A stretch of DNA of 64,000 nt from Acidimicrobiia bacterium (GTDB lineage Bacteria; Actinomycetota; Acidimicrobiia; IMCC26256; PALSA-555). A model generated the notes under the pieces. The model did not search any database. It worked only from the letters and a program-made list of their open reading frames with translations, and was not told where the DNA came from. Made by a program: the position numbers and the translations under genes. Where the stretch lies: NCBI GenBank assembly GCA_035948415.1, contig DASZJD010000055.1, forward strand, positions 1-64,000, given 5' to 3'. Positions 1 to 64,000 of this stretch are shown piece after piece (within the stretch, counting starts at the first letter, position 1; each line of letters opens with the position of its first letter).

Positions 1-1026
1 ATCCTGGTCACCGGTCTCGGGACCTACTTCGGCAGCAGGGTGGCGCAGGTCCTCGAGGGCGAGCCCGGCGTCGAGCTCGTCGTCGGCGTGGACACCCGCG
101 AGCCCGTCCTCCCGCTGGAGCGCACGGAGTTCGTGCGGGCCGACGGGTCGTTCTCGATCCTCGAGCGCATCGTGAAGGCGACGCGAGTCGACACGGTCCT
201 CCACACCCACCTCGTGGTCGACTCGACGCAGGTGAGCGGCCGGGCCCTCCACGAGGTGAACGTCATCGGGACGATGAACCTCCTGGCCGCCGCCGGCGCC
301 GCCGGCAGCACGGTCCGCAAGGTGGTGGTGAAGGGATCGACGCTCAGCTACGGCTCGAACTACACCGATCCCTACTTCTTCCGGGAGAACACCCCTCGCT
401 CACGCGGACCGCACACCCGCGTCGAGCGATCCCTGCTCGAGGTGTCCGCGGTGGTCGGCGACTTCGCGGAGGACAACCCGCACGTGACGGTGACGAAGCT
501 GCGCTTCGCCAACGTGCTCGGCGAGCACCTCGAGTCGCCGATCGCCCGCATGCTGCGGCTCCCCCTTGTGCCCGAGATCCTCGGTTTCGACCCGCGGGTG
601 CAGTTCGTCCACGAGGACGACGTCACCGGCGCCATCACGTACGCCACCCTCCACGACGTCGCCGGCATCTTCAACGTGGCCGGCGACGGGACGATGCCGT
701 GGAGCGAGGTCTGCGCCGTGGTCGGCAAGCGGCGGGTGGCGATGCCGCCGTTCCTGACCAGCCTCGCCGCCGAGCCACTGCGCCTGGCTCGCCTCGTCGA
801 CATCCCGCCCGAGGTGCTGAGCCTCCTGCGCTACGGGCGCGGCGTCGACTCCTCCCGCTACCGCCAGGCCGGCTTCTGCTACGAGTACACGACCGCCGGG
901 GCGGTCGACGCGTTCGCCCGAGGCTTGCGCCTCCAGACCACCGTCGGTCGGCCCGAGTACCACTACCAGCGGGACGTCGAGAGCTTCTTCCGGCACTCGC
1001 CGGCGGTGGTGCGCGAGAGCACCTGA
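1..1026 (+). CDS. NAD-dependent epimerase/dehydratase-like protein (atypical extended SDR), 5' end cut by window
   Basis: The reading frame is open from the first base, so the true start lies upstream. The visible protein begins ILVTGLGTYFGSRVAQVLEG, a Rossmann nucleotide-binding strand and glycine-rich loop (GLGTYFG). It continues with the SDR pattern: an acidic residue after beta-2 (VVGVDTREP) and the strand holding KGSTLSYGS. The usual catalytic YxxxK is not where expected; that place reads GPHTRVERSLLE. It is therefore an atypical SDR, similar in this respect to mycobacterial proteins once named GalE2. A C-terminal substrate-binding region follows (FVHEDDVTGAI). The next gene, an enoyl-CoA hydratase-like protein, starts 1 nt after the stop, so the two are probably co-transcribed. 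Family is certain from the fold signature; substrate is unknown. Confidence 0.85.
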   Translation: MLVTGLGTYFGSRVAQVLEGEPGVELVVGVDTREPVLPLERTEFVRADGSFSILERIVKATRVDTVLHTHLVVDSTQVSGRALHEVNVIGTMNLLAAAGAAGSTVRKVVVKGSTLSYGSNYTDPYFFRENTPRSRGPHTRVERSLLEVSAVVGDFAEDNPHVTVTKLRFANVLGEHLESPIARMLRLPLVPEILGFDPRVQFVHEDDVTGAITYATLHDVAGIFNVAGDGTMPWSEVCAVVGKRRVAMPPFLTSLAAEPLRLARLVDIPPEVLSLLRYGRGVDSSRYRQAGFCYEYTTAGAVDAFARGLRLQTTVGRPEYHYQRDVESFFRHSPAVVREST

Positions 1027-1027
1027 G

Positions 1028-1777
1028 GTGGCGCTGCACGTCGAACGGCGCGACGGCGTCGCCGTCCTGACCCTCGACGACGCCGGCCGCCGCAACGCGC
1101 TCAGCGCCTCGATGGTCGACGACATCGTGGCCGCGGTCGACGACGCCGAAGCCGACGCGACGGTCGGGGCCCTCGTCGTGACCGGGGCGCCGCCCGCGTT
1201 CTGTTCCGGGGCCGACACCTCCAGCCTGCGCTCGCTCGGTCAGGGAGACGCGGAGCCGGCGTCGGTCCGCTCGATCTACGACGGCTTCCTCCGGGTCCGC
1301 GCCTGCGCCCTCCCGACCGTGGCGGCCGTGAACGGCCCGGCGGTCGGGGCCGGGTTCAACCTGGCGCTGTGCTGTGACGTGCGCCTGGCCGGGACGTCGG
1401 CCCGGTTCGACTCCCGCTTCACCCGCATCGGCCTCCACCCGGGCGGGGGGCACACGTGGATGCTCGACCGGGCCGTCGGCCCGCAGGCCGCGGCGGCGAT
1501 GGCGCTGTTCGGCGAGGCCGTGGACGGGCGCCGCGCCTTGGAGCTCGGGCTGGCGTGGGCCTGCCTGCCCGACGCCGAGCTCGTCGACGCCGCCGTCGCG
1601 CTCGCCGCCCGGGTGGCCGAGGCGCCCCACGACCTGCTCCGCGCCGTGAAGGCCTCGTTGCGGGAGGCGTCGGGCGAGCTCGACTTCGACGCCGCCGTCG
1701 CCACCGAGCTCGAGCGCCAGGCCGAGTCGGCGCGCCGCGGCTGGGTGGCGGAGCGGCTGGCGGCCCGCCGGCGCTGA
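1028..1777 (+). CDS. enoyl-CoA hydratase/isomerase (crotonase) family protein
   Basis: A 249-residue crotonase-fold protein starting at GTG 1028. The two oxyanion-hole strands are clear: PAFCSGADTSSL and AAVNGPAVGAGFNLAL followed by CDVRLAG. The segment that carries the two catalytic glutamates in true hydratases reads RFTRIGLHPGGGHTWML and PQAAAAMALFGEAV. Neither glutamate is obviously conserved, so ordinary 2-enoyl-CoA hydration is doubtful; an isomerase, hydrolase or divergent lyase activity on an acyl-CoA is possible. It acts in the cytoplasm and probably in lipid or steroid breakdown. It is nearly fused to the upstream SDR gene (1-nt gap), which suggests a shared transcript. Confidence 0.87.
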   Translation: MALHVERRDGVAVLTLDDAGRRNALSASMVDDIVAAVDDAEADATVGALVVTGAPPAFCSGADTSSLRSLGQGDAEPASVRSIYDGFLRVRACALPTVAAVNGPAVGAGFNLALCCDVRLAGTSARFDSRFTRIGLHPGGGHTWMLDRAVGPQAAAAMALFGEAVDGRRALELGLAWACLPDAELVDAAVALAARVAEAPHDLLRAVKASLREASGELDFDAAVATELERQAESARRGWVAERLAARRR

Positions 1778-1781
1778 CGCG

Positions 1782-2393
1782 TCAGCGCCGGGCGAAGAAC
1801 TCGGCCTCGAGCTCGTCCCGCCGCGCCGACCACTCCTCGGCGGTGATGGCGTAGCGGACGTGGTCCTCCCACGCCCCCCGGATCTGCAGGAAGCGCTGCG
1901 ACGTGCCCTCGTCGCGCAGGCCGAGCTTCTCGGCGACCCGGCGGCTCTTGACGTTGCGGGGCACGATGGCCGCCTCCACCCGGTGGAGGCCGAGGTCCTC
2001 GAAGGCGAACCGCAGCACCACGGCCACGGCCTCGGGCATGTAGCCGCGACCGGCGTGCTCGAGGTCGATCCAGTACCCGACGTTGGCGGACTGGAACGGC
2101 CCGCGCTGGACGCTCCCCAGGCTCACCTCGCCCGCGAAGGCGCTGCCCTTCCGGAGGAAGATCCCGAACCCGTAGGCGGCGTCGAAGTGCCGCTGGCGAT
2201 CCCAGGCGCCACACCGGGCCTTGAAGGCCTCGGGGTCCGTGATCGGGTCCGGCGCGCCGGGCTCGCCGAGCGGCTCCCAGGCCTCGAGCCACTCTCGGCT
2301 GCGGATCCGGACCTCGCGCCACGCCTCCCAGTCGCCTCCCTTCAGCGGCCGGAGCGTGACCCGCGCCCCCGTCAGCACCTCGCTGCGGCGCAT
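1782..2393 (-). CDS. GNAT family N-acetyltransferase, RimJ/RimL type
   Basis: This 203-residue protein has the order expected of RimJ/RimL-type acetyltransferases: an N-terminal VTLRPLKGGDWEAW strand and helix, a central GYWIDLEHAGRGYMPEA acetyl-CoA-binding loop (R-G-x-x-x-x-A pattern) and a C-terminal LHRVEAAIVPRNVKSRRVAEKLG segment in which Asn and Ser line the cofactor. It transfers acetyl from acetyl-CoA to an amine, possibly a protein N-terminus or a small molecule; the substrate cannot be read from the sequence. It is convergent with the crotonase gene (4-nt gap) and divergent from orn, whose start is 48 nt away. Confidence 0.9.
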   Translation of the reverse strand: MRRSEVLTGARVTLRPLKGGDWEAWREVRIRSREWLEAWEPLGEPGAPDPITDPEAFKARCGAWDRQRHFDAAYGFGIFLRKGSAFAGEVSLGSVQRGPFQSANVGYWIDLEHAGRGYMPEAVAVVLRFAFEDLGLHRVEAAIVPRNVKSRRVAEKLGLRDEGTSQRFLQIRGAWEDHVRYAITAEEWSARRDELEAEFFARR

Positions 2394-2441
2394 CGGCGAA
2401 GGTTACCGACGCGCCCGCGCGCCCGTGCCAGGCTGACGGGC

Positions 2442-3020
2442 GTGCCCCCGCCCGCCGACGGCCGCCTGGTGTGGCTCGACCTCGAGATGACCGGTCTCGA
2501 CGTCACCCGTCACGTCATCGTCGAGGTGGCGGTGCTCGTGACCGACGCCGGCCTGGAGGCGCTCGACGAGGGCCTCGACGTCGTCGTGCACCAGCCGCCG
2601 GCCGCGCTTGCGGAGATGAACGACACCGTCCGCGCCATGCACACCCGGTCGGGGCTGCTGGCCGCGATCGAGGCGTCCGAGGTCTCGCTGCCCGAGGCCG
2701 GCGAGCAGGCCCTCGCTTACGTGCGCCGTCACATCCCGGAGCCGGGCACCGCGCCCCTGTGCGGCAACTCGATCGGGGTCGACCGGCGCTTCCTGGACCG
2801 CCAGCTGCCGGAGCTCGACGCCTACCTCCACTACCGCAGCATCGACGTGTCGTCGCTGAAGGAGCTGAGCCGGCGCTGGTACCCGGACGCGTTCAAGCGC
2901 CGACCCTCCAAGCGAGAGACGCATCGCGCCCTCGATGACGTCCACGAATCGATCGCCGAGCTGCGCTACTACCGGGACACGATCCTGCGACCGGTCGAGC
3001 CGCCGGCGCCCACTACCTAG
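2442..3020 (+). CDS. orn: oligoribonuclease (3'-5' exoribonuclease, DEDDh family)
   Basis: This enzyme degrades 2-5 nt RNA fragments and pGpG-type linear dinucleotides to mononucleotides. All DEDDh motifs are visible: D13 and E15 in WLDLEMTGLD, D114 in GNSIGVDRRFLD, and H161/D165 in THRALDDVHES. I choose GTG 2442 because it places WLDLEMTG close to the N-terminus, giving 192 aa, as is usual for the family; the frame is open further upstream but that part has no Orn similarity. Its stop codon overlaps the stop of the convergent aminotransferase, both lying within the CTAG at 3017-3020. Confidence 0.95.
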   Translation: MPPPADGRLVWLDLEMTGLDVTRHVIVEVAVLVTDAGLEALDEGLDVVVHQPPAALAEMNDTVRAMHTRSGLLAAIEASEVSLPEAGEQALAYVRRHIPEPGTAPLCGNSIGVDRRFLDRQLPELDAYLHYRSIDVSSLKELSRRWYPDAFKRRPSKRETHRALDDVHESIAELRYYRDTILRPVEPPAPTT

Positions 3021-4105
3021 ACCAGGTCGCGGAGTGCTCCCAGGATCGTGGTCACGTTCCGGTCGCGCGCCGAGTGGCCCATGAGGCCGATCCGCCACGC
3101 CCGCCCCGCGAACTCGCCGAGGCCGGCGCCGACCTCGATGCCGTAGGTCTCGAGCAGCTCCTTGCGCAAGGTGACGTCGTCGGCGCCGTTCGGGAGCCAG
3201 GCCGACGTGAGCTGCGGGAGCCGACGGCGCTCCTCGGCGAGGAGCGGGAAGCCGATCCGGGGCAGCTCGTGCTGGAGGCGGGCGCCGACGCGGCGATGGC
3301 GGGCCCACGTGGCGTCGAGGCCCTCCTCGAGGACGGCACCGAGGGCGGCGTGCAGCGACAGGATCATCGCGACCGGCGCGGTGTGGTGGTACGTGCGCTG
3401 GGACCCGGCGACGTAGCGCTCGATGAGCCCGAGGTCGAGGTACCAGGACTGCGGCGGGGTGGCGCGGCGTCGGACCTGCGCCCGGGCACGCTCGGACAGC
3501 GTGAGCGGCGCCAGGCCCGGGGCCACGCCGAGGCACTTCTGGGTGGCGGAGTAGCAGGCGTCGATCCCCCAGGCGTCGACCTCGAGCGGGATGCCGCCCA
3601 GGCTCGTGACCGCGTCGACGACGAACAGCGTGTCGGTGTCCGCCAGCGCCGCCAGCGGCGCGACCTCGTTCTCGACGCCGGTGGAGGTCTCGGCGTGCAC
3701 GACGGCCAGCAGCCGCGCCCGCGGGTGCCGGCGCTGGGCGTCGAGGAGCTGCTCGGGATCGAGGGCACGCCCCCACGCGGCGTCGACCCGCACGAGGTCG
3801 GCGCCGCAGCGGCGGGCGACCTCGCACATCCGCTCGCCGAACACGCCGTTCACGCCGATGATCACGGTGTCGCCCGGCTCCACCAGGTTGACGAAGCACG
3901 CCTCCATGCCCGCCGAGCCCGTCCCGCTCACCGGGAACGTGAGCGCGTGCTCGGTGCGGAACACGGCGCGTAGCCGCGCCATCGTCTCGTCGAGGAGGGC
4001 GAGGAACTCGGGGTCGAGATGGCCGAGCATCGGGCGCGTCAGCGCCGCGGTCGCCTCGGGGTAGGGGTTCGAGGGGCCCGGGCCGAGCAGCAGCCGGTCG
4101 GTCAT
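3017..4105 (-). CDS. class V aminotransferase (serine-pyruvate / alanine-glyoxylate type)
   Basis: A 362-residue PLP enzyme of the class V fold. It starts LLLGPGPSNPYPEATAAL and carries the SGTGSAGMEAC cofactor loop, an HAETSTGVENEV segment, the VVDAVTSLGG aspartate region, and the PLP-binding lysine in YSATQKCLGVAPGL. This pattern fits alanine-glyoxylate, serine-glyoxylate or serine-pyruvate transaminases better than cysteine desulfurases. ATG 4105 is chosen because the family motif begins seven residues later; the frame stays open upstream. It is cytoplasmic and may link glyoxylate or photorespiration-like C2 metabolism to amino acids. The exact amino donor is not determinable from sequence alone. 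Confidence 0.9.
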   Translation of the reverse strand: MTDRLLLGPGPSNPYPEATAALTRPMLGHLDPEFLALLDETMARLRAVFRTEHALTFPVSGTGSAGMEACFVNLVEPGDTVIIGVNGVFGERMCEVARRCGADLVRVDAAWGRALDPEQLLDAQRRHPRARLLAVVHAETSTGVENEVAPLAALADTDTLFVVDAVTSLGGIPLEVDAWGIDACYSATQKCLGVAPGLAPLTLSERARAQVRRRATPPQSWYLDLGLIERYVAGSQRTYHHTAPVAMILSLHAALGAVLEEGLDATWARHRRVGARLQHELPRIGFPLLAEERRRLPQLTSAWLPNGADDVTLRKELLETYGIEVGAGLGEFAGRAWRIGLMGHSARDRNVTTILGALRDLV

Positions 4106-4164
4106 CACCACGGCCCGGCATCCTACGGGGGCCCGCTTCCGCCGCCGGCGGTCGGGCGGGCACG

Positions 4165-4554
4165 TCAGACGGGGGTGGCCAGCCCGTCCCAGTGCTCGAG
4201 CAGCATGCCGACGACCGGTCGAGCCGGTGGGCCCGCGGCCAGCCCGCGCGCGATCTCCGCCGCCGCGCGCGCGACTCGGGTGACGTCCGCGTCCGGCAGC
4301 AGGATGCCGGCCCGGTCCGCCGCCTCCTGCACCGCGTGCGCGGCGTCGGCGGCGGCACGGGCGGCGCGGCGGGAGCAGCCGGTGCGACGCAGCAGCTTGT
4401 CGATCGCGATGGTGGCGCGCCACCAGTCCACCTCGTCGCAGATCTGCTCGGCGCCGATCGACGTGGCGACGCGACGCAGGTCGTCGCCGGTCATCGACTT
4501 CAGCGCGGCCGTGAACCGGTCCGGCGATTCGGGTCGCGTGGTTCCGTCCCCCAC
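4165..4554 (-). CDS. hypothetical alanine-rich helical protein
   Basis: I do not recognise this 129-residue protein. It is predicted soluble, has no signal peptide or membrane segment, and is rich in Ala/Arg helices (for example RRAARAAADAAHAVQEAADR). An N-terminal part reads SMTGDDLRRVATSIGAEQ. Codon use has the same strong GC3 bias as its neighbours, which supports it being real. It starts at GTG 4554 and lies between ppx and the aminotransferase on the same strand, with 49- and 59-nt gaps. A role cannot be assigned. Confidence 0.6.
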   Translation of the reverse strand: MGDGTTRPESPDRFTAALKSMTGDDLRRVATSIGAEQICDEVDWWRATIAIDKLLRRTGCSRRAARAAADAAHAVQEAADRAGILLPDADVTRVARAAAEIARGLAAGPPARPVVGMLLEHWDGLATPV

Positions 4555-4603
4555 CGGGGCATTGTCGGACCGCCGCCCCCGAAAGTGGTGGATTTCCGAG
4601 CCG

Positions 4604-5527
4604 TCAGGCCAGGCTGCGGACCAGGCCGTCGAGGATGTCGTCCTCGGAGACGAGCAGCTCGTCGACCCCGAAGGCCCGCAGGACCGTGACCAGCACCACC
4701 GCCCCGCCGACGATGGTGTCGACCCGGCCCGGCTCCAGGCCGGGGTTGTGGCGCCGCTCCGCCGCCGGCTCGAGGGCGAGGGTCCGGAACACGTCCTCGG
4801 CCGCGTCGCGGGTCAGCCGGAAGTGGTGGATCCGCTCCCGGGAGTACGGGACGCCCTGCTCGACGGCGGCGATGGTCGTGATCGTGCCGGCGAGCCCGAC
4901 CACGGTCCGGGCCTCGTGGAGGGCCGGGAGGGCGCGCTCGACGTCGGCGAGGTGGTCGCGCACCACCGACACCGCCTGGGAGAGCTCCTCGGGCGCGGGC
5001 GGGTCGGAGCGCAGCCACTGCTCGGTGATTCGGACGCAGCCGACGTCGATCGAGATCGCCGCCTCGGGCTCCCGGGCGCCCATCGTGAACTCGGTCGATC
5101 CGCCGCCGAGGTCGACCACGAGGTACGGCGGGGGCTCGTCGGTGAGGCCCCCGGTGGCGCCGATGAACGAGAGCCGAGCCTCCTCGTCGCCGCTCAGCAG
5201 CTCGGGCTTCACGCCGAGGGCGGCTCGGGCGGCGGCGAAGAAGTCGCCGCGGTTCTCGGCGTCGCGCGCTGCGCTCGTGGCGCTGGCGCGAACCCTCGTC
5301 GCGCCCTGCTCGCGGATCGCGTGCCCGTACTCGTCGAGCACCTCGAGGGTGCGCGCCACGGCCTCCGGTGCCAGCCGACGGGAGGCGTCGACCCCCGCGC
5401 CGAGGCCCGTGATCCGCATCCGGCGGTCGCGGGGGACGAGGGTCGTGTCAGCACCGTGACGCTCGGCGTCGGCGACGAGCAGCCGGATCGAGTTGGTCCC
5501 GATGTCGACGGCGGCGACTCGCGTCAC
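4604..5527 (-). CDS. ppx: Ppx/GppA-family phosphatase (exopolyphosphatase or pppGpp phosphohydrolase)
   Basis: This 307-residue protein belongs to the actin-like ATPase fold phosphatases. The phosphate-1 loop DIGTNSIRLLVAD lies at residues 6-18, and the phosphate-2 loop DLGGGSTEF is near residue 130. Further motifs GLAGTITT and GGAVVLVTVL complete the single short-form catalytic module without the C-terminal HD domain of E. coli Ppx. It hydrolyses polyphosphate and/or the gamma phosphate of pppGpp. GTG 5527 is chosen because its GTGA overlaps the stop of the DUF501 gene, coupling translation. It is last in the eno-ftsB-DUF501-ppx series, as in mycobacteria. Confidence 0.92.
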   Translation of the reverse strand: MTRVAAVDIGTNSIRLLVADAERHGADTTLVPRDRRMRITGLGAGVDASRRLAPEAVARTLEVLDEYGHAIREQGATRVRASATSAARDAENRGDFFAAARAALGVKPELLSGDEEARLSFIGATGGLTDEPPPYLVVDLGGGSTEFTMGAREPEAAISIDVGCVRITEQWLRSDPPAPEELSQAVSVVRDHLADVERALPALHEARTVVGLAGTITTIAAVEQGVPYSRERIHHFRLTRDAAEDVFRTLALEPAAERRHNPGLEPGRVDTIVGGAVVLVTVLRAFGVDELLVSEDDILDGLVRSLA

Positions 5528-5961
5528 CCCAGCCGCTCCGCCACCCACGCTCCGACGGGGTCGTCGCCGCCGGCGAGGTGCCAGGCGTAATGGGCGTGGA
5601 GGCACTTGACGCCGGCGCGCGCGCCGCCCACCCCGCCGTGGGGCCGCGGCCCGTCCCAGTCGGGCGGGATCGCAGCGTCGCGATCGGCCGCGTACGCGGC
5701 GTGGGCGCGGGCGAGGTCGGTGGCGTCGACGGCGGCCTCGGCCGCTCGGACCCCGCCCGCGGCCTCGAGCCGGGCCACGCGGCGGCTGAGCGTCGGGTCG
5801 AGGAGCCAGTACCGGGTCGGCATCGGCTCGCCGGCGCGGGTGAACGGCCCGTTGCGCAGCACGAGGGGCGTGCCGACGGCGTCGCGCACGACCACCTCGA
5901 AGTCGGCGGTCGGCTCGCGCCCGAGGCCGGCCCGCACCGCCTCCAGATCGGCGGCCGTCAT
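5524..5961 (-). CDS. DUF501 family protein
   Basis: A 145-residue cytoplasmic protein of the DUF501 family, recognised from PTRYWLLDPTLSRRVARLEA in the middle and GVKCLHAHYAWHLAGGDDPV near the C-terminus. The Cys-Leu-His-Ala-His cluster could bind a metal, but that is inference. Function is unknown; across actinobacteria it is found between the FtsB-like gene and ppx, exactly as here. It ends with a 4-nt overlap with ppx (5524-5527) and begins 9 nt after ftsB. Confidence 0.88.
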   Translation of the reverse strand: MTAADLEAVRAGLGREPTADFEVVVRDAVGTPLVLRNGPFTRAGEPMPTRYWLLDPTLSRRVARLEAAGGVRAAEAAVDATDLARAHAAYAADRDAAIPPDWDGPRPHGGVGGARAGVKCLHAHYAWHLAGGDDPVGAWVAERLG

Positions 5962-5970
5962 CGCCGCAGT

Positions 5971-9114
<3,144 letters not shown>

Positions 9115-9152
9115 CGCGCGCCCGACGGCGCCGTCGCCGATCCCTGAGGCCG

Positions 9153-10592
9153 TCAGAGGTTGGCCCAGCGGGCGGCGAGCGCCGGCGCGTCGAGCGAGTG
9201 GAGGTCAAGCCCGTCGCGGGCGGCGGACCGCTCGAGGGCCTCGAAGCGCTCCCGAAAGCGCGCCGACCACCCGCGCAGCGCCGACTCGGCGTCCACGCCG
9301 AGCGCCCGCGCCAGCGCCACGGCACCGGCGAGGAGCTCGCCGAGGGCGACGACGTCGCCACCGGCCCGGATCTGGGCGCACGCGGCCTCGATCCGAGCCA
9401 GGGAGTCCGGCGCGTCGCCGGGCTCGAGCCCGACGGCCGCCGCCTTGCGCAGGAGCTTGTGCGCGTAGAGCAGCGAGGGCAGACCGGGCGTGATCCCGGC
9501 CACGATCGAGTCGGCCCGCCGCTCCTCCTTCTTGATCTGCTCCCAGTTCCGCATGACCGCGGCGCTCGTGGCTGCGTCCACGTCGCCGAAGACGTGCGGG
9601 TGCCGGCGCACGAGCTTGTCGTGGATGGCGCGCTCGACCGCGCCGAGGCCGAAGGCGCCCGCCTCCTCGGCCAGGATGACGTGGAAGATGACCTGGTAGA
9701 CGAGGTCGCCGAGCTCGTCGAGCAGCCGCTCGTACGCGGCGTCGTCGGCGCGCGCGTCGGTCGGGAGCGTCTCGACGGCGTCGACCACCTCGTAGGCCTC
9801 CTCGAGCAGGTAGCGGGTGAGCGAGCGGTGGGTCTGCTCGGCGTCCCACGGGCAGCCGCCCGGGCGGCGGAGGCGGCGGGCGAGCTCGAGCAGCCGCGCC
9901 AGCTCGAGGCCGGGGGCCGGATCGGGCAGCCGCGCCGCGACGCTCGTGAGGTGGTCGGGCTGGCGCCGCTGCAGGTCGGCGAGGGGGATCGACTCGACCT
10001 GCTCGTCGGGGAGCCCGAGGTGGGCGAGCACGGCGACGGGGGCGCCCGGCTCCATGCGTTCGAGCAGGGCGAGGGCCACGTCGCCGAGCACGAGGCGGTC
10101 GTCGACCTGCGCCACGAGCAGCCAGCCGCCGAGGTCGAGGGCGGCGCCGTCGAGGTGGCGCCCGTCGACGACGCGCGCCAGCTCGGTCATGGGGTCGACC
10201 CCGAGGCGCGACCAGGCCAGGTCGGCGAACGACAGGCCGGGCACGACCGTGAGCGTCACCGCGCCCTCGCGCTCGGCGTCGCGGAGGAGCGCCACGGTGT
10301 GTTCGGCCACGCCGGCGCTGCCGGGCACCGCGTACGCGACCTCCGCGTGCTCGGCGGCGGCCACCAGCTCGTCGACGATGGCGTGGTAGGCGTCGTCGAG
10401 GCTCGCGGCCTCGTCGTACCGGCCGTCGAGCGGGCGGAGCGCCAGCCCCTGGGCCGCGAGGTCGGCGACCGCGGGGTGGCGGGCCGTGCGCGCGTACCGG
10501 ACCGGGGCGCGCTCGAGCGCGGCGCGGGCGGCGGGGAGCAGGAGGTCGGCGCCGCCCGGGCCGAGACCCACGACGACGATGCGACCGGGCAT
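9153..10592 (-). CDS. mazG: MazG nucleotide pyrophosphohydrolase with N-terminal tetrapyrrole-methylase-like domain (YabN type)
   Basis: A 479-residue two-domain protein. Residues 1-225 form a SAM-dependent tetrapyrrole methylase-like domain (IVVVGLGPGGADLLLPAA; VVPGLSFADLAWSRLG). Residues ~240-430 form a MazG domain with CPWDAEQTHRSLTRYLLEEA and the ExxE...ExxD metal-binding helices in LLEEAYEVVDAV and LLDELGDLVYQVIFH. MazG hydrolyses non-canonical or surplus NTPs to NMP and PPi. The same fusion exists in Bacillus YabN. The start ATG 10592 overlaps the stop of the upstream foldase gene as TGATG, so the two are translationally coupled. The N-terminal domain's methyl-transfer substrate is not known. 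Confidence 0.93.
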   Translation of the reverse strand: MPGRIVVVGLGPGGADLLLPAARAALERAPVRYARTARHPAVADLAAQGLALRPLDGRYDEAASLDDAYHAIVDELVAAAEHAEVAYAVPGSAGVAEHTVALLRDAEREGAVTLTVVPGLSFADLAWSRLGVDPMTELARVVDGRHLDGAALDLGGWLLVAQVDDRLVLGDVALALLERMEPGAPVAVLAHLGLPDEQVESIPLADLQRRQPDHLTSVAARLPDPAPGLELARLLELARRLRRPGGCPWDAEQTHRSLTRYLLEEAYEVVDAVETLPTDARADDAAYERLLDELGDLVYQVIFHVILAEEAGAFGLGAVERAIHDKLVRRHPHVFGDVDAATSAAVMRNWEQIKKEERRADSIVAGITPGLPSLLYAHKLLRKAAAVGLEPGDAPDSLARIEAACAQIRAGGDVVALGELLAGAVALARALGVDAESALRGWSARFRERFEALERSAARDGLDLHSLDAPALAARWANL

Positions 10593-11545
10593 CAGCCGGT
10601 CGGCGACGGGGTGGCCGTCCCCGCGGTCGCCGCGGCCGGCGGCACGACTCGACCCTGGCGGCGGTCCCAGCTCCCGTAGCGGGGATCGAGGGTGACGTGG
10701 GCGCCCCGGGCCCGGCCGAGGACCTGGTCGAGGGCCACGCTGGCCAGGTCGGCGGTGGACGGCCGGTCGCGCACGAGGATGAGGTGGAAGCCGTACTGGG
10801 TCTGGACCGGGCTCGAGACCGAGCCGACGGGCTGGGTCTGGGCCGCCTGCTGGAAGGGGGCGACGAAGCTCTGGCTGTCGAGGCAGCCGAGGTCGCCGCC
10901 CTGCGCCGCCGAGGCCCGGTCGGTCGAGCGCTGGCGGGCCAGGGTGGCGAAGTCGGCGCCGGCGGCGAGCTGGGCCTGGATCGCCTGGGCCTCGGCGAGG
11001 GTGGCCACGAGGATGTGGGCGACGAAGCGGTGCGACGGGCAGCGCCGCAGCGCGGCGTCCCGCAGCGCCGCCGAGGGGCTGGCGAGGAGGGACCGCTGGA
11101 GGACGGCGATGCGGGCGAACCGGGCCCGGATGGCGCTGCGCAGCGACGACGGCAGGGTCCGCACCACCTGCTCGCTGCCGAGCAGCTGGACCGCGAGGCC
11201 CTCTCCCTCCTGCCGGTCGGCGGCGGTCACGGCCAGCCGGCGTCGCGCCACCGTCTCGTCGACGAAGACCTGCGCGACGCGCAGCGACAGCCACCCGGCC
11301 GCGTAGCCGGAGGTGATGGAGCCGGCGATGGGCGCGAGCGGCGCGCTCCCCGTCTGGCGGATGAGCCGCGCGAAGGCGGCGTTGTCGGCGAGCGCCCGGA
11401 GCTCGTCGTCGACGTCGGACTGCGACACGGAGTGTCCGTCGACGGAGAACGCCGGCGCGCCGGTGCCGACCGTGACGTACGCGACGAAGCCACCGACGAG
11501 CGCGACGAGGGCGAGCGCGGTGACGAGGGCGGGGAGGCGCTTCAC
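10592..11545 (-). CDS. exported peptidyl-prolyl isomerase (PpiC/SurA-like foldase)
   Basis: A 317-residue protein with an N-terminal signal anchor (LPALVTALALVALVGGFVAY) and a SurA-N-like helical region. A parvulin domain lies around residues 170-285, seen from RFVAHILVATLAEAQAIQAQ, FATLARQRSTD, GGDLGCLDSQSFVAPF and TQYGFHLILV. It should assist folding of exported proteins outside the membrane. In mycobacteria a lipoprotein occupies the position between mazG and eno; this protein lies between mfd and mazG instead. Starts at GTG 11545, overlapping the mfd stop by 4 nt (GTGA), and its own stop overlaps the mazG ATG. Confidence 0.88.
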   Translation of the reverse strand: MKRLPALVTALALVALVGGFVAYVTVGTGAPAFSVDGHSVSQSDVDDELRALADNAAFARLIRQTGSAPLAPIAGSITSGYAAGWLSLRVAQVFVDETVARRRLAVTAADRQEGEGLAVQLLGSEQVVRTLPSSLRSAIRARFARIAVLQRSLLASPSAALRDAALRRCPSHRFVAHILVATLAEAQAIQAQLAAGADFATLARQRSTDRASAAQGGDLGCLDSQSFVAPFQQAAQTQPVGSVSSPVQTQYGFHLILVRDRPSTADLASVALDQVLGRARGAHVTLDPRYGSWDRRQGRVVPPAAATAGTATPSPTG

Positions 11546-14500
11546 GGCGCCGCGGAGCCTACCGGGACGTCCGTCGCGCGCGGCACCAGCTCCTCGAGCA
11601 ACGCGGTGAGCGCGCCCGCGACATCGGCCGGCGGCACACGGAGCGGCACGAGCACCTCCTCGGCGCTGGCCTTGGCGCCGGGCACGAGCCGGGCGAGACG
11701 GATCTTCTGCGAGTCGCGCAGCGTCAACCCGCGCAGGCGAGCGGCCCCGCCGGTGACGGCGAGGCTGCGGATGCCGAGCCGCACGCACTCGGCCCGCAGT
11801 CGCGCCGCGTCGAGGAGCGCGGCCGCCGGTGACGGCGGTGGCCCGTACCGGTCGTCCCACTCGGCGCGGACGTCGTCGACGTCGGTCGGGTCGCGCACGG
11901 CCGCGAGTCGCCGGTAGGCCTCCATCCGCACGTCGTCCCGCGCCACGTACTCACGGGGCAGGTAGGCGTCGACGGGCAGGTCGATCGTGACCTCGACCGG
12001 CTCCGGGACCGGCTCGCCCTTCAGCTCGCTCACCGCCTCGGTGACGAGCTGGCAGTACAGGTCGAAGCCCACCGCGGCGATGTGCCCGGACTGGTCGGCG
12101 CCGAGGAGGTTGCCGGCTCCGCGCAGCTCGAGGTCCCGCATGGCGATGGTGAACCCGGAGCCCAGGTCGGTGAACTCGCCGATCGTCTTCAGCCGCTCGT
12201 ACGCCTCCTCGGTCAGGGCCCGGTCGCGGGGGTGGAGCAGGTAGGCGTAGGCGCGCTGCCCCCGCCGGCCGACGCGACCCCGGAGCTGGTACAGCTGCGC
12301 GAGCCCGAGCCGGTCGGCCCGGTCGACGACAAGGGTGTTGACGGTCGGGATGTCGAGGCCGCTCTCGACGATCGTCGTGCACACGAGCACGTCGTACTCG
12401 CGCTCCCAGAAGTCGAGCACGACCCGTTCGAGCCGTCCTTCGTCCATCTGGCCGTGCGCGATCCCGATCCGCGCCTCCGGGACGAGGTCGCGGAGGTGCG
12501 CGGCGACGAAGTCGATGTCCTTCACCTGGTTGTGCACGAAGAACACCTGGCCCTCGCGGAGCAGCTCGCGGCGCAGCGCCTCGGCGACCGCGCGCTCGTC
12601 GTACTCGCCGACGTAGGTGAGGATGGGCTGGCGGTCCTCGGGCGGCGTGTTCACCATCGACATGTCGCGGATGCCCGTGAGCGACAGCTCGAGGGTGCGG
12701 GGGATCGGCGTCGCCGAGAGCGTGAGCACGTCGACGCCGGTGCGCAGCGCCTTGATCTGCTCCTTGTCCTGCACCCCGAACCGCTGCTCCTCGTCGATGA
12801 CGAGCAGCCCGAGGGCGCGGAACGAGACGTCCTGCGAGAGCAGCCGGTGGGTGCCGATCACGACGTCGACGTCACCGGCGGCGAGGCCGGCGACGACCGC
12901 GCGCTGCTCCCGAGCCGACAGGAAGCGCGAGAGGACCTCGACCCGCACCGGGTAGTTGGCGTACCGCTCCCGGAACGTCTGGCCGTGCTGGTTGGCAAGC
13001 AGGGTCGTGGGCACCAGCACCGCCACCTGCTTCCCGTCCTGTACGGCCTTGAACGCGGCCCGCACCGCCACCTCCGTCTTGCCGAACCCGACGTCGCCGC
13101 ACACGAGTCGGTCCATCGGCCGGGGCGCCTCCATGTCTCGCTTGACGTCCTCGATCGCCCGCAGCTGGTCGGGGGTCTCCTCGAACGGGAACGACTCCTC
13201 CACCTCGCGCTGCCACGGCGTGTCGGGGCCGAACGCGAAGCCGGGGCTGGCCAGCCGCCGCCGGTACAGGACGACGAGCTCTTGGGCGACCTCGCGCGTG
13301 GCGGCCCGCACCCGCGACTTCTGGCGCTCGAAGTCGGCGCCGCCCATCCGGTTCAGGGTCGGCGACTCTCCGCCCGTGTAGCGGCGCACCACGCCGACTT
13401 GGTCCGACGGCACGTACAGCCGGTCGGCGCCCCGGTAGGCCAGGAGGAGGTAGTCGCGGGCGACGCCGCCGATCGCCCGCTGCACCATGCCGCCGTATCG
13501 AGCCACGCCGTGGACCTGATGCACGACGAAGTCGCCGGGTTCGAGCGCGTCGTAGAGGTCGGCGGAGCGACGGGCGCCCCGTGGGGCCCGGTGCACCCGA
13601 CGCCGCCCGGTGAGGTCGGCCTCGGCGATCAGCGCCAGGCGCGCGTCGGGGAGCACGACCCCGCGGTCGAGCGGCGCCACGGTGACGCCGACCGCGCCCG
13701 GCGCCACGACGTCGCGGCCCGCTTCGACCCCGTCCTCGGCCAGGATCTGGGTCAGGCGGTCGCGGGACCCGCGCCCCTCGGCCGCCAGCACCACCCGGTA
13801 GCCGTCGTCGGCGAGGTCCCGTACCCGACGTGCGAGCCCCGCCCGCTCGCCCGCCAGCGGCGCGAACGCGGTGCCGGCGAGGTGCGCGGTCTCGGGCCGG
13901 TCGGGGGTGGCGAGCACCGCGGTGGCGCCGGCATCGGTGTGGGCGAGCACGCGCTCGAAGGGCAGCGACAGGCGCGGGAACTCGCCGACTGCGCCCCAGG
14001 TCTGGGCGAGGGTGGCGGCCAGCGCGGCCTCCTCGTCGAGCAGCTCGCGAGCCCGGTCGCGCAGCCGCGTCGGCTCGCAGAGCAGCACGAGGGCGTCGTC
14101 GTCGAGCAGGTCGGGCAGGAGCCGCTCGTCGGGCGTCAGCCACGGCAGCCACGACTCCATCCCGTCGAAGGTCTGGGCGGCGGCGAGGCGCTCCCACTGC
14201 TCGGCGCCCCACGGGGCGGCGCGGACGAGCGTCTCGGCGCGCGCTTGCACCTCGGGCGTGGGCAGGAGCTCGCGCGCGGGGAACACCTGCAACGCGTCGA
14301 GCTCGTGGGTCGAGCGCTGGTCGGCGACCGCGAACGCCGACAGCCGGTCGACCTCGTCGCCCCAGAGGTCGATCCGCACCGGGTGGTCCTCGGTCGCGGG
14401 GTAGACGTCGACGATCGAGCCCCGCACCGCCACCTCGCCCCGGGCCTCGACCTGGTACTCGCGCCGATAGCCGCGGGCGACGAGCGACGCCAGCAGCTCG

Positions 14501-14961
14501 TCACGGTCGAGGACCTGCCCGGCCCGCACCTCGATCGGCTCGACGTCCTCCACGTGGGGCCCGAGCCGCTGGACGAGGGCGCGGACCGGGGCGACGACGA
14601 TCCGAGGCGTCGCCGACACGCCGACGCGGAGCCGCCACAGGACCCGCAGTCGCCGGCCCATGGTCTCGAGGGAGGGCGAGACCCGCTCGAACGGGAGGGT
14701 CTCCCAGGCCGGGAACCACTCGACCGCCTCCCCGCCCACGAAGCAGGTCAGGTCGTGGGCGAGCCGCTCGCCTTCAGCGCCGGTCGGGACGGCGACGAGG
14801 ATGGGGCGTCGGGTCGAGGCGTCCGCCAGCGCGGCCACGAAGAGGGCTCGGCCCGCGGCCGGGACCGCCACCGTGGCGGCGCGCGCGACGGTGGCGCGCA
14901 CGCTGTCGTCGTCACGGAGCAGCGGCGGCAGTGCAGCGAGGGGGGCGATCGGGTCGGGCAC
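11542..14961 (-). CDS. mfd: transcription-repair coupling factor Mfd
   Basis: This 1139-residue protein displaces RNA polymerase stalled at DNA lesions and recruits UvrA. The N-terminal UvrB-homology region shows FPAWETLPFERVSPSLETMG and the RNAP-interacting domain includes DFVVHQVHGVARYGGMV. The superfamily 2 motor has Walker A CGDVGFGKTEVA (about residue 620), the DEEQ box VIDEEQRFGV (about 720), TLSATPIPRTLELSL, and motif V/VI residues in QLRGRVGRRGQRAYAYLL. A TRCF C-terminal domain follows. Length is normal. It leads a coupled mfd-foldase-mazG operon with 4-nt and 1-nt overlaps. A -10-like TAGGCT lies at 15010-15015. Confidence 0.98.
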   Translation of the reverse strand: MPDPIAPLAALPPLLRDDDSVRATVARAATVAVPAAGRALFVAALADASTRRPILVAVPTGAEGERLAHDLTCFVGGEAVEWFPAWETLPFERVSPSLETMGRRLRVLWRLRVGVSATPRIVVAPVRALVQRLGPHVEDVEPIEVRAGQVLDRDELLASLVARGYRREYQVEARGEVAVRGSIVDVYPATEDHPVRIDLWGDEVDRLSAFAVADQRSTHELDALQVFPARELLPTPEVQARAETLVRAAPWGAEQWERLAAAQTFDGMESWLPWLTPDERLLPDLLDDDALVLLCEPTRLRDRARELLDEEAALAATLAQTWGAVGEFPRLSLPFERVLAHTDAGATAVLATPDRPETAHLAGTAFAPLAGERAGLARRVRDLADDGYRVVLAAEGRGSRDRLTQILAEDGVEAGRDVVAPGAVGVTVAPLDRGVVLPDARLALIAEADLTGRRRVHRAPRGARRSADLYDALEPGDFVVHQVHGVARYGGMVQRAIGGVARDYLLLAYRGADRLYVPSDQVGVVRRYTGGESPTLNRMGGADFERQKSRVRAATREVAQELVVLYRRRLASPGFAFGPDTPWQREVEESFPFEETPDQLRAIEDVKRDMEAPRPMDRLVCGDVGFGKTEVAVRAAFKAVQDGKQVAVLVPTTLLANQHGQTFRERYANYPVRVEVLSRFLSAREQRAVVAGLAAGDVDVVIGTHRLLSQDVSFRALGLLVIDEEQRFGVQDKEQIKALRTGVDVLTLSATPIPRTLELSLTGIRDMSMVNTPPEDRQPILTYVGEYDERAVAEALRRELLREGQVFFVHNQVKDIDFVAAHLRDLVPEARIGIAHGQMDEGRLERVVLDFWEREYDVLVCTTIVESGLDIPTVNTLVVDRADRLGLAQLYQLRGRVGRRGQRAYAYLLHPRDRALTEEAYERLKTIGEFTDLGSGFTIAMRDLELRGAGNLLGADQSGHIAAVGFDLYCQLVTEAVSELKGEPVPEPVEVTIDLPVDAYLPREYVARDDVRMEAYRRLAAVRDPTDVDDVRAEWDDRYGPPPSPAAALLDAARLRAECVRLGIRSLAVTGGAARLRGLTLRDSQKIRLARLVPGAKASAEEVLVPLRVPPADVAGALTALLEELVPRATDVPVGSAAP

Positions 14962-15009
14962 GGGCGCGCGTCGACGCCGGGAACGCGGGCGCGTCCCGGG
15001 GTCGCGGCG

Positions 15010-15015
15010 AGCCTA
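15010..15015 (-). promoter_or_regulatory. candidate -10 element for mfd
   Basis: On the minus strand the sequence reads CGGTAGGCTCG, with TAGGCT about 48 nt upstream of the mfd start. It resembles other TANNNT elements before starts in this window. A plus-strand TACGGT at 15089-15094 could serve the divergent DUF2252 gene. Confidence 0.35.
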
Positions 15016-15151
15016 CCGACCGGCGCGCCGCCCCGACCGCGCTCGAGCCGGCGGCGCGACGGCCCGGGGCGACCGGTCCGGCGCCCGCTACGGTGACCCG
15101 ATCCGTGCCCACCGCTCCGTCCGCCGCGCCTCGGCCGCGCCCGCGGCACGC

Positions 15152-16477
15152 GTGTCCGCCCAACGGGCGTCCGGACGGGCCCGACGAGCGACCCTGCCTC
15201 GCTCGGCGCACGGCGAGTGGCGGGTGCCGGCGGGGCGGCCCGACCCGCTGACCCTGCTCTCGGCGCAGAACCGGACCCGGCTCCCGCAGCTCGTCCCGGT
15301 CCGGTGGGCTCGGATGCTGGCGTCGCCCTTCGGGTTCTTGCGCGGCGCGGCGGTGGTGATGGCGCACGACCTCGCCGAGACGCCGACCACCGGGATCACG
15401 GTGCAGGCGTGCGGGGACGCCCACGTCGGCAACTTCGGCGTCTTCGCCTCCCCCGAGCGCGACCTGCTGTTCGACGTCACGGACTTCGACGAGACCCTCC
15501 CGGGCCCGTGGGAGTGGGACGTCAAGCGGCTCGCGGCCAGCGCCGTCGTGGCCGGCCGCGACGCGGGGATGACCGAGCCGACGTGTCGGGCCGCGGCCGA
15601 GACCGGGGTCCGCGCCTACCGGCGGGCGATCCAGCACTTCGCCTCGATGACGGCGCTCGACACCTGGTACGCGCGGGTGGACGTGACCGCGACGGCTCGA
15701 CTGCGGGCCGGCCACGCCCGCACCGACCTCAGGGCGCTGTTCCGCAAGGCGCGCGGCCGCACGTCGGCGACGGCGCTGCCGGCGCTCGCCGAGCTGTCCG
15801 GCGATGGCGACTGGCGCATCGTCGACCACCCGCCGGTCGTGTCCCACGACGGTGTCGGCGAGCACGCCGAGACGCTGCGCCGCCTCTTCGACACCTACCG
15901 GCACAGCCTCAGCGACGACCGGCGTCTGCTCCTCGAGCGCTTCGAGCTCCGGGACTTCGCGCTCAAGGCCGTCGGGGTAGGCAGCGTCGGCACCCGCTGC
16001 TTCGTGGCGTTGCTCGAGAGCGACGTCGGCGAGCCGCTCTTCCTCCAGGTCAAGGAGGCCTCGCCGTCCGTGCTCGCCGTCGGCGGCGCCGGCCCCGTCT
16101 CCGGGGGCGAGGGCCGGCGGGTCGTGGCCGGGCAGCGGATCATGCAGGCCGACAGCGACATCCTCCTCGGGTGGGCCCACGCCGGCGGCGACGACTACTA
16201 CGTCCGACAGCTGCGCGACGAGAAGGGGTCCGTCAACTTCGCTCGGATGCGCGCCCGCGCCCTACGCGACTACCTGACGCTCTGCGGCTGGACGCTGGCC
16301 CGCGCCCACGCCCGCGGCGGGCCGGCGGCGGCGATCGCCGGCTACCTGGGTCGGGCGCGGAACTTCGACCGGGCCGTCCGCCGGTTCGCGGTCGCGTACG
16401 CCGACCAGACCGCCCGCGACCACGCCGCCCTCGCCGAGGCCGTCCGCGACGGTCGCATCGAGGTCGCCGGGGTCTGA
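15152..16477 (+). CDS. DUF2252 family protein (kinase-like fold, function unknown)
   Basis: A 441-residue protein of the DUF2252 family. Its conserved N-terminal block is complete: PRSAHGEWRVPAGRPDPL, LVPVRWARMLASPFGFLRGA, VQACGDAHVGNFG, DVTDFDETLPGPWEWDVKRL. Later blocks such as GVGSVGTRCFVALL and VVAGQRIMQADSDILLGW are also present. The GDAHxxN and DFDE pairs recall phosphotransferase-type active sites, but no activity is established. GTG 15152 is chosen because the only open frame upstream lacks any start codon close by and the family N-terminus begins a few residues later. It lies divergent from mfd and convergent with the MgtC gene, as an accessory gene inside the core block. Confidence 0.88.
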   Translation: MSAQRASGRARRATLPRSAHGEWRVPAGRPDPLTLLSAQNRTRLPQLVPVRWARMLASPFGFLRGAAVVMAHDLAETPTTGITVQACGDAHVGNFGVFASPERDLLFDVTDFDETLPGPWEWDVKRLAASAVVAGRDAGMTEPTCRAAAETGVRAYRRAIQHFASMTALDTWYARVDVTATARLRAGHARTDLRALFRKARGRTSATALPALAELSGDGDWRIVDHPPVVSHDGVGEHAETLRRLFDTYRHSLSDDRRLLLERFELRDFALKAVGVGSVGTRCFVALLESDVGEPLFLQVKEASPSVLAVGGAGPVSGGEGRRVVAGQRIMQADSDILLGWAHAGGDDYYVRQLRDEKGSVNFARMRARALRDYLTLCGWTLARAHARGGPAAAIAGYLGRARNFDRAVRRFAVAYADQTARDHAALAEAVRDGRIEVAGV

Positions 16478-16484
16478 GGGCCGG

Positions 16485-16970
16485 TCACGCCCCGGCGGCG
16501 CGGCGGCGGTCGCGGCGGCCGGGGCGCGGCGGGTCGTCGTCTCCGGCCAGCGAGCCGCGGTACCGGCGGGCGTCGAGCATGCTCAGCCCGGGCAGGAACC
16601 GCAGCTCGAGGAGAAAGAGGACGATGCCGGCGGTGGCGAGGGCGAGGAGCGGGTAACCGGCGCCGGCGACGACGCCGATCGAGGTGGTCGCGAGCACCGC
16701 GGCCGCGCTCGTGATCCCGCGCAGGGTGCCGGCGGCCTGGCGGAACACGAGCGCGGCGCCGATGAAGCCGACCCCGGTCACCACGCCGGCGATGGCGTTG
16801 CCGGCGCTCTTGCTGACCGCGATGGTCGAGATCGCCGCGGCGGCGGTGCCGATGAGGGCGTAGGTGCGGTCCCCGGCCGGCCCGCGGCGCAGCTCGCGCT
16901 CGAAGCCGATCGCGAAGCTGAGCCCGAAGGCCAGGGCCACGCGGCCGATCAGCTCCAGCTCGCTCGGCAC
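16485..16970 (-). CDS. MgtC/SapB-family membrane protein
   Basis: A 161-residue inner-membrane protein with about four to five hydrophobic segments. The MgtC signatures are GRVALAFGLSFAIGFERELR (periplasm-facing arginine after the first segment), TYALIGTAAAAIS, GVVTGVGFIGAALVFR and GITSAAAVLATTSIGVVAG. The C-terminal regulatory cytoplasmic domain of full MgtC is absent, replaced by a short basic tail. Family members affect magnesium homeostasis or ATP synthase activity. Starts at GTG 16970; it faces DUF2252 tail-to-tail with a 7-nt gap. Confidence 0.88.
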   Translation of the reverse strand: MPSELELIGRVALAFGLSFAIGFERELRRGPAGDRTYALIGTAAAAISTIAVSKSAGNAIAGVVTGVGFIGAALVFRQAAGTLRGITSAAAVLATTSIGVVAGAGYPLLALATAGIVLFLLELRFLPGLSMLDARRYRGSLAGDDDPPRPGRRDRRRAAGA

Positions 16971-17024
16971 GGCGCCATGGTGTCGGAGCCGGCGGCGCCC
17001 GTCCGGGACCCTCGCGCGCCCGGC

Positions 17025-17660
17025 TCAGGGCGCCGGGTCGGCCTGCCCGCTCGTGCCGTTGAACCGGTTCATCGCCGCGGCGACGCCGTCGGTGGCGATG
17101 ACCTCGACGGCGTCGGCGGCCTGCTCGAGGGTGACGTCGACCTCGGCCCGCTCCCGCTTCGAGAATCGCGAGAGGACGTGGTCGGCACCCCGCTCCTTCG
17201 ACGACGGCTTGCTGACGCCGATCCGCACGCGCACGAAGCCGTCGCTGTGGAGGTGCTCCTTGATCGAGCGCAGCCCGTTGTGGCCGGCGAGCCCGCCGCC
17301 GACCTTCACCCGGAGAGCCGCCGCGGGCAGGTCGAGCTCGTCGTGCACGACGACGAGGGCCTCCGGCTCGACGCCGTAGCGGCGGACGAGCCGGCGCACG
17401 GCGTCCCCCGAGTCGTTCATCCACTGCTCGGGGACCGCCAGCGCCACCCGGGCGTCGCCGATGCGCACCTCGTCGGCGCGGGCCCGCTCCTTGCCGGCCC
17501 GGAGGCGCCCGCCGTGACGGCGGGCGAGGATCTCGACCACCTCGGCGCCCACGTTGTGGCGGGTGCGCGCGTATTCGGCGCCCGGGTTCCCCAGGCCGAC
17601 CACGAGGAGGTCGGCGGGCGTCCCGGTGCGCGCCGGCGGTGTCCCCCGCCGCCGCAGCAC
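17025..17660 (-). CDS. pth: peptidyl-tRNA hydrolase
   Basis: This enzyme recycles peptidyl-tRNA released from stalled ribosomes. The 211-residue protein has VVGLGNPGAEYARTRHNVGA (catalytic His in RHNVG), EQWMNDSGDAVRRL (Asn that contacts substrate), the VVHDELDLP aspartate motif and GGGLAGHNGLRSIKEHL. It follows rplY with a 3-nt gap and the order rplY-pth is the common bacterial one. The first ~18 residues before LLVVGLG are a poorly conserved basic extension, so the start could be slightly downstream. Confidence 0.96.
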   Translation of the reverse strand: MLRRRGTPPARTGTPADLLVVGLGNPGAEYARTRHNVGAEVVEILARRHGGRLRAGKERARADEVRIGDARVALAVPEQWMNDSGDAVRRLVRRYGVEPEALVVVHDELDLPAAALRVKVGGGLAGHNGLRSIKEHLHSDGFVRVRIGVSKPSSKERGADHVLSRFSKRERAEVDVTLEQAADAVEVIATDGVAAAMNRFNGTSGQADPAP

Positions 17661-17663
17661 CGG

Positions 17664-18344
17664 CTACTCCCCGCCGCCCTCGTCGCTGGCCGCGGGGCCC
17701 TCGCCGGCGGCCTCGCCGGCCTCGCCGGCCTCGCCCTCGGCGGCCTCGGCCTCGGCCGCCTCGGCCTCGGCCTCCGCCTCCTCGGCGGCGGTGACACGCG
17801 GCGCGACGACCTGCGCGATGAGCGTGTCGGGCTCGATGGTGGGGCGCGCCCCGGCGGGCACCGCGAGGTCGCTGAGCCGCACCTGGTCGCCGATCTCGAG
17901 GGCGGACACGTCGGTCTCGATGGAGGCGGGGATGTCCTGCGGGCGGGCCTCGATCGGGAGGCCGAAGACGAGCTGCTCGAGCAGGCCGCCGTTCCGCACG
18001 CCCTCCGGCTCGCCGACGAGGTGGACCGGCACCTCGGCGGTCACGGCCACGTCGGTGCGGACCCGGATGAAGTCGACGTGCACGAGGTCGCCTCGGGTCG
18101 GATGACGCTGCACCTGCCGGGCCAGGGTCAGCTGGTCGTCGCCGTCGAGTCGCAGCCGGATCAGGGTGTTGGCCCCGTGGGCGAGGATGTGGGTGAGCTC
18201 GCGGGAGGGGACCGTCACCGCCACGGTGTCGCTGCCGAGGCCGTAGACGACGGCGGGGACGAGCCCGGCGCGCCGGAGCCGACCGGCGGGCCGGGAGCCG
18301 CGCTCGGCTCGGGGCTCGGCGGTGAGGGTGGCTTCCTCGGCCAT
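17664..18344 (-). CDS. rplY: 50S ribosomal protein bL25 (Ctc type)
   Basis: A 226-residue long-form L25/CTC protein that binds 5S rRNA. The N-terminal L25 domain includes GSRPAGRLRRAGLVPAVVYG; the C-terminal TL5/CTC beta domain includes HVDFIRVRTDVAVTAEVPVH. The last ~45 residues are a low-complexity Glu/Ala tail encoded by short tandem DNA repeats. ATG 18344 gives the normal MAEEATLTAEPR N-terminus. Directly upstream of pth and, in the conserved order, downstream of prs, from which it is separated here by the 18.4-25.8 kb insertion. Confidence 0.95.
   Translation of the reverse strand: MAEEATLTAEPRAERGSRPAGRLRRAGLVPAVVYGLGSDTVAVTVPSRELTHILAHGANTLIRLRLDGDDQLTLARQVQRHPTRGDLVHVDFIRVRTDVAVTAEVPVHLVGEPEGVRNGGLLEQLVFGLPIEARPQDIPASIETDVSALEIGDQVRLSDLAVPAGARPTIEPDTLIAQVVAPRVTAAEEAEAEAEAAEAEAAEGEAGEAGEAAGEGPAASDEGGGE
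17698..17795 (-). repeat. GC-rich short tandem repeats encoding the acidic tail of bL25
   Basis: The stretch is built of repeated 6- to 9-nt units such as GCCTCGCCG and GCCTCG on the plus strand. On the coding strand they specify alternating Glu and Ala. It is likely to vary in copy number between strains by slippage. Confidence 0.7.
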
Positions 18345-18431
18345 GGCCGGACTCGCCTTTCGACTTGGGAACCGTCCATTGTGCTCGGCTCGTCGCCGTC
18401 GGGCCAAGCGCGCCCGGCGGCGGGCGGCGGG

Positions 18432-19619
18432 TCAAAGGCGCCAGCGCCGCTCGGCGTGGCGGACCTGCTCGTGGAGACGGTCGGGGATCTGGAACGGGGG
18501 GCGGCCGCCCCGGTCCTGGGCCTCGAAGCCGTGCAGGAACGAGGCGGTGAGGTGGCGGGTCAGGTCCGCGACCAGTCGGTGGTGCTGCTCGACGCGGTTG
18601 AACAGGTGGAAGGCGCGCCGCAGGGGGCCGAGGAGGAGCGCGGTCCAGCCGCCGCGGCGGATCCCGTTGATGCCGGCGACGGTGTCTCCGCAGTAGTAGC
18701 GGATCAGCGAGACCGGGAGGCTGCGCATCCCGGGCAGCCGGATGCTGCGCTGGAGGGCGCCGACGAGGGCCGCAGCGAGGTACGGGGCGTCGAGGCTCGG
18801 GCGCTGCTGTCGTCCGCGGATCAGGGCCTCGAGGGCGCGGGCCTCGTCGAGGCCGAGGGGGAGCAGATCGGACCGGATCCCGAGCAGCTCGCCGACGACG
18901 CACCACCGGTGCAGGTACGCCTCGGCGTCGGCCCGGTCGCACCCGACGCCTTGGAGCTCGAGCGCGTCGAACACCGCGGTGGTGAAGCTCAAGAGCGTGC
19001 CCAGGAGGTCCTCCTGGTTCAAGGGGGTGCCGCCCGGCACGTACCAGCGGCGGGGCGGCCGCGGACCCTTGCCGTAGGCCAGGGCGGCGTCGCGGGTTCG
19101 CTCGACGCCCGGGCCGTGGAGGATCAGGTACCGGACCGCGGCGTGCATGAGCCGGACCCGGCGGATGGCCCGGTACCCGTCCGTCCCGACGTCGAGGCCC
19201 TCCGGGCTCATCGCGTCGATGATCATCTGCGCCGTCTCGTAGACGCGGCGCACGGGATCGGTGACGAGCTGGGCGGTGAGCGTCAGGACCCGCGCCCCCC
19301 GCGCGCCCGCGTAGGCCTCCGGGAGCGAGGCGCAGAAGAGGGTCGAGCCGATCTCGATCCCCTGCAGCTCGAAGAAAGCGGCCGCACGCGCCAGCTGGGC
19401 CGGGTCGCGCCACGAGGGCAGGGGTGGCTCCTCGGCGAGGTAGGCGTCGATGACCGACGGCTGTGGCGCCGTGCCGGCACCGGGGTGCCGGCCGATGGCG
19501 GCGACGAGGTGCCACGGCGTGACGTCGGGGTGCTGGGCGGCGTGCTGCTCGATGACCGCGTCGGCGGGCCGGTCGCCCTCGATGCTGAGCTGGTCCAGTT
19601 GCGCCGCGGTGATCGTCAC
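18432..19619 (-). CDS. DUF2236 / MpaB-type oxygenase family protein
   Basis: A 395-residue, mostly helical protein of the DUF2236 family, which includes the heme-dependent latex-clearing oxygenase Lcp and MpaB. Family features are the helix IRRVRLMHAAVRYLILHGPG (Arg and His near the putative heme site), PLNQEDLLGTLLSFTTAVFD, EAYLHRWCVVGELLGI, and ALVGALQRSIRLPG. No signal peptide is seen. GTG 19619 overlaps the stop of the FAD-oxidoreductase gene by 4 nt (GTGA), so both are made from one transcript and probably act on the same hydrophobic or isoprenoid-like substrate. This last point is inference. Confidence 0.83.
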   Translation of the reverse strand: MTITAAQLDQLSIEGDRPADAVIEQHAAQHPDVTPWHLVAAIGRHPGAGTAPQPSVIDAYLAEEPPLPSWRDPAQLARAAAFFELQGIEIGSTLFCASLPEAYAGARGARVLTLTAQLVTDPVRRVYETAQMIIDAMSPEGLDVGTDGYRAIRRVRLMHAAVRYLILHGPGVERTRDAALAYGKGPRPPRRWYVPGGTPLNQEDLLGTLLSFTTAVFDALELQGVGCDRADAEAYLHRWCVVGELLGIRSDLLPLGLDEARALEALIRGRQQRPSLDAPYLAAALVGALQRSIRLPGMRSLPVSLIRYYCGDTVAGINGIRRGGWTALLLGPLRRAFHLFNRVEQHHRLVADLTRHLTASFLHGFEAQDRGGRPPFQIPDRLHEQVRHAERRWRL

Positions 19620-21739
19620 GCCGGGGCGATCACGCGCTCGCCGGACAGCCAGGCGTGGCCCTCGCCGGCGACGGTGGCGGGCGCGCCGCAGAGGGCACGG
19701 GAGGCCTGCATGCCCGACATGACGGTCGCTTCGACGCAGCCGAGGTCGAGGCCGGTGTGGGTCCAATCGCCCGCGAAGACCAGGTTCTCCCACTCGCTGT
19801 CCCCGGGGGCGAGGCGGTACTGGAGGCTGCCGGCCGGGCTCAGCACGTAGCGCTCGCTCGGCGCGAAGTTCGCGCGCCAGAACTGGGCCTCGAAGCGGTC
19901 CTCGCCGCGCGCGCCGTCGGGCGCGACGAGCAGGCTCCAGTCGAAGCCCGAGCCCCGGTGCGCGTCCGGCCACAGCACGCCGCTCGCGTCCCGGAGGAAC
20001 TCGATCGCAGCGTCGCGGGCCCGAGCCGTGGTGACCGCCGGCGTGTCACCGGGCCGGTCGGCGAGGACGCCGCAGAAGTAGCCGATGCTGGCGGCCTCGG
20101 CGCCCCGGGGCCAGTCCTCGACGGGGAGGAGGTGGCTCATGTCGCAGTAGGTGTCGAGGGGCTCGACGTAGGTGGAGGAGATGTACGGGCCGAGCGACCA
20201 TCCGAGTGCGGAGAGGGGGACGCGCATCCACACCTGGAAGGACTGGGTCATGACCGTGGCGGCGTGGCGGACCATCGCCGCGAAGCGCGGCCGGCGGGTG
20301 TCGGCGAGCAGGTCCGCGCACAGCGGCGGCAGCGCCGCGACCGAGATGGCGAGCACGACGCGGTCGTAGTCGACGCCGTCCTCCAGGCGCCGCGGCTCGG
20401 GCGCCGGACCGTCGTCGGTCTCGAAGTCGACACCGGCGGCGGCGAGCGCGGCGCCGTCCTCGAGCTGGTCCCAGCGGGGCTCGGTGGGCCAGCACGGGAG
20501 ACCGTCGACGTCCACGAGCGGGTCGTACCGCGCGCCGACCGGCCGGGCCTGCCGGACGAGGCTCACGGTGCCGATGCGGGCCCCGTTGGCGGAGGGGCTG
20601 AGGCCGGTGACGCGGTGGAAGAGCTCGAAGCGCACGCCGCGCCGGCGCAGCACCTCGTAGAGCGGCGCGACGACCGCGTCGCCCATGCCGGCCATCATCC
20701 GCCAGGACAGCGCGCCCTTGTAGCCGAGCAGCTGCCGGACGGTCCACAAGGCCCCGACGCCGGCGGCGAGGTTCGGCGTGGCGGTTTCGCCGTCGAGGAA
20801 GGCGAAGCCGCCGCAGTAGCAGGCGCGCACGAACGGGCTCGCCAGCGTCACCTCTTGGGCCCCGTGGTCGCGCAGCCAGGCCCGAAGCTCGATGCCGTTC
20901 AGCGGGTCGAAGCCGCGCTCGTGGACGTCGTCCTCGACGATCCCGATCATCAGCGTCGTCGCCAGGTCGAGCTGGGTGAACCACTGCCGCAGGCGGTCGT
21001 CGTCGAGGTGGGGGGCGACGGCGTGGCGCCACACCCAAGAGCGGAACCCGTCGAGGAGCAGCAGGAGCGCGTGCCGGTGCGCGGCCTCCCGGGGCAGGTG
21101 CGGGTGCGCGATCCGCACCCGGCACAGCTCCCGCGCGATCAACAGCATCACCTCCTCGGCGGCATGGGTCGCGTGCTCGACCGCGACGCCGACCTCGTCG
21201 GCGACGCGGCGGGCCCAGTCCGGGAGCGCGGTGTGTCGCTCCTCGACGGCCTCGCGGCGGCGCTCGAGCCACTGGTCCCAGCCGAGCGTCACCGCCCGCA
21301 TGGCCATCTCCCAGAAGTCGGGGATCGGGGTGCCGTCGCCCGGGACGCGGTCGTTGGGCGGGAACAGCAGCCGGTACGGAACCCACGTGCCCCCGTAGTC
21401 GTCCCAGAGGACGCCCTCGCCCCGGGGCTGGAAGGCCTCCTCGACCGTGGCCAGGCGGGCGCCCGGAGGCCGGCCGAGCTCGGCGTAGCAGGCGCGCATG
21501 AGGGCGAAGGCGTTCTCGTACTGGCCGAACCACATGTGGAGCCCGTGCTCCTCGATGCGCGACCCCTGCGCCAGGTTCCGGCCGCTCGCGCACTTGCCGC
21601 CGAGCCGCCACCCGTGCTGGTAGACGGTCACCGCGTGGCGAGCCCGCAGCTCGGGCGTGCTCGTGAGCTCGAACGCGGTGGCCAGCCCGGCCACCCCGCC
21701 GCCGAGGATCGCCACGCGCACCCGCTCCGACGCCGCCAC
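19616..21739 (-). CDS. FAD-dependent oxidoreductase of the amine oxidase / phytoene desaturase superfamily
   Basis: A 707-residue flavoprotein. The dinucleotide-binding motif VAILGGGVAGLATAFEL is at the N-terminus, followed by the second FAD contact HGWRLGGKCASGRN, then IEEHGLHMWFGQYENAF, typical of zeta-carotene-desaturase-like enzymes. The C-terminal FAD motif reads NLVFAGDWTHTGLDLGCVEA. It is longer than usual desaturases, with an insert of helices around residues 150-300. It likely oxidises or isomerises a polyene or other hydrophobic substrate and is coupled to the DUF2236 oxygenase downstream. GTG 21739 is the first start before the FAD motif. An 8-G run lies just upstream of it on the coding strand and may act as a Shine-Dalgarno. 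Confidence 0.88.
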   Translation of the reverse strand: MAASERVRVAILGGGVAGLATAFELTSTPELRARHAVTVYQHGWRLGGKCASGRNLAQGSRIEEHGLHMWFGQYENAFALMRACYAELGRPPGARLATVEEAFQPRGEGVLWDDYGGTWVPYRLLFPPNDRVPGDGTPIPDFWEMAMRAVTLGWDQWLERRREAVEERHTALPDWARRVADEVGVAVEHATHAAEEVMLLIARELCRVRIAHPHLPREAAHRHALLLLLDGFRSWVWRHAVAPHLDDDRLRQWFTQLDLATTLMIGIVEDDVHERGFDPLNGIELRAWLRDHGAQEVTLASPFVRACYCGGFAFLDGETATPNLAAGVGALWTVRQLLGYKGALSWRMMAGMGDAVVAPLYEVLRRRGVRFELFHRVTGLSPSANGARIGTVSLVRQARPVGARYDPLVDVDGLPCWPTEPRWDQLEDGAALAAAGVDFETDDGPAPEPRRLEDGVDYDRVVLAISVAALPPLCADLLADTRRPRFAAMVRHAATVMTQSFQVWMRVPLSALGWSLGPYISSTYVEPLDTYCDMSHLLPVEDWPRGAEAASIGYFCGVLADRPGDTPAVTTARARDAAIEFLRDASGVLWPDAHRGSGFDWSLLVAPDGARGEDRFEAQFWRANFAPSERYVLSPAGSLQYRLAPGDSEWENLVFAGDWTHTGLDLGCVEATVMSGMQASRALCGAPATVAGEGHAWLSGERVIAPA

Positions 21740-21770
21740 GACCGGCCCCCCCCGACTCGCTCCGCGAATC

Positions 21771-21776
21771 GTACTC
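21771..21776 (-). promoter_or_regulatory. candidate -10 element for the FAD oxidoreductase / DUF2236 operon
   Basis: TACGAT on the minus strand within GAGTACGATTCG, about 31 nt before the GTG start. The G-tract at 21746-21753 (coding strand) lies between it and the start. Confidence 0.4.
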
Positions 21777-21910
21777 CGGCGTGTTCGCCGGCTGCCGGGG
21801 CGCCACGTTGACGCGCGCGCAACGCGAGCGCCGGCCCGCGCGCGACGTCCGCGGCCGCCTGAGCCGGCGAGTGCATGGCGGTGCTCGAGAAGCGCGTGGC
21901 GCGCCCGCGG

Positions 21911-21916
21911 TAGCCT
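21911..21916 (+). promoter_or_regulatory. candidate -10 element for the cyclase-ATPase gene
   Basis: TAGCCT within GCGGTAGCCTCGGG, 28 nt before the ATG at 21945. The same GGTAGCCTCG string precedes serC at 46841-46850, supporting it as a promoter motif of this genome. Confidence 0.4.
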
Positions 21917-21944
21917 CGGGTCACCCATCCGTTGGGGCGGGCCC

Positions 21945-24900
21945 ATGAGCCACAGCACGACGAACTCGACCGCGGTGCCGCTCGGGACGATCACGTTCCT
22001 CTTCACCGACCTCGAGGGCTCGACCCGCCTCTGGGAGCAGCACCCCGACGCCATGCGCGACGCGCTGGCGCGCCACGACGAGATCCTCCGCCAGTCGGTC
22101 CTGGCCGCCGGCGGCCACCTGGTGAAGACGACGGGCGACGGCGTGCACGCGGCGTTCCGAACCGCCCGCGACGCGCTCGACGGGGCGCTGCGGGCGCAGC
22201 GGTGCCTGCTCGCCGAGCCCTGGGGCGCGACCGGGCCGCTGCGGGTGCGCATGGGGATCCACACCGGGGACGCCGAGTACCGGGACCGCGATTACTACGG
22301 GCCGGCGCTGAACCGCGCCGCGCGGCTGATGGCGGCCGCCCACGGCGAGCAGGTCGTGGTGTCGCTGGCGACCGCGGAGCTGGCCGCGGGGACGCTGCCG
22401 AAGGCCTGCGCGCTCGTCGACCTCGGCGAGCACGGGCTGCGGGACCTCACCCGCCGCGAGCGCGTCTTCCAGCTCGTCGCGCCCGGGCTGCGGCGCGACT
22501 TCCCGCCGCTGCGGATCACGAGCCCCCTGCCGGCCGGAGTCGTGACGTTCCTGCTCGCCGACGCCGGACCGACCGGCGACGGCGACGACGCGCCGAGGGG
22601 GAGCGAGGTCGACTACGAGGCGGTGGTGCGGAGCGCGGTCGAGGCGCACGACGGGACGGTCGTGTCGCCTCGCGACGACACCGCCTTCGGCGTGTTCAAG
22701 CGGGCTACCGACGCAGCCGCGGCCGCGCTCGACGCGCACGCGGGTGTCGCCGTCCTGCGGCTCGCCCTGCACACCGGCGAGGCCGTGGAGCGCGACGGCG
22801 AGTACTACGGGCACGCGGTGAACCGGGCGGTCCGCCTGCGGGCCCTGGCGCTCCCCGGTCAGATCCTCACGAGCCGCGCGACCGCGGACCTGATCGTCGA
22901 CGAGCTGCCCGATCCGGCCGAGCTCGTCGAGTACGGGGCGCGCACGCTGCGGGACCGGCAGCGGCCCGAGCGCGTCTACCTGCTCCTCGACCGCCGGAGC
23001 GCAGGGACGAGGACGGAAGCCGCCGTCGGCCTCGACGCGGCGACGCTCACGACGCCGGACCGGCTCGCCGCCGTCGCCCGCGGGCCCTTCGTGGGCCGAG
23101 ACGCGGAGCGGGCCCGGCTCGCGGAGCTGCTCGCGCGCGCCGACGCCGGGGAGCCCCAGGTCGTCCTCCTCGGCGGGGAGGCCGGCGTCGGGAAGACCGC
23201 CCTCGTCGCCCAGCTCGCCCTCGAGGCCGAGCAGCAGTCGGCCCTCGTCCTGTACGGGCGGTGCGCCGAGGAGGCCGGGGGGCCGTACGAGCCGTGGGTC
23301 GAGGCGCTCGACCATCTCGTGGTCGCCGGCGGCGCCGGCATGCTCGACGGGCTGGCGCCCGGCGGGCTCGCCGAGCTGGGCCGGCTCGTGCCCGCCGTCG
23401 CCGAGCGCCGGTCGGTGTCCCCGCCGGCCGCCGGCGACCCGGAGACGCAGCGCTACGTCCTCTTCAACGGGGTGACGTCGCTGCTCGTCGCGCTGACCGC
23501 GGAGGCCCTCGTGGTCCTCGTCCTCGACGACCTGCACTGGGCCGACCGGCCGACGCTCCAGCTCGTCCAGCACGTGGTGTCGCACGGTCGGGGCCGCCTC
23601 CTCATCATCGGCACCTACCGGGACACCGAGGTGATCGAAGGGGCGCCACTCGGCAACGCGCTCGCCAACCTGCGACGAGAGCCGGCGGTGCACCGCCTGA
23701 CCCTCACCGGGCTCGACCGGGGCGACACGGTCGCGCTGGTCGCCGGCATCGCCGGGCACGACCTCGACGCCACCGACGCCGCCTTCGCCGAGAGCCTCCG
23801 CCAGGAGACGCGGGGCAATCCCTTCTTCGCGGTCGAGGTGCTGCGCCACCTGGTCGAGACCGGCGCCCTGAACCCGGACGAGCGGGGACGCTGGCAGACC
23901 GGTGACCTCACGACCGCGGCCGGGCTCCCCGACAGCGTGCGGGAGGTCGTGGCGCAGCGCGTCGCTCGCCTCGGCCCCGACGTCGAGGGCATGCTGCGCA
24001 CCGCGGCGGTGATCGGCGAGCGGTTCGGGCTCGAGACCCTCGCCGGCGCGCTCGACGCCAGCATCGATGACCTGCTCGACCGGCTCGAGATCGCCGAGCG
24101 GGCGGCGCTCGTCGTGCCGGCCGGGTACGACGAGTTCACCTTCTCCCACGCCCTGATCGGTCACACCCTCTACCACAGCCTGCGGACGGCGCAGCGGGGC
24201 CGGCACCACCGACGCGTCGCCGAGACCCTCGAGGCCGGTGACGAGGCGCCGGCGAGCGAGCTGGCTCGCCATTGGGCCGCGGCGGTGCCGCGAGACCTCG
24301 AGCGGGCGGTGCGCTACGCGCGCTCGGCCGGCCAGCAGGCGCTGGCTGCCCTCGCTCCCGACGCCGCGCTGCGGTGGTTCGAGCAGGCGGGCCGCCTGCT
24401 CGACGAGCAGCGTGATCCCGACCCGAAGCTGCGGGCGGCGCTCCTCGCGGAGGTCGGCACGGCGCAGCGCCGCACCGGCGACGCGGGCTTCCGCCAGACC
24501 CTGCTCGACGCCGCCGAGCGCGCACGCGCCGTCGGCGACCGAGGGACCCTGGTCGCGGCCGCGCTCGCGAACACCCGCGGGTTCGCGCTGGCGCTCTCCG
24601 ACGTCGACGAGGCCCGGGTCGCCGTCCTCGACGCGGCGCTCGCCGCGGTGGGGGACGACGACAGCCGGGAGCGGGCTCGCCTCCTCGCCGGCCTGGCCCG
24701 CGAGTTCGAGTTCGGCGACCCGGCCCGGCGGCGCGCCTACACCGACGAGGCGTTGGCCGTCGCCCGCCGGGTCGGTGATCCTGGCACCCTCGTCGAGGTG
24801 CTCACCGCTCGGTGCGGCGCGATCCGACACCCCGACACCGTGCAGGAGCGCGCCGACCTGGCCGCCGAAGCCCGGGCCATCGCGGAAGCGCTCGGCGACC

Positions 24901-25814
24901 CGGGGGGCGCCTTCTGGGCGATCAGCCGCGCCGCCGACACCGCCATCGAGCGGGCAGACCTCGCCGCCTTCGACGCCTGCCTGGCGGAGAAGGCGCGGCT
25001 GGCGGCCGAGATCGGTGACCCCGTGTTCCGCTGGATGGTGAGCTGGCAGGAGAGCTACCGCCAGCTGCTCGCCGGCGACCTCGACGCCGCCGAGCGGGCC
25101 GCGCAGGTGGCCCTCACGGTCGGCACCGAGGCGGGTCAGCCCGACGCGCTGACGATCGCCATGACCATGGCCGCCGCCGTCCTCGCGCACCGCGGTCGCT
25201 TCCAGGACCTCCTCGACGCCGCCCGCCGCCTGCCGCCCGACGGGCGAACCCACGGCGGCGTGGAGGCGGCCATGGCCCGAGCGCTCTTCGAGACCGGCCG
25301 GCGGGCCGAGGCCGCGGCGCTGATCGACGTGGCCGCGGCCGACGGGTTCCCGGTGCCGCGGGACTCGGTGTGGCTGTCCACCATGTTCCTCTGGGCCGGT
25401 GTCGTCGGGCGGCTCGGCCCGCCGGCGCCGGCGGCCGTGCTCGAGGACGAGCTGGCGCCGTACGCCGACCTCGTGGCCTGGACCGGCACCACCGTCTTCG
25501 GGCCGGTGACCGAGGCGCTCGGCCTGCTCGCCTCGGTCCAAGGCCGCCTCGACGACGCCGACGCCCACTTCGCTCGGGCGCTCGCGACCTCCCGACAGAT
25601 CGAGGCGCCCTTCCTCGTCGCCGACGTCCTCGCGGAGTGGAGCGCGACGCGCCTGGCCCGGCGGGGCGGCGACGACGAGGCCCAGGCCGGTGCGGCGCTG
25701 CGCGAGGCGGTCGAGCTCGCCCGCGCTCGCGGCTACGGCGGCATCGAGCGGCGAGCGCAGGCGCTGCTCGACGACCCGAAGCCCCGGCGCCGCTCCGGGA
25801 CGACCGGAGCCTGA
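21945..25814 (+). CDS. class III adenylate/guanylate cyclase-like regulator with AAA ATPase and helical-repeat domains
   Basis: A 1289-residue cytoplasmic signalling protein. Residues ~12-175 are a class III cyclase domain with both metal aspartates (TFLFTDLEGSTRLWE and TTGDGVHAAF) and the catalytic Asn/Arg pair in ALNRAARLMAAA. Residues ~190-345 are a second, degenerate cyclase domain (VTFLLADAG; ALHTGEAV; AVNRAVRLRALA) that lacks the DLEGST context. Residues ~380-640 are an AAA/NACHT-like ATPase with FVGRDAERARL, Walker A GGEAGVGKTALV and Walker B VVLVLDDLHWAD. The rest is TPR-like helical repeats to the end; no LuxR HTH is present. The ATPase/TPR part is expected to gate the output in response to a ligand. 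It is divergent from the FAD/DUF2236 operon. Confidence 0.9.
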   Translation: MSHSTTNSTAVPLGTITFLFTDLEGSTRLWEQHPDAMRDALARHDEILRQSVLAAGGHLVKTTGDGVHAAFRTARDALDGALRAQRCLLAEPWGATGPLRVRMGIHTGDAEYRDRDYYGPALNRAARLMAAAHGEQVVVSLATAELAAGTLPKACALVDLGEHGLRDLTRRERVFQLVAPGLRRDFPPLRITSPLPAGVVTFLLADAGPTGDGDDAPRGSEVDYEAVVRSAVEAHDGTVVSPRDDTAFGVFKRATDAAAAALDAHAGVAVLRLALHTGEAVERDGEYYGHAVNRAVRLRALALPGQILTSRATADLIVDELPDPAELVEYGARTLRDRQRPERVYLLLDRRSAGTRTEAAVGLDAATLTTPDRLAAVARGPFVGRDAERARLAELLARADAGEPQVVLLGGEAGVGKTALVAQLALEAEQQSALVLYGRCAEEAGGPYEPWVEALDHLVVAGGAGMLDGLAPGGLAELGRLVPAVAERRSVSPPAAGDPETQRYVLFNGVTSLLVALTAEALVVLVLDDLHWADRPTLQLVQHVVSHGRGRLLIIGTYRDTEVIEGAPLGNALANLRREPAVHRLTLTGLDRGDTVALVAGIAGHDLDATDAAFAESLRQETRGNPFFAVEVLRHLVETGALNPDERGRWQTGDLTTAAGLPDSVREVVAQRVARLGPDVEGMLRTAAVIGERFGLETLAGALDASIDDLLDRLEIAERAALVVPAGYDEFTFSHALIGHTLYHSLRTAQRGRHHRRVAETLEAGDEAPASELARHWAAAVPRDLERAVRYARSAGQQALAALAPDAALRWFEQAGRLLDEQRDPDPKLRAALLAEVGTAQRRTGDAGFRQTLLDAAERARAVGDRGTLVAAALANTRGFALALSDVDEARVAVLDAALAAVGDDDSRERARLLAGLAREFEFGDPARRRAYTDEALAVARRVGDPGTLVEVLTARCGAIRHPDTVQERADLAAEARAIAEALGDPGGAFWAISRAADTAIERADLAAFDACLAEKARLAAEIGDPVFRWMVSWQESYRQLLAGDLDAAERAAQVALTVGTEAGQPDALTIAMTMAAAVLAHRGRFQDLLDAARRLPPDGRTHGGVEAAMARALFETGRRAEAAALIDVAAADGFPVPRDSVWLSTMFLWAGVVGRLGPPAPAAVLEDELAPYADLVAWTGTTVFGPVTEALGLLASVQGRLDDADAHFARALATSRQIEAPFLVADVLAEWSATRLARRGGDDEAQAGAALREAVELARARGYGGIERRAQALLDDPKPRRRSGTTGA

Positions 25815-25868
25815 CCCGAGGGCGCGGCCCGACGGCCCCCGGCCCGGGCTCCGGCTCGGCGCGCCGAT

Positions 25869-26861
25869 TCAGACGTTGTCGCCGCGGAAGATCTCGCTGA
25901 CGCTCGAGTCCTCGAACACGGCGTCGATGGCCTCGGCGATGATCGGCGCCACCGACAGCACGGTGAGCGCGTCCCAGCGCTTCTCCGCCGGCACCGGCAC
26001 CGTGTTCGTGATCACCACCTCGCGGATCGGCGCGTTCTTGAGCCGGTCGACGGCCGGTCCCGACAGGACGCCGTGGGTGCTGGCGACGATCACCTCGCGG
26101 GCGCCGCGGGCGTGGAGGAGATCGGCCGCCGAGGTGATCGTCCCGGCGGTGTCGATCATGTCGTCGACGAGCACGCACGAGCGCCCGGCGACCTCCCCGA
26201 TCACCTCGAACGCCACGGCCACGTTGTGCGTGCCCTTCGGTCGGCGCTTGTCGATGAAGGCGATCTCGGCCTCGATCCCCCGTTCGACGAACTGGTTCAC
26301 GAAGCGGTGGGCCAGCTTGCCGCCGCCGGCGTCCGGGGACACGACGGTGACGTCGCGCGGGATGAAGCCGGCGAGGTGCTCGGCGAGGAGGGGGACCGCG
26401 GTGAGGTGGTCGACCGGCATGTCGAAGAACCCCTGGATCTGGCCCGTGTGCAGGTCGACGGTGACGACCCGGTCGCAGCCGGCCACGGTCAGCAGGTCGG
26501 CGAGGAGCCGGGCCGAGATCGGCTCACGGCCCTCGGCCTTCCGGTCCTGCCGGGCGTAGGCGTAGAACGGGCAGACCGCGGTGATCCGCTTCGCCGAGGC
26601 CCGCTTGGCGGCGTCGACCATGATCAGCTGCTCGATGATGCGGTCGTTGATCGGGTCGCAATGGCTCTGGATGATGAAGCAGTCGGTCCCCCGGATGCTC
26701 TCGCCGAACCGGCAGTAGAGCTCGCCGTTGGCGAAGCTCGAGAGCACGACGGCTCCGAGGGGGACGTGGAGGCACTCCGAGATCTCGACCGACAGGTCGT
26801 CGTTCCCGCGCCCCGCGAACACCATGAGCCGCTTCTTCTGGGCGATCTCGAGCGGGCTCAC
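25869..26861 (-). CDS. prs: ribose-phosphate pyrophosphokinase
   Basis: PRPP synthase makes phosphoribosyl pyrophosphate from ribose 5-phosphate and ATP for nucleotide, His and Trp synthesis. The 330-residue protein has SSFANGELYCRFGESIRG, FYAYARQDRK (flexible loop and ATP contacts), the divalent-cation motif VVTVDLHTGQIQGFF, and the PRPP-binding loop CVLVDDMIDTAGTITSAADL. GTG 26861 overlaps the glmU stop by 4 nt (GTGA), so glmU-prs are translationally coupled as in other actinobacteria. Confidence 0.97.
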   Translation of the reverse strand: MSPLEIAQKKRLMVFAGRGNDDLSVEISECLHVPLGAVVLSSFANGELYCRFGESIRGTDCFIIQSHCDPINDRIIEQLIMVDAAKRASAKRITAVCPFYAYARQDRKAEGREPISARLLADLLTVAGCDRVVTVDLHTGQIQGFFDMPVDHLTAVPLLAEHLAGFIPRDVTVVSPDAGGGKLAHRFVNQFVERGIEAEIAFIDKRRPKGTHNVAVAFEVIGEVAGRSCVLVDDMIDTAGTITSAADLLHARGAREVIVASTHGVLSGPAVDRLKNAPIREVVITNTVPVPAEKRWDALTVLSVAPIIAEAIDAVFEDSSVSEIFRGDNV

Positions 26862-28300
26862 GCCCCCGGCTCCTCGTCCTCGTCGTCGCCGCGGCGGGCC
26901 TCGACCCACCCTTCCTCCACCCGCGCCGGGACGCCCTTGGCCAGCGCACCCGGTGGCACGTCGTGCGACACGATGGCGCCGGCACCGGTGTAGGCGCCGT
27001 CCCCCACCTCGACGGGCGCGACGAGCACGGTGTTCGAGCCGATCCGCGCGTCGCGTCCGATCTTCGTCCGGTGCTTCTGGCGACCGTCGTAGTTGGCGGT
27101 GATCGTGCCCGCACCGATGTTGGCGCCCGGACCGATCTCGGCGTCGCCGATGTAGGCGAGGTGCGGCACCTTGGCGCCTTCGCCGATGTCGGCGTTCTTC
27201 ATCTCGACGAACGTGCCGACGTGCGCGTCGGCGGCGATGCGGGTGCCCGGCCGCAAGGACACCCAGGGGCCGATCGTCACGCCGTCCCCGATCTCGGCCT
27301 CACGGGCGACGGTGTGCTCGATCGTGACGCCCTCGCCGACGATGGTGTCGACGAGCCGGCAGTTCGGGCCGACGACCGAGCGAGCACCGACCACGGTGCG
27401 CCCCTCGAGCGACGTGCCGGGCAGCAGCCGGACCTCGGGCTCGAGCTCCACCGCGGCGTCGACGTAGGTGTGCTCCGGGTCCGTCATCGACACGCCCTCG
27501 CTCATCCAGGCCCGGTTGATCCGCTGGCGCAGCACCTTCTCCGCCACCGCCAGCTGGGCGCGGTCGTTCACGCCGAGGATCTCGGTGGCGTCGTCGGCCC
27601 GGGCGCCGACCACGAGGTGCCCGGCGGCGCGGAGCACCTCCACCACGTCGGTCAGGTAGTACTCGCCCTGGACGTTCTCGGGATCGAGGCGGCGCAGCGC
27701 GGGCGCCAGGAGCCCGCGCCGGAAGCAGTAGATCGACGAGTTCACCTCGGTGATCGCCAGCTCGGCCTCGTTGGCGTCACCCTGCTCGACGATGCGGTCG
27801 ACGCCCCCGCGGGCGCCGCGCACGATGCGCCCGTACCCGAACGGGTCGTCGAGCTCGGCGGTGAGGACGGTCGCGGCGGCGTCGGTGAGCCGGTGTTCGG
27901 TCGCGAGCGTCGCCAGCGTCTCGGCGCGCAGGAGCGGCGTGTCCCCCGTGAGCACGAGCACGTCGTCCTCGCCGTCCAGGTCGAAGCCCGAGCCCGCCAG
28001 CCCGACGCTGGCGGCGTCGCCCGTGCCACGCTGGCGGCGCTGCTCGACGAACTCGACCGGGGTCTCGGTCGCCAGCTGCTCCTGGACCGTCTTCGTCACC
28101 CGCTCGGCGCCGTGCCCGACCACGACCACGACCCGGGCCAGCGGCAGCTCCACCAGCCGGTCGAGGACGTGGAGGATCATCGGCCGGCCGCACAGCGGGT
28201 GGAGCACCTTCGGCGTGGCCGACCGCATGCGGGTCCCCTCGCCGGCGGCGAGGACCACGGCGGCCAGCGGTCGGTAGCCCAGCTCGGTCACCCCCTCCAT
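26858..28300 (-). CDS. glmU: bifunctional N-acetylglucosamine-1-phosphate uridyltransferase / glucosamine-1-phosphate acetyltransferase
   Basis: GlmU makes UDP-GlcNAc for peptidoglycan. The N-terminal pyrophosphorylase domain begins AAVVLAAGEGTRMRSATPKV and includes FVEQRRQRGTGDA. The C-terminal left-handed beta-helix has hexapeptide repeats (for example VTIGPWVSLRPGTRIAADAH, IGPGANIGAGTITANYDG, KHRTKIGRDARIGSNT). The 480-residue length is normal. It lies downstream of tRNA-Gln on the same strand with a 29-nt gap and is followed by prs with a 4-nt overlap. Confidence 0.98.
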   Translation of the reverse strand: MEGVTELGYRPLAAVVLAAGEGTRMRSATPKVLHPLCGRPMILHVLDRLVELPLARVVVVVGHGAERVTKTVQEQLATETPVEFVEQRRQRGTGDAASVGLAGSGFDLDGEDDVLVLTGDTPLLRAETLATLATEHRLTDAAATVLTAELDDPFGYGRIVRGARGGVDRIVEQGDANEAELAITEVNSSIYCFRRGLLAPALRRLDPENVQGEYYLTDVVEVLRAAGHLVVGARADDATEILGVNDRAQLAVAEKVLRQRINRAWMSEGVSMTDPEHTYVDAAVELEPEVRLLPGTSLEGRTVVGARSVVGPNCRLVDTIVGEGVTIEHTVAREAEIGDGVTIGPWVSLRPGTRIAADAHVGTFVEMKNADIGEGAKVPHLAYIGDAEIGPGANIGAGTITANYDGRQKHRTKIGRDARIGSNTVLVAPVEVGDGAYTGAGAIVSHDVPPGALAKGVPARVEEGWVEARRGDDEDEEPGA

Positions 28301-28329
28301 GGCTGTGATTCAAGCGTGTGACGGCGGGG

Positions 28330-28400
28330 CTCGGGGGCGAGGTTTCGAACCTCGACTTGGGACTCCAAAGGACCCCGTGCTGCCGTTACACCACCCCCGA
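28330..28400 (-). tRNA. tRNA-Gln (anticodon TTG)
   Basis: The minus strand folds as a tRNA: acceptor TCGGGGG pairs with CCCCCGA, D stem GTGT/GCAC, anticodon stem GGGTC/GTCCC around loop CTTTGGA (anticodon TTG at positions 34-36), a 4-nt variable loop and T arm CGAGG-TTCGAAA-CCTCG. The discriminator base is G and CCA is not encoded. The anticodon stem holds one T-T mismatch at 30-40. A tRNA-Gln next to glmU is also the mycobacterial arrangement. Confidence 0.93.
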
Positions 28401-28413
28401 ACGTCGGGATCTG

Positions 28414-28419
28414 ACGTTA
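28414..28419 (-). promoter_or_regulatory. candidate -10 element for tRNA-Gln
   Basis: TAACGT on the minus strand in GCTAACGTCAG, 13 nt before the mature 5' end. It is divergent from the bS22 promoter about 60 nt away. Confidence 0.4.
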
Positions 28420-28475
28420 GCGCCGGGTTCCCGCCCGGCCGCGGTGGGTGACGTGTTTCCGGGCCGGGCCCCGGG

Positions 28476-28481
28476 TAGCGT
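28476..28481 (+). promoter_or_regulatory. candidate -10 element for the bS22-like gene
   Basis: TAGCGT in CGGGTAGCGTGCTC, 11 nt before ATG 28493. This would give a leader of only a few nucleotides. Confidence 0.4.
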
Positions 28482-28492
28482 GCTCCGCTGTC

Positions 28493-28594
28493 ATGGGGTC
28501 GCTGATCAAGAAGCGCCGGAAGCGCATGCGCAAGAAGAAGCACAAGAAGCTGCTGAAGAAGACCCGCTGGCAGCGTCGCCAGCAGGGTCGGTAG
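28493..28594 (+). CDS. small basic ribosomal protein bS22-like (AURKAIP1/COX24 domain)
   Basis: A 33-residue, extremely basic protein beginning MGSLIKKRRKRMRKKKHKKL and ending QQGR. This matches the actinobacterial bS22 protein, first seen in mycobacterial ribosomes, and the AURKAIP1/COX24 family: an MGS-[VL]-IKKRRKRM opening and a KKKH-[RK]-KLL core. It binds the 30S subunit near the decoding region in mycobacteria (established knowledge). The gene stands alone between tRNA-Gln and ispE, has two consecutive TAG stops and is followed by a strong hairpin. Its length makes it easy to miss in automatic annotation. Confidence 0.9.
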   Translation: MGSLIKKRRKRMRKKKHKKLLKKTRWQRRQQGR

Positions 28595-28604
28595 TAGGCG
28601 ACTC

Positions 28605-28624
28605 GGCCGCCCTCCGGGGCGGCC
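28605..28624. terminator. hairpin between convergent bS22-like and ispE genes
   Basis: GGCCGCCC and GGGCGGCC form a perfect 8-bp stem with loop TCCG. It starts 10 nt after the bS22 stop and ends 8 nt from the ispE stop. There is no U-tract, as is common in GC-rich actinobacteria, and it could act on both strands. Confidence 0.6.
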
Positions 28625-28632
28625 CTGTCGCG

Positions 28633-29547
28633 TCAGGCCGAGAGGCGGACGCCGTGGGCGACGGCCACGGTGCCGGCGACGGGGACCCGCATCCGCCGGC
28701 CCACCCGACGGGCCAGGCTCGTCGCGTCGGCGGCCGTGCCGGCGACCGGCAGCACCGCGTAGGCGGACCCGCTGCCGGCAAGGATCGCGGGCCGGCCCGC
28801 CGCTTCCTCCAGGTCGGCGCGGAAGGCGGCCAGGCGCGGCTCGACCGTCTCGGCCGCGACCTCGAGGTCGTTGCCGAGGTCGTCGACCAGGTCCGACACG
28901 GCCGCCGGTGCCGGCACCCGCCGGGCCGCGACGGGTCCGCCGAGCTCGTCCCACGCCGCGTAGACGTCGGGGGTGGCGACGTGGAGCGGCGGCAGCGCGA
29001 CCACCACCGGCAGCACCCCGGTCAGGGTCACCGGCTCGAGCTCCTCGCCTCGTCCCCGCATCCACGCCGCGCCGCCGCGCAGGCAGAACGGCACGTCGGA
29101 GCCGATCCGGGCCGCCAGCGCGACCAGCTCGGCGTCGTCGACGTCGACCTCGAGCATGCGGCGGACCGCCGCGAGCGCGGCGGCGGCGTCGGCGGAGCCG
29201 CCGCCGAGCCCGGTTCCGGCGGGGATGCCCTTCAGGAGCCGCATGCGCACCCCGTGCCCGGAGCGCCCGGCGTGGATGAGCAGGTCCTCGGCGGCGCGGG
29301 CGGCGAGGTTGTTCGGCCCGGTGGGGACGTGCTCGACGGCGCCGTCCACCTCGAGGCTGACGCCCCCAGGGTGCGGGACCGCCTCCACCTCGACCTGGTC
29401 GTGCGGGTCACCGATCGACACCGCCAGCGCCTCGAGGTTGTGATAGCCGTCGGGGCGCCGATCGTGGACGGCGAGGCTGAGGGTGAGCTTGGCGTGCGCG
29501 GTCGCGCGCACGCGCCGGAGCCGACCGCGCTGCGTGAGCTCGTTCAC
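28633..29547 (-). CDS. ispE: 4-diphosphocytidyl-2-C-methyl-D-erythritol kinase
   Basis: IspE phosphorylates CDP-methylerythritol in the MEP isoprenoid pathway. The GHMP kinase motifs are present: AHAKLTLSLAV and RPDGYHNLEA at the N-terminus, the ATP loop IPAGTGLGGGSADAAAALAA, and GSGSAYAVLPV near the C-terminus. The protein has 304 residues from GTG 29547, which overlaps the rsmA stop by 4 nt. A GTG 5' of this would only add a low-complexity leader. The rsmA-ispE order is conserved in actinobacteria. Confidence 0.95.
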   Translation of the reverse strand: MNELTQRGRLRRVRATAHAKLTLSLAVHDRRPDGYHNLEALAVSIGDPHDQVEVEAVPHPGGVSLEVDGAVEHVPTGPNNLAARAAEDLLIHAGRSGHGVRMRLLKGIPAGTGLGGGSADAAAALAAVRRMLEVDVDDAELVALAARIGSDVPFCLRGGAAWMRGRGEELEPVTLTGVLPVVVALPPLHVATPDVYAAWDELGGPVAARRVPAPAAVSDLVDDLGNDLEVAAETVEPRLAAFRADLEEAAGRPAILAGSGSAYAVLPVAGTAADATSLARRVGRRMRVPVAGTVAVAHGVRLSA

Positions 29548-30377
29548 CGAGCCGACTCCACCTCCCGAGTGAGTCGTGCCCATGCGTCGAGGCCGAGCGA
29601 TTCGGCACGCGCCGCCGGCGCGATCCCCGCGGCGGCGAGGGCCGCCTCGGTGCGCTCGCCGAGCAGCGGGCGCAAGGCCCCCCGCAGCATCTTGCGTCGG
29701 TGCGCGAACCCCGCCCGCACCAGCGTGAACATCCGGTCCGGCGAGGGCACCGTGACCGGTGGCGTCCGGAGCCGGTCGAGGCGGACGAGCACCGACTCCA
29801 CCCGCGGCGGGGGCACGAACACGGTCGGCGGGACGGAGCCGACGATCCGGGCCGCGGCGTAGTAGGCGACCTTCACCGAGACCGCGCCGAAGGCGGGGCG
29901 ACCGGGCCCGGCGACGAGCCGCTCGCCGACCTCACGCTGCGTCATGACCAGCAGACGGGTGACCATCGGCGCCTCCTCGAGCAAGCGCACGACGATCGGA
30001 GTGGCCACGTTGTACGGCAGGTTCGACACGCAGGACCACGGTCCCTCGTCCAAGAGGTCGAGGCCGAACGTTCGCGCGTCGCCGACGCGCACGGTCACGT
30101 CGCCGCGTCCGGCGACGGACTCCTCGACGACCGGGACGAGGTGCTGGTCGAGCTCGAGGGCCAGCACGCGCGCGCCCGCGTCGGCGAGCGCGACGGTGAG
30201 CGAACCGAGCCCGGGTCCGATCTCGAGCACGCGCGCGCCGGGCTCGAGCTCGGCCAGCCGCACGATGCGTCGCGCCGTGTTCGGATCGGCGAGGAAGTGC
30301 TGACCGAGCGCGCGGCTCGGCCGCAGGGCGTGGTCGGCCAGAACGGCGCGGACAGCGGTCGGATTGGATCCCCGCAC
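29544..30377 (-). CDS. rsmA: 16S rRNA (adenine1518/1519-N6)-dimethyltransferase
   Basis: RsmA (KsgA) dimethylates two adjacent adenosines in 16S helix 45 during 30S maturation. Motifs are LGQHFLADPNTARRIV, the SAM-binding VLEIGPGLGSLTVAL and LELDQHLV, and the catalytic SNLPYNVATPIV motif IV. The C-terminal helical domain contains VRAGFAHRRKMLRGAL. The 277-residue length from GTG 30377 is normal. Downstream ispE is coupled by a GTGA overlap; rpfB ends 31 nt upstream of the start. Confidence 0.95.
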   Translation of the reverse strand: MRGSNPTAVRAVLADHALRPSRALGQHFLADPNTARRIVRLAELEPGARVLEIGPGLGSLTVALADAGARVLALELDQHLVPVVEESVAGRGDVTVRVGDARTFGLDLLDEGPWSCVSNLPYNVATPIVVRLLEEAPMVTRLLVMTQREVGERLVAGPGRPAFGAVSVKVAYYAAARIVGSVPPTVFVPPPRVESVLVRLDRLRTPPVTVPSPDRMFTLVRAGFAHRRKMLRGALRPLLGERTEAALAAAGIAPAARAESLGLDAWARLTREVESAR

Positions 30378-30408
30378 GGGGCCGACCGTACCCGCTGCGG
30401 GCGCAGGC

Positions 30409-32085
30409 TTACCCGAAGCCAAGCTTGCGGCCGCAGCCCCAGGCGCCGAATCCGTAGCGGGCTCGGATCCGCTCCGCCACGATGATCTGCTGCTCCCGGG
30501 TGGCCTGCCCGGCGTCGCCGCCGTACTGCGCGCCGCCGAAGGCGTTCCAGGTCCCGTTGTAGATGCCGAGGCCACCCGAGAACTCGGGCCCCTGCATCGA
30601 CCAGTTCGCGCCGGTCTCGCAGCGCGCGATCGCCTCCCACCGGGGGTCGGCCCGGGTGCCGAAGTAGTGGATGGGAGGCTGGGCCATCACGACCGGCACC
30701 TGCGAGACCGGGATCTGGCCCACCGCGTTGCCGTTGGCCATCGTGACCTCGTACGTGATCCGCAGCTGCCCGGTGACGGCGGCGACGTCGCGGCTCTGCC
30801 CGACGTCGAGGTTCGGGTCGGGCAGGATCTGCTGCGGCAGGTTGTAGTTCACGATCTGGAACGTGGTGTCCTGGGTCTGGCGGATGACGTTCACGAACGG
30901 GCTGTCGACCGGGATCACGGTGGCGACGGCCGGGGTCGTGTAGTCCTGCGGGCCGAGGATCACCTTGTAGTAGTCGAGCAGCTCGCGCACGGTGAGGACG
31001 GGCAGGTTGTAGTTCACGGCTTGGCCGTCGACGTTCAGGGTCCCGACTCGGCGGGTGCGCAGCTGGATCGTCGCCCCGGCCTGCAGCCGGGCCGGCGCGT
31101 TCCGGACCGCGACCGCGGGCGGCAGCTTCAGGCTGGCGACGAAGTCGCTCGCGAGCGAGTACGCCGTGTATCGGACCCGCACGTCGCCGTCGAGGTCGAC
31201 CGTGACGGGGAAGGCCCGCAGCACCCGGACGGTCATGCCGTCCGCGAGCGGCGTCGTGCCCTTCGGGTCGATGCGGTCGTCGGGGCCGACGCTGACCTTC
31301 TGCTCCCGCAGGAAGCCGCCGACGGTGTCCTGCCCGCTCCGCGCCGAGATCACCCGTCCGTCGACGCGCAGGCTGACCTGGTCGCCGTTGTTGAAGACCT
31401 TCGGGATCGCGTAGGCGGCCGCCGCCACGGTGACGGCGACGAGCACGGCGGCGAGGGCCCGGCGGGGCGAGACGGGCGCCAGGAGGCGCCGGGCCGCCCG
31501 CGGTCTCGCCGGCGGCGCTGACGTCGTGGCCCGGTCGGCGTCGACGAGCTCGGTGATCTCGGGGAGGTCCTCGACCTCCGGGAGCGGAAGCCAGGCGGTC
31601 TCGTCGTGCGGCTCGGCCCGGGCCGGGGACGGCGCGACCGGCGTCAGGGCCCGGGCCGGCGGCGCCGCGGCCTCGTCGCCGACGAGGAGCTCCTCGATCG
31701 CCGGCAGGTCGTCGAGGTCGGGCAGCGGCAGCCAGGCCGTCTCGTCGTGCGGCTCCGCCCGAGCCGGGGACGGCCCGACCGGGATCTCGTCCGGGCCCTG
31801 CTCCTCGTCGGCGGGCCCGACCAGCAGGTCCTCGACCGCGGGGAGCTCCTCGACGTCGGGGACCGGCAGCCAGGCGTCGGCCTCCGGCGCCTCGGCGCGA
31901 GCGGGGGAGGGGCGGACGACCTCGGCGACGTGCGCGCTGGACGGGCGCTGCCCGCCGCGGTGTCGGCGCCCCCAGCGGGTGCTGCGATCGGAGTCGCGAA
32001 TTTGGGAGGCCTCCATCGAGCCGAGCGGCCGCGGCCCACCCCGGGAATCCTCGAGGCGTGCCGGCGACCGTACCGAAGCCGACAT
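30409..32085 (-). CDS. rpfB: resuscitation-promoting factor (RpfB type) with three cytoplasmic repeats
   Basis: A 558-residue membrane-anchored peptidoglycan-cleaving growth factor. The unusual N-terminal ~200 residues hold three ~33-residue repeats at 58-90, 104-136 and 151-183, each with the core SPARAE...AWLPxP. A single membrane helix follows (about 208-228). Outside the membrane come DUF348 repeats, a G5 domain (LRITYEVTMANGNAVGQIP) and a lysozyme-like Rpf domain ending the protein. The latter has the catalytic Glu in WEAIARCETGANWS, GGLGIYNGTWNAFGG, and a second Cys in WGCGRKLG for the disulfide. It hydrolyses glycan strands during growth or exit from dormancy. The tatD-rpfB-rsmA order matches mycobacteria. 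Confidence 0.95.
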   Translation of the reverse strand: MSASVRSPARLEDSRGGPRPLGSMEASQIRDSDRSTRWGRRHRGGQRPSSAHVAEVVRPSPARAEAPEADAWLPVPDVEELPAVEDLLVGPADEEQGPDEIPVGPSPARAEPHDETAWLPLPDLDDLPAIEELLVGDEAAAPPARALTPVAPSPARAEPHDETAWLPLPEVEDLPEITELVDADRATTSAPPARPRAARRLLAPVSPRRALAAVLVAVTVAAAAYAIPKVFNNGDQVSLRVDGRVISARSGQDTVGGFLREQKVSVGPDDRIDPKGTTPLADGMTVRVLRAFPVTVDLDGDVRVRYTAYSLASDFVASLKLPPAVAVRNAPARLQAGATIQLRTRRVGTLNVDGQAVNYNLPVLTVRELLDYYKVILGPQDYTTPAVATVIPVDSPFVNVIRQTQDTTFQIVNYNLPQQILPDPNLDVGQSRDVAAVTGQLRITYEVTMANGNAVGQIPVSQVPVVMAQPPIHYFGTRADPRWEAIARCETGANWSMQGPEFSGGLGIYNGTWNAFGGAQYGGDAGQATREQQIIVAERIRARYGFGAWGCGRKLGFG

Positions 32086-32133
32086 CCTCTCGCAACGACC
32101 GCCGACCGGGACGAATCGGGCGGATCCCGGCCC

Positions 32134-32916
32134 TCAGGGCGCCAGCGAGGGGCCGAAGACCGCCTGCGCCCCCGCCCTCGTGGCGGCGGCGACGGTCTCG
32201 ACGTCGTGGCCGACCGCGGCCGCCAGCCCCCGGCCCACCACCGGGACGTACGCGGGCTCGTTCTCCTCGCCCCGGTGGGGCACGGGGGCGAGGAACGGCG
32301 CGTCGGTCTCGACCAGGATCCGGTCGATCGGCGTCCGGGCCGCGGCGGCGCGCACCTCGCCGGCGTTGCCGAAGGTGACGATGCCGCTGAACGAAAGCCA
32401 GAGGCCGAGGTCGAGGGCGCGGCGGGCCTCGTCCGGCCCGCCGGTGAAGCAGTGGAGGACGGTCCGCGCCGGTGGGCCCTCGTCGGCGAGCACGCGGAAG
32501 GTGTCGTCCCACGCGGCGCGGCTGTGCACAACGAGCGCGAGCCCGAGCGCCTTCGCGAGGCCGATGTGCCGCCGGAAGGCGGCTTCCTGGTCGTCGGCGG
32601 GGCTGTGCCGGTAGTGGAAGTCGAGGCCGGTCTCCCCCACCGCGACCACCCCCTCGGCGCCGGCGAGCGCGGCGAGCTCGTCCCATTCGCGGTCGAGGCG
32701 GGAGGCGTCGTGGGGGTGCAAGCCGACGGTCGCGACCACGTCGGGGTGACGGGCGGCGACCTCGACCGCAGCCACCGACGAGGCGGCGTCGGTGCCGACG
32801 CAGACGACGCCGCCGACGCCCGCCGCCCGGGCCCGGTCGAGGGCCGGGTCCGGGCCGCCCGACAGCGTGGTGAGGTGGGCGTGCGAATCGACCCACCACG
32901 CGCCGGCGGCGGGCAC
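32134..32916 (-). CDS. tatD: TatD-family metal-dependent deoxyribonuclease
   Basis: A TIM-barrel hydrolase of 260 residues. The metal ligands are visible: HxH in WVDSHAHLTTL, the Glu in GETGLDFHY, His in VVHSRAAWDD and LHCFTGG, and the Asp in ILVETDAPFLAP. TatD enzymes have 3'-5' DNase and are linked to DNA quality control. GTG 32916 is chosen since the family motif starts ten residues later and the metG stop lies 5 nt upstream; the longer open frame upstream is not conserved. Confidence 0.95.
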   Translation of the reverse strand: MPAAGAWWVDSHAHLTTLSGGPDPALDRARAAGVGGVVCVGTDAASSVAAVEVAARHPDVVATVGLHPHDASRLDREWDELAALAGAEGVVAVGETGLDFHYRHSPADDQEAAFRRHIGLAKALGLALVVHSRAAWDDTFRVLADEGPPARTVLHCFTGGPDEARRALDLGLWLSFSGIVTFGNAGEVRAAAARTPIDRILVETDAPFLAPVPHRGEENEPAYVPVVGRGLAAAVGHDVETVAAATRAGAQAVFGPSLAP

Positions 32917-32921
32917 CCCGG

Positions 32922-34439
32922 TCAGGGCTCGAGGCGCGGGAACAGCGGCTCGCCCTTGTCGAGGGTCGTCCCGGCGGGGCCCCGGCCCCAGGCCGCCGCC
33001 TCCGGCAGGCGCTCGTCCTCGGGCCGGCCCGGCAGGCCGAGCCGACGCCACAGCTCGGCGCTAGCGCGCGGGATCGCCGGCGAGGCGAGCAGCGCGACGA
33101 CCCGCAACGCCTCGAGGCAGTCGCCGAGCACCGCCGCGGTCGCGGCCGTGTCCCCCGACCGGTGGAGCCGCCACGGCTCCTCGGCCTCGATGTAGGAGTT
33201 CGCGGCGCGGATCAGGTCCCACACCGACGCCAGCCCGGCGGCGTAGTCCAGGCGGTCCATCCCGGCCTGCATCCCGTCGAAGGCGCGCCGCGTCGCGTCC
33301 ACGAGCGGGCCGTCGGCCCGGGCCGCTGGCGCCACGCCGTCGCAGTAGCTGGCGGTCATGTTCAGCACCCGGTTGGCCAGGTTCCCGAAGTTGTTCGCCA
33401 GGTCGGCGTTGTAGCGGGCGACCATGGCCTCGTAGCTGAAGTCGCCGTCGGGCCCGAAGCGCTGGTCGGCGAGGAAGTGGTAGCGGAAGCCGTCGGCGCC
33501 GAAGTCGGCGACGAGTTCGGCGGGGGCGATCTGGTTCAGCGCCGTCTTGCTCATCTTCTCGCCGCCGACGAGGAGGAATCCGTGCGCGAACACGCACTGG
33601 GGTGGCGTCTCGCCCGCGGCCAGCAGCATCGCGGGCCAGTACACGGCGTGGAACCGCAGGATGTCCTTGCCGACGAGGTGGTGGACGGTGGGCCAGTACC
33701 GGTCGAAGCGCGCCCGGTCCTCGCCGTAGCCGACGCCGGTGCAGTAGTTGAGCAGCGCCTCGAACCACACGTAGGTCACGTGCGCCGGGTCCCAGGGCAG
33801 CGGGATGCCCCACGACAGCGACGTGCGGCTCATCGAGAAGTCGCGCAGGCCGCCCTTGATGAAGCCGAGCACCTCGTTGCGGCGGCTCTCGGGCTGCACC
33901 GCCTCGGGGTGCGCGGTGTAGTGCTCGAGCAGCTGGTCCCCGAAGCGCGAGAGCTGGAAGAAGTAGTTCTCCTCGGTGACCCGCTCGACCGGCCGGGCGT
34001 GGACGGGGCACAGGCCGTCGACGAGCTCGTCCTCGGTGTAGTAGGCCTCGCAGGCCACGCAGTAGAGGCCTTCGTAGATCCCGAGCTCGATGAAGCCGTT
34101 GTCGTGGATGACCTCGAGGAACTGCTGCACGGCGCGGTAGTGGCGGGGCTCGGTGGTCCGAATGAAGTCGGTGTTCGAGATCTCGAGGAGCCGCCACGCC
34201 TCCCGGTACCGCTCGCTGGTCCGGTCCGCCCACTCTCGTGGCGTCACCCCCTGCTCCTCGGCCGCGCGCTGCACCTTCAGCCCGTGCTCGTCGGTCCCGG
34301 TGAGGAAGACCACGTCGTCGCCCCAGAGGCGCCGCCACCGGGCGAGGGCGTCGGCGGCCACGGTCGGGTACGCGTGCCCGATGTGGGGGGCATCGTTGAC
34401 GTAGTAGATCGGCGTCGTCACGTAGAACGGCGTGGCCAT
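32922..34439 (-). CDS. metG: methionyl-tRNA synthetase
   Basis: This class I enzyme charges initiator and elongator tRNA-Met. The 505-residue protein is the short form without the C-terminal tRNA-binding domain. The HIGH motif appears as APHIGHAYPTVAAD and the KMSKS loop as GGEKMSKTALNQ. Near FLTGTDEHGLKVQ is the Met pocket, and CVACEAYYTEDEL with CPVHARPVER is a zinc-knuckle-like region with two Cys and a Cys/His. It starts at ATG 34439. It heads metG-tatD-rpfB-rsmA-ispE. Confidence 0.98.
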   Translation of the reverse strand: MATPFYVTTPIYYVNDAPHIGHAYPTVAADALARWRRLWGDDVVFLTGTDEHGLKVQRAAEEQGVTPREWADRTSERYREAWRLLEISNTDFIRTTEPRHYRAVQQFLEVIHDNGFIELGIYEGLYCVACEAYYTEDELVDGLCPVHARPVERVTEENYFFQLSRFGDQLLEHYTAHPEAVQPESRRNEVLGFIKGGLRDFSMSRTSLSWGIPLPWDPAHVTYVWFEALLNYCTGVGYGEDRARFDRYWPTVHHLVGKDILRFHAVYWPAMLLAAGETPPQCVFAHGFLLVGGEKMSKTALNQIAPAELVADFGADGFRYHFLADQRFGPDGDFSYEAMVARYNADLANNFGNLANRVLNMTASYCDGVAPAARADGPLVDATRRAFDGMQAGMDRLDYAAGLASVWDLIRAANSYIEAEEPWRLHRSGDTAATAAVLGDCLEALRVVALLASPAIPRASAELWRRLGLPGRPEDERLPEAAAWGRGPAGTTLDKGEPLFPRLEP

Positions 34440-34469
34440 CGACCCAGGCTACCGACCGTCTTCGCGCGC

Positions 34470-35321
34470 TCAGCCCCGATTGGCGCGGGACGCGACGACC
34501 GCGTCGTAGGCCCGGCGGCGCGACACGCCGAGCCGCGCCGCGACCTGCGCTGCGGCGTCCTTGGCCGACAGCCCCGAGGCCACCGCCGCCTGGGCCTCGA
34601 CCGCCAGGTCGGCGTCGGTGGCGGCGACGGGCTCGGCGGCCCCGAGCACGAGCACGTACTCGCCCCGCGGCGGCTGGGCTCGGACGTGCGCGAGGGCCGC
34701 GGCGAGGGTGCCTCGGAACACGTCCTCGTGGAGCTTCGTGAGCTCGCGCGCCAGCGCGACGGGCCGGGCGGGCCCGAGGGCGTCGACGAGCTCGGCCAGG
34801 GTGTCCGGCACCCGGTGCGGGGACTCGAACAGCACCGTCGTGCGCGGCTCCCGGGCCAGCTCGGCCAGGCGGGCGCGGCGGGCCGGTCCCCGCCGGGGCA
34901 GGAAGCCCTCGAAGGCGAAGCGCTCGGTGGGGAGCCCGGAGACGACGAGCGCGGTCACGAGCGCGGTGGGGCCGGGCACGACCTCGACCTCGAGCCCGGC
35001 CTCGAGGCAGGTCCGGACCAGGCGCGCGCCGGGGTCCGAGATGCCGGGCATGCCGGCGTCGGTGACCACCGCCACCGTCCTCCCGGCCCGGATGGTCTCC
35101 ACGAGCTCGGCCGCCCGGGCTCGCTCGTTGTGCGCGTGGACGGCCACAAGCCGCCGGCCCGCCGCCACGCCGGCGTGGGTCAGGAGGGCACGGGTCCGCC
35201 GGGTGTCCTCGGCCGCGATGACATCCGAGTCGCGCAGGGCCTCCACCGCGCGGGGGGCCAGGTCGGCGAGGTTCCCGATCGGTGTCCCGACGAGCACGAG
35301 CCGCCCGCGGCTCACCGCCAC
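34470..35321 (-). CDS. rsmI: 16S rRNA (cytidine1402-2'-O)-methyltransferase
   Basis: RsmI methylates the ribose of C1402 in the 30S decoding centre. The 283-residue protein has the tetrapyrrole-methylase fold with LVLVGTPIGNLADLAPRA, AAEDTRRTRALL, VTDAGMPGISDPGARLV and VPGPTALVTALVVSGLP. A C-terminal helix-turn-helix-like segment (SAKDAAAQVAARLGVSRRRA) is typical. Start GTG 35321; a second GTG at 35315 would remove two residues. In line with metG, 30 nt apart. Confidence 0.95.
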   Translation of the reverse strand: MAVSRGRLVLVGTPIGNLADLAPRAVEALRDSDVIAAEDTRRTRALLTHAGVAAGRRLVAVHAHNERARAAELVETIRAGRTVAVVTDAGMPGISDPGARLVRTCLEAGLEVEVVPGPTALVTALVVSGLPTERFAFEGFLPRRGPARRARLAELAREPRTTVLFESPHRVPDTLAELVDALGPARPVALARELTKLHEDVFRGTLAAALAHVRAQPPRGEYVLVLGAAEPVAATDADLAVEAQAAVASGLSAKDAAAQVAARLGVSRRRAYDAVVASRANRG

Positions 35322-35367
35322 GCCCCCGTGCCGGCAGCCGCGCCCGGGGCCGGCGAGGGCCGGCCGG

Positions 35368-36390
35368 TCACACGTTGAACCGGATCTCGAGCACGTCGCC
35401 GTCCTGGACCACGTAGTCCTTGCCCTCGACGCGCAGCTTGCCGAGCTCCTTCGCCTTGGCCCAGGACCCGATCTCCAGGAGCTGCTCCCAGCCGATCACC
35501 TCGGCGCGGATGAAGCCGCGCTGCAGATCGGAGTGGATGACCCCGGCGCACTCGGGCGCGGTGGACCCGGCCCGGAACGTCCACGCCCGCGACTCCTTCT
35601 CCCCCGTGGTCAGGAACGTCCGCCGTCCGAGCAGGTGCAGCGCCCGGCGGGCGAGGCGGGGCACGACGCTCTCGGTGACGCCGAGGTCGGCGAGCAGCTC
35701 CGCCCGTTCCGGGCCGTCGGCGGCGACCACCTCGGGGTCGCCCTCGAGCTCGACGCAGACCGCGAGGGCGTCCTCGCCGAACCGCGAGGCCAGCCGGTCG
35801 CCGTCGTCGAGCTGGCCGACGTCGATGTTCACCACCACCAGCGTCGGCTTGTTCGTCAGCAGGAACACCGGACCGAGGCGGGCCCGGTCCTCAGCGTCGA
35901 CGTCCGAGCGGTGCACGGGCACCCCGTCGCTGAGGGCGGTCTCGGCCCGCTCGAGCGCGGCCACCTCGGCCGCGAGCGACGGGTCGCCCTTCGCGGCGCG
36001 GCGCTGCTTCGCCAGCCGAGCCTCGACGGAGCCGAGGTCGGCGAGGATGAGCTCCTCCTCGAGCGCGGCGGCCTCCCCGCCGGGGTCGTGACCGCCGCTG
36101 GCTCGGACCACGAGCAGGATGGCGTCGCAGTCGCGCAGCGACCCGAGCAGGCGGCTGCCGAGGCCCTTCCCCGCCTCGACCGAGAGGGCCGGCAGCATCG
36201 CCACCTGGAAGGAGGCGCGGACGACCTGCTTCGACCTCGACATCTCGGCGAGCCGGTCGAGGCGTTCGTCGGGGATCGTGACGACGCCGAGCACCCGTTC
36301 GGCGGCGCTGGGGGCGTCGTGGCCGGTCAGCGCGGCGAACACGCCGTCGTGACCCGAGTCGGGCAGCCCGACCAGGCCGAGGTGCTCCAC
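35368..36390 (-). CDS. YchF/DUF933-type protein lacking a functional P-loop
   Basis: A 340-residue homologue of the universal ATPase YchF/OLA1. It keeps the spacing of YchF: LGLVGLPDSGHDGVFAALTG, GVVTIPDERLDRLAEM, GKGLGSRLLGSLRDCDAILL, and the C-terminal TGS-like domain (APECAGVIHSDLQRGFIRAE, EGKDYVVQDGDVLEIRFNV). The nucleotide site is degraded. The G1 loop expected as GLPNVGKST reads GLPDSGHDG, so the invariant Lys and Ser are missing. The DIAG of G3 is lost (region reads MLPALSVEAG). It is probably unable to bind ATP normally and may act as a binding or scaffold protein on the ribosome (inference). GTG 36390 is chosen for the YchF N-terminus. Confidence 0.88.
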   Translation of the reverse strand: MEHLGLVGLPDSGHDGVFAALTGHDAPSAAERVLGVVTIPDERLDRLAEMSRSKQVVRASFQVAMLPALSVEAGKGLGSRLLGSLRDCDAILLVVRASGGHDPGGEAAALEEELILADLGSVEARLAKQRRAAKGDPSLAAEVAALERAETALSDGVPVHRSDVDAEDRARLGPVFLLTNKPTLVVVNIDVGQLDDGDRLASRFGEDALAVCVELEGDPEVVAADGPERAELLADLGVTESVVPRLARRALHLLGRRTFLTTGEKESRAWTFRAGSTAPECAGVIHSDLQRGFIRAEVIGWEQLLEIGSWAKAKELGKLRVEGKDYVVQDGDVLEIRFNV

Positions 36391-36451
36391 CCGGTCGAGG
36401 CTATCGGCGGGTCGGTGCAGACTCTTGGGCGTCGCCGCGAAGGAGGGGACC

Positions 36452-36898
36452 ATGGCTGACCTGGCAGCGCTCGTCGACCGGCTGGCGATCGAGGAGGTGC
36501 TCACCCGCTACGCGTGGGCGCTCGATTCGAAGAGCTTCGACGGGCTCGACGAGGTGTTCACGGCGGACGCGCACATCGACTACACGAGCTCGGGCGGCGT
36601 TGCCGGGCCCTTCCCGGAGGTGAAGGCCTGGCTGGCCCGGGTGCTCCCGCACTTCCCGGCGTACCAGCACCTGGTGACGAACCACCAGATCACCGTCGAC
36701 GGCGACCGGGCCACGAGCCGAGCCGAGTTCTACAACCCGATGGTCACGGCGAAGCCGGACGGGTCACGCGGCATCTTCTTCGTCGGTGGCGAGTACCACG
36801 ACCAGCTCGTGCGCACGCCCGGGGGATGGCGGATCAGTGAGCGGATCGAGAAGTCGGTGTGGACCGACGGGGAGTTCCCCGCGGCGCCGCCGACGTGA
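36452..36898 (+). CDS. SnoaL-like / NTF2-fold protein
   Basis: A 148-residue cone-shaped alpha+beta barrel protein of the SnoaL-like group. The opening LVDRLAIEEVLTRYAWALDS and the FTADAHIDYTSSG strand are typical, as is VTNHQITVDGDRATSRAEFY. Relatives include dehydratases, isomerases and hydroxylating-dioxygenase small subunits; the substrate is unknown. ATG 36452 is supported by a strong AAGGAGGGG Shine-Dalgarno at 36440-36448. It diverges from the YchF-like gene and converges with the subtilase (4-nt gap). Confidence 0.87.
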   Translation: MADLAALVDRLAIEEVLTRYAWALDSKSFDGLDEVFTADAHIDYTSSGGVAGPFPEVKAWLARVLPHFPAYQHLVTNHQITVDGDRATSRAEFYNPMVTAKPDGSRGIFFVGGEYHDQLVRTPGGWRISERIEKSVWTDGEFPAAPPT

Positions 36899-36902
36899 GG
36901 CG

Positions 36903-38129
36903 CTAGCCGCAGGCGGCGCCGACGGCCAACGAGGCGTCGAGACGGTGGAAGGCGTATCCGGGCACGGCCGGTCCGGCGTGGTTCTGCAGCTCGTGCTTCA
37001 CGCTGTCGGGCGAGAACGACGACCCACACTGCTCCTTCAGCAGCGCCGCCGCGGCGCTGACGAACGGCGTCGCCATCGACGTGCCGCTGAGCTGGCCGTA
37101 GGCGGTGTCCGAGGGCTTGTTGCCCTGGATGCAGCGGTCTGAGAACGCGCAGGTCGACACGACGCCGACACCGGGCGCCGCGATCGCCACGAAGCCGCCG
37201 TAGTTCGAGAACGGGGCCAGGTTCCCGGACGAGTCGGTCGCGGCCACGGCGATGACGTCCTTCGCGTAGGCGGCCGGCGAGAAGAGCTCGGTGCTGCCGT
37301 CGTTGCCGGCGGCCGCGACCACGACGACACCGTGGTCGTGGGCGTACACGACCGCCTGCTGCATGGTGGTGTCGCACCCCGGCCCGCCGAGGCTCAGGTT
37401 GATCACGCTGGCGCCGTTGTCCGCCGCCCACACGATGCCGTTGTAGACCTCGGCGTCGGTCCCGGATCCGTTCGCGTCGAGGACCCGCACGGCCACGAGG
37501 TGCGTGTTCGGCGCTCCGCCAAGGCCTCCGAGCGTGTCGTTGTCGGCGGCGATGCCCGCCACGTGCGTGCCGTGGCCGTAGGGGTCGCCCGTCACGGTGC
37601 CGCCGGCGACGAAGTCCGGGCCGGCGGTCACGCGCCCGACGAGGCCCTGGTGGTTGAGGTCCACGCCGGTGTCGACGATGGCGATCGTCGTGCCGCCACC
37701 GCTCTCGCCCTGGCTCCACGCGTTCGAGAAGTCCGCGCCCGGCTGGCTCCCGAGGCCCCACTGCTGGGGCGGCGAGTTGGTGTAGAGCGGGTAGTTCGGG
37801 GCCGTCGGCGTGAACGGAGGGTCGGTCTGCGCGTGGACGACCCGGTTCGGCTCGACCGTGAGCACGGTCCCGGTGTTCTGGAGCTGGGCCACCTTCGCGC
37901 TCTTGTCCGCCTCCGAGGTGGCGATGAAGGTGGTCGCGTGCGGGGCGGACGACGCCCCGGTCTTGACGACCGCGACGTAGTCGACCGGGTGCGCGGGTGT
38001 CGGCGTGACGCTGCTGCCGTCACAGCTCGACGGGGGCGGCGGGGGCGGGGGGCCGCACGCCGCCACGAACGCCCCGACGATCGCCACGACCGACGAGAAC
38101 ACCACCGCCCGACGGACGCGCAGCCTCAT
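36903..38129 (-). CDS. subtilisin-like serine protease (S8), predicted lipoprotein
   Basis: A 408-residue exported protease. The signal peptide ends with the lipobox VAAC (Cys25), followed by a Pro-rich linker, so it should be anchored to the outer face of the membrane. An inhibitor-I9-like propeptide (~residues 49-100) precedes the catalytic domain with Asp153 in AIVDTGVDLNH, His186 in GHGTHVAG, oxyanion Asn276 in AAAGNDGS and Ser351 in GTSMATPF. The domain runs to the end. It has an AGGA-type ribosome site and a -10 element (38208-38213) shared in a mirror arrangement with bL37. Confidence 0.95.
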   Translation of the reverse strand: MRLRVRRAVVFSSVVAIVGAFVAACGPPPPPPPSSCDGSSVTPTPAHPVDYVAVVKTGASSAPHATTFIATSEADKSAKVAQLQNTGTVLTVEPNRVVHAQTDPPFTPTAPNYPLYTNSPPQQWGLGSQPGADFSNAWSQGESGGGTTIAIVDTGVDLNHQGLVGRVTAGPDFVAGGTVTGDPYGHGTHVAGIAADNDTLGGLGGAPNTHLVAVRVLDANGSGTDAEVYNGIVWAADNGASVINLSLGGPGCDTTMQQAVVYAHDHGVVVVAAAGNDGSTELFSPAAYAKDVIAVAATDSSGNLAPFSNYGGFVAIAAPGVGVVSTCAFSDRCIQGNKPSDTAYGQLSGTSMATPFVSAAAALLKEQCGSSFSPDSVKHELQNHAGPAVPGYAFHRLDASLAVGAACG

Positions 38130-38207
38130 CCCAGCCTGTCCTCCAGGTCATCGCAGCCCGGGCCGCGGACCCAACCCCTCATCGTCGCTCGCGACGACCG
38201 GGCAGAA

Positions 38208-38243
38208 AGGGTAGTCCGAGCCTCGGCCGCCCCCGACTACCCT
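38208..38243. promoter_or_regulatory. mirror-image divergent promoters (GACTACCCT dyad)
   Basis: AGGGTAGTC at 38208-38216 and GACTACCCT at 38235-38243 form a perfect 9-bp inverted repeat with an 18-nt spacer. Each arm holds TACCCT in -10 orientation: one for the subtilase (about 80 nt leader), one for the bL37-like gene, whose GTG lies only 6 nt downstream. The dyad could also be a regulator site. Confidence 0.5.
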
Positions 38244-38249
38244 CCCAGC

Positions 38250-38336
38250 GTGCCCAAGAAGTCCAAGAAGCGCCGGCTGCGGGCCCGCCGCAGCAAGGCG
38301 AACCACGGCAGCCGGCCGAACGCCGGACGGCGCTGA
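38250..38336 (+). CDS. small basic ribosomal protein bL37-like
   Basis: A 28-residue basic protein: start VPKKSKKRRLRARRSKANHG, end SRPNAGRR. The SKANHGxRPNA signature is that of the actinobacterial 50S protein bL37, known from mycobacterial ribosome structures. GTG 38250 sits 6 nt after a TACCCT -10 element, so it is probably translated from a leaderless transcript. It faces the ABC permease gene tail-to-tail with a 1-nt gap. Confidence 0.88.
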   Translation: MPKKSKKRRLRARRSKANHGSRPNAGRR

Positions 38337-38337
38337 G

Positions 38338-39114
38338 TCACCCTCGGGACGCCACGAGCCTCGTCAGGCGGTGATCGGCGGTGAAGAGCCGCCGTCGCAT
38401 CCCCAGCGCCACCACGGTCGTGGTCGCGGCCACCGACCCCAGGATCAAGTACATGACCGCGGCCTGGACCCGCACGGCGTTGAACGGGTCCACCCCGGCC
38501 AGGATCAACCCCGTCATCGAGCCGGGAAGGGCGATCAGCCCGACGATCTTCGTGGTCTCGATCTGGGGGGTGAGCGCCGTCCGGAGCGCGGAGCGCACGT
38601 ACGGGCGGGCGGCCTCCTCCGCCGGCTGGCCGAGCGCCAGCCGGGCCTCGACCTCGTCACGCTTGTCACCGAGCTCGTCGACGAGGCGGCGAGCGACGAG
38701 GACGGTGGCCGCCATCGAGTTGCCGATCATGAGGCCGGCGAGCGGGACGATGGTCCGCACCGACAGGGTAAAGACCCCGAACCCGAAGAGCACCCCGAGG
38801 GTCAGCACCGCCGACGTCGCGAAGGCAGCCAGCGCCAGCCCGAACAACCCGGGCACGCGCGGGGCCCGCCGGGCGACCGTCCCCGACGCCGCCACCACCA
38901 TCACCGCCACCCATAGCCATGCCCACGACGACGACACGCCGGGCTGCAGCAGGGCCTCCAGCACCAGCCCGATGACGAGCAGCTGGGTGAGGGCGCGGGC
39001 CGCCGCCCAGAGGATGCTCGCCTCGAGGCCGAGCTGCCGCCACAGCGACAGGCCGACCGCCACCGCGACCAGCGTCCCCGACAGGCCGAGCCCGGCCCAC
39101 CCGATGTCGCTCAC
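38338..39114 (-). CDS. ABC transporter permease, FetB/YbbM (UPF0014) family
   Basis: A 258-residue inner-membrane protein with about seven hydrophobic segments. The UPF0014 signatures are GLEASILWAAARALTQLLVI, VRTIVPLAGLMIGNSMAATV, EARLALGQPAEEAARPYVRS and IVGLIALPGSMTGLILAG. E. coli FetB is linked to iron efflux under oxidative stress, so metal export is a reasonable guess. GTG 39114 overlaps the stop of the ATPase gene by 4 nt. Confidence 0.88.
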   Translation of the reverse strand: MSDIGWAGLGLSGTLVAVAVGLSLWRQLGLEASILWAAARALTQLLVIGLVLEALLQPGVSSSWAWLWVAVMVVAASGTVARRAPRVPGLFGLALAAFATSAVLTLGVLFGFGVFTLSVRTIVPLAGLMIGNSMAATVLVARRLVDELGDKRDEVEARLALGQPAEEAARPYVRSALRTALTPQIETTKIVGLIALPGSMTGLILAGVDPFNAVRVQAAVMYLILGSVAATTTVVALGMRRRLFTADHRLTRLVASRG

Positions 39115-39830
39115 CGCTCCCCGACCTCCTCGTCGCCGACGGCGACGGCGGCGAGGAACCGTCGCACCTCCGGCGGCGCGTCGGCCTCGAGCCGCGCCGC
39201 CGGGCCCGCGTGGGCGACCCGGCCCGCGACGAGGATCAGGACGTGGTCCGCCAGCCGCCGCAGCTGCTCGAGGTCGTGGGTGACCCACAGCACCCGCACC
39301 CCCCGGCCGGCGAGCCCCCGGGCGAGGGCCTCGAGCCCGCGCCGGGCCGCCGGGTCGACCGACGAGGTGACCTCGTCCATCAGGACCACGTCGGGGTCGG
39401 TGACGAGCGTTCGCGCCAGGCACACCCGTTGCGCCTCGCCGCCGGACAGCTCCGTCGCCGGCCGGGCGCGGAACGACGGATCGAGCCCGACGGCGTCGAG
39501 CGCCCGCGCCGCCGCGTCGGGGGTCAGCGTCGGCTCCGCCACCTGCAGGTTCTCGAGCACCGAGCCCGGGAACGGGGTCGGCCGCTGGAACACCATGCCG
39601 ACCCGACGGCGGAGCCGGAGCGGGTCGAGGGTCGCCACGTCCTCGCCGCGCAGCATCACCCGCCCGGCGGCCGGCACCTCCAGGCGGTTGCAGCACCGCA
39701 GCAGCGTCGACTTGCCGGCTCCCGATGGGCCGGCCACGACCGTGACGCCGCCGTCGGGGACCGACCCGGTGGCGGCGTCGAGGCGCCGCCCGTCCGGCCC
39801 CTCCACCGTGACGGCCTCGAAGCGGAACAA
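39111..39830 (-). CDS. ABC transporter ATP-binding protein, FetA/YbbL type
   Basis: A ~239-residue ATPase with Walker A AGPSGAGKSTLLRCC, Q-loop VGMVFQRPTPFPG, signature ELSGGEAQRVCLA, Walker B VVLMDEVTSSVD and H-loop VTHDLEQL. It energises the FetB-like permease encoded by the overlapping downstream gene. The start is uncertain: TTG 39830 gives the normal LFRFEAVTV opening; no ATG or GTG exists in the frame near there. Confidence 0.88.
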   Translation of the reverse strand: MFRFEAVTVEGPDGRRLDAATGSVPDGGVTVVAGPSGAGKSTLLRCCNRLEVPAAGRVMLRGEDVATLDPLRLRRRVGMVFQRPTPFPGSVLENLQVAEPTLTPDAAARALDAVGLDPSFRARPATELSGGEAQRVCLARTLVTDPDVVLMDEVTSSVDPAARRGLEALARGLAGRGVRVLWVTHDLEQLRRLADHVLILVAGRVAHAGPAARLEADAPPEVRRFLAAVAVGDEEVGER

Positions 39831-39895
39831 TGGCGTGGCGGTGCACCCGATGCCGGCATTGTCGCATCGGCGCGTCCGGCGCCGACGGGGCGAAG

Positions 39896-40357
39896 CTACG
39901 ACGCCCCGCCGGGCCAGCGCCGCGCCCGGGTCGGCGCCGCGGCGATGTCGCGGCGCGCCACGGCCGCCAGGACCAGCCCCGCGAGGAGGATCGGGGTCGA
40001 GAGCGACGCGAGCTCGGCGACCTGGTCGCCCGTGCCGTTCACCGCGCCCAGGTTGAAGGCGTGGTAGGCGAAGTGCGGCAGCGAGTACACGAGCCAGGCA
40101 ACCGAGGCGGCGACCACGAGCGGGCGCGTCATCCACGCCACCGCGCACGCGGTGAGCATCGAGAGGGCGAGGTTCAGCTCCCCGACGTCACGCACCAGGT
40201 GTTCGTTGTACGGACCGTCGGCCGCGGTCCACGTGTGACCCAAGCCCGGGAAGTCGAGGAAGAAGGACCGCGGCGCGACCGCCGCCCACACCCCGACGAA
40301 CAATCCGCTGACCACCAGGACGCCGAGGGCCAGCCGCACGGCCGGTCGGGCGCTCAT
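39896..40357 (-). CDS. small multi-pass membrane protein
   Basis: A 153-residue protein with four predicted membrane segments (LALGVLVVSGLFVGVWAAVA; NLALSMLTACAVAWMTRPLV; ASVAWLVYSLPHFAYHAFNL; LSTPILLAGLVLAAVA). Between the first two is a periplasmic loop GHTWTAADGPYNEHLVRDVG. It resembles unannotated DUF4345/DoxX-like proteins often placed next to NAD-binding oxidoreductases. It is last in the Rrf2-controlled operon, its ATGA overlapping the stop of the upstream epimerase gene. Confidence 0.75.
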   Translation of the reverse strand: MSARPAVRLALGVLVVSGLFVGVWAAVAPRSFFLDFPGLGHTWTAADGPYNEHLVRDVGELNLALSMLTACAVAWMTRPLVVAASVAWLVYSLPHFAYHAFNLGAVNGTGDQVAELASLSTPILLAGLVLAAVARRDIAAAPTRARRWPGGAS

Positions 40358-41286
40358 CGCGTCGCCCCGGTGAGACGCCGCGCCGCCGCGACCGACGCCC
40401 ATCCCTCCCGGGCGTCGCGGTGTGCGGGCGCCCAACCGGTCGCGCCTCGGAACCGTCCGTTTGACACCCGCTGCGACGCCAGCAGCGCGCTCGCGGCCGA
40501 TCCGGCGAAGACACGCACGAGGAGCGCGGGTGTCGGTCGCAGTCGCTTCAACCCGAACGCATCGGCGAACGCGTCGAGGTACTCGCGCCGCGTGAGCGGA
40601 TCGTCGTCCACGACGTTGTACACGCCGCCGGGGGCGTCGAGCGCGGCGACGACCGCGGTCGCGACGTCGTCGCTGTGGATCGAGGACAGGTAGGCGCCCG
40701 GCGCGCCGGCCACCGTCGAGGCCCGCCATCGAGCCAGGCGCAGCCCCTCGTCGACTCCGCGGCTCGTCGGCCCGTAGAAGAGCCCGAAACGGAGGACGAC
40801 GCCGCGGGCTCCGGTGGCGCCGAAGCGGGTCACGAGCTCCTCCCCCTCCAGCGTCGGCGCCAGCAGGCCGACCCGCAGGGGCGGCACCGACTCGTCGATC
40901 CACGCGTCGCCGCGGTCGGGGTACACGAAGGACACCGATTCCTTCACGAAGACGCCGACGTCGTGCGCCCGGGCGGCGGCCACCAGGCATCGGGTGGCCT
41001 CGGTGCGGAGGCGGTTGTGCGTCGCCCAGGCGCCCCGGCGGGCCGCCCGCGACACGGCGGGGACATTGGTGGCGAGGTGGGCGATGGCGTCGCAGCCGAC
41101 CGTCGCGTCGCGCACCGCCTCGGCGTCGAAGAGGTCGACGGCCACCGGCTCCGCTCCCGCTCCGCGCACGGCCGCTGCCCTCGACTCGTCCCGAGCGACG
41201 GCTCGCACCGCGTGCCCGGCCGCGACGAGCGCCCGCACCGTCGCGGGCCCGACGGTCCCGGTCGCCCCGGTCACGAACACCTTCAT
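40354..41286 (-). CDS. NAD(P)-binding SDR-type epimerase/reductase
   Basis: A 310-residue atypical extended SDR: Rossmann motif KVFVTGATGTVGPATVRAL, acidic/basic cofactor-selecting segment VARDESRAA, AHLATNVPAV, and SSIHSDDVATAVVAALDAPG near the substrate domain. The catalytic YxxxK of classical members is not evident, as KESVSFVYPDRG stands in its region. It is the middle gene of the Rrf2 operon with ATGA overlaps on both sides, so its level is probably set by the Rrf2 regulator. Confidence 0.85.
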   Translation of the reverse strand: MKVFVTGATGTVGPATVRALVAAGHAVRAVARDESRAAAVRGAGAEPVAVDLFDAEAVRDATVGCDAIAHLATNVPAVSRAARRGAWATHNRLRTEATRCLVAAARAHDVGVFVKESVSFVYPDRGDAWIDESVPPLRVGLLAPTLEGEELVTRFGATGARGVVLRFGLFYGPTSRGVDEGLRLARWRASTVAGAPGAYLSSIHSDDVATAVVAALDAPGGVYNVVDDDPLTRREYLDAFADAFGLKRLRPTPALLVRVFAGSAASALLASQRVSNGRFRGATGWAPAHRDAREGWASVAAARRLTGATR

Positions 41287-41774
41287 GCCAGCACCTCCTG
41301 GATCCAGGTCAGACCCTTCGCCATCGCTCGGGGGGGAGCCGTGGCGACCACCAGGTCGACGAGATCGGCGATCGACGTGCCGCGAAGCTCGGCTCGCCAG
41401 GCGTCGTCGGCCCGATCCATGACGACGTGGATCGAGCACGGCACCCGGTACTCGCGTCGCGCCACCCGGGCCGGGCCACGCTGGCGGATCTCGGTGCACC
41501 GGAACGCCGGCTCGTCGCCAGCGATCGCCTCCACCACGTCGAGCACGCTGATGGCGCTCGCGGCGCGGGCGAGCCGGTAGCCGCCGCGGCGGCCCGGCAG
41601 CGCCTCCAGGATCCCCGCGCGCGACAGCGCCTGCAGGTGCTTGGCGAGATACGGGGTGGGCACGGCGTGGTACTCGGCCAGCCGGCCGGCTGGGAGGGCG
41701 GCGCCGGGCGGGAGCACGGCGGCGAGCGTCACGCAGTGCAAGCCCCACTCCACGCCCTCGGGCAGCCGCATCAT
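41283..41774 (-). CDS. Rrf2-family transcriptional regulator
   Basis: A 163-residue winged-helix regulator: WGLHCVTLAAVLPPGAAL, AVPTPYLAKHLQALSRAGIL recognition helix, and GRRGGYRLARAASAISVLDV wing/dimer region. Cysteines at EPAFRCTEI and VPCSIH (plus one in the first helix) could hold an Fe-S cluster or sense thiols, as in IscR/NsrR relatives. The protein likely represses its own operon: a perfect 9-3-9 palindrome (41775-41795) abuts its first ATG and overlaps the -10 box. Coupled to the SDR gene by ATGA. Confidence 0.92.
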   Translation of the reverse strand: MMRLPEGVEWGLHCVTLAAVLPPGAALPAGRLAEYHAVPTPYLAKHLQALSRAGILEALPGRRGGYRLARAASAISVLDVVEAIAGDEPAFRCTEIRQRGPARVARREYRVPCSIHVVMDRADDAWRAELRGTSIADLVDLVVATAPPRAMAKGLTWIQEVLA

Positions 41775-41795
41775 CCCGGATATTAGATATCCGGG
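41775..41795. promoter_or_regulatory. Rrf2 operator: perfect palindrome overlapping the promoter
   Basis: CCCGGATAT at 41775-41783 and ATATCCGGG at 41787-41795 are perfect inverted repeats with a TAG spacer. On the minus strand the palindrome contains TAATAT (41785-41780), a near-consensus -10 box 5 nt before the rrf2 ATG. This AT-rich island stands out in the GC-rich context. Confidence 0.75.
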
Positions 41796-41820
41796 TAGCC
41801 CTCGGGCGAGCGGGCCGGGG

Positions 41821-42606
41821 TCAGAGCCGGTCGAGCAGCAGGCTCTGCAGCGAGCGGCCGATGCGGCCCCGCTCGTCGTGGAGGGCGCTCTCGGCGAGGC
41901 CGACCCCGTTGGCTTCGGCGTGCGTGCGGGCCTCGAGTGCGACCCACTCGCCGACCGGCCCGCGGTGAAGGTGGATGGTCAGGTCGGGGTTGATGAACAG
42001 GTAGCGGCCGCGCTCGAGCGCCGCGCTCACGCCGTTGCCGAAGTCGGCGGCGGCGGCGACCCGCTGCAGGGGGGTCGGCTCCTCGTCGGCCACCACCGGG
42101 ACCACGAGCCGGAACCAGATCGTCGCCTCCCCGACCTCCGCGAAGGACCCGGCCGCCACGCGGAGCTCCATCGCCTGCCAGAACCCGACCGAGGTGTTCG
42201 GGAACTGGATGACGTACGGCGACCCCGAGGCTGGGGGCGGGACCGTGGACGCCTCCGGATCGGGGACCGGCAACGCGAGGCCGGGGTCCACGCGGAGCCG
42301 CACCGCGCTGGCGCGGGCCACCTCGACGTCGGCGGCGACGAGGCTCGCCTCGAGCCACTGAACCCTCCGGCCGGGGCGCACGGTGCGGGTCTGCACCGTG
42401 AGCGGCGTCAGGGGGACGGGCCGGAGGAACTCGACGGTGAGGCGGGCGACGAAGGGGGCCGGGCCGGGGTCGACACGCTCGATCGCCCGGGCGAGCAGCG
42501 CCGCGGGGGGACCGCCGTGTTGGGCATCGGGGGACCACGGCCCACGGGCGAGCTCGCTCGGCACCAAGCGGTCGCCGTCGAGCTCGAACACCGCGTCGCT
42601 GCGCAT
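41821..42606 (-). CDS. acyl-CoA thioesterase family protein (double hotdog)
   Basis: A 261-residue protein with two hotdog folds in tandem. The N-terminal half shows GPWSPDAQHGGPPAALLARA, the TesB-like HGGP region, and FVARLTVEFLRPVPL. The C-terminal half shows FINPDLTIHLHRGPVGEWVA and LHDERGRIGRSLQSLL. Such proteins hydrolyse acyl-CoAs, with unknown chain specificity. It lies alone between the Rrf2 operator and the MBOAT gene. Confidence 0.9.
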   Translation of the reverse strand: MRSDAVFELDGDRLVPSELARGPWSPDAQHGGPPAALLARAIERVDPGPAPFVARLTVEFLRPVPLTPLTVQTRTVRPGRRVQWLEASLVAADVEVARASAVRLRVDPGLALPVPDPEASTVPPPASGSPYVIQFPNTSVGFWQAMELRVAAGSFAEVGEATIWFRLVVPVVADEEPTPLQRVAAAADFGNGVSAALERGRYLFINPDLTIHLHRGPVGEWVALEARTHAEANGVGLAESALHDERGRIGRSLQSLLLDRL

Positions 42607-42761
42607 CGCATCGGAGCGTACGGGGTCGTCCCGCGCTCGAGCGCAGCCGCGGCCGCGCCGTCGTCTCTCCCCCGCCTCGTGTGCGCCGGGGCCCGGGTCG
42701 GACGAGTGGCACCGAGATGCCCCGTACCAGGAAGTCGGCGAATGCGAGACTGTCGCCGCCG

Positions 42762-44195
42762 ATGCTGTTCCCGACCATCACGTTCGCCATCTTCTTCATC
42801 GTCGTGCTGCCGGTGAACTGGCTGCTCATCCAGCGGCCCTACCGCTGGAGCGTGTTCATCCTCGCGGCGTCGTACTTCTTCTACGGCTACTACGACTGGC
42901 GGTTCTGCTTCCTGCTCGCCGGCTCCACGCTCGTCAACCAGTTCGTGGCCCTGCGCATCTTCCGCAGCGAGCGCGAGGCGGCACGGCGGGCGTGGCTCGC
43001 CGCCGGCGTCGTGGCGAACCTGGGCGGGCTCGCCTACTTCAAGTACTACGACTTCTTCGTCAGCAACGCGACGAACGCGCTGGCCCGGCTCGGGCTCGGG
43101 GTCTCGCCCACCATCGTCGCCGTCGCCCTGCCGATCGGGATCTCGTTCTTCACCTTCCAGGCCCTGAGCTACATCGTCGACGTCTACCGCCGGACCTTCG
43201 AGCCCCGCACGATGCTCGAGTTCGCCGTCTACCTGTCGTTCTTCCCCCACGTCGTCTCGGGGCCGATCGTGCGGGCCGCTGAGTTCCTGCCCCAGCTGCG
43301 ACTGCGCCACGACCCACGTCGCGTGGACTCGAGCCGCGCCTTCTTCCTCATCTTCATCGGGCTGTTCAAGAAGGTCGTCATCGCGAACTTCCTCGGGACG
43401 AACCTCGTCGACATCGTGTTCGCCAACCCGAAGCAGCACGGCTCGCTCGAGGTGCTCGTCGCCGTCTACGCGTACGCCATCCAGATCTACGCCGACTTCA
43501 GCGGCTACACCGACATGGCGATCGGCTTGGCGCTCCTGCTCGGCTTCCGCTTCCCCCAGAACTTCGACCGTCCCTACACGGCGACGTCGCTCCAGGACTT
43601 CTGGCGCCGCTGGCACATGACGCTCTCGCGGTGGCTGCGGGACTACCTCTACATCCCGCTCGGCGGCGACCGGAAGGGCCGGTGGCGGACCTACCGCAAC
43701 ATCATGATCACGTTCCTGCTGGGCGGGCTCTGGCACGGGGCCTCGTGGACCTTCGTCGTGTGGGGCGGGATCCACGGCAGCTTCCTCAGCTACGAGCACT
43801 GGCAGCGAACCCGCCGCGCCGCCGCCCACCATCACCCGGCGCCGGACCGCTGGCGGGGACGCCTGGGCCGTCGGCTCTTCATCTTCAACGTCGTGTGCCT
43901 CGGGTGGGTCTTCTTCCGGGCTGATTCCTTCTCGAACGCAGCTGACGTGCTGACCCAGATCTTCGACCCGGCGCACTGGGGTCAGGCCGCCCCGCTCGTC
44001 ACCGGCGGCGTGCTCCTCGCCATCGGCGCGGGCCTGCTCGAGCAGTACATTCCGCGTGACCTCCTGGCCCGGGCGATGAGCGCGTTCTCGCGCCTGACGC
44101 CGGCGGCTCAAGGCGTGGCGTTGGGAGTCGCGCTCTTGCTCACCAACACCATGGGTCCGCGCGGCGTCGCCCCCTTCATCTACTTCCGGTTCTGA
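42762..44195 (+). CDS. MBOAT-family membrane-bound O-acyltransferase (AlgI-like)
   Basis: A 477-residue multi-pass protein. Typical of AlgI-like enzymes are the MLFPTITFAIFFIVVLPVNW start, WSVFILAASYFFYGYYDWRF, IYADFSGYTDMAIGLALLLG, FWRRWHMTLSRWLRDYLYIP, and the invariant active-site His in GLWHGASWTFVVWGG. It moves acetyl or other acyl groups across the membrane to a secreted glycan. ATG 42762 gives the family N-terminus; ATG 42717 or an earlier GTG would add up to 27 residues, and neither has a Shine-Dalgarno. The DUF459 gene begins 1 nt after the stop. Confidence 0.93.
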   Translation: MLFPTITFAIFFIVVLPVNWLLIQRPYRWSVFILAASYFFYGYYDWRFCFLLAGSTLVNQFVALRIFRSEREAARRAWLAAGVVANLGGLAYFKYYDFFVSNATNALARLGLGVSPTIVAVALPIGISFFTFQALSYIVDVYRRTFEPRTMLEFAVYLSFFPHVVSGPIVRAAEFLPQLRLRHDPRRVDSSRAFFLIFIGLFKKVVIANFLGTNLVDIVFANPKQHGSLEVLVAVYAYAIQIYADFSGYTDMAIGLALLLGFRFPQNFDRPYTATSLQDFWRRWHMTLSRWLRDYLYIPLGGDRKGRWRTYRNIMITFLLGGLWHGASWTFVVWGGIHGSFLSYEHWQRTRRAAAHHHPAPDRWRGRLGRRLFIFNVVCLGWVFFRADSFSNAADVLTQIFDPAHWGQAAPLVTGGVLLAIGAGLLEQYIPRDLLARAMSAFSRLTPAAQGVALGVALLLTNTMGPRGVAPFIYFRF

Positions 44196-44196
44196 G

Positions 44197-45384
44197 ATGT
44201 CCTCGCCCTCCCGCTCCGACGCGCCGACGACGACCCGCTCGGCTGAGCGTGCCTCGGCGTCGAGGTCGGCGCCGTCGCTGGACGACCTCACCGGGGACCG
44301 GGGCAGCCCGCCGCGGCGGCCCCTGCCCGCCGGGAAGGTCCTGGCGGTCGGGCTCGTCACGCTGCTCGTCGGGGCGCTGCTGAACGCGCCGGGGATCCGC
44401 AAGACCGCGCTCGGCCAGCCGGTGGGGTGGCGCCGAGACCTGGCCACGTTCTTCGCCAACCCGCTCTACGACGTCAGCCACGCCCTGTACCTGGACCGGC
44501 TGCGGGTCGACCTCAAGCAGCTGCTCGGCCGGAGCCGCGACGACGCCGTGAACAGCCGCCTGCCGAGCCCGACGACCACCACCCCCACCACCGCCGGCGC
44601 GACCCCGACGACGCTGCCTGCTCGCGAGGTGTTCTCGCCGCAGCACCAGGCCCGGCTCTGGGTCGGGGGCGACTCGCTGGCGGAGACGCCCGGGTCGTCG
44701 CTCATCACCGGCGCCGGCGCGACCGGCGCCGTCGGCATCCTCGGCCCGGTCGACACCCACATCTCGACGGGGCTGGCCCGGCCGGAGGTGTTCAACTGGC
44801 CCGACTACCTGCGCACGACGCTCACGGCGAACCTGCCGGACGCGGTCGTGCTCACCTTCGGCGCCAACGACGACCAGACGCTGACCGGCGCTGGGGGCGG
44901 CGAGCAGTTCGGGGGCCCCGACTGGCAGGCCGAGTACGCCCGTCGGGTCGGCGGGCTCATGGACACGATCACCGGCATCACCAGCCATCCGCGGCTCTTC
45001 ATGGTCGGGATCCCGCCGGTGCGCGACATGGCGCGTTTCACCGGCGACTACACGATCATCAACCGGATCTACGCCGCGCAGGCGGCGGCGCGTCGCGGCC
45101 GCGTCTACTACGTCGACACCGTCGCGTCGCTCGGCGCCCCGGGGGGCGGCTACACCGACTTCCTGGCCAACGCCGACGGGACGGTGGTGCAGGTCCGGAC
45201 CGCGGACGGGATCCACTTCACCCGGGCCGGCGGCGACCGCATCGCGGGGGCGATCCTGGCCGCGATGCGCCAGGCCTTCGACCTCGACTCGTGGCGGACC
45301 GGCGGCTCGACGACCACGACCAGCGGGCCCCGGCCCGTGGGCGGGCATCCGCGCCATCCGACCCCGACCACCCGGCTGCCCTGA
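44197..45384 (+). CDS. membrane-anchored SGNH-hydrolase-like protein (DUF459)
   Basis: A 395-residue bitopic protein: disordered cytoplasmic N-terminus, one membrane helix (KVLAVGLVTLLVGALLNA), Thr/Pro-rich linker and an external SGNH-like domain. Block I is WVGGDSLAETPG, block III VVLTFGANDDQTL, and block V DGIHFTRAGGD. Together with the MBOAT protein it should complete acyl transfer to a surface polysaccharide, as AlgX/PatB-type partners do. The Thr/Pro-rich C-terminus is low complexity. Confidence 0.87.
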   Translation: MSSPSRSDAPTTTRSAERASASRSAPSLDDLTGDRGSPPRRPLPAGKVLAVGLVTLLVGALLNAPGIRKTALGQPVGWRRDLATFFANPLYDVSHALYLDRLRVDLKQLLGRSRDDAVNSRLPSPTTTTPTTAGATPTTLPAREVFSPQHQARLWVGGDSLAETPGSSLITGAGATGAVGILGPVDTHISTGLARPEVFNWPDYLRTTLTANLPDAVVLTFGANDDQTLTGAGGGEQFGGPDWQAEYARRVGGLMDTITGITSHPRLFMVGIPPVRDMARFTGDYTIINRIYAAQAAARRGRVYYVDTVASLGAPGGGYTDFLANADGTVVQVRTADGIHFTRAGGDRIAGAILAAMRQAFDLDSWRTGGSTTTTSGPRPVGGHPRHPTPTTRLP

Positions 45385-45387
45385 CCG

Positions 45388-45402
45388 GGCGCCGACGGCG
45401 CC
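45388..45402 (+). terminator. possible hairpin after the DUF459 gene
   Basis: GGCGCC-GAC-GGCGCC forms a 6-bp stem with a three-base loop 3 nt after the stop. No T-tract follows, so termination strength is uncertain. Confidence 0.3.
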
Positions 45403-45447
45403 GGCCCTCGCCGCTGCCATAGTGAGTGCACGGCGGGCCAACCGGAG

Positions 45448-46176
45448 GTGGGTGCCCTGGGGACCGAGCCCGAAGCGCACGAGACGGCGATCGGCCGGCG
45501 AGTCTTCCTCGGCGTGGCCGCGTTCGCGGCCACGGGCGTCGTCTTCGGCACCCAGATCCAGGGCTGGCTCGAGCGGAACGTCGGCCCGATCCTGACCAAG
45601 GACCCGACCGGGCTGCTGGCCCTGCTCCCGGTGGGGCGGTTCCGCATCTACAGCGTGACCTCCGACCTGCCCACGCGCAGCCGCGCCGCCTACCGACTGC
45701 ACGTGCGCGGCCTCGTCGAGCGCGAGACGACGCTCACCTTCGACGAGCTGCGCTCGATGCCCAAGACTCGCCTGCGGCGCGACTTCCAGTGCGTGACCGG
45801 CTGGCGGGTGCCCGACGTTCCGTGGGCGGGCGTCCGGCTGTCCGAGGTGCTCGACCGCGCCGGCGTCAAGCCGGAGGCGCGGGCGGTGCGCTTCGTCTCG
45901 TTCGACGGCGCCTACAGCGAGAGCCTGACGCTCGCCCAGGCCCGCCGTCACGACGTCCTGGTCGCGTACGAGCTCGAGGGGGAGGCCCTGTCGAGCGAGC
46001 ACGGCGGCCCGGCCCGGCTGTACGTGGCGCCGATGTACGGCTACAAGTCGTGCAAGTGGCTGGAGGCCATCGAGCTCACGCGCGGGGTCGAGCCCGGCTA
46101 CTGGGAGCAGCGGGGGTACGCCGTGGACGGCTGGGTCGGCCGGTCGAACCACCGCGACGATGACGCCACCAGCTGA
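45448..46176 (+). CDS. molybdopterin-dependent oxidoreductase, sulfite-oxidase fold (MsrP-like)
   Basis: A 242-residue protein. The N-terminus carries a Tat-like twin-arginine motif and hydrophobic stretch (IGRRVFLGVAAFAATGVVFG), so it should be exported folded and may stay membrane-anchored. The Moco-binding domain shows RRDFQCVTGWRVPDVPWAG, whose Cys would ligate molybdenum, and GGPARLYVAPMYGYKSCKWL. With the cytochrome b gene, which overlaps it by 17 nt, it resembles the MsrP-MsrQ pair that repairs oxidised methionine in exported proteins, but the true substrate is not known. GTG 45448 lies directly after GGAGG, a very short spacing. Confidence 0.9.
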   Translation: MGALGTEPEAHETAIGRRVFLGVAAFAATGVVFGTQIQGWLERNVGPILTKDPTGLLALLPVGRFRIYSVTSDLPTRSRAAYRLHVRGLVERETTLTFDELRSMPKTRLRRDFQCVTGWRVPDVPWAGVRLSEVLDRAGVKPEARAVRFVSFDGAYSESLTLAQARRHDVLVAYELEGEALSSEHGGPARLYVAPMYGYKSCKWLEAIELTRGVEPGYWEQRGYAVDGWVGRSNHRDDDATS

Positions 46177-46855
46177 GCTCGAGCGCTTCGACGCCGTCGA
46201 GCGCGTGGCGCACTGGGCCACGGCGTCGCTGTTCGGCGTCCTCATGCTCAGCGGCGCCGCGCTGTACGCCGGGCCGATCTCGACGCTGGTTGGGCAGCGC
46301 GAGCTCGTCCGGCTCGTCCACGTCTCCGCCGGGGTCGCGCTGCCGGTGCCGCTGCTCGTGGCCCTCGCCGGTCGGTGGGGCCGTCACCTGCGGCGCGACC
46401 TTCGGCAGCTCGGGCGCTTCGACGACGAGGACCGGCGCTGGCTCCGTCGGGCGACACGCGCCGACGCCCGGCTCGCCAAGTTCAACCCGGGTCAGAAGGT
46501 GAACGCGGCCTTCCTGGGGTCGGCGATCGTCGTGATGCTCGGCACCGGGATCGTCCTCAAGTGGTTCTCGCTCTTCTCGCTCGACACGCGGACCGGCGCG
46601 ACGTTCGTCCACGACTGGGTGGCGCTCGGCATCTGGGTCGCCGTCGCCGGCCACGTCGCCCTCGCGCTGCGCGACCCCGACGCGCTGCGCGGGATGGTGC
46701 GGGGCCGGGTCTCGGCGCGCTGGGCTCGGTCGATGCGGCCCCGCTGGTTCGAGGCTGAGACGGGCGAGCCGGCGAGCCGCCTCAAGGTGGCGGCGCCGCT
46801 CGCGTCGACGCCAACTCCGGGTCCGCGCGCGCCGCGCGCCGGTAGCCTCGATTGA
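46160..46855 (+). CDS. cytochrome b561/b6-type membrane subunit
   Basis: A 231-residue protein with four membrane segments. His residues placed as heme ligands are in DAVERVAHWATASLFGVLML, RELVRLVHVSAGVALPVPLL, and ATFVHDWVALGIWVAVAGHV. This is the formate-dehydrogenase-gamma / cytochrome b561 pattern that passes quinol electrons to an exported molybdoenzyme, here the overlapping upstream gene product. It ends in a Pro-rich tail. Its stop overlaps the serC ATG as TGATG. Confidence 0.88.
   Translation: MTPPAELERFDAVERVAHWATASLFGVLMLSGAALYAGPISTLVGQRELVRLVHVSAGVALPVPLLVALAGRWGRHLRRDLRQLGRFDDEDRRWLRRATRADARLAKFNPGQKVNAAFLGSAIVVMLGTGIVLKWFSLFSLDTRTGATFVHDWVALGIWVAVAGHVALALRDPDALRGMVRGRVSARWARSMRPRWFEAETGEPASRLKVAAPLASTPTPGPRAPRAGSLD
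46843..46848 (+). promoter_or_regulatory. candidate internal -10 element for serC
   Basis: TAGCCT within GGTAGCCTCGATTG ends 6 nt before ATG 46855. It would allow leaderless transcription of serC and the selenoprotein genes independent of the molybdoenzyme pair. Confidence 0.45.
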
Positions 46856-47973
46856 TGGCCGTCGACCCCGCCGAGATCCGGCTGCCCGCGGCGCTGATCC
46901 CTGGCGACGGGCGCTTCGGCTCGGGTCCGTCGAAGGTGCGCGACGAGGCGGTGGCGCGTCTCGCCGACGCGGCCCACGGGTACCTCGGCACCAGCCACCG
47001 CCGCGACGGCGTGCGGAGCGTGGTGCGGCGGGCCCGGGCCGGGCTCGCGGAGCTGTTCGGGCTCCCGGCCGGGTACGAGGTCCTCGTCGGCAACGGCGGC
47101 ACCTCGGTCTTCTGGGACGCCGCCGCGTTCGGGCTCGTCGAGCGGCGCAGCCAGCACCTGAGCTTCGGCGAGTTCTCGTCCCGCTTCGCCGCCGTCGTCG
47201 CGGCCACGCCGTTCCTCGAGACGCCCGAGGTGATCGAGTCCCCGCCGGGCACGCATCCCGAGGGCCGCCCCAGCGCCGACGTCGACGCCTACGCGTTGAC
47301 CCACAACGAGACGTCCACCGGCGTGATGATGGACGTGAGCCGCCCGGACGGCGGGTTGGTGCTGGTGGACGCCACGTCGGCGGCCGGGGGCCTGCGCGTC
47401 GACCCGCGGGCGTTCGACTGCTACTACTTCGCCCCCCAGAAGGCGTTCGCCTCCGAAGGCGGCCTGTGGCTGGCGCTGTGCTCCCCGGCGGCGATCGAGC
47501 GGATCGAGCGGATCGCCGCGTCCGGCCGCTGGCAGCCGCCGACCCTCAGCCTGCCCCTGGCGCTCGAGCACTCCCGGCAGGACCAGACCCTGAACACCCC
47601 CGCGCTCGCCACCCTGTTCCTGCTCGCCGACACGATCGAGTGGATGCTCGCCCAAGGCGGCCTCGAGTGGGCGGCGTCGCGCTGCGACCAGGCCGCCGAG
47701 CTCCTCTACGGCTGGGCCGAGGCCAGCCCGTCCGCCACCCCGTTCGTCGCCAAGCCGGCGGAGCGCAGCCACGTCACCGCCACCATCGACTTCGTCGACG
47801 TCGACGCAGCCGCCGTCGCGGCCGCGCTCCGCGCCAACGGGATCCTCGACACGGAGCCGTACCGCAAGCTCGGGCGCAACCAGCTGCGGATCGCGATGTA
47901 CCCGGCGGTCGAGCTCGAGGACCTGGCCACGCTGACCCGGGCCATCGACCACGTGATCGCCCGCCTCGCGTGA
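46855..47973 (+). CDS. serC: phosphoserine aminotransferase
   Basis: A 372-residue class V PLP enzyme that converts 3-phosphohydroxypyruvate to phosphoserine in serine synthesis. The SerC signs are GRFGSGPSKVRDEAVARL, YLGTSHRRDGVRSVVRRA, TSVFWDAAAFGL, LTHNETSTGVMM, the PLP Lys in YYFAPQKAFASEGG and the C-terminal YRKLGRNQLRIAMYP. This is the actinobacterial form of the enzyme. ATG 46855 overlaps the upstream stop by one base and the stop overlaps the next GTG (GTGA). Confidence 0.95.
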   Translation: MAVDPAEIRLPAALIPGDGRFGSGPSKVRDEAVARLADAAHGYLGTSHRRDGVRSVVRRARAGLAELFGLPAGYEVLVGNGGTSVFWDAAAFGLVERRSQHLSFGEFSSRFAAVVAATPFLETPEVIESPPGTHPEGRPSADVDAYALTHNETSTGVMMDVSRPDGGLVLVDATSAAGGLRVDPRAFDCYYFAPQKAFASEGGLWLALCSPAAIERIERIAASGRWQPPTLSLPLALEHSRQDQTLNTPALATLFLLADTIEWMLAQGGLEWAASRCDQAAELLYGWAEASPSATPFVAKPAERSHVTATIDFVDVDAAAVAAALRANGILDTEPYRKLGRNQLRIAMYPAVELEDLATLTRAIDHVIARLA

Positions 47974-49406
47974 GCGTCACCGTCCCCGACGGGCTCGTCG
48001 CGGTCGTGAAGCGCGACTGCCCCACGTGCCGGCTCGTCGCGCCGGTGCTCGCCGACCTCCGGGCGCGGGCGGCGCCGCTCACGGTCTTCTCCCAGGACGA
48101 CCCGTCGTTCCCCGAGGGCCTCGACGCCGTCGACGACACCGGCCTCGACGTCTCGTTCGCCCTCGACGTCGACACCGTGCCCACCCTCGTGCGGGTGGAG
48201 GGCGGCCGCGAGACGGCGCGCCTGGTCGGCTGGAGCCGGGCGGAGTGGGCGCCGTTCACCGGCGTGGCCGACCTGGGTGCCGACCTGCCGCCGCACCGAC
48301 CGGGCTGCGGCTCCCGGACCCACGATCCGGACCTCGTGGCCGCCCGCGCCGCCGCGGCCGGCGGGGCCCGGCTGACCGCCCGCCGGGTCGAGCTCGGACC
48401 GAGCGAGGACGACGCCGAGGCGATGTTCGACCGGGGCTGGACCGACGGGCTGCCGGTCGTCCCCCCGACCCCCGAGCGCGTCGCTCGCATGCTGACCGGC
48501 ACGACCCGGGACCCGGGTCAGGTTGTTGCCGTCGTCCCGCCCGACCTCGTCGAGTGCACGGTGGAGAAGGTCGCGATCAACGCCGTGCTCGCCGGCTGCC
48601 GCCCCGACTACCTGCCCGTCGTCCTCGCCGCGGTCGAGGCCGCCTGCACCGACGAGTTCAACATCCACGGCCTGCTCGCCACGACCTGGTTCTCGGGGCC
48701 GCTCGTGATCGTGAACGGCCCCCGGGCCCGAGCCGTGGGGATGAACGCGGGCGTGAACGCGCTCGGCCAGGGCAACCGGGCCAACGGCACGATCGGGCGG
48801 GCGCTGCAGCTCGTCGTCCGCAACGTGGGGGGCGGGCGGCCGGGCGAGGTCGACCGGGCCACCCTCGGCCAGCCCGGGAAGTACACGTTCTGCTTCGCCG
48901 AGCGGGAGCACGACTCGCCGTGGGAGCCCCTCCACGTCACCCGCGGCCTGCCCGCCTCGTCGTCGGCGGTGACGCTCTTCGCCGCCGAGGGGCCGCGGGG
49001 CCTGGTCGACCAGCTGTCTCGCGACGCCGGGTCGCTCGCGAGCAGCTTCGCCGCCTGCCTGCGGGCCACCACGCACCCGAAGATCGCGCTGGCGTTCGAC
49101 GCCGTCGTCGTGGTGTCGCCCGAGCACGGCCGGGTCTTCCGCGAGGCGGGCTGGTCGAAGGCCCGCCTCCTCGAGGAGCTGGGGAGCCGCCTGCAGCTGC
49201 CGGGCGAGGAGCTGGTGCGGGGCGCGGGCGGCATCGCCGAGGGCCTGCCCGAGGCGGTCCGGACCATGACCGTGCCGAAGTTCCGTGACGGCGGGCTGCT
49301 GCTCGTCCACGCCGGTGGTGGAGCGGGCCTCTTCTCGGCCATCATCGGGGGCTGGGCCAGCGGCCCGACCGGCAGCGCGCCGGTGACGAGGGAGATCGGC
49401 ACGTGA
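47970..49406 (+). CDS. thioredoxin-like CPTC protein with large conserved C-terminal domain (partner of UGSC selenoprotein)
   Basis: A 478-residue cytoplasmic protein in two parts. Residues 1 to ~115 are thioredoxin-like with active-site Cys17-Pro-Thr-Cys20 in VVKRDCPTCRLVAPVLADL and a cis-Pro-like DTVPTLVRVEGG. Residues ~140-478 form a domain I know only from conserved blocks: GWTDGLPVVPPTPERVARML, VNGPRARAVGMNAGVNALGQ and GQPGKYTFCFAE. It contains several Cys but no known cofactor motif. It is tied to serC upstream and the selenoprotein downstream by GTGA overlaps, which suggests it exchanges electrons with the Sec protein. That link is inference. Confidence 0.82.
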   Translation: MSVTVPDGLVAVVKRDCPTCRLVAPVLADLRARAAPLTVFSQDDPSFPEGLDAVDDTGLDVSFALDVDTVPTLVRVEGGRETARLVGWSRAEWAPFTGVADLGADLPPHRPGCGSRTHDPDLVAARAAAAGGARLTARRVELGPSEDDAEAMFDRGWTDGLPVVPPTPERVARMLTGTTRDPGQVVAVVPPDLVECTVEKVAINAVLAGCRPDYLPVVLAAVEAACTDEFNIHGLLATTWFSGPLVIVNGPRARAVGMNAGVNALGQGNRANGTIGRALQLVVRNVGGGRPGEVDRATLGQPGKYTFCFAEREHDSPWEPLHVTRGLPASSSAVTLFAAEGPRGLVDQLSRDAGSLASSFAACLRATTHPKIALAFDAVVVVSPEHGRVFREAGWSKARLLEELGSRLQLPGEELVRGAGGIAEGLPEAVRTMTVPKFRDGGLLLVHAGGGAGLFSAIIGGWASGPTGSAPVTREIGT

Positions 49407-49924
49407 ACGACGCCCGCGTAGTCCTCGACCCGACCGGCGAGCGGCAGGCGCCGGTGCGCGAGCGCACGCCGCGGCCCCGAACGCTGAGCGGCGCCGCCGT
49501 CGGCCTCCTCGACATCTCCAAGGCCCGGGGCGATGTGTTCCTCGACCGCCTGGAGGAGCAGCTGCGCGGTCGCGGCGCCCGGGTGCGGCGCTACGCGAAG
49601 CCGACGTTCACGAAGGTGGCTCCGATCGATCTGCGCCGCGAGATCGCTCAGCAGTGCGACGTCGTGATCGAGGCGCTCGCCGACTGAGGTTCGTGCACGT
49701 CGTGCAGTGTGCACGACACCGTCAACCTGGAGGCCTTGGGGGTGCCGACCGTGTTCGTGGCCTCGAGCGAGTTCGTCGACGCCGCCGTCGCCCAGGCGCG
49801 CGCGCTCGGCGCCGACCCGGCGTCGGTGTTCGTGCCCCACCCGATCCAGGACCGCACCGACGACGAGCTCCGGGCCCTCGCTGACGGCGCGGTGGATGAC
49901 GTCGTTCGGGCCGTGAGCGGGTAG
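49403..49924 (+). CDS. UGSC-family selenoprotein, TGA at 49685-49687 read as selenocysteine
   Basis: A 173-residue protein if the in-frame TGA at codon 95 is read as selenocysteine. The same frame continues after it to TAG 49922 with unbroken GC3 bias. Upstream are LLDISKARGDVFLDRLEEQL and KPTFTKVAPIDLRREIAQQC; around the site the product reads EALAD-Sec95-GSC98-TSC101-SVH104D105, then VNLEALGVPTVFVASSEF and VFVPHPIQDRTDDELRALAD. This agrees with what I know of the UGSC (seleno)protein family, in which U may be replaced by Cys. Sec95, Cys98 and Cys101 could form a selenenylsulfide. A hairpin suited to a bacterial SECIS lies just downstream of the TGA. It overlaps the partner gene (GTGA) and ends 2 nt before the next gene. 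Confidence 0.87.
49699..49717 (+). promoter_or_regulatory. predicted bacterial SECIS hairpin
   Basis: GTCGTGCA (49699-49706) and TGCACGAC (49710-49717) form a perfect 8-bp stem with the loop GTG. The loop begins 19 nt after the TGA and its first base is G, as expected for bacterial SECIS elements. An alternative fold pairs TCGTGCAC (49691-49698) with GTGCACGA (49709-49716), extended by GGT/ACC, with a 10-nt loop beginning G. The two cannot form at once. Confidence 0.72.
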
Positions 49925-49926
49925 CG

Positions 49927-50637
49927 GTGCTGCTGCTCCACGAGGTGCACCGGGTCCGCGGCGCGCGGGAGGACGACTTCGAGGCCGCCTTCCGTGACGG
50001 CTGGCGGCCGGAGCTGGCGGCGGGGGACGACGCCCGTCTCCTCTACTTCATGCACCTCGCCCACGGGTCGGGGCGCGCCTACACGGTCGTGACCGTGACG
50101 GCGGTGCGCGACGGCGCGGCGTGGGAGCGCCTGGCCCGCTCGGTCCAGGACGGGCCCCTCCGGGCCTGGGCCCGGGACGTGGACCAGCTCCGCCACGGCG
50201 TCACGGCCAAGGTGCTGCTCCCGGTGCCGTGGTCGCCGCCGCTCGTCGAGGACCTCGACGCGGTCCCGACCGAGGGCGTCGAGCACCCGCTCACGATCTT
50301 CATGGAGGACACCGCCTGGCCCCACGACGGGATGCTGGAGGACTACCTCGAGGCCGCCCGCTCCCACTACGCCCCGAGCATCGCCGAGAGCCGGGCCGGT
50401 GGGCGGGCGATCCTGGACCTGCTGGCGGTGTTCCAGACCGCCCTCGGCGCCGGCCGGCGCGCCGAGGTGGTCCTGTGGCAGCGGGTCGTCGACCACGCCC
50501 GGCTCCAGCGGCTGCTCGAGACCGAGATTCCACCGGAGTACCGCGGGCCGGGGACCTGGATGCACGACGCGCTGCGGGTCCGCGACGACTGGGAGAGCCG
50601 CCTCCTGCGCACGGCGCGGTGGTCGCCGCTCGCCTGA
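49927..50637 (+). CDS. dimeric alpha/beta-barrel (NIPSNAP/EthD-like) protein, end of selenoprotein operon
   Basis: A 236-residue protein made of two ferredoxin-like halves. The first is LLLHEVHRVRGAREDDFEAA to about residue 115; the second begins HPLTIFMEDTAWPHDGMLED. This resembles NIPSNAP- or Dabb-type barrels in which two halves form one cavity. No catalytic motif is recognised. GTG 49927 lies 2 nt after the selenoprotein stop, so it is the last member of the operon and may share its substrate. Confidence 0.7.
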   Translation: MLLLHEVHRVRGAREDDFEAAFRDGWRPELAAGDDARLLYFMHLAHGSGRAYTVVTVTAVRDGAAWERLARSVQDGPLRAWARDVDQLRHGVTAKVLLPVPWSPPLVEDLDAVPTEGVEHPLTIFMEDTAWPHDGMLEDYLEAARSHYAPSIAESRAGGRAILDLLAVFQTALGAGRRAEVVLWQRVVDHARLQRLLETEIPPEYRGPGTWMHDALRVRDDWESRLLRTARWSPLA

Positions 50638-50644
50638 GCGGGCG

Positions 50645-51466
50645 TCAGCCGAGGACTGCGGCCGCGAACGCCTCGACGGTCGGCTGCCCCTCGCTCGGCC
50701 AGCCCGCGACGAGGTAGCCGAACCCGACCTCCTGCCACCGGTCGATGGTGCGGCGCGCGTCGTCGACGCCGCCGTCGAGGGAGAGCGAGCCGGCGCGCAG
50801 GATCGCGGCCGGGTCGCGGCCGGCCGCCGCCGCCAGCTCGCTCAGGCGCTCCGACCGCTCGGCCAGGTGGTCCGGGGGCCCGAACGAGTGCCAGACGTCG
50901 GCGTGCCGCGCCGCGACGCCGAGCATCCGATCCCCGGACGCCCCGATCCAGATCGGCGGGCGCGGCTGCTGCACCGGCCGCGGCCGCAGCGTCGCCTCGC
51001 GGACCTGGTAGTGGCGGCCGTCGAACGAGAACCGGTCGGTGGTGAGCAGGCCCCGCACGACCTGCACCGCCTCCTCGAACGCGGCGACGCGCTCCCCGGT
51101 GGGCGGGAACGGGATCCCGAGGGCACGGTGCTCGCCGTCGAACCACGCCGCGCCGTACGCGAGCTCGTAGCGGCCGCCGGAGGCGTGGTCGATGGTGATC
51201 GCCTCCGCCGCCAGCACCGAGGGGTGGCGGTACGTGAGCCCCGTCACCAGCAGTCCCAGCCGCGCCCGCTCGGTGAGGCCGCTCAAGGCCGCGAGGGTGG
51301 TGTTGCCCTCGAAGCACTCCCCGGGCCCCGACCCGTACATGGGCTGGAAGTGGTCGAAGCCCCAGACGCCGTCGAAGCCGGCGTCGTCCGCGAACCGGGC
51401 CCGCGCCACCACCTCCGCCCACGGCATGCGCTGTTGGGCGACGTCGAGGCCGATTCGCATGCTCAT
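50645..51466 (-). CDS. LLM-class F420-dependent oxidoreductase
   Basis: A 273-residue luciferase-like TIM-barrel flavin/F420 enzyme. It shows RIGLDVAQQRMPWAEVV, FDGVWGFDHFQPMYG, LGLLVTGLTYRHPSVLA, GAAWFDGEHRALGIPFPP and IWIGASGDRMLGVAARHADV. Enzymes of this group in actinobacteria commonly use coenzyme F420 to reduce or oxidise diverse compounds. ATG 51466 is preceded by a GAGAGGG Shine-Dalgarno. It converges with the selenoprotein operon (7-nt gap). Confidence 0.92.
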   Translation of the reverse strand: MSMRIGLDVAQQRMPWAEVVARARFADDAGFDGVWGFDHFQPMYGSGPGECFEGNTTLAALSGLTERARLGLLVTGLTYRHPSVLAAEAITIDHASGGRYELAYGAAWFDGEHRALGIPFPPTGERVAAFEEAVQVVRGLLTTDRFSFDGRHYQVREATLRPRPVQQPRPPIWIGASGDRMLGVAARHADVWHSFGPPDHLAERSERLSELAAAAGRDPAAILRAGSLSLDGGVDDARRTIDRWQEVGFGYLVAGWPSEGQPTVEAFAAAVLG

Positions 51467-51527
51467 CCCTCTCCGCGGCACCGGTCGCGCCGCACGGGGC
51501 CCGGCAGTGTACGGCCCGGTGCGCGGC

Positions 51528-52325
51528 TCATCGCTCGATGAGCGCTTCCCAGCCGGGGGGCGGCGGGGCCAGGCGCCAGTACTGCTCGGGGGCCGGTGCG
51601 TCGAGCTTGCGCAGCAGGCCCCACTCGGCCTCGAGGGCGCGCACCTGCGTCGGGTAGCACGCGACCGCGGCGCGCTTGCGCTCGTGGTCCACGTCGACGG
51701 GCACGGCCGCCGGCGTCGGCCAGACCGCCCGCCGGAAGAGGGCCGAGATGCGCCACGCCAGCAGACCCGGGATGTGCTGGTAGCCCATGTCCTCGTAGCA
51801 GAACCACGCCGCGCCGTCCCCGTCGGCCTGCATGCGCTCGCGCACCAGCATGGCGGCCTCGTGGGTGCAGTCGTGATCGGGGTTCGCAAGCCCAAACGGC
51901 GCGAACACCGCCGTCGGACGCACCGCGCGCACGGCCTCGTCGAGCGCGTCGACGACCTCGTGGGGCCGGATCCAGTCGGCGCGGTCCAGGTAGGAGTGCT
52001 CGACGAAGTCGAGCCACACCGGTCGGGCGGCGAAGCCGGCGAGCGCAGCGGCGTCCTCGGCCCGCCGCGCGACGTGCACCTCGTCGCCGGGACCGAACCC
52101 GCCGAGGGCGTCCCAGTGGCCCGGCGGGTCTGGGTAGCGGTCGGGGCGCCCGGCGAAGGCGGTGACGACCACGACGCCGGGGTGCGCCGCGAGCAGGTAC
52201 GAGCACCCGAGCACCGCGTCGTCGAGATGGGGCGACACGACGACGACGCGCTCGAGCTCGGCCGCCGGGACGGTGCCCCAGTCCCGCATGTCGGGGGGTG
52301 CGGGCCGGGCCACGGGCGGCAGCAT
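51528..52325 (-). CDS. PIG-L family deacetylase
   Basis: A 265-residue zinc-dependent N-acetyl sugar deacetylase-like protein. The zinc motif PHLDDAVLG and the distal His in NPDHDCTHEA are both present. Family members deacetylate GlcNAc-inositol (mycothiol synthesis), GlcNAc-PI or antibiotics. Nothing nearby identifies the substrate. It lies 61 nt from the LLM gene on the same strand and may share its transcript. Confidence 0.92.
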   Translation of the reverse strand: MLPPVARPAPPDMRDWGTVPAAELERVVVVSPHLDDAVLGCSYLLAAHPGVVVVTAFAGRPDRYPDPPGHWDALGGFGPGDEVHVARRAEDAAALAGFAARPVWLDFVEHSYLDRADWIRPHEVVDALDEAVRAVRPTAVFAPFGLANPDHDCTHEAAMLVRERMQADGDGAAWFCYEDMGYQHIPGLLAWRISALFRRAVWPTPAAVPVDVDHERKRAAVACYPTQVRALEAEWGLLRKLDAPAPEQYWRLAPPPPGWEALIER

Positions 52326-52665
52326 CCCAGAAAGCCGAGGTCGCCTTCACGCCGGCTTGGGCCGGAGCGGGTCCACACTGCCCCGACCTTTCGGGGGGGT
52401 TTCGACCCGTTCGCGGCTTTGATGAGGCGCCTCTCCGACCGGGTTGCCGGTCTCGGGGCCACCCGGCGTGCGCGTCCGGCCGCGATCTGCGGTACAAATG
52501 GGTGCGGCGGGTGGCGTGCGCTGCACGCCGCGATCGCCCGGCACCTTCAGCGATGCCCAGCCCCGCCCCACCCGCTGGGGGCCGTCGGGCGAACGGTGGG
52601 GTGCCCCGTCGAGGTGGGCGTTGCCCACCTCCGGGGCCGCCCCGCCCGCACGCGAGACTGCGGTC
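52326..52665. other. gene-free region between PIG-L deacetylase and aldo/keto reductase
   Basis: These 340 bases carry no convincing reading frame; the frames that are open have shadow-like composition. It contains divergent promoters by position and, at 52604-52636, a strong stem-loop listed separately. A short C/G-run stretch (CTTTCGGGGGGG near 52386) is also present. No tRNA or known riboswitch is recognised. Confidence 0.6.
52604..52636 (+). promoter_or_regulatory. strong stem-loop upstream of the aldo/keto reductase
   Basis: GAGGTGGGC (52611-52619) and GCCCACCTC (52623-52631) pair perfectly around GTT, and the stem continues with CCCCG (52604-52608) and CGGGG (52632-52636) across a 2-nt bulge. 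It ends 29 nt before GTG 52666 and could be an operator dyad or a leader-RNA hairpin. Confidence 0.45.
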
Positions 52666-53712
52666 GTGGCCGCCGATCGCTCCGCCCCGACGCGGCCGAG
52701 CGGCGCGGTCGCGCCGACCCTCCGCGCCCTCGGCTGCACCGGGCTCATGGTCAGCCCCCTGTGCCTCGGCGCCATGAACTTCGGTGACCCCACCGACCCC
52801 GAGGAGTCGACGGCCATCATCGACGCCGCCCTCGACGGTGGGATCACGATGATCGACACCGCCGACGTGTACGCCGGTGGCCGCAGCGAGGAGATCGTCG
52901 GCGCCGCGCTGGCGGCCAACGGTCGGCGCGACGAGATCGTGCTCGCCACGAAGGTCGGCATGCCCCGCGGCGCCGCGCCGCCGGGCACGTGGCACCGGCG
53001 GGACCACATTGTCGCGTCGTGCGACGAGTCCCTCCGGCGCCTCCGGACCGACCGCGTGGACCTGTACCAGCTGCACCGACCCTCGCTGGTCGTGCCCCAG
53101 GACGAGACGCTCGCCGCCTTCGACGAGCTCGTCCGGGCCGGCAAGGTGCGACACCTCGGCTGCTCGACGCACCCGGCGTGGATGGTCATGGAGGCGCTGT
53201 GCATCGCGGCCCGCGACGACCGGCCCGCCTACGCGACCGAGCAGCCGCCGTACAACCTGCTCGACCGGCGGGTGGAGAACGAGCTGCTGCCGCTGTGCCG
53301 GGCCCACGGCCTCGGCGTGCTCCCCTGGTCACCGCTGGGGGCCGGCATCCTCGCCGGCCGCTACGACGACGTCGACGAGATCCCCGACGGCGCGCGCGCG
53401 GCCCGCCGCCCGCAGCTTCGGGAGCGGCTGACGCCCGCAGCGCTGGATGTCGCGCGCGGCCTCCGTGCGCTCGCGGCCGAGCGCGGGCTGACGAGCGCCC
53501 AGCTGGCGCTGCTGTGGGCGAAAGACCAGCCGGACGTCACCGCGCCGATCGTCGGGCCGCGCACCCGATCCCAGCTGCAGGACGCGCTCGGCGTCCTCGA
53601 GCGGTCGCTCGACGACGAGGCTCGGGCCGCCTGCGACGAGCTCGTCCCGGCCGGGAGCGCGGTCGCCGACTTCCACAACACCTCGGGCTGGATGCGGGAG
53701 CGGATCACCTGA
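52666..53712 (+). CDS. aldo/keto reductase
   Basis: A 348-residue NADPH-dependent carbonyl reductase of the AKR11/12-like group. The catalytic tetrad is visible: Asp and Tyr in [18 protein letters not shown], Lys in [12 protein letters not shown] and His in VDLYQLHRP. The cofactor end shows [13 protein letters not shown] and [19 protein letters not shown] 52666 is chosen because the reductase begins soon after ([16 protein letters not shown]); the frame is open further upstream without family similarity. Confidence 0.93.
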
Positions 53713-53717
53713 GCCCG

Positions 53718-53858
53718 TCAGCGCGTGAGGATCACGACCGCCGAGCCGGCCGCGACCACGAGCAGGACGGCCAGCAGCAGGAGCGACGAGCGCGTGAAGC
53801 CGGCCTCGGCCAGGCCCGCGCCCGCGGGGCGCGCTCGACGTCGCTCGCCACTCGCCAC
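53718..53858 (-). CDS. possible 46-residue single-pass membrane protein
   Basis: This short frame begins GTG (VASGERRRARPAG) and has one hydrophobic segment, SSLLLLAVLLVVAAGSAVVI, near the C-terminus, ending LTR. Basic residues on the N-side predict N-in topology. Codon third positions are G/C, and the stop lies 5 nt after the convergent reductase stop. No homologue is recognised; it could be spurious. Confidence 0.35.
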   Translation of the reverse strand: MASGERRRARPAGAGLAEAGFTRSSLLLLAVLLVVAAGSAVVILTR

Positions 53859-53935
53859 CGGGCCCCCATGATGGTCCCGGCACCGCACGGCGGGCGGGCG
53901 CCGGGCGGGATCGGGCCCGTCCGCCCGCGTCGCCG

Positions 53936-55333
53936 ATGACCGGCGGGGGCCTCCGCGGCAAGCGGGTACTGGTGATGGGCGTCGGCCGCCGCGCCGGCGG
54001 GGTCGGCGCCATCCGGTACGCGGCCGAGTCGGGCGCCGAGGTGCGCGTCACCGACGCGGGTGACCCCGCCCGGTTCGGAGCGGTGGTCGAGGCGTTCCGC
54101 GACCAGCCCATCGCCTTCGTCCTCGGTCGTCACGACGAGGCCGACTTCCGGTGGGCCGACGTCGTGATCCGAAACCCCGACGTCCGGCGCGACTCGCCCT
54201 ACCTGCGGGTCGCCGAGGCCAACGGCGCGAGGGTCGAGATGGAGATGACGCTCTTCCTGCGGGCCTGCCCGGCCCCGACCGTCGGCGTCACCGGCACCAA
54301 GGGCAAGACCACGACCACGATGCTCCTGCACGGCATGCTCCGCCAGCGGTGGCCGACGACGGTGGTCGCCGGGAACATGGGCCGGTCGGCCCTGGCTCGC
54401 CTCCACGACGTCGAGCCCGGCGTCCCCGCCGCGCTCGAGCTGTCCTCGTTCCAGCTCGAGGGGCTCGGCGAGCACGCGCTCTCGCCGCACGTGGCCGTGA
54501 TCACCAACCTGCGCCCCGACCACCTCGACCGGTACCCGTCGTTCGAGGACTACGCCACCGCCAAGGCGAACATCGTCCGCAACCAGCGACGCGACGACTG
54601 GAAGGTCTTCCCGGCTGACGACCCGAGCGTGGCGCCGCTCGTCGCCGGGACCCCCGCCGGCACGATCACCTTCGCCGACCGGGCCCACGACGGCCAGCGC
54701 ACCCTGTTCCTCGAGGACGACCGGCTCGTGGCGTCGTGGGACGGCACCGCCCTCGACCTCGGTCCGGCGGGCGCGCTGCGGGTCCCCGGCGCGCACAACC
54801 GCCGGAACGCACTCGCCGCCGCCGGCGCCGCGCTCGCGGTCGGCGTCGGCGCGGCCGAGGTGCGTCGCGCCGTGGCCGGCTTCGACGGCGTCCCGCACCG
54901 CCTCGAGCCGGTGGCGACCATCGGCGACGTGGACTTCGTGAACGACAGCGCGGCCACCACACCGGACGCCGCCGTCGCCGCGCTGACCGCGTTCGAGGGT
55001 CGCCCGATCGTCGCCGTCGCTGGAGGGTCCGACAAGGGCCTCGACCTCGCCCCGCTGGCGACGGCGCTCGCGGCGCACGCCGCCCACATCGTGCTGCTCG
55101 CCGGCTCCGGCACGGCAGGGCTGCGCCGCCGGCTGGGCGACGCCGTGCCCGTGCACGGCCCGTTCGATTCGATGGCGGCGGCGGTGGCGCGGGCCGCCGC
55201 GCTCGCGCCCGCGGGCGGGGTCGTGCTGCTCTCACCGGGCTGCGCCAGCTTCGGGGTCTTCGTCGACGAGTTCGACCGCGGCGACCGGTTCCGAGCCGCG
55301 GTCGAGGAGCTCGAGGCCCGCGCCGGGTCGTGA
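53936..55333 (+). CDS. murD: UDP-N-acetylmuramoylalanine--glutamate ligase, MurD type, outside a division cluster
   Basis: A 465-residue Mur ligase. Domain 1 opens GKRVLVMGVGRRAGGVGAI. The ATP loop is VGVTGTKGKTTTTMLLHGML, followed by ALELSSFQLEGL and the ITNLRPDHLDRYPSFEDYAT motif; the C-terminal domain has VNDSAATTPDAAVAALTAF and AGGSDKGLDL. The catalytic centre is intact. The N-terminal signature usually written SPG reads VIRNPDV here. It adds glutamate to UDP-MurNAc-Ala in peptidoglycan synthesis; a MurD2-like variant is possible. No mur/fts neighbours are seen, so it may be a second copy. Confidence 0.85.
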   Translation: MTGGGLRGKRVLVMGVGRRAGGVGAIRYAAESGAEVRVTDAGDPARFGAVVEAFRDQPIAFVLGRHDEADFRWADVVIRNPDVRRDSPYLRVAEANGARVEMEMTLFLRACPAPTVGVTGTKGKTTTTMLLHGMLRQRWPTTVVAGNMGRSALARLHDVEPGVPAALELSSFQLEGLGEHALSPHVAVITNLRPDHLDRYPSFEDYATAKANIVRNQRRDDWKVFPADDPSVAPLVAGTPAGTITFADRAHDGQRTLFLEDDRLVASWDGTALDLGPAGALRVPGAHNRRNALAAAGAALAVGVGAAEVRRAVAGFDGVPHRLEPVATIGDVDFVNDSAATTPDAAVAALTAFEGRPIVAVAGGSDKGLDLAPLATALAAHAAHIVLLAGSGTAGLRRRLGDAVPVHGPFDSMAAAVARAAALAPAGGVVLLSPGCASFGVFVDEFDRGDRFRAAVEELEARAGS

Positions 55334-55396
55334 CGCCGCGGTGACGCGTTCCTGATCGCTGGCAACCGGGGGGCGAGGAGGGGGGAGGATCGCGTC

Positions 55397-55541
55397 GTGA
55401 GCGTCCACCTCGACACCCTCGACGGACCGCTCGGCGCGGTGGGGTTGTGACCTCCGCTCGCCGCTCGACGCCGCCGACCGGGTGACCCTCCGCCCCGCGC
55501 TCGGCGACCGGCCCCTCGTCGTCTTCGCGCGCGTGCGGTGA
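55397..55541 (+). pseudogene. small gene split by an apparent +1 frameshift (47-48 aa product)
   Basis: After a very strong Shine-Dalgarno (AGGAGGGGGGAGG, 55376-55388), GTG 55397 starts VSVHLDTLDGPLGAVGL and stops at TGA 55448. In the +1 frame the next codons read DLRSPLDAADRVTLRPALGD and RPLVVFARVR to TGA 55539. Both halves have coding-like GC3 bias, while the original frame after the TGA becomes Arg/Pro-rich noise. A single extra G in the GGGG run, a sequencing error or programmed +1 shift at TTG-TGA-C could explain it. I do not recognise the product. Confidence 0.45.
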
Positions 55542-55568
55542 CGCGTGCCGGTGGCCGCCCGACCGGGC

Positions 55569-56699
55569 TCAGGCCACGGCGGCGCCGAACGACTCGTAGG
55601 GGCGCTCGGTCCGCCGAGCCAGCTCCTCCCCCGCCCGCCACTGGAACTCGCTGATGCCGCCGGGCTGCCACGGCCCGACCGAACCGGCCGCCACGGCCTC
55701 GGGGCTCTTCGGCACCACCCCGAAGTGGGCCGCGGCATCCTCCACGTCGAGCGCGGCGAGGTCGAACCAGTCCACGGCGAGGAAGTCGACGCTGCCGGTC
55801 ACGCGGGCGCCGCGACGCATGGCGTCGGCGACGCGCTCGGCCACGCCTCGGTGCGAGAGCTGCCCCGGCATCGACTCGAACAGCCCCGCGCCGGCCCGCA
55901 GGTAGCCGGTCTCGAACAGCGACACCACCATCGCGAGGAGGCTGAACGCCCGCGGATCGTCGTTCGCGCGCGCGATGAAGGCGAACACCTCGAGCTCCGA
56001 TTCGACCCGGGTGCCGTAGTCGGCCAACACGTGCACCCAGTCGTGCTGCGCCAGCAGCGGGGGCGCCGAGCCCGGCAGGCCGGGGTAGACGAATCCACGG
56101 GCCCGGTAGAAGTCGGCGACCCGACGCCCGAGGGTCCGCGCCGGCAGCCGCTCGAGCGCGCACCACCGCGCCGCCAGGTCGGCGTCGTGGACCGACTGCT
56201 CCCACGCGACGGCCAGCGGGGTCGCGGTGTGGAGGGCGGCCTGGCGTTCGGAGGACCAGTCGGCGGTGTAGCCGTTGCGGTCGAAGTCCAAGGCCGCGAG
56301 GCCGAGCGTCCCGGCCGCGAACTCCTGGGCGACGCCGAGCATGCCCTCGTCGACGCCGAGCTCGGCGGCGAAGGCCTGGACCCGCACCGCCACCTCGGCG
56401 GGCAGCGGACGCAGCACCAGCGCCCCCAGCAGCATCAGCTGCACCATCCGCGTGCGGAAGCCCTCCTCGCGGCCGGCCAGCCCCGCCGCCCACTCGGCCG
56501 CGTCGATCGGCTCGGGGCGCTCCGGCATCGGGTAGCCGGTCATCTCGTGGAAGACCGCGTCCAGCAAGGCGTGCTGGAGCTCGGTCAGGCCTCCGGGCGG
56601 AGCCATCGCGGTGGCGACCCCGCGGGACAGGAACGCCACCTCCTCGGCGTCGGGCGGGTTGAGGTTGACCGTGGCTGGGCTCGGGAACGGCACCGGCAT
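55569..56699 (-). CDS. Coq4-like protein with HDxxH-x11-E metal motif
   Basis: A 376-residue soluble protein. The N-terminal ~120 residues are helical (LLDAVFHEMTGYPMPE). Further in, LLAQHDWVHVLADYGTRVES is followed by Glu, forming H-D-x-x-H-x11-E, the zinc-site motif of the ubiquinone-biosynthesis protein Coq4. The region VFAFIARANDDPRAFSLLAM after it also fits. Coq4 organises the quinone pathway and was reported to act in ring decarboxylation/hydroxylation. An actinobacterium would use menaquinone, so another lipid-like substrate is likely. Start ATG 56699. Confidence 0.75.
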   Translation of the reverse strand: MPVPFPSPATVNLNPPDAEEVAFLSRGVATAMAPPGGLTELQHALLDAVFHEMTGYPMPERPEPIDAAEWAAGLAGREEGFRTRMVQLMLLGALVLRPLPAEVAVRVQAFAAELGVDEGMLGVAQEFAAGTLGLAALDFDRNGYTADWSSERQAALHTATPLAVAWEQSVHDADLAARWCALERLPARTLGRRVADFYRARGFVYPGLPGSAPPLLAQHDWVHVLADYGTRVESELEVFAFIARANDDPRAFSLLAMVVSLFETGYLRAGAGLFESMPGQLSHRGVAERVADAMRRGARVTGSVDFLAVDWFDLAALDVEDAAAHFGVVPKSPEAVAAGSVGPWQPGGISEFQWRAGEELARRTERPYESFGAAVA

Positions 56700-56756
56700 C
56701 GCTGACCCCCTGACCCTGTGCTCAACACCTCCGCCGCGGTCGTGTTCCCGCTCCCG

Positions 56757-57638
56757 TCACTCGACCCGGGCGAACTGGGCCACCGCGCCGACCAGCAGGG
56801 CGACGGCGACGAGGGCGACGAACCCGAGCTCGAAGAGGACCGGGAGGTGCCAGCCGCCCCAGGTGATGCCCGGCTCGAGGGTGCGGGTCACCGCGGCCGA
56901 GGCGTGGGCGTGGGTGAAGACCGTTCGCCGCATGGCGTCGACGACGTAGGCGAGCGGGTCGAACCGGGTGAGCGTGCCGAGCCACGCCGGCAGCCGGTGG
57001 ATCGGGAACACCGCCCCGGCGAGGAAGAACATCGGCAGGACGAAGAGCTGCATCACCACCTGGAACGACTCGATCTCCTGGATCCGGGCGGCGAGGAAGA
57101 GCCCGAAGGCAGTGAGCATCGTGGCGGTGATCACCATCATGCCGAGCAGCTCGATGAACAGCACCGGCGAGTACGGGACGTGCACGAGGCCGGCGAGGAC
57201 CAGGATGATGATGCCCTGCATCGTGGCGACGGTGGCGCCGCCGGCGCACTTGCCCACCATGATCGCGCCGCGACGAACCGGCGCCACGAGCATCTCGCGC
57301 AGGAAACCGAACTCTCGGTCCCACACGATCGACACCGCCGAGAAGATGGCGGTGAACAGGATCGTCATGGCGATCACGCCCGGGAACATGAAGGTGCGGA
57401 AGTCGAAGCCGCCGGGGACCTTCACCACCGGGGCCAAGCCGGTGCCGAGCACGAAGAGGAAGAGGATCGGCTGAGCCAGCGAGGTGAGGATTCGGATTCG
57501 GTTGCGGCCGAAGCGGATGATCTCCCGCTTCCACACGACGCGCGCCGCCCGAAGGTCGTCGTACCAGGCCGCGCCCTCATGGAGGTCGACCACCGGCGCG
57601 ACCGCGGGCATGGAGGTGCTGGTGGTGGTCGTCGTCAT
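56757..57638 (-). CDS. ABC-2 type permease (DrrB-like)
   Basis: A 293-residue protein with six membrane segments of the ABC-2 family. Segments are IRILTSLAQPILFLFVLGTG, FMFPGVIAMTILFTAIFSAV, GGATVATMQGIIILVLAGLV, LLGMMVITATMLTAFGLFLA, and VMQLFVLPMFFLAGAVFPIH, then a last segment near the C-terminus. The conserved DPLAYVVDAMR segment precedes the last one. It forms an exporter with the ATPase whose stop overlaps its ATG (ATGA). Substrate could be a lipid or drug. Confidence 0.93.
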   Translation of the reverse strand: MTTTTTSTSMPAVAPVVDLHEGAAWYDDLRAARVVWKREIIRFGRNRIRILTSLAQPILFLFVLGTGLAPVVKVPGGFDFRTFMFPGVIAMTILFTAIFSAVSIVWDREFGFLREMLVAPVRRGAIMVGKCAGGATVATMQGIIILVLAGLVHVPYSPVLFIELLGMMVITATMLTAFGLFLAARIQEIESFQVVMQLFVLPMFFLAGAVFPIHRLPAWLGTLTRFDPLAYVVDAMRRTVFTHAHASAAVTRTLEPGITWGGWHLPVLFELGFVALVAVALLVGAVAQFARVE

Positions 57639-58624
57639 CGGCCTCTCCTGGCTCGCACCATCGGGTTCATCATGAGCCGGTCGGTCGCCGAGGACTCGGC
57701 GTCTCGGATCGTGCGCCCGGTGTGGCGCATGAACACGTCGTCGAGGGTGGGCCGGGCGATGCTCACCGCCTTGATGCCGACGTCCAGGGCCGCGAACAGG
57801 CGGGGGACGAACTCCTCCCCCTCGGCGACGTGGAACGTCAGCCCCTCGCTCGTCGGCGTGGCCTCGATCCCGAAGGCCTCGCCGAGCTCACGGCGCGCCT
57901 GGTCGTCGTCCTCGGTGCGCAGCTCGATGCGGTCCTTCCCGACGGCCGCCTTGAGCGCGTCGGGCGTGTCCATCACCACGATCTCGCCGTTGTCGATGAT
58001 CGCGATGCGGTCGCAGTACTCGGCTTCGTCCATGTAGTGGGTCGTGAGGAAGATCGTGATCGCTTCGCGGTCCCGCAGCGCCTGGATGTAGTCCCAGATG
58101 TTCACCCGGGTCTGGGGGTCGAGCCCCACCGTCGGCTCGTCCAGGAACAGCACGCGGGGGGAGTGGAGGAGGCCCCGGGCGATCTCGAGGCGGCGCTTCA
58201 TCCCACCCGAGAAGGTGCGGACCAGCCCGCTCCGGCGCTCCCAGAGGCCGACCATCTCGAGGACCGCCGGGATCCGCTCGGCGGCGCGCTCGCGCGGCAT
58301 CCGGTAGAGCTGGGCGTGGAACTGGAGGTTCTCGAGGGCGGTCAGGTACTCGTCGAGCGTCGGGTCCTGGAACACGAGGCCGATGCGGCGCCGGACCCCG
58401 AGGGGGTTGCCGGTCACGTCGAAGCCGGCCACCCGGGCCGAGCCGCCGGACGGCGTGATGAGGGTGCAGAGCATCGAGATGGTGGTGGACTTCCCGGCCC
58501 CGTTCGGCCCGAGGAACCCGAACGTCTCGCCCGGCGCGACGTCGAAGGTCACCCCGCGCACGGCCTCGAGGCCGTCGTAGCGCTTCCGGAGGTCTCGGAC
58601 CTCGATTGTCGACTCCAGGGGCAC
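57635..58624 (-). CDS. ABC transporter ATP-binding protein (DrrA family)
   Basis: A 329-residue daunorubicin-resistance-type ATPase. It has Walker A GFLGPNGAGKSTTISMLC, Q-loop GLVFQDPTLDEYLTALEN, signature RTFSGGMKRRLEIARGLL, Walker B VLFLDEPTVGLDPQTR and H-loop LTTHYMDEAEYCD. The C-terminal DUF4162-like domain ends ARPTLDDVFMRHTGRTIRD. The GTG start at 58624 faces the divergent MarR gene 52 nt away; the exporter is probably under MarR control. Confidence 0.95.
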   Translation of the reverse strand: MPLESTIEVRDLRKRYDGLEAVRGVTFDVAPGETFGFLGPNGAGKSTTISMLCTLITPSGGSARVAGFDVTGNPLGVRRRIGLVFQDPTLDEYLTALENLQFHAQLYRMPRERAAERIPAVLEMVGLWERRSGLVRTFSGGMKRRLEIARGLLHSPRVLFLDEPTVGLDPQTRVNIWDYIQALRDREAITIFLTTHYMDEAEYCDRIAIIDNGEIVVMDTPDALKAAVGKDRIELRTEDDDQARRELGEAFGIEATPTSEGLTFHVAEGEEFVPRLFAALDVGIKAVSIARPTLDDVFMRHTGRTIRDAESSATDRLMMNPMVRARRGR

Positions 58625-58657
58625 CGGGCCTCGCTTTTGCTCCTCGCCGGGCGAACG

Positions 58658-58673
58658 AAGGTACTCTACCCTT
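58658..58673. promoter_or_regulatory. divergent marR / drrAB promoter with imperfect palindrome
   Basis: AAGGTA-CTC-TACCCTT is an inverted repeat with one extra base. It contains TACTCT and TACCCT, plus-strand -10-like boxes 4-9 nt before GTG 58677, so the marR transcript is probably leaderless. A site here would also cover the start region of drrAB. Confidence 0.45.
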
Positions 58674-58676
58674 GCG

Positions 58677-59144
58677 GTGATCGATAACTACCTGTCGGGC
58701 CCTCGAGCCGACCGCTCCCGGCGCCAGCTGGCCGAGCTCTGCTTCGGGGTGGTGCGGCGGCTGCGGTCGCACGCGGCCGAGCTCGCCGGCGAGTTCGGCC
58801 TGTCGTTCCTGCAGAGCCGGGCCCTCTGGCGGCTCGAGCAGCCGCTCGCCACCGGCGCCCTCGCCGAGCAGCTCGGGCTCGACCGCTCGAACGTCACGAG
58901 CATCGTGGACCGCCTCGAGTCCGGGGGCTTCGTCACCCGCGAGGCCCACCCCGAGGACCGCCGGGTGAAGCTGCTCACCCTGACGCCGGCGGGTCGCGCC
59001 GTGCGAACGGCGCTCGACGAGCGGATCTTCACGACCGTGACGCTCTTCGACGCGCTCACCGAGGACGAGCGGGCGCAGCTGTCGGCGCTCCTCTCGACGA
59101 TCCTCGAGCGCGCCGAGTCCGAGCCGGCCCCAGCGGCCCCCTGA
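58677..59144 (+). CDS. MarR-family transcriptional regulator
   Basis: A 155-residue winged helix protein. It has SFLQSRALWRLEQPLATGAL, the recognition helix EQLGLDRSNVTSIVDRLESG and the wing with the conserved DRR pattern, VTREAHPEDRRVKLLTLTPA. It is likely a repressor of the divergent exporter, relieved by a small ligand, as for many MarR/ABC pairs. The starts are 52 nt apart. GTG 58677 lies just after a -10-like box. Confidence 0.94.
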   Translation: MIDNYLSGPRADRSRRQLAELCFGVVRRLRSHAAELAGEFGLSFLQSRALWRLEQPLATGALAEQLGLDRSNVTSIVDRLESGGFVTREAHPEDRRVKLLTLTPAGRAVRTALDERIFTTVTLFDALTEDERAQLSALLSTILERAESEPAPAAP

Positions 59145-59167
59145 TCGGCGGTCCGTGAGGAGACGAC

Positions 59168-59548
59168 GTGCTTCGGGGGGATCGCCAAGCCGCTGAGCAC
59201 CGAGCGAGGGTCCAGGCCCGCGTGCCGGAGCGGGTCGTGGCCGCGGGCTGGGTGGTCGCCCGGGGGGCGGGCGGACCGGGCAACGACCCGGGCTGGCCGT
59301 CGCGAGCCTGGCTCGCCGTCACCCCCACCCGGCTCTACGGCTTCCGCGCCGAAGGTGACGGCGTCGGCGCGCTGATCGGCGCCTGGGATCGATCCGAGGT
59401 CACGGCGACGGCGTCGGCCGCGCTGACGGCGACCCGACTGCGGCTCGTCTTCGCGGGTCACGAGTTGGGCCTCGAGCTCGACGCCCGGCGCGGGGTCGGG
59501 AACCGCGAGCTGGTCCGCGTCCTGCGCGACCGCGCCGCGGCGGGCTGA
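59168..59548 (+). CDS. hypothetical protein, possible PH-like fold
   Basis: A 126-residue cytoplasmic protein without recognised family. The middle has a beta-rich pattern common to bacterial PH-like domains: RAWLAVTPTRLYGFRAEGD, LIGAWDRSEVTATASAAL, ATRLRLVFAGHELGLELD. GTG 59168 has an AGGAG Shine-Dalgarno 5 nt upstream. It follows marR with a 23-nt gap, so they may be co-transcribed. Confidence 0.7.
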   Translation: MLRGDRQAAEHRARVQARVPERVVAAGWVVARGAGGPGNDPGWPSRAWLAVTPTRLYGFRAEGDGVGALIGAWDRSEVTATASAALTATRLRLVFAGHELGLELDARRGVGNRELVRVLRDRAAAG

Positions 59549-59555
59549 CCACGGC

Positions 59556-59572
59556 GCCGCGTCCGACGCGGC
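59556..59572 (+). terminator. hairpin after the PH-like gene
   Basis: GCCGCGT-CCG-ACGCGGC is a perfect 7-bp stem with a 3-nt loop, 7 nt after the stop. No T-run follows. A GATACT -10-like box at 59585-59590 then precedes the dsbB-type gene. Confidence 0.45.
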
Positions 59573-59584
59573 GGGCCCCGAGAC

Positions 59585-59590
59585 GATACT
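59585..59590 (+). promoter_or_regulatory. candidate -10 element for the DsbB/TlpA operon
   Basis: GATACT lies between the hairpin at 59556-59572 and GTG 59683. The leader would be about 85 nt. Confidence 0.35.
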
Positions 59591-59682
59591 GGTCACCTTG
59601 TGCCGCCTCGACCGGCCGCGGGCCCGCGCCGCTCGGCCTCGTCCGCCGTCCTCGGCGAGGCGAGCCCACCACTGAGCCCCTC

Positions 59683-60252
59683 GTGCACCGCGCCGCCGCC
59701 GCGAACGCCTTCTTCACCGCGCTCACGCTCGTGGCCGACGGCGTGGTCGTCGCGTCCGCGTGCGTCGCGCTGGCCGGGATGGTCCCCGGCGGCCGTCGGA
59801 TCCGCCGCGGGCTGGTGCAGTTCGTCGGGCCGCAGGCCCGGGGCCTGGCCCTCCTCGTCGCCCTCACCGCCACCGGCGGCAGCCTCTACTACTCCGAGGT
59901 CGTCGGATTCGTTCCGTGCGAGCTCTGCTGGTACCAGCGCATCTGCATGTACCCGCTCGTGGTGGTCCTCGCCGTGGGCGTCCTCCGCCGGGACGCCACC
60001 TCGTGGTGGTGCGCGGCTCCGCTCGTCGCGGTCGGGGTCCCCCTGGCGACCTACCACTGGCTCGTCGAGCGAGTGCCGTCGATCGCGTCGACCTCGTCCT
60101 GTTCGGTCGGGGCGCCGTGCGCCGTCCCGTACTTCGAGGAGCTTGGCTTCGTGACGCTCGCGTTCATGGCGCTGAGCGCGTTCGCGCTCGTCGCGGCGCT
60201 GCTGGCCACCGACCGGGCCTGGCACCGAGCGGCAGGGGCGGGATCCTCGTGA
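59683..60252 (+). CDS. disulfide bond formation protein, DsbB family
   Basis: A 189-residue membrane protein with five predicted segments. It has the quinone-linked pair Cys79-Glu-Leu-Cys82 in VPCELCWYQRICMYPL and a second pair, Cys140 and Cys146, in SSCSVGAPCAVPYF. It reoxidises an exported thiol oxidase and passes electrons to quinone. One extra N-terminal segment precedes the four usual ones. Overlaps the thioredoxin-like gene by 4 nt (GTGA), so the partner is probably that protein. Confidence 0.9.
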   Translation: MHRAAAANAFFTALTLVADGVVVASACVALAGMVPGGRRIRRGLVQFVGPQARGLALLVALTATGGSLYYSEVVGFVPCELCWYQRICMYPLVVVLAVGVLRRDATSWWCAAPLVAVGVPLATYHWLVERVPSIASTSSCSVGAPCAVPYFEELGFVTLAFMALSAFALVAALLATDRAWHRAAGAGSS

Positions 60253-60935
60253 GCGGCGGCCGCAGCCGGGCCTGGCTGTGGGGCGCGGTCGGCGTCGTCG
60301 TCGTGGCGGCCGGTATCGTCGCCGCGGTGGTCAGCGCGGGCGGCGGCGGCAGCACCAGCAGCTCCGGTCACGGCCACGCCGGGGGCACCGTCGAGATCGC
60401 GTCGCGGGTCACCGTGCAGGGCGCGCCGCTCCCGACCCTTCCCGATTCGGGCTCGGACCCGGCGGTGGGCCGAGCGGCGCCGACGCTCGTCGGCGTCACC
60501 TTCAGCGGCGCCCCCCTGACCGTGACCGACACCGGTCAGCCGTTCGCGGTCGTCTTCGTGGCCCACTGGTGCCCGCACTGCCAGGCCGAGGTGCCGCGCA
60601 TGGTCGCCCTGGCCCGCAGCGGCCAGATCCCGGTCCCCGTGGTCGGCGTCGCGACCGGCACCGACCCCGCGGCGCCGAACTACCCGCCGTCGGCGTGGCT
60701 GGCCCGCGAGCACTGGCCGTTCCCGGTGCTCGTAGACACCAGCCACGCAACGGCCGCCACCGCGTACGGGCTCCCCGCCTACCCGTTCCTCGTGTTCGTG
60801 GACGCCCACGGCGCCGTCGCCGGTCGGCTCAGCGGCGAGATCGCCGCGTCCGACCTGGCCAAGGTCTTCGCGGCGCTCGGGGCCGGGCGGCCGCTCCCCA
60901 TCCCGGGCACGCCCGGCGCGTCGAGCGGCCGCTGA
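60249..60935 (+). CDS. membrane-anchored TlpA-like thioredoxin-fold protein
   Basis: A 228-residue protein with an N-terminal anchor (AWLWGAVGVVVVAAGIVAAV) and a Gly/Ser linker. The external thioredoxin-fold domain carries Cys108-Pro-His-Cys111 in VAHWCPHCQAEVPRM and a cis-Pro in YGLPAYPFLVF. CPHC with the DsbB partner favours an oxidase role (DsbA-like); TlpA-type reduction is the alternative. Coupled to dsbB through GTGA. Confidence 0.9.
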   Translation: MSGGRSRAWLWGAVGVVVVAAGIVAAVVSAGGGGSTSSSGHGHAGGTVEIASRVTVQGAPLPTLPDSGSDPAVGRAAPTLVGVTFSGAPLTVTDTGQPFAVVFVAHWCPHCQAEVPRMVALARSGQIPVPVVGVATGTDPAAPNYPPSAWLAREHWPFPVLVDTSHATAATAYGLPAYPFLVFVDAHGAVAGRLSGEIAASDLAKVFAALGAGRPLPIPGTPGASSGR

Positions 60936-61023
60936 GCACGCCGCGACGGCGTCGAGCACTCCCCCCCGGGCCGACGTCGTGACACCGGCGGCCGCGTTCG
61001 TGCGATGATCGCCGCCCAGGCGC

Positions 61024-62361
61024 GTGCGATCGGGCAGGTCCGTGCGGCGTTCACCGAGCCGGAAGCGAAGCAGGCCGCGCGCGCGACGGGCATCGCGGCA
61101 GGCCGCCGCCACCTCCGGGCCGCGAGCGGCACGAGCACCGCACCGCCCCCGCGACCACCTGCGGGCGATCGGGCCCGGACTCGTGTCCGGCGCGTCGGAC
61201 ATCGATCCCACGACCGTCGCCGCGATCGCCGTCGTCGGCGCCACCACCGTGTTCGGCTTGGCGTGGCTGACGCTCCTCGTCGCGCCGATGCTGATCGTGG
61301 TCCAGGTCATCGCGTCCCGCCTCGGCCTCCTCGGGCAGACCGACCTCCAGGGCGCCGCCCGTCAGCGGTTCGGCTGGCCGGTGCAGCACCTGCTGCTGGC
61401 GTCGATCGTGGTCGTGACCGTGCTCACCCTCGCCGCCGACCTCGAGGCCGGCGCCTCGTCGATCGAGCTGCTCACCGGGGCGCCGGCGCGCTGGCTCGTG
61501 GCGCCGCTGGGGATCGTGATCGTCGGGCTGCTCTTCGTCGGCACCTACCCGGCGATCCAGCGCGCCCTGAAGTACGGGGCGATGGCCTTGCTCGCGTACG
61601 CCGTCTCGGCCGGTCTCACCCACGTCGCGTGGAGCTCGGTGCTGTACCACAGCGCGGTGCCGACGTTCTCGCTCACGCACGACTACGTCGCCGGCGCGTT
61701 GGCGCTGCTCGGCACGACGATCACGAGCTACGTCTACGTCTGGCAATCGGCACAGCTGGCCGAGGAGCGGCGGCCCCGCGGGTCGCTGCGGCTGACCGAG
61801 ACCGACGCCACCGTCGGCATCGTCTTCGCGGTCCTCATCATGTGGTTCATCCTCGTGGCGACCGGCGCCACGCTCGGGGTCCACCACCATCCCGTGCAGA
61901 CGGCCCAAGACGCGGCGCGGGCCCTCGCCCCGCTGGCCGGCACCGCCGCGAGCACCGTGTTCGGCTTCGGCCTGCTCGCCTCGGCGCTCGTGGCGGTCCC
62001 GGTGCTCATGAGCACCGCGGCGTACGTCGTCGGCGCCGAGTACGGGTGGCGGCGCGGCCTGTCCGAGCCCGTGGCCCGCGCCCCCCGCTTCTACGCGGTG
62101 CTCGGGCTGGCCATGGCCGCCGCGGTCGCGGTCACGACGCTCGACGTCTCCCCCATCCGGCTGCTGTTCGACGCCAGCATCGCCGGCGGCGTCGGGGCGC
62201 CCGTCGGGTTGGCGTGCCTGGTGCTCGTCGCCGGTGACGGCCGCGTGATGCGGGGCCGCCCGATCGGCCCCGCCCTCCGGGCAGGGGCGTGGGCGGTCAC
62301 GGTGGTGATCAGCGTCGCCGGCGCGCTCTACCTCGCCGACGAGCTCTTCGGCCTGACCTGA
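61024..62361 (+). CDS. NRAMP-related divalent metal transporter
   Basis: A polytopic membrane protein with about eleven segments in the LeuT/NRAMP fold. The first segment reads IGPGLVSGASDIDPTTVAAI, where NRAMP has GPG...DPGN, and segment 6 is near TVFGFGLLASALVAVPVLMS. The substitution of DPGN by DPTT suggests a changed ion preference. The start is unsure: GTG 61024 (445 aa) or GTG 61042 add a basic, poorly conserved leader. An ATG at 61005 is in a different frame. No metal-responsive element is seen. Confidence 0.83.
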   Translation: MRSGRSVRRSPSRKRSRPRARRASRQAAATSGPRAARAPHRPRDHLRAIGPGLVSGASDIDPTTVAAIAVVGATTVFGLAWLTLLVAPMLIVVQVIASRLGLLGQTDLQGAARQRFGWPVQHLLLASIVVVTVLTLAADLEAGASSIELLTGAPARWLVAPLGIVIVGLLFVGTYPAIQRALKYGAMALLAYAVSAGLTHVAWSSVLYHSAVPTFSLTHDYVAGALALLGTTITSYVYVWQSAQLAEERRPRGSLRLTETDATVGIVFAVLIMWFILVATGATLGVHHHPVQTAQDAARALAPLAGTAASTVFGFGLLASALVAVPVLMSTAAYVVGAEYGWRRGLSEPVARAPRFYAVLGLAMAAAVAVTTLDVSPIRLLFDASIAGGVGAPVGLACLVLVAGDGRVMRGRPIGPALRAGAWAVTVVISVAGALYLADELFGLT

Positions 62362-62382
62362 GGCCGGAGGCGCCGGGCCCCG

Positions 62383-63324
62383 TCAGCCCCCGGCCGGGGC
62401 GAGCAGGTCGGAGAGCTTCACGAGCCGGAACCCGCGCTGGCGCAGGCCGTTGACGACGAAGGGGACAGCTTGGGCCGTGAGCGGGGCCGTGTTGCCGCCG
62501 GTGATGTGCATCACGATGATCGACCCGTTCCTGCTGCTGGCGAGGGTGTTGCTGACGATGGCGCGCACCGACGTCCCGAAGGCGTCGCCGCTCGCCACGT
62601 CGTACTGGACCACCGTGACGCCCGTCGGGGCGACGGCCCGCAGCGCGGCGTCGTCGTAGCAGCCGCCGGGGAACCGGAAGTAGGGGGTCGCGCGGGTCGA
62701 GAACAGCCGGAGCAGGGCCTCTGAGTGCCGGACGTCGTCCGCCATCTGGGCGGCCGGCAGCGTCCCGAGTCCGTAGCAGGGCTGGTGGAAGGCGCGGTGC
62801 GAGTAGGAGTGGCTGGCGACCTCGAAGAGCGGGTCGGCGGCGATGCGTCGGGTGAGGTCCGGGTACCGTTCCATCCACTTCCCGGCCAGGAAGATCGTCG
62901 CCGGGACTTGCAGCCGGTCGAGCTCGTCGAGCACCGCGACGTTGGCGAACGACGCCACCCTGCCGGAGTTCAGCTCCTGGATCATGGCGTCGGTGAGGTT
63001 CGAATCGAACGTGAGCGCGACCGAAGACCGGTCCCGGGGCCCGCTGGCCACGACCGGTGCCCGGTCCGGCCACGGGGGCAGGTTCGTCGGCGGCGGCGGC
63101 GCGGTGGTCGGTGGGTCTGTCGCCGGCGTCGGGTCCACGTTCGGCGCCGCGCGCGACCCGACGTCGTGGCGGCTCGAGCCCGCGCCGGACGACACGGCCG
63201 CGAAGCTGGCCGCGGCGAGCACGGCCGCGAGCGCGAAGACCCCGATGACGACCAGCGCGCGTCGCCGGCCCGGCCGCGAGCGGCCGCGCGCCGAACTCCG
63301 CCCAGACCTGCGCCGCTCCGTCAC
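62383..63324 (-). CDS. membrane-anchored polysaccharide deacetylase (NodB-like)
   Basis: A 313-residue protein: basic start, one membrane helix (RALVVIGVFALAAVLAAASF), Pro/Thr-rich linker and an external NodB domain. The metal His pair is in VASHSYSHRAFHQ, with the catalytic Arg motif YFRFPGGCYDDAAL. The usual TFDDG motif reads VALTFDSNLTDAMI, so the second Asp, a metal ligand in canonical enzymes, is replaced by Ser. It would deacetylate cell-wall or capsule sugars if active. GTG 63324 is chosen as the last start before the basic segment. Confidence 0.88.
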   Translation of the reverse strand: MTERRRSGRSSARGRSRPGRRRALVVIGVFALAAVLAAASFAAVSSGAGSSRHDVGSRAAPNVDPTPATDPPTTAPPPPTNLPPWPDRAPVVASGPRDRSSVALTFDSNLTDAMIQELNSGRVASFANVAVLDELDRLQVPATIFLAGKWMERYPDLTRRIAADPLFEVASHSYSHRAFHQPCYGLGTLPAAQMADDVRHSEALLRLFSTRATPYFRFPGGCYDDAALRAVAPTGVTVVQYDVASGDAFGTSVRAIVSNTLASSRNGSIIVMHITGGNTAPLTAQAVPFVVNGLRQRGFRLVKLSDLLAPAGG

Positions 63325-63605
63325 GACCCCGATGGCTACCCGTTGACCGATCTGCCCGCAGCGCCCATTCAAGCAAACCGTCGAGCACAACCGGGGTCGC
63401 CACGAAGCGTCGTGACCGCGCGACGCGAACGCCGGCGTGGGCGGGCCACCCACAGCGCCACCGGCGACCACCAGCGGGCGGAGATCCGCGGCTCGCCCCC
63501 TCTCGGCTGAGCGCGCCGAACGACGAGCCGCGCGCCGTCGTCACCGCCGCCGCTGGCGCGCGATCTGTCGTCCAGCACCCGAACCTGCCATCATGCCCAG
63601 GCGCT

Positions 63606-64000
63606 ATGGCAGTGAGTGTGCAGAGCCCGATCCTTCGAAGGAGCGTATGGGCGGCGCTTGGCGCCGTCCTGCTCGTCGGCCTCGGGTTCCTGATCGGACG
63701 TTGGACCGACAGCGGGGGCGGATCGACCGCGGCGCCGACGGGCGTGGTCGTCACGTCGAACGCCCGCGTGACGGCGTGCGAACGCGCTCTCGGCCTCAGC
63801 AATCCGGGCCGATTCCGATTCGTGTGGCACAAGCGTGACGCCCAGTTCGCTGGCGTCATCTTCCGAATCGCGGCGCTCTGCGACTCGGTCCCGTCGCGGC
63901 CCGCCCAGGACTGCGAGGTCAAGGGTCTCGCGAAGCTCGGGTACTCCTCGTCCGCGCCGGCGTTCCAGCAGGTCGGCTCCTTCTGCTCGGCCCGCTATCC
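63606..64000 (+). CDS. membrane-anchored exported protein, 3' end outside window
   Basis: ATG 63606 opens MAVSVQSPILRRSVWAALGA with one hydrophobic segment (LGAVLLVGLGFLIGRW). The external part after GGGSTAAPTGVVV contains paired cysteines (TACERAL, ALCDSV, QDCEVK, SFCSAR). The frame stays open to the window edge. It is not recognised; spaced Cys suggest disulfides outside the cell. It is divergent from the deacetylase, with 281 nt between the two starts in which no other gene is seen. Confidence 0.65.
   Translation, partial: MAVSVQSPILRRSVWAALGAVLLVGLGFLIGRWTDSGGGSTAAPTGVVVTSNARVTACERALGLSNPGRFRFVWHKRDAQFAGVIFRIAALCDSVPSRPAQDCEVKGLAKLGYSSSAPAFQQVGSFCSARY

Follow-up and report, generated by a model that had tools for sequence, protein, structure and literature searches.

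YchF/OLA1 (TIGR00092, PF06071), an Obg-family TRAFAC enzyme, is described as a universally conserved ribosome-linked ATPase, and the purpose of its ATPase is poorly understood. The catalytic residue of the E. coli protein is His114. Proteins that have a G-protein fold without nucleotide-binding motifs, and that are nevertheless kept by selection, are known from the pseudoGTPase domains of p190RhoGAP (PMC5593906). The p190RhoGAP examples are parts of a regulatory protein of eukaryotes, whereas the protein described here is the only YchF of a bacterium. A literature search of partial coverage returned no paper that links YchF with the term 'pseudoenzyme' or reports a degenerate YchF P-loop.

The window, meaning the whole stretch of 64,000 nucleotides of Acidimicrobiia DNA that was analysed, contains a gene whose product is a YchF family member as judged by homology but lacks the motifs that define the family as enzymes; it is, in other words, a putative pseudo-ATPase YchF. 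Its coding sequence (Table 1) has the strand, GTG start and stop that an earlier note, made from the DNA letters alone, had assigned to it. The note had also described the product as collinear with YchF over its full length, which profile searches and an alignment with a crystallised YchF uphold. TIGR00092 matches residues 6-341 over model positions 6-368 (E=1.9e-68), with a score of 231 bits that falls under the curated cut-off of 279 bits; PF06071 matches with 120 bits (cut-off 27), and the YchF of crystal structure 1jal matches residues 5-341 (E=1.9e-57). The three domains follow one another in the same order as in YchF, neither the coiled-coil part nor the TGS domain has been lost (TGS profile score 24.6 against a cut-off of 22.2), and the C-terminal TGS-like domain is indeed well kept, as had been claimed, being 60% identical to a canonical YchF compared with 25-36% in the other regions. 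The protein differs from the family in being about 20 residues shorter and in scoring below the NCBIfam cut-off, and because of that low score automatic annotation probably names such P-loop-less proteins only as DUF933.

The predicted structure points the same way. An AlphaFold2 model made from 21 native homologues had a pLDDT of 87.1, and its 15 best matches in the PDB were all YchF/OLA1 structures with TM scores of 0.74-0.81; the predicted fold is that of 1jal, 2dby and 8kie, the last being a 50S-bound YchF matched at TM 0.81. Within the lineage, relatives with and without the P-loop have the order ychF-rsmI-metG in common, which shows orthology. Sequence, predicted fold and gene order together identify the coding sequence as the bona fide YchF orthologue of its genome. 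A SnoaL-like gene is divergent from ychF in the window. Most of the loci examined from the family have a gene of this kind opposite ychF, and none of those from other families does.

Table 1. Features of the ychF locus, in positions of the window
Feature	Position	Strand	Remarks
P-loop-less ychF, coding sequence	35368..36390	-	340 aa; GTG start at 36390; stop codon included (ends 35368)
Former G1/P-loop	36346..36369	-	Residues 8-15, GLPDSGHD replacing GLPNVGKS; 26/26 relatives of same type all carry Ser12 and His14
Former G3/Switch II stretch	36157..36192	-	Residues 67-78, PALSVEAGKGLG replacing DIAGIVKGASEGEGLG segment
TGS / YchF-GTPase_C domain	35374..35619	-	Best-kept part of protein
rsmI-like gene	34470..35321	-	Directly downstream of ychF; conserved cluster
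metG-like gene	32922..34439	-	Same conserved cluster
SnoaL-like gene	36425..36898	+	

The difference from described YchF proteins lies in the nucleotide site. The earlier note had reported that the G1 Lys and Ser are replaced and that the G3 DxxG is gone, and both losses are seen in the alignment: GLPNVGKST reads GLPDSGHDG, so that the GxxxxGK[ST] pattern lacks both the P-loop Lys and Ser, and VDIAGIV reads AMLPALS, with LPAL in place of DIAG. This account of the P-loop and G3 stands, but three things had gone unnoticed: Switch I (NYPFATIEPN) and the loop bearing the catalytic His (IHVSG) are deleted as well, 36 genomes of the order show the loss, and the genome yielded no second YchF. The NxxE form of G4 is also absent, NIDV standing in its place without the Glu. 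With Lys14, Ser15, Switch I, DxxG and the G4 Glu all missing, binding of Mg-ATP or GTP is very unlikely, as judged from the residues. Most of the G4 segment (LLTNKP...VN) persists together with a predicted Rossmann-like core, and some pseudo-GTPases still bind nucleotide; it is conceivable, then, that nucleotide is held in a non-canonical manner, by residues that have migrated or by contacts to base and ribose through the remaining G4 Asn. We regard this as quite improbable in view of the five absences just listed; moreover, Gly13, which a P-loop needs, varies to D, E or Q among the relatives that share the window motif, and the members of family f6 additionally lack the G4 Asn.

The loss is not peculiar to one genome. 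GKS/T is absent from YchF in 36 sampled genomes from nine families of the same Acidimicrobiia order, and a maximum-likelihood tree of 108 proteins groups all 36 P-loop-less rows in a single clade (support 100/100) that arises from within rows retaining GKS/T. Its rows are of two types: xSxH, with 26 rows from eight families and including the window protein, and AG[AST]N, whose 10 rows all come from family f17; separate losses for the two types were considered and are unneeded, both lying in one clade. It is therefore shown that the P-loop Lys and Ser were lost once, in an ancestor inside the order. One of the carriers is a single-contig genome (G019), in which the position of ychF matches that in CP011489.1 (at about 376135-377151) from Actinobacteria bacterium IMCC26256, a strain reported as the deepest Acidimicrobiia branch (PMC5962788). 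The suggestion of the earlier note, a conserved YchF that binds no nucleotide, is thus supported, the lack of binding as a prediction from sequence: members of the genus and of the family have the loss in common with eight other families, and the altered region is under purifying selection. The note had also reasoned that GKS/T in the homologues of all close relatives would point to a local error, and the genes of those relatives do not show that pattern.

Nor does the genome appear to hold another YchF. PF06071 gave one match in the genome of origin (a 98.3% complete draft), namely the window protein, and the search for an intact second ychF that had been proposed in the note, made with both PF06071 and TIGR00092, found none; three other TIGR00092 matches were fragments of 20-30 bits in frames of other proteins, and a hidden second YchF is ruled out by these searches. 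One PF06071 match per genome was likewise the state of 11/12 genomes in the family, 55/58 in the order and nearly all of the 247 in the class, and the few genomes with two matches, where examined, had split genes or a weak second match. Over the former G part, the P-loop-less pairs that were tested gave pairwise dN/dS values of <=0.25, often <0.15, much as P-loop-intact pairs do, with the most diverged pairs near saturation; purifying selection acts on this part of the P-loop-less proteins. That the genome is an incomplete draft would leave some room for a sequencing or assembly error, or for a decaying pseudogene with the true YchF elsewhere in the genome. However, the state is common to 36 genomes, the single-contig one included, the reading frames are open throughout, the dN/dS values are low and the PF06071 match is single. 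Such a shared, single-copy and selected state rules this explanation out, and we give it practically no credence. A split gene of the P-loop-intact type was seen in G042 (L216/L225, G042:C6 109511-110562), where ychF runs over two frames covering residues 2-245 and 241-341, as the result of a frameshift or of a mistake in the assembly.

The old phosphate site has acquired motifs of its own. In the xSxH type a His occupies the position of the Lys and, like Ser12, does so in every row, while in the other type the AG[AST]N motif is present in 10/10 rows with Asn15 invariant (structure prediction for this type, from nine rows, reached a pLDDT of only 52). The new invariant His and Ser, and the appearance of a different motif in the other subclade, are what might be expected of full neofunctionalisation, the main rival to the explanation that we prefer, in which the protein would have left the ribosome and the Ser12/His14 pocket would take a new ligand, metal or partner. 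Against this, the TGS domain and the C-terminal part are the most conserved portions of the protein (the TGS domain has a mean identity of 82-85% in both P-loop-less types, besides its closeness to canonical YchF), the gene order is unchanged, and seven genomes of the same order have a canonical YchF in its stead (G028, G029, G030, G046, G047, G054 and G055). We therefore consider neofunctionalisation unlikely.

Five of these seven canonical proteins were placed in the tree, where they fall in a distant clade (support 100/99). In G054 the canonical gene occupies the position immediately upstream of rsmI that the P-loop-less gene has in related genomes; no genome with both forms was found among the sampled genomes of the order, so the two forms look interchangeable. 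These observations fit a replacement of P-loop-less by canonical YchF and suggest one functional slot. No relic of the P-loop-less gene was seen beside rsmI in the canonical-form genomes. The mutual exclusion, on a base of seven MAGs of which four are <85% complete, shows that the slot is shared and does not imply a mechanism.

We consider it fairly probable that the window protein is a pseudo-ATPase with a ribosome-associated role, an adaptor that is constitutively 'switched' and does not depend on nucleotide. The TGS and helical domains of YchF are thought to make an RNA-binding cleft (PMC8779481), and because both are kept, retention of a ribosome-associated role that is independent of ATP appears most likely from sequence and model. 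The remodelled N-terminal domain, the coiled-coil and the TGS domain would together form a cleft that binds the ribosome or RNA; the step that ATP binding and hydrolysis ordinarily control would be fixed in one state or governed otherwise; and the His and Ser (or Asn) that have become invariant at the former phosphate site may serve structure or another ligand. Two published statements count against such an adaptor. According to a review, the N-terminal ATPase domain is a main ribosome contact of YchF (PMC8779481), and it is the most changed part of the window protein. In addition, an ATPase-deficient E. coli YchF mutant does not rescue cold-sensitive growth (PMC8779481), which would mean either that this role is absent in the P-loop-less bacteria or that the protein has been re-tuned.

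The nearest P-loop-intact proteins in the tree, also from Acidimicrobiia (L026, L032, L034, L038 and L042), have the same rsmI-metG neighbours where checked and differ from the window protein in keeping GKS, Switch I (HPFSTTE or HPFSTME) and a DIA-type G3, yet they have already lost the His loop. This combination indicates an ordered decay, in which the catalytic His loop likely went first and the P-loop, Switch I and G3 followed. In the same class, an extremely diverged YchF of family f25 (L103, genome G067; branch length 2.75) keeps GEPRSGKST and has lost Switch I and G3.

A second loss is found elsewhere in the phylum. In family f65, outside the class, GAGATT, GAGTST or GAGAST stands in place of GKS/T, and the Lys is lost in 4/4 genomes in which a YchF was found (L320, L321, L329 and L330, from three genera); in G274, a fifth f65 genome that is 94% complete, the search gave no YchF match. 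The protein tree requires two Lys losses, none of 200 bootstrap trees permitting a single one, and on that phylogeny the loss in f65 is independent of that in the Acidimicrobiia order. Taken more broadly, and here we are tentative, it may be that in part of the Actinomycetota the conserved cellular role of YchF needs no ATP, the NTPase having been dismantled stepwise (His loop, then P-loop) at least twice, to leave a ribosome adaptor that is blind to nucleotide and has a new conserved site at the old ATP position. An order whose only YchF has no nucleotide site, sister lineages that interchange dead and live forms, and a further loss that arose independently separate ATP-dependent from ATP-independent functions, and the P-loop-less proteins of this uncultivated actinobacterial order are natural, ready-made test proteins for the roles of YchF without ATP. 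Also outside the class, families f56, f62 and f68 (L308-L319) have a short YchF, mostly of 324-331 aa, in which the P-loop is kept, Switch I is lost and G3 is changed to DVPGG or DVAG, possibly an intermediate state.
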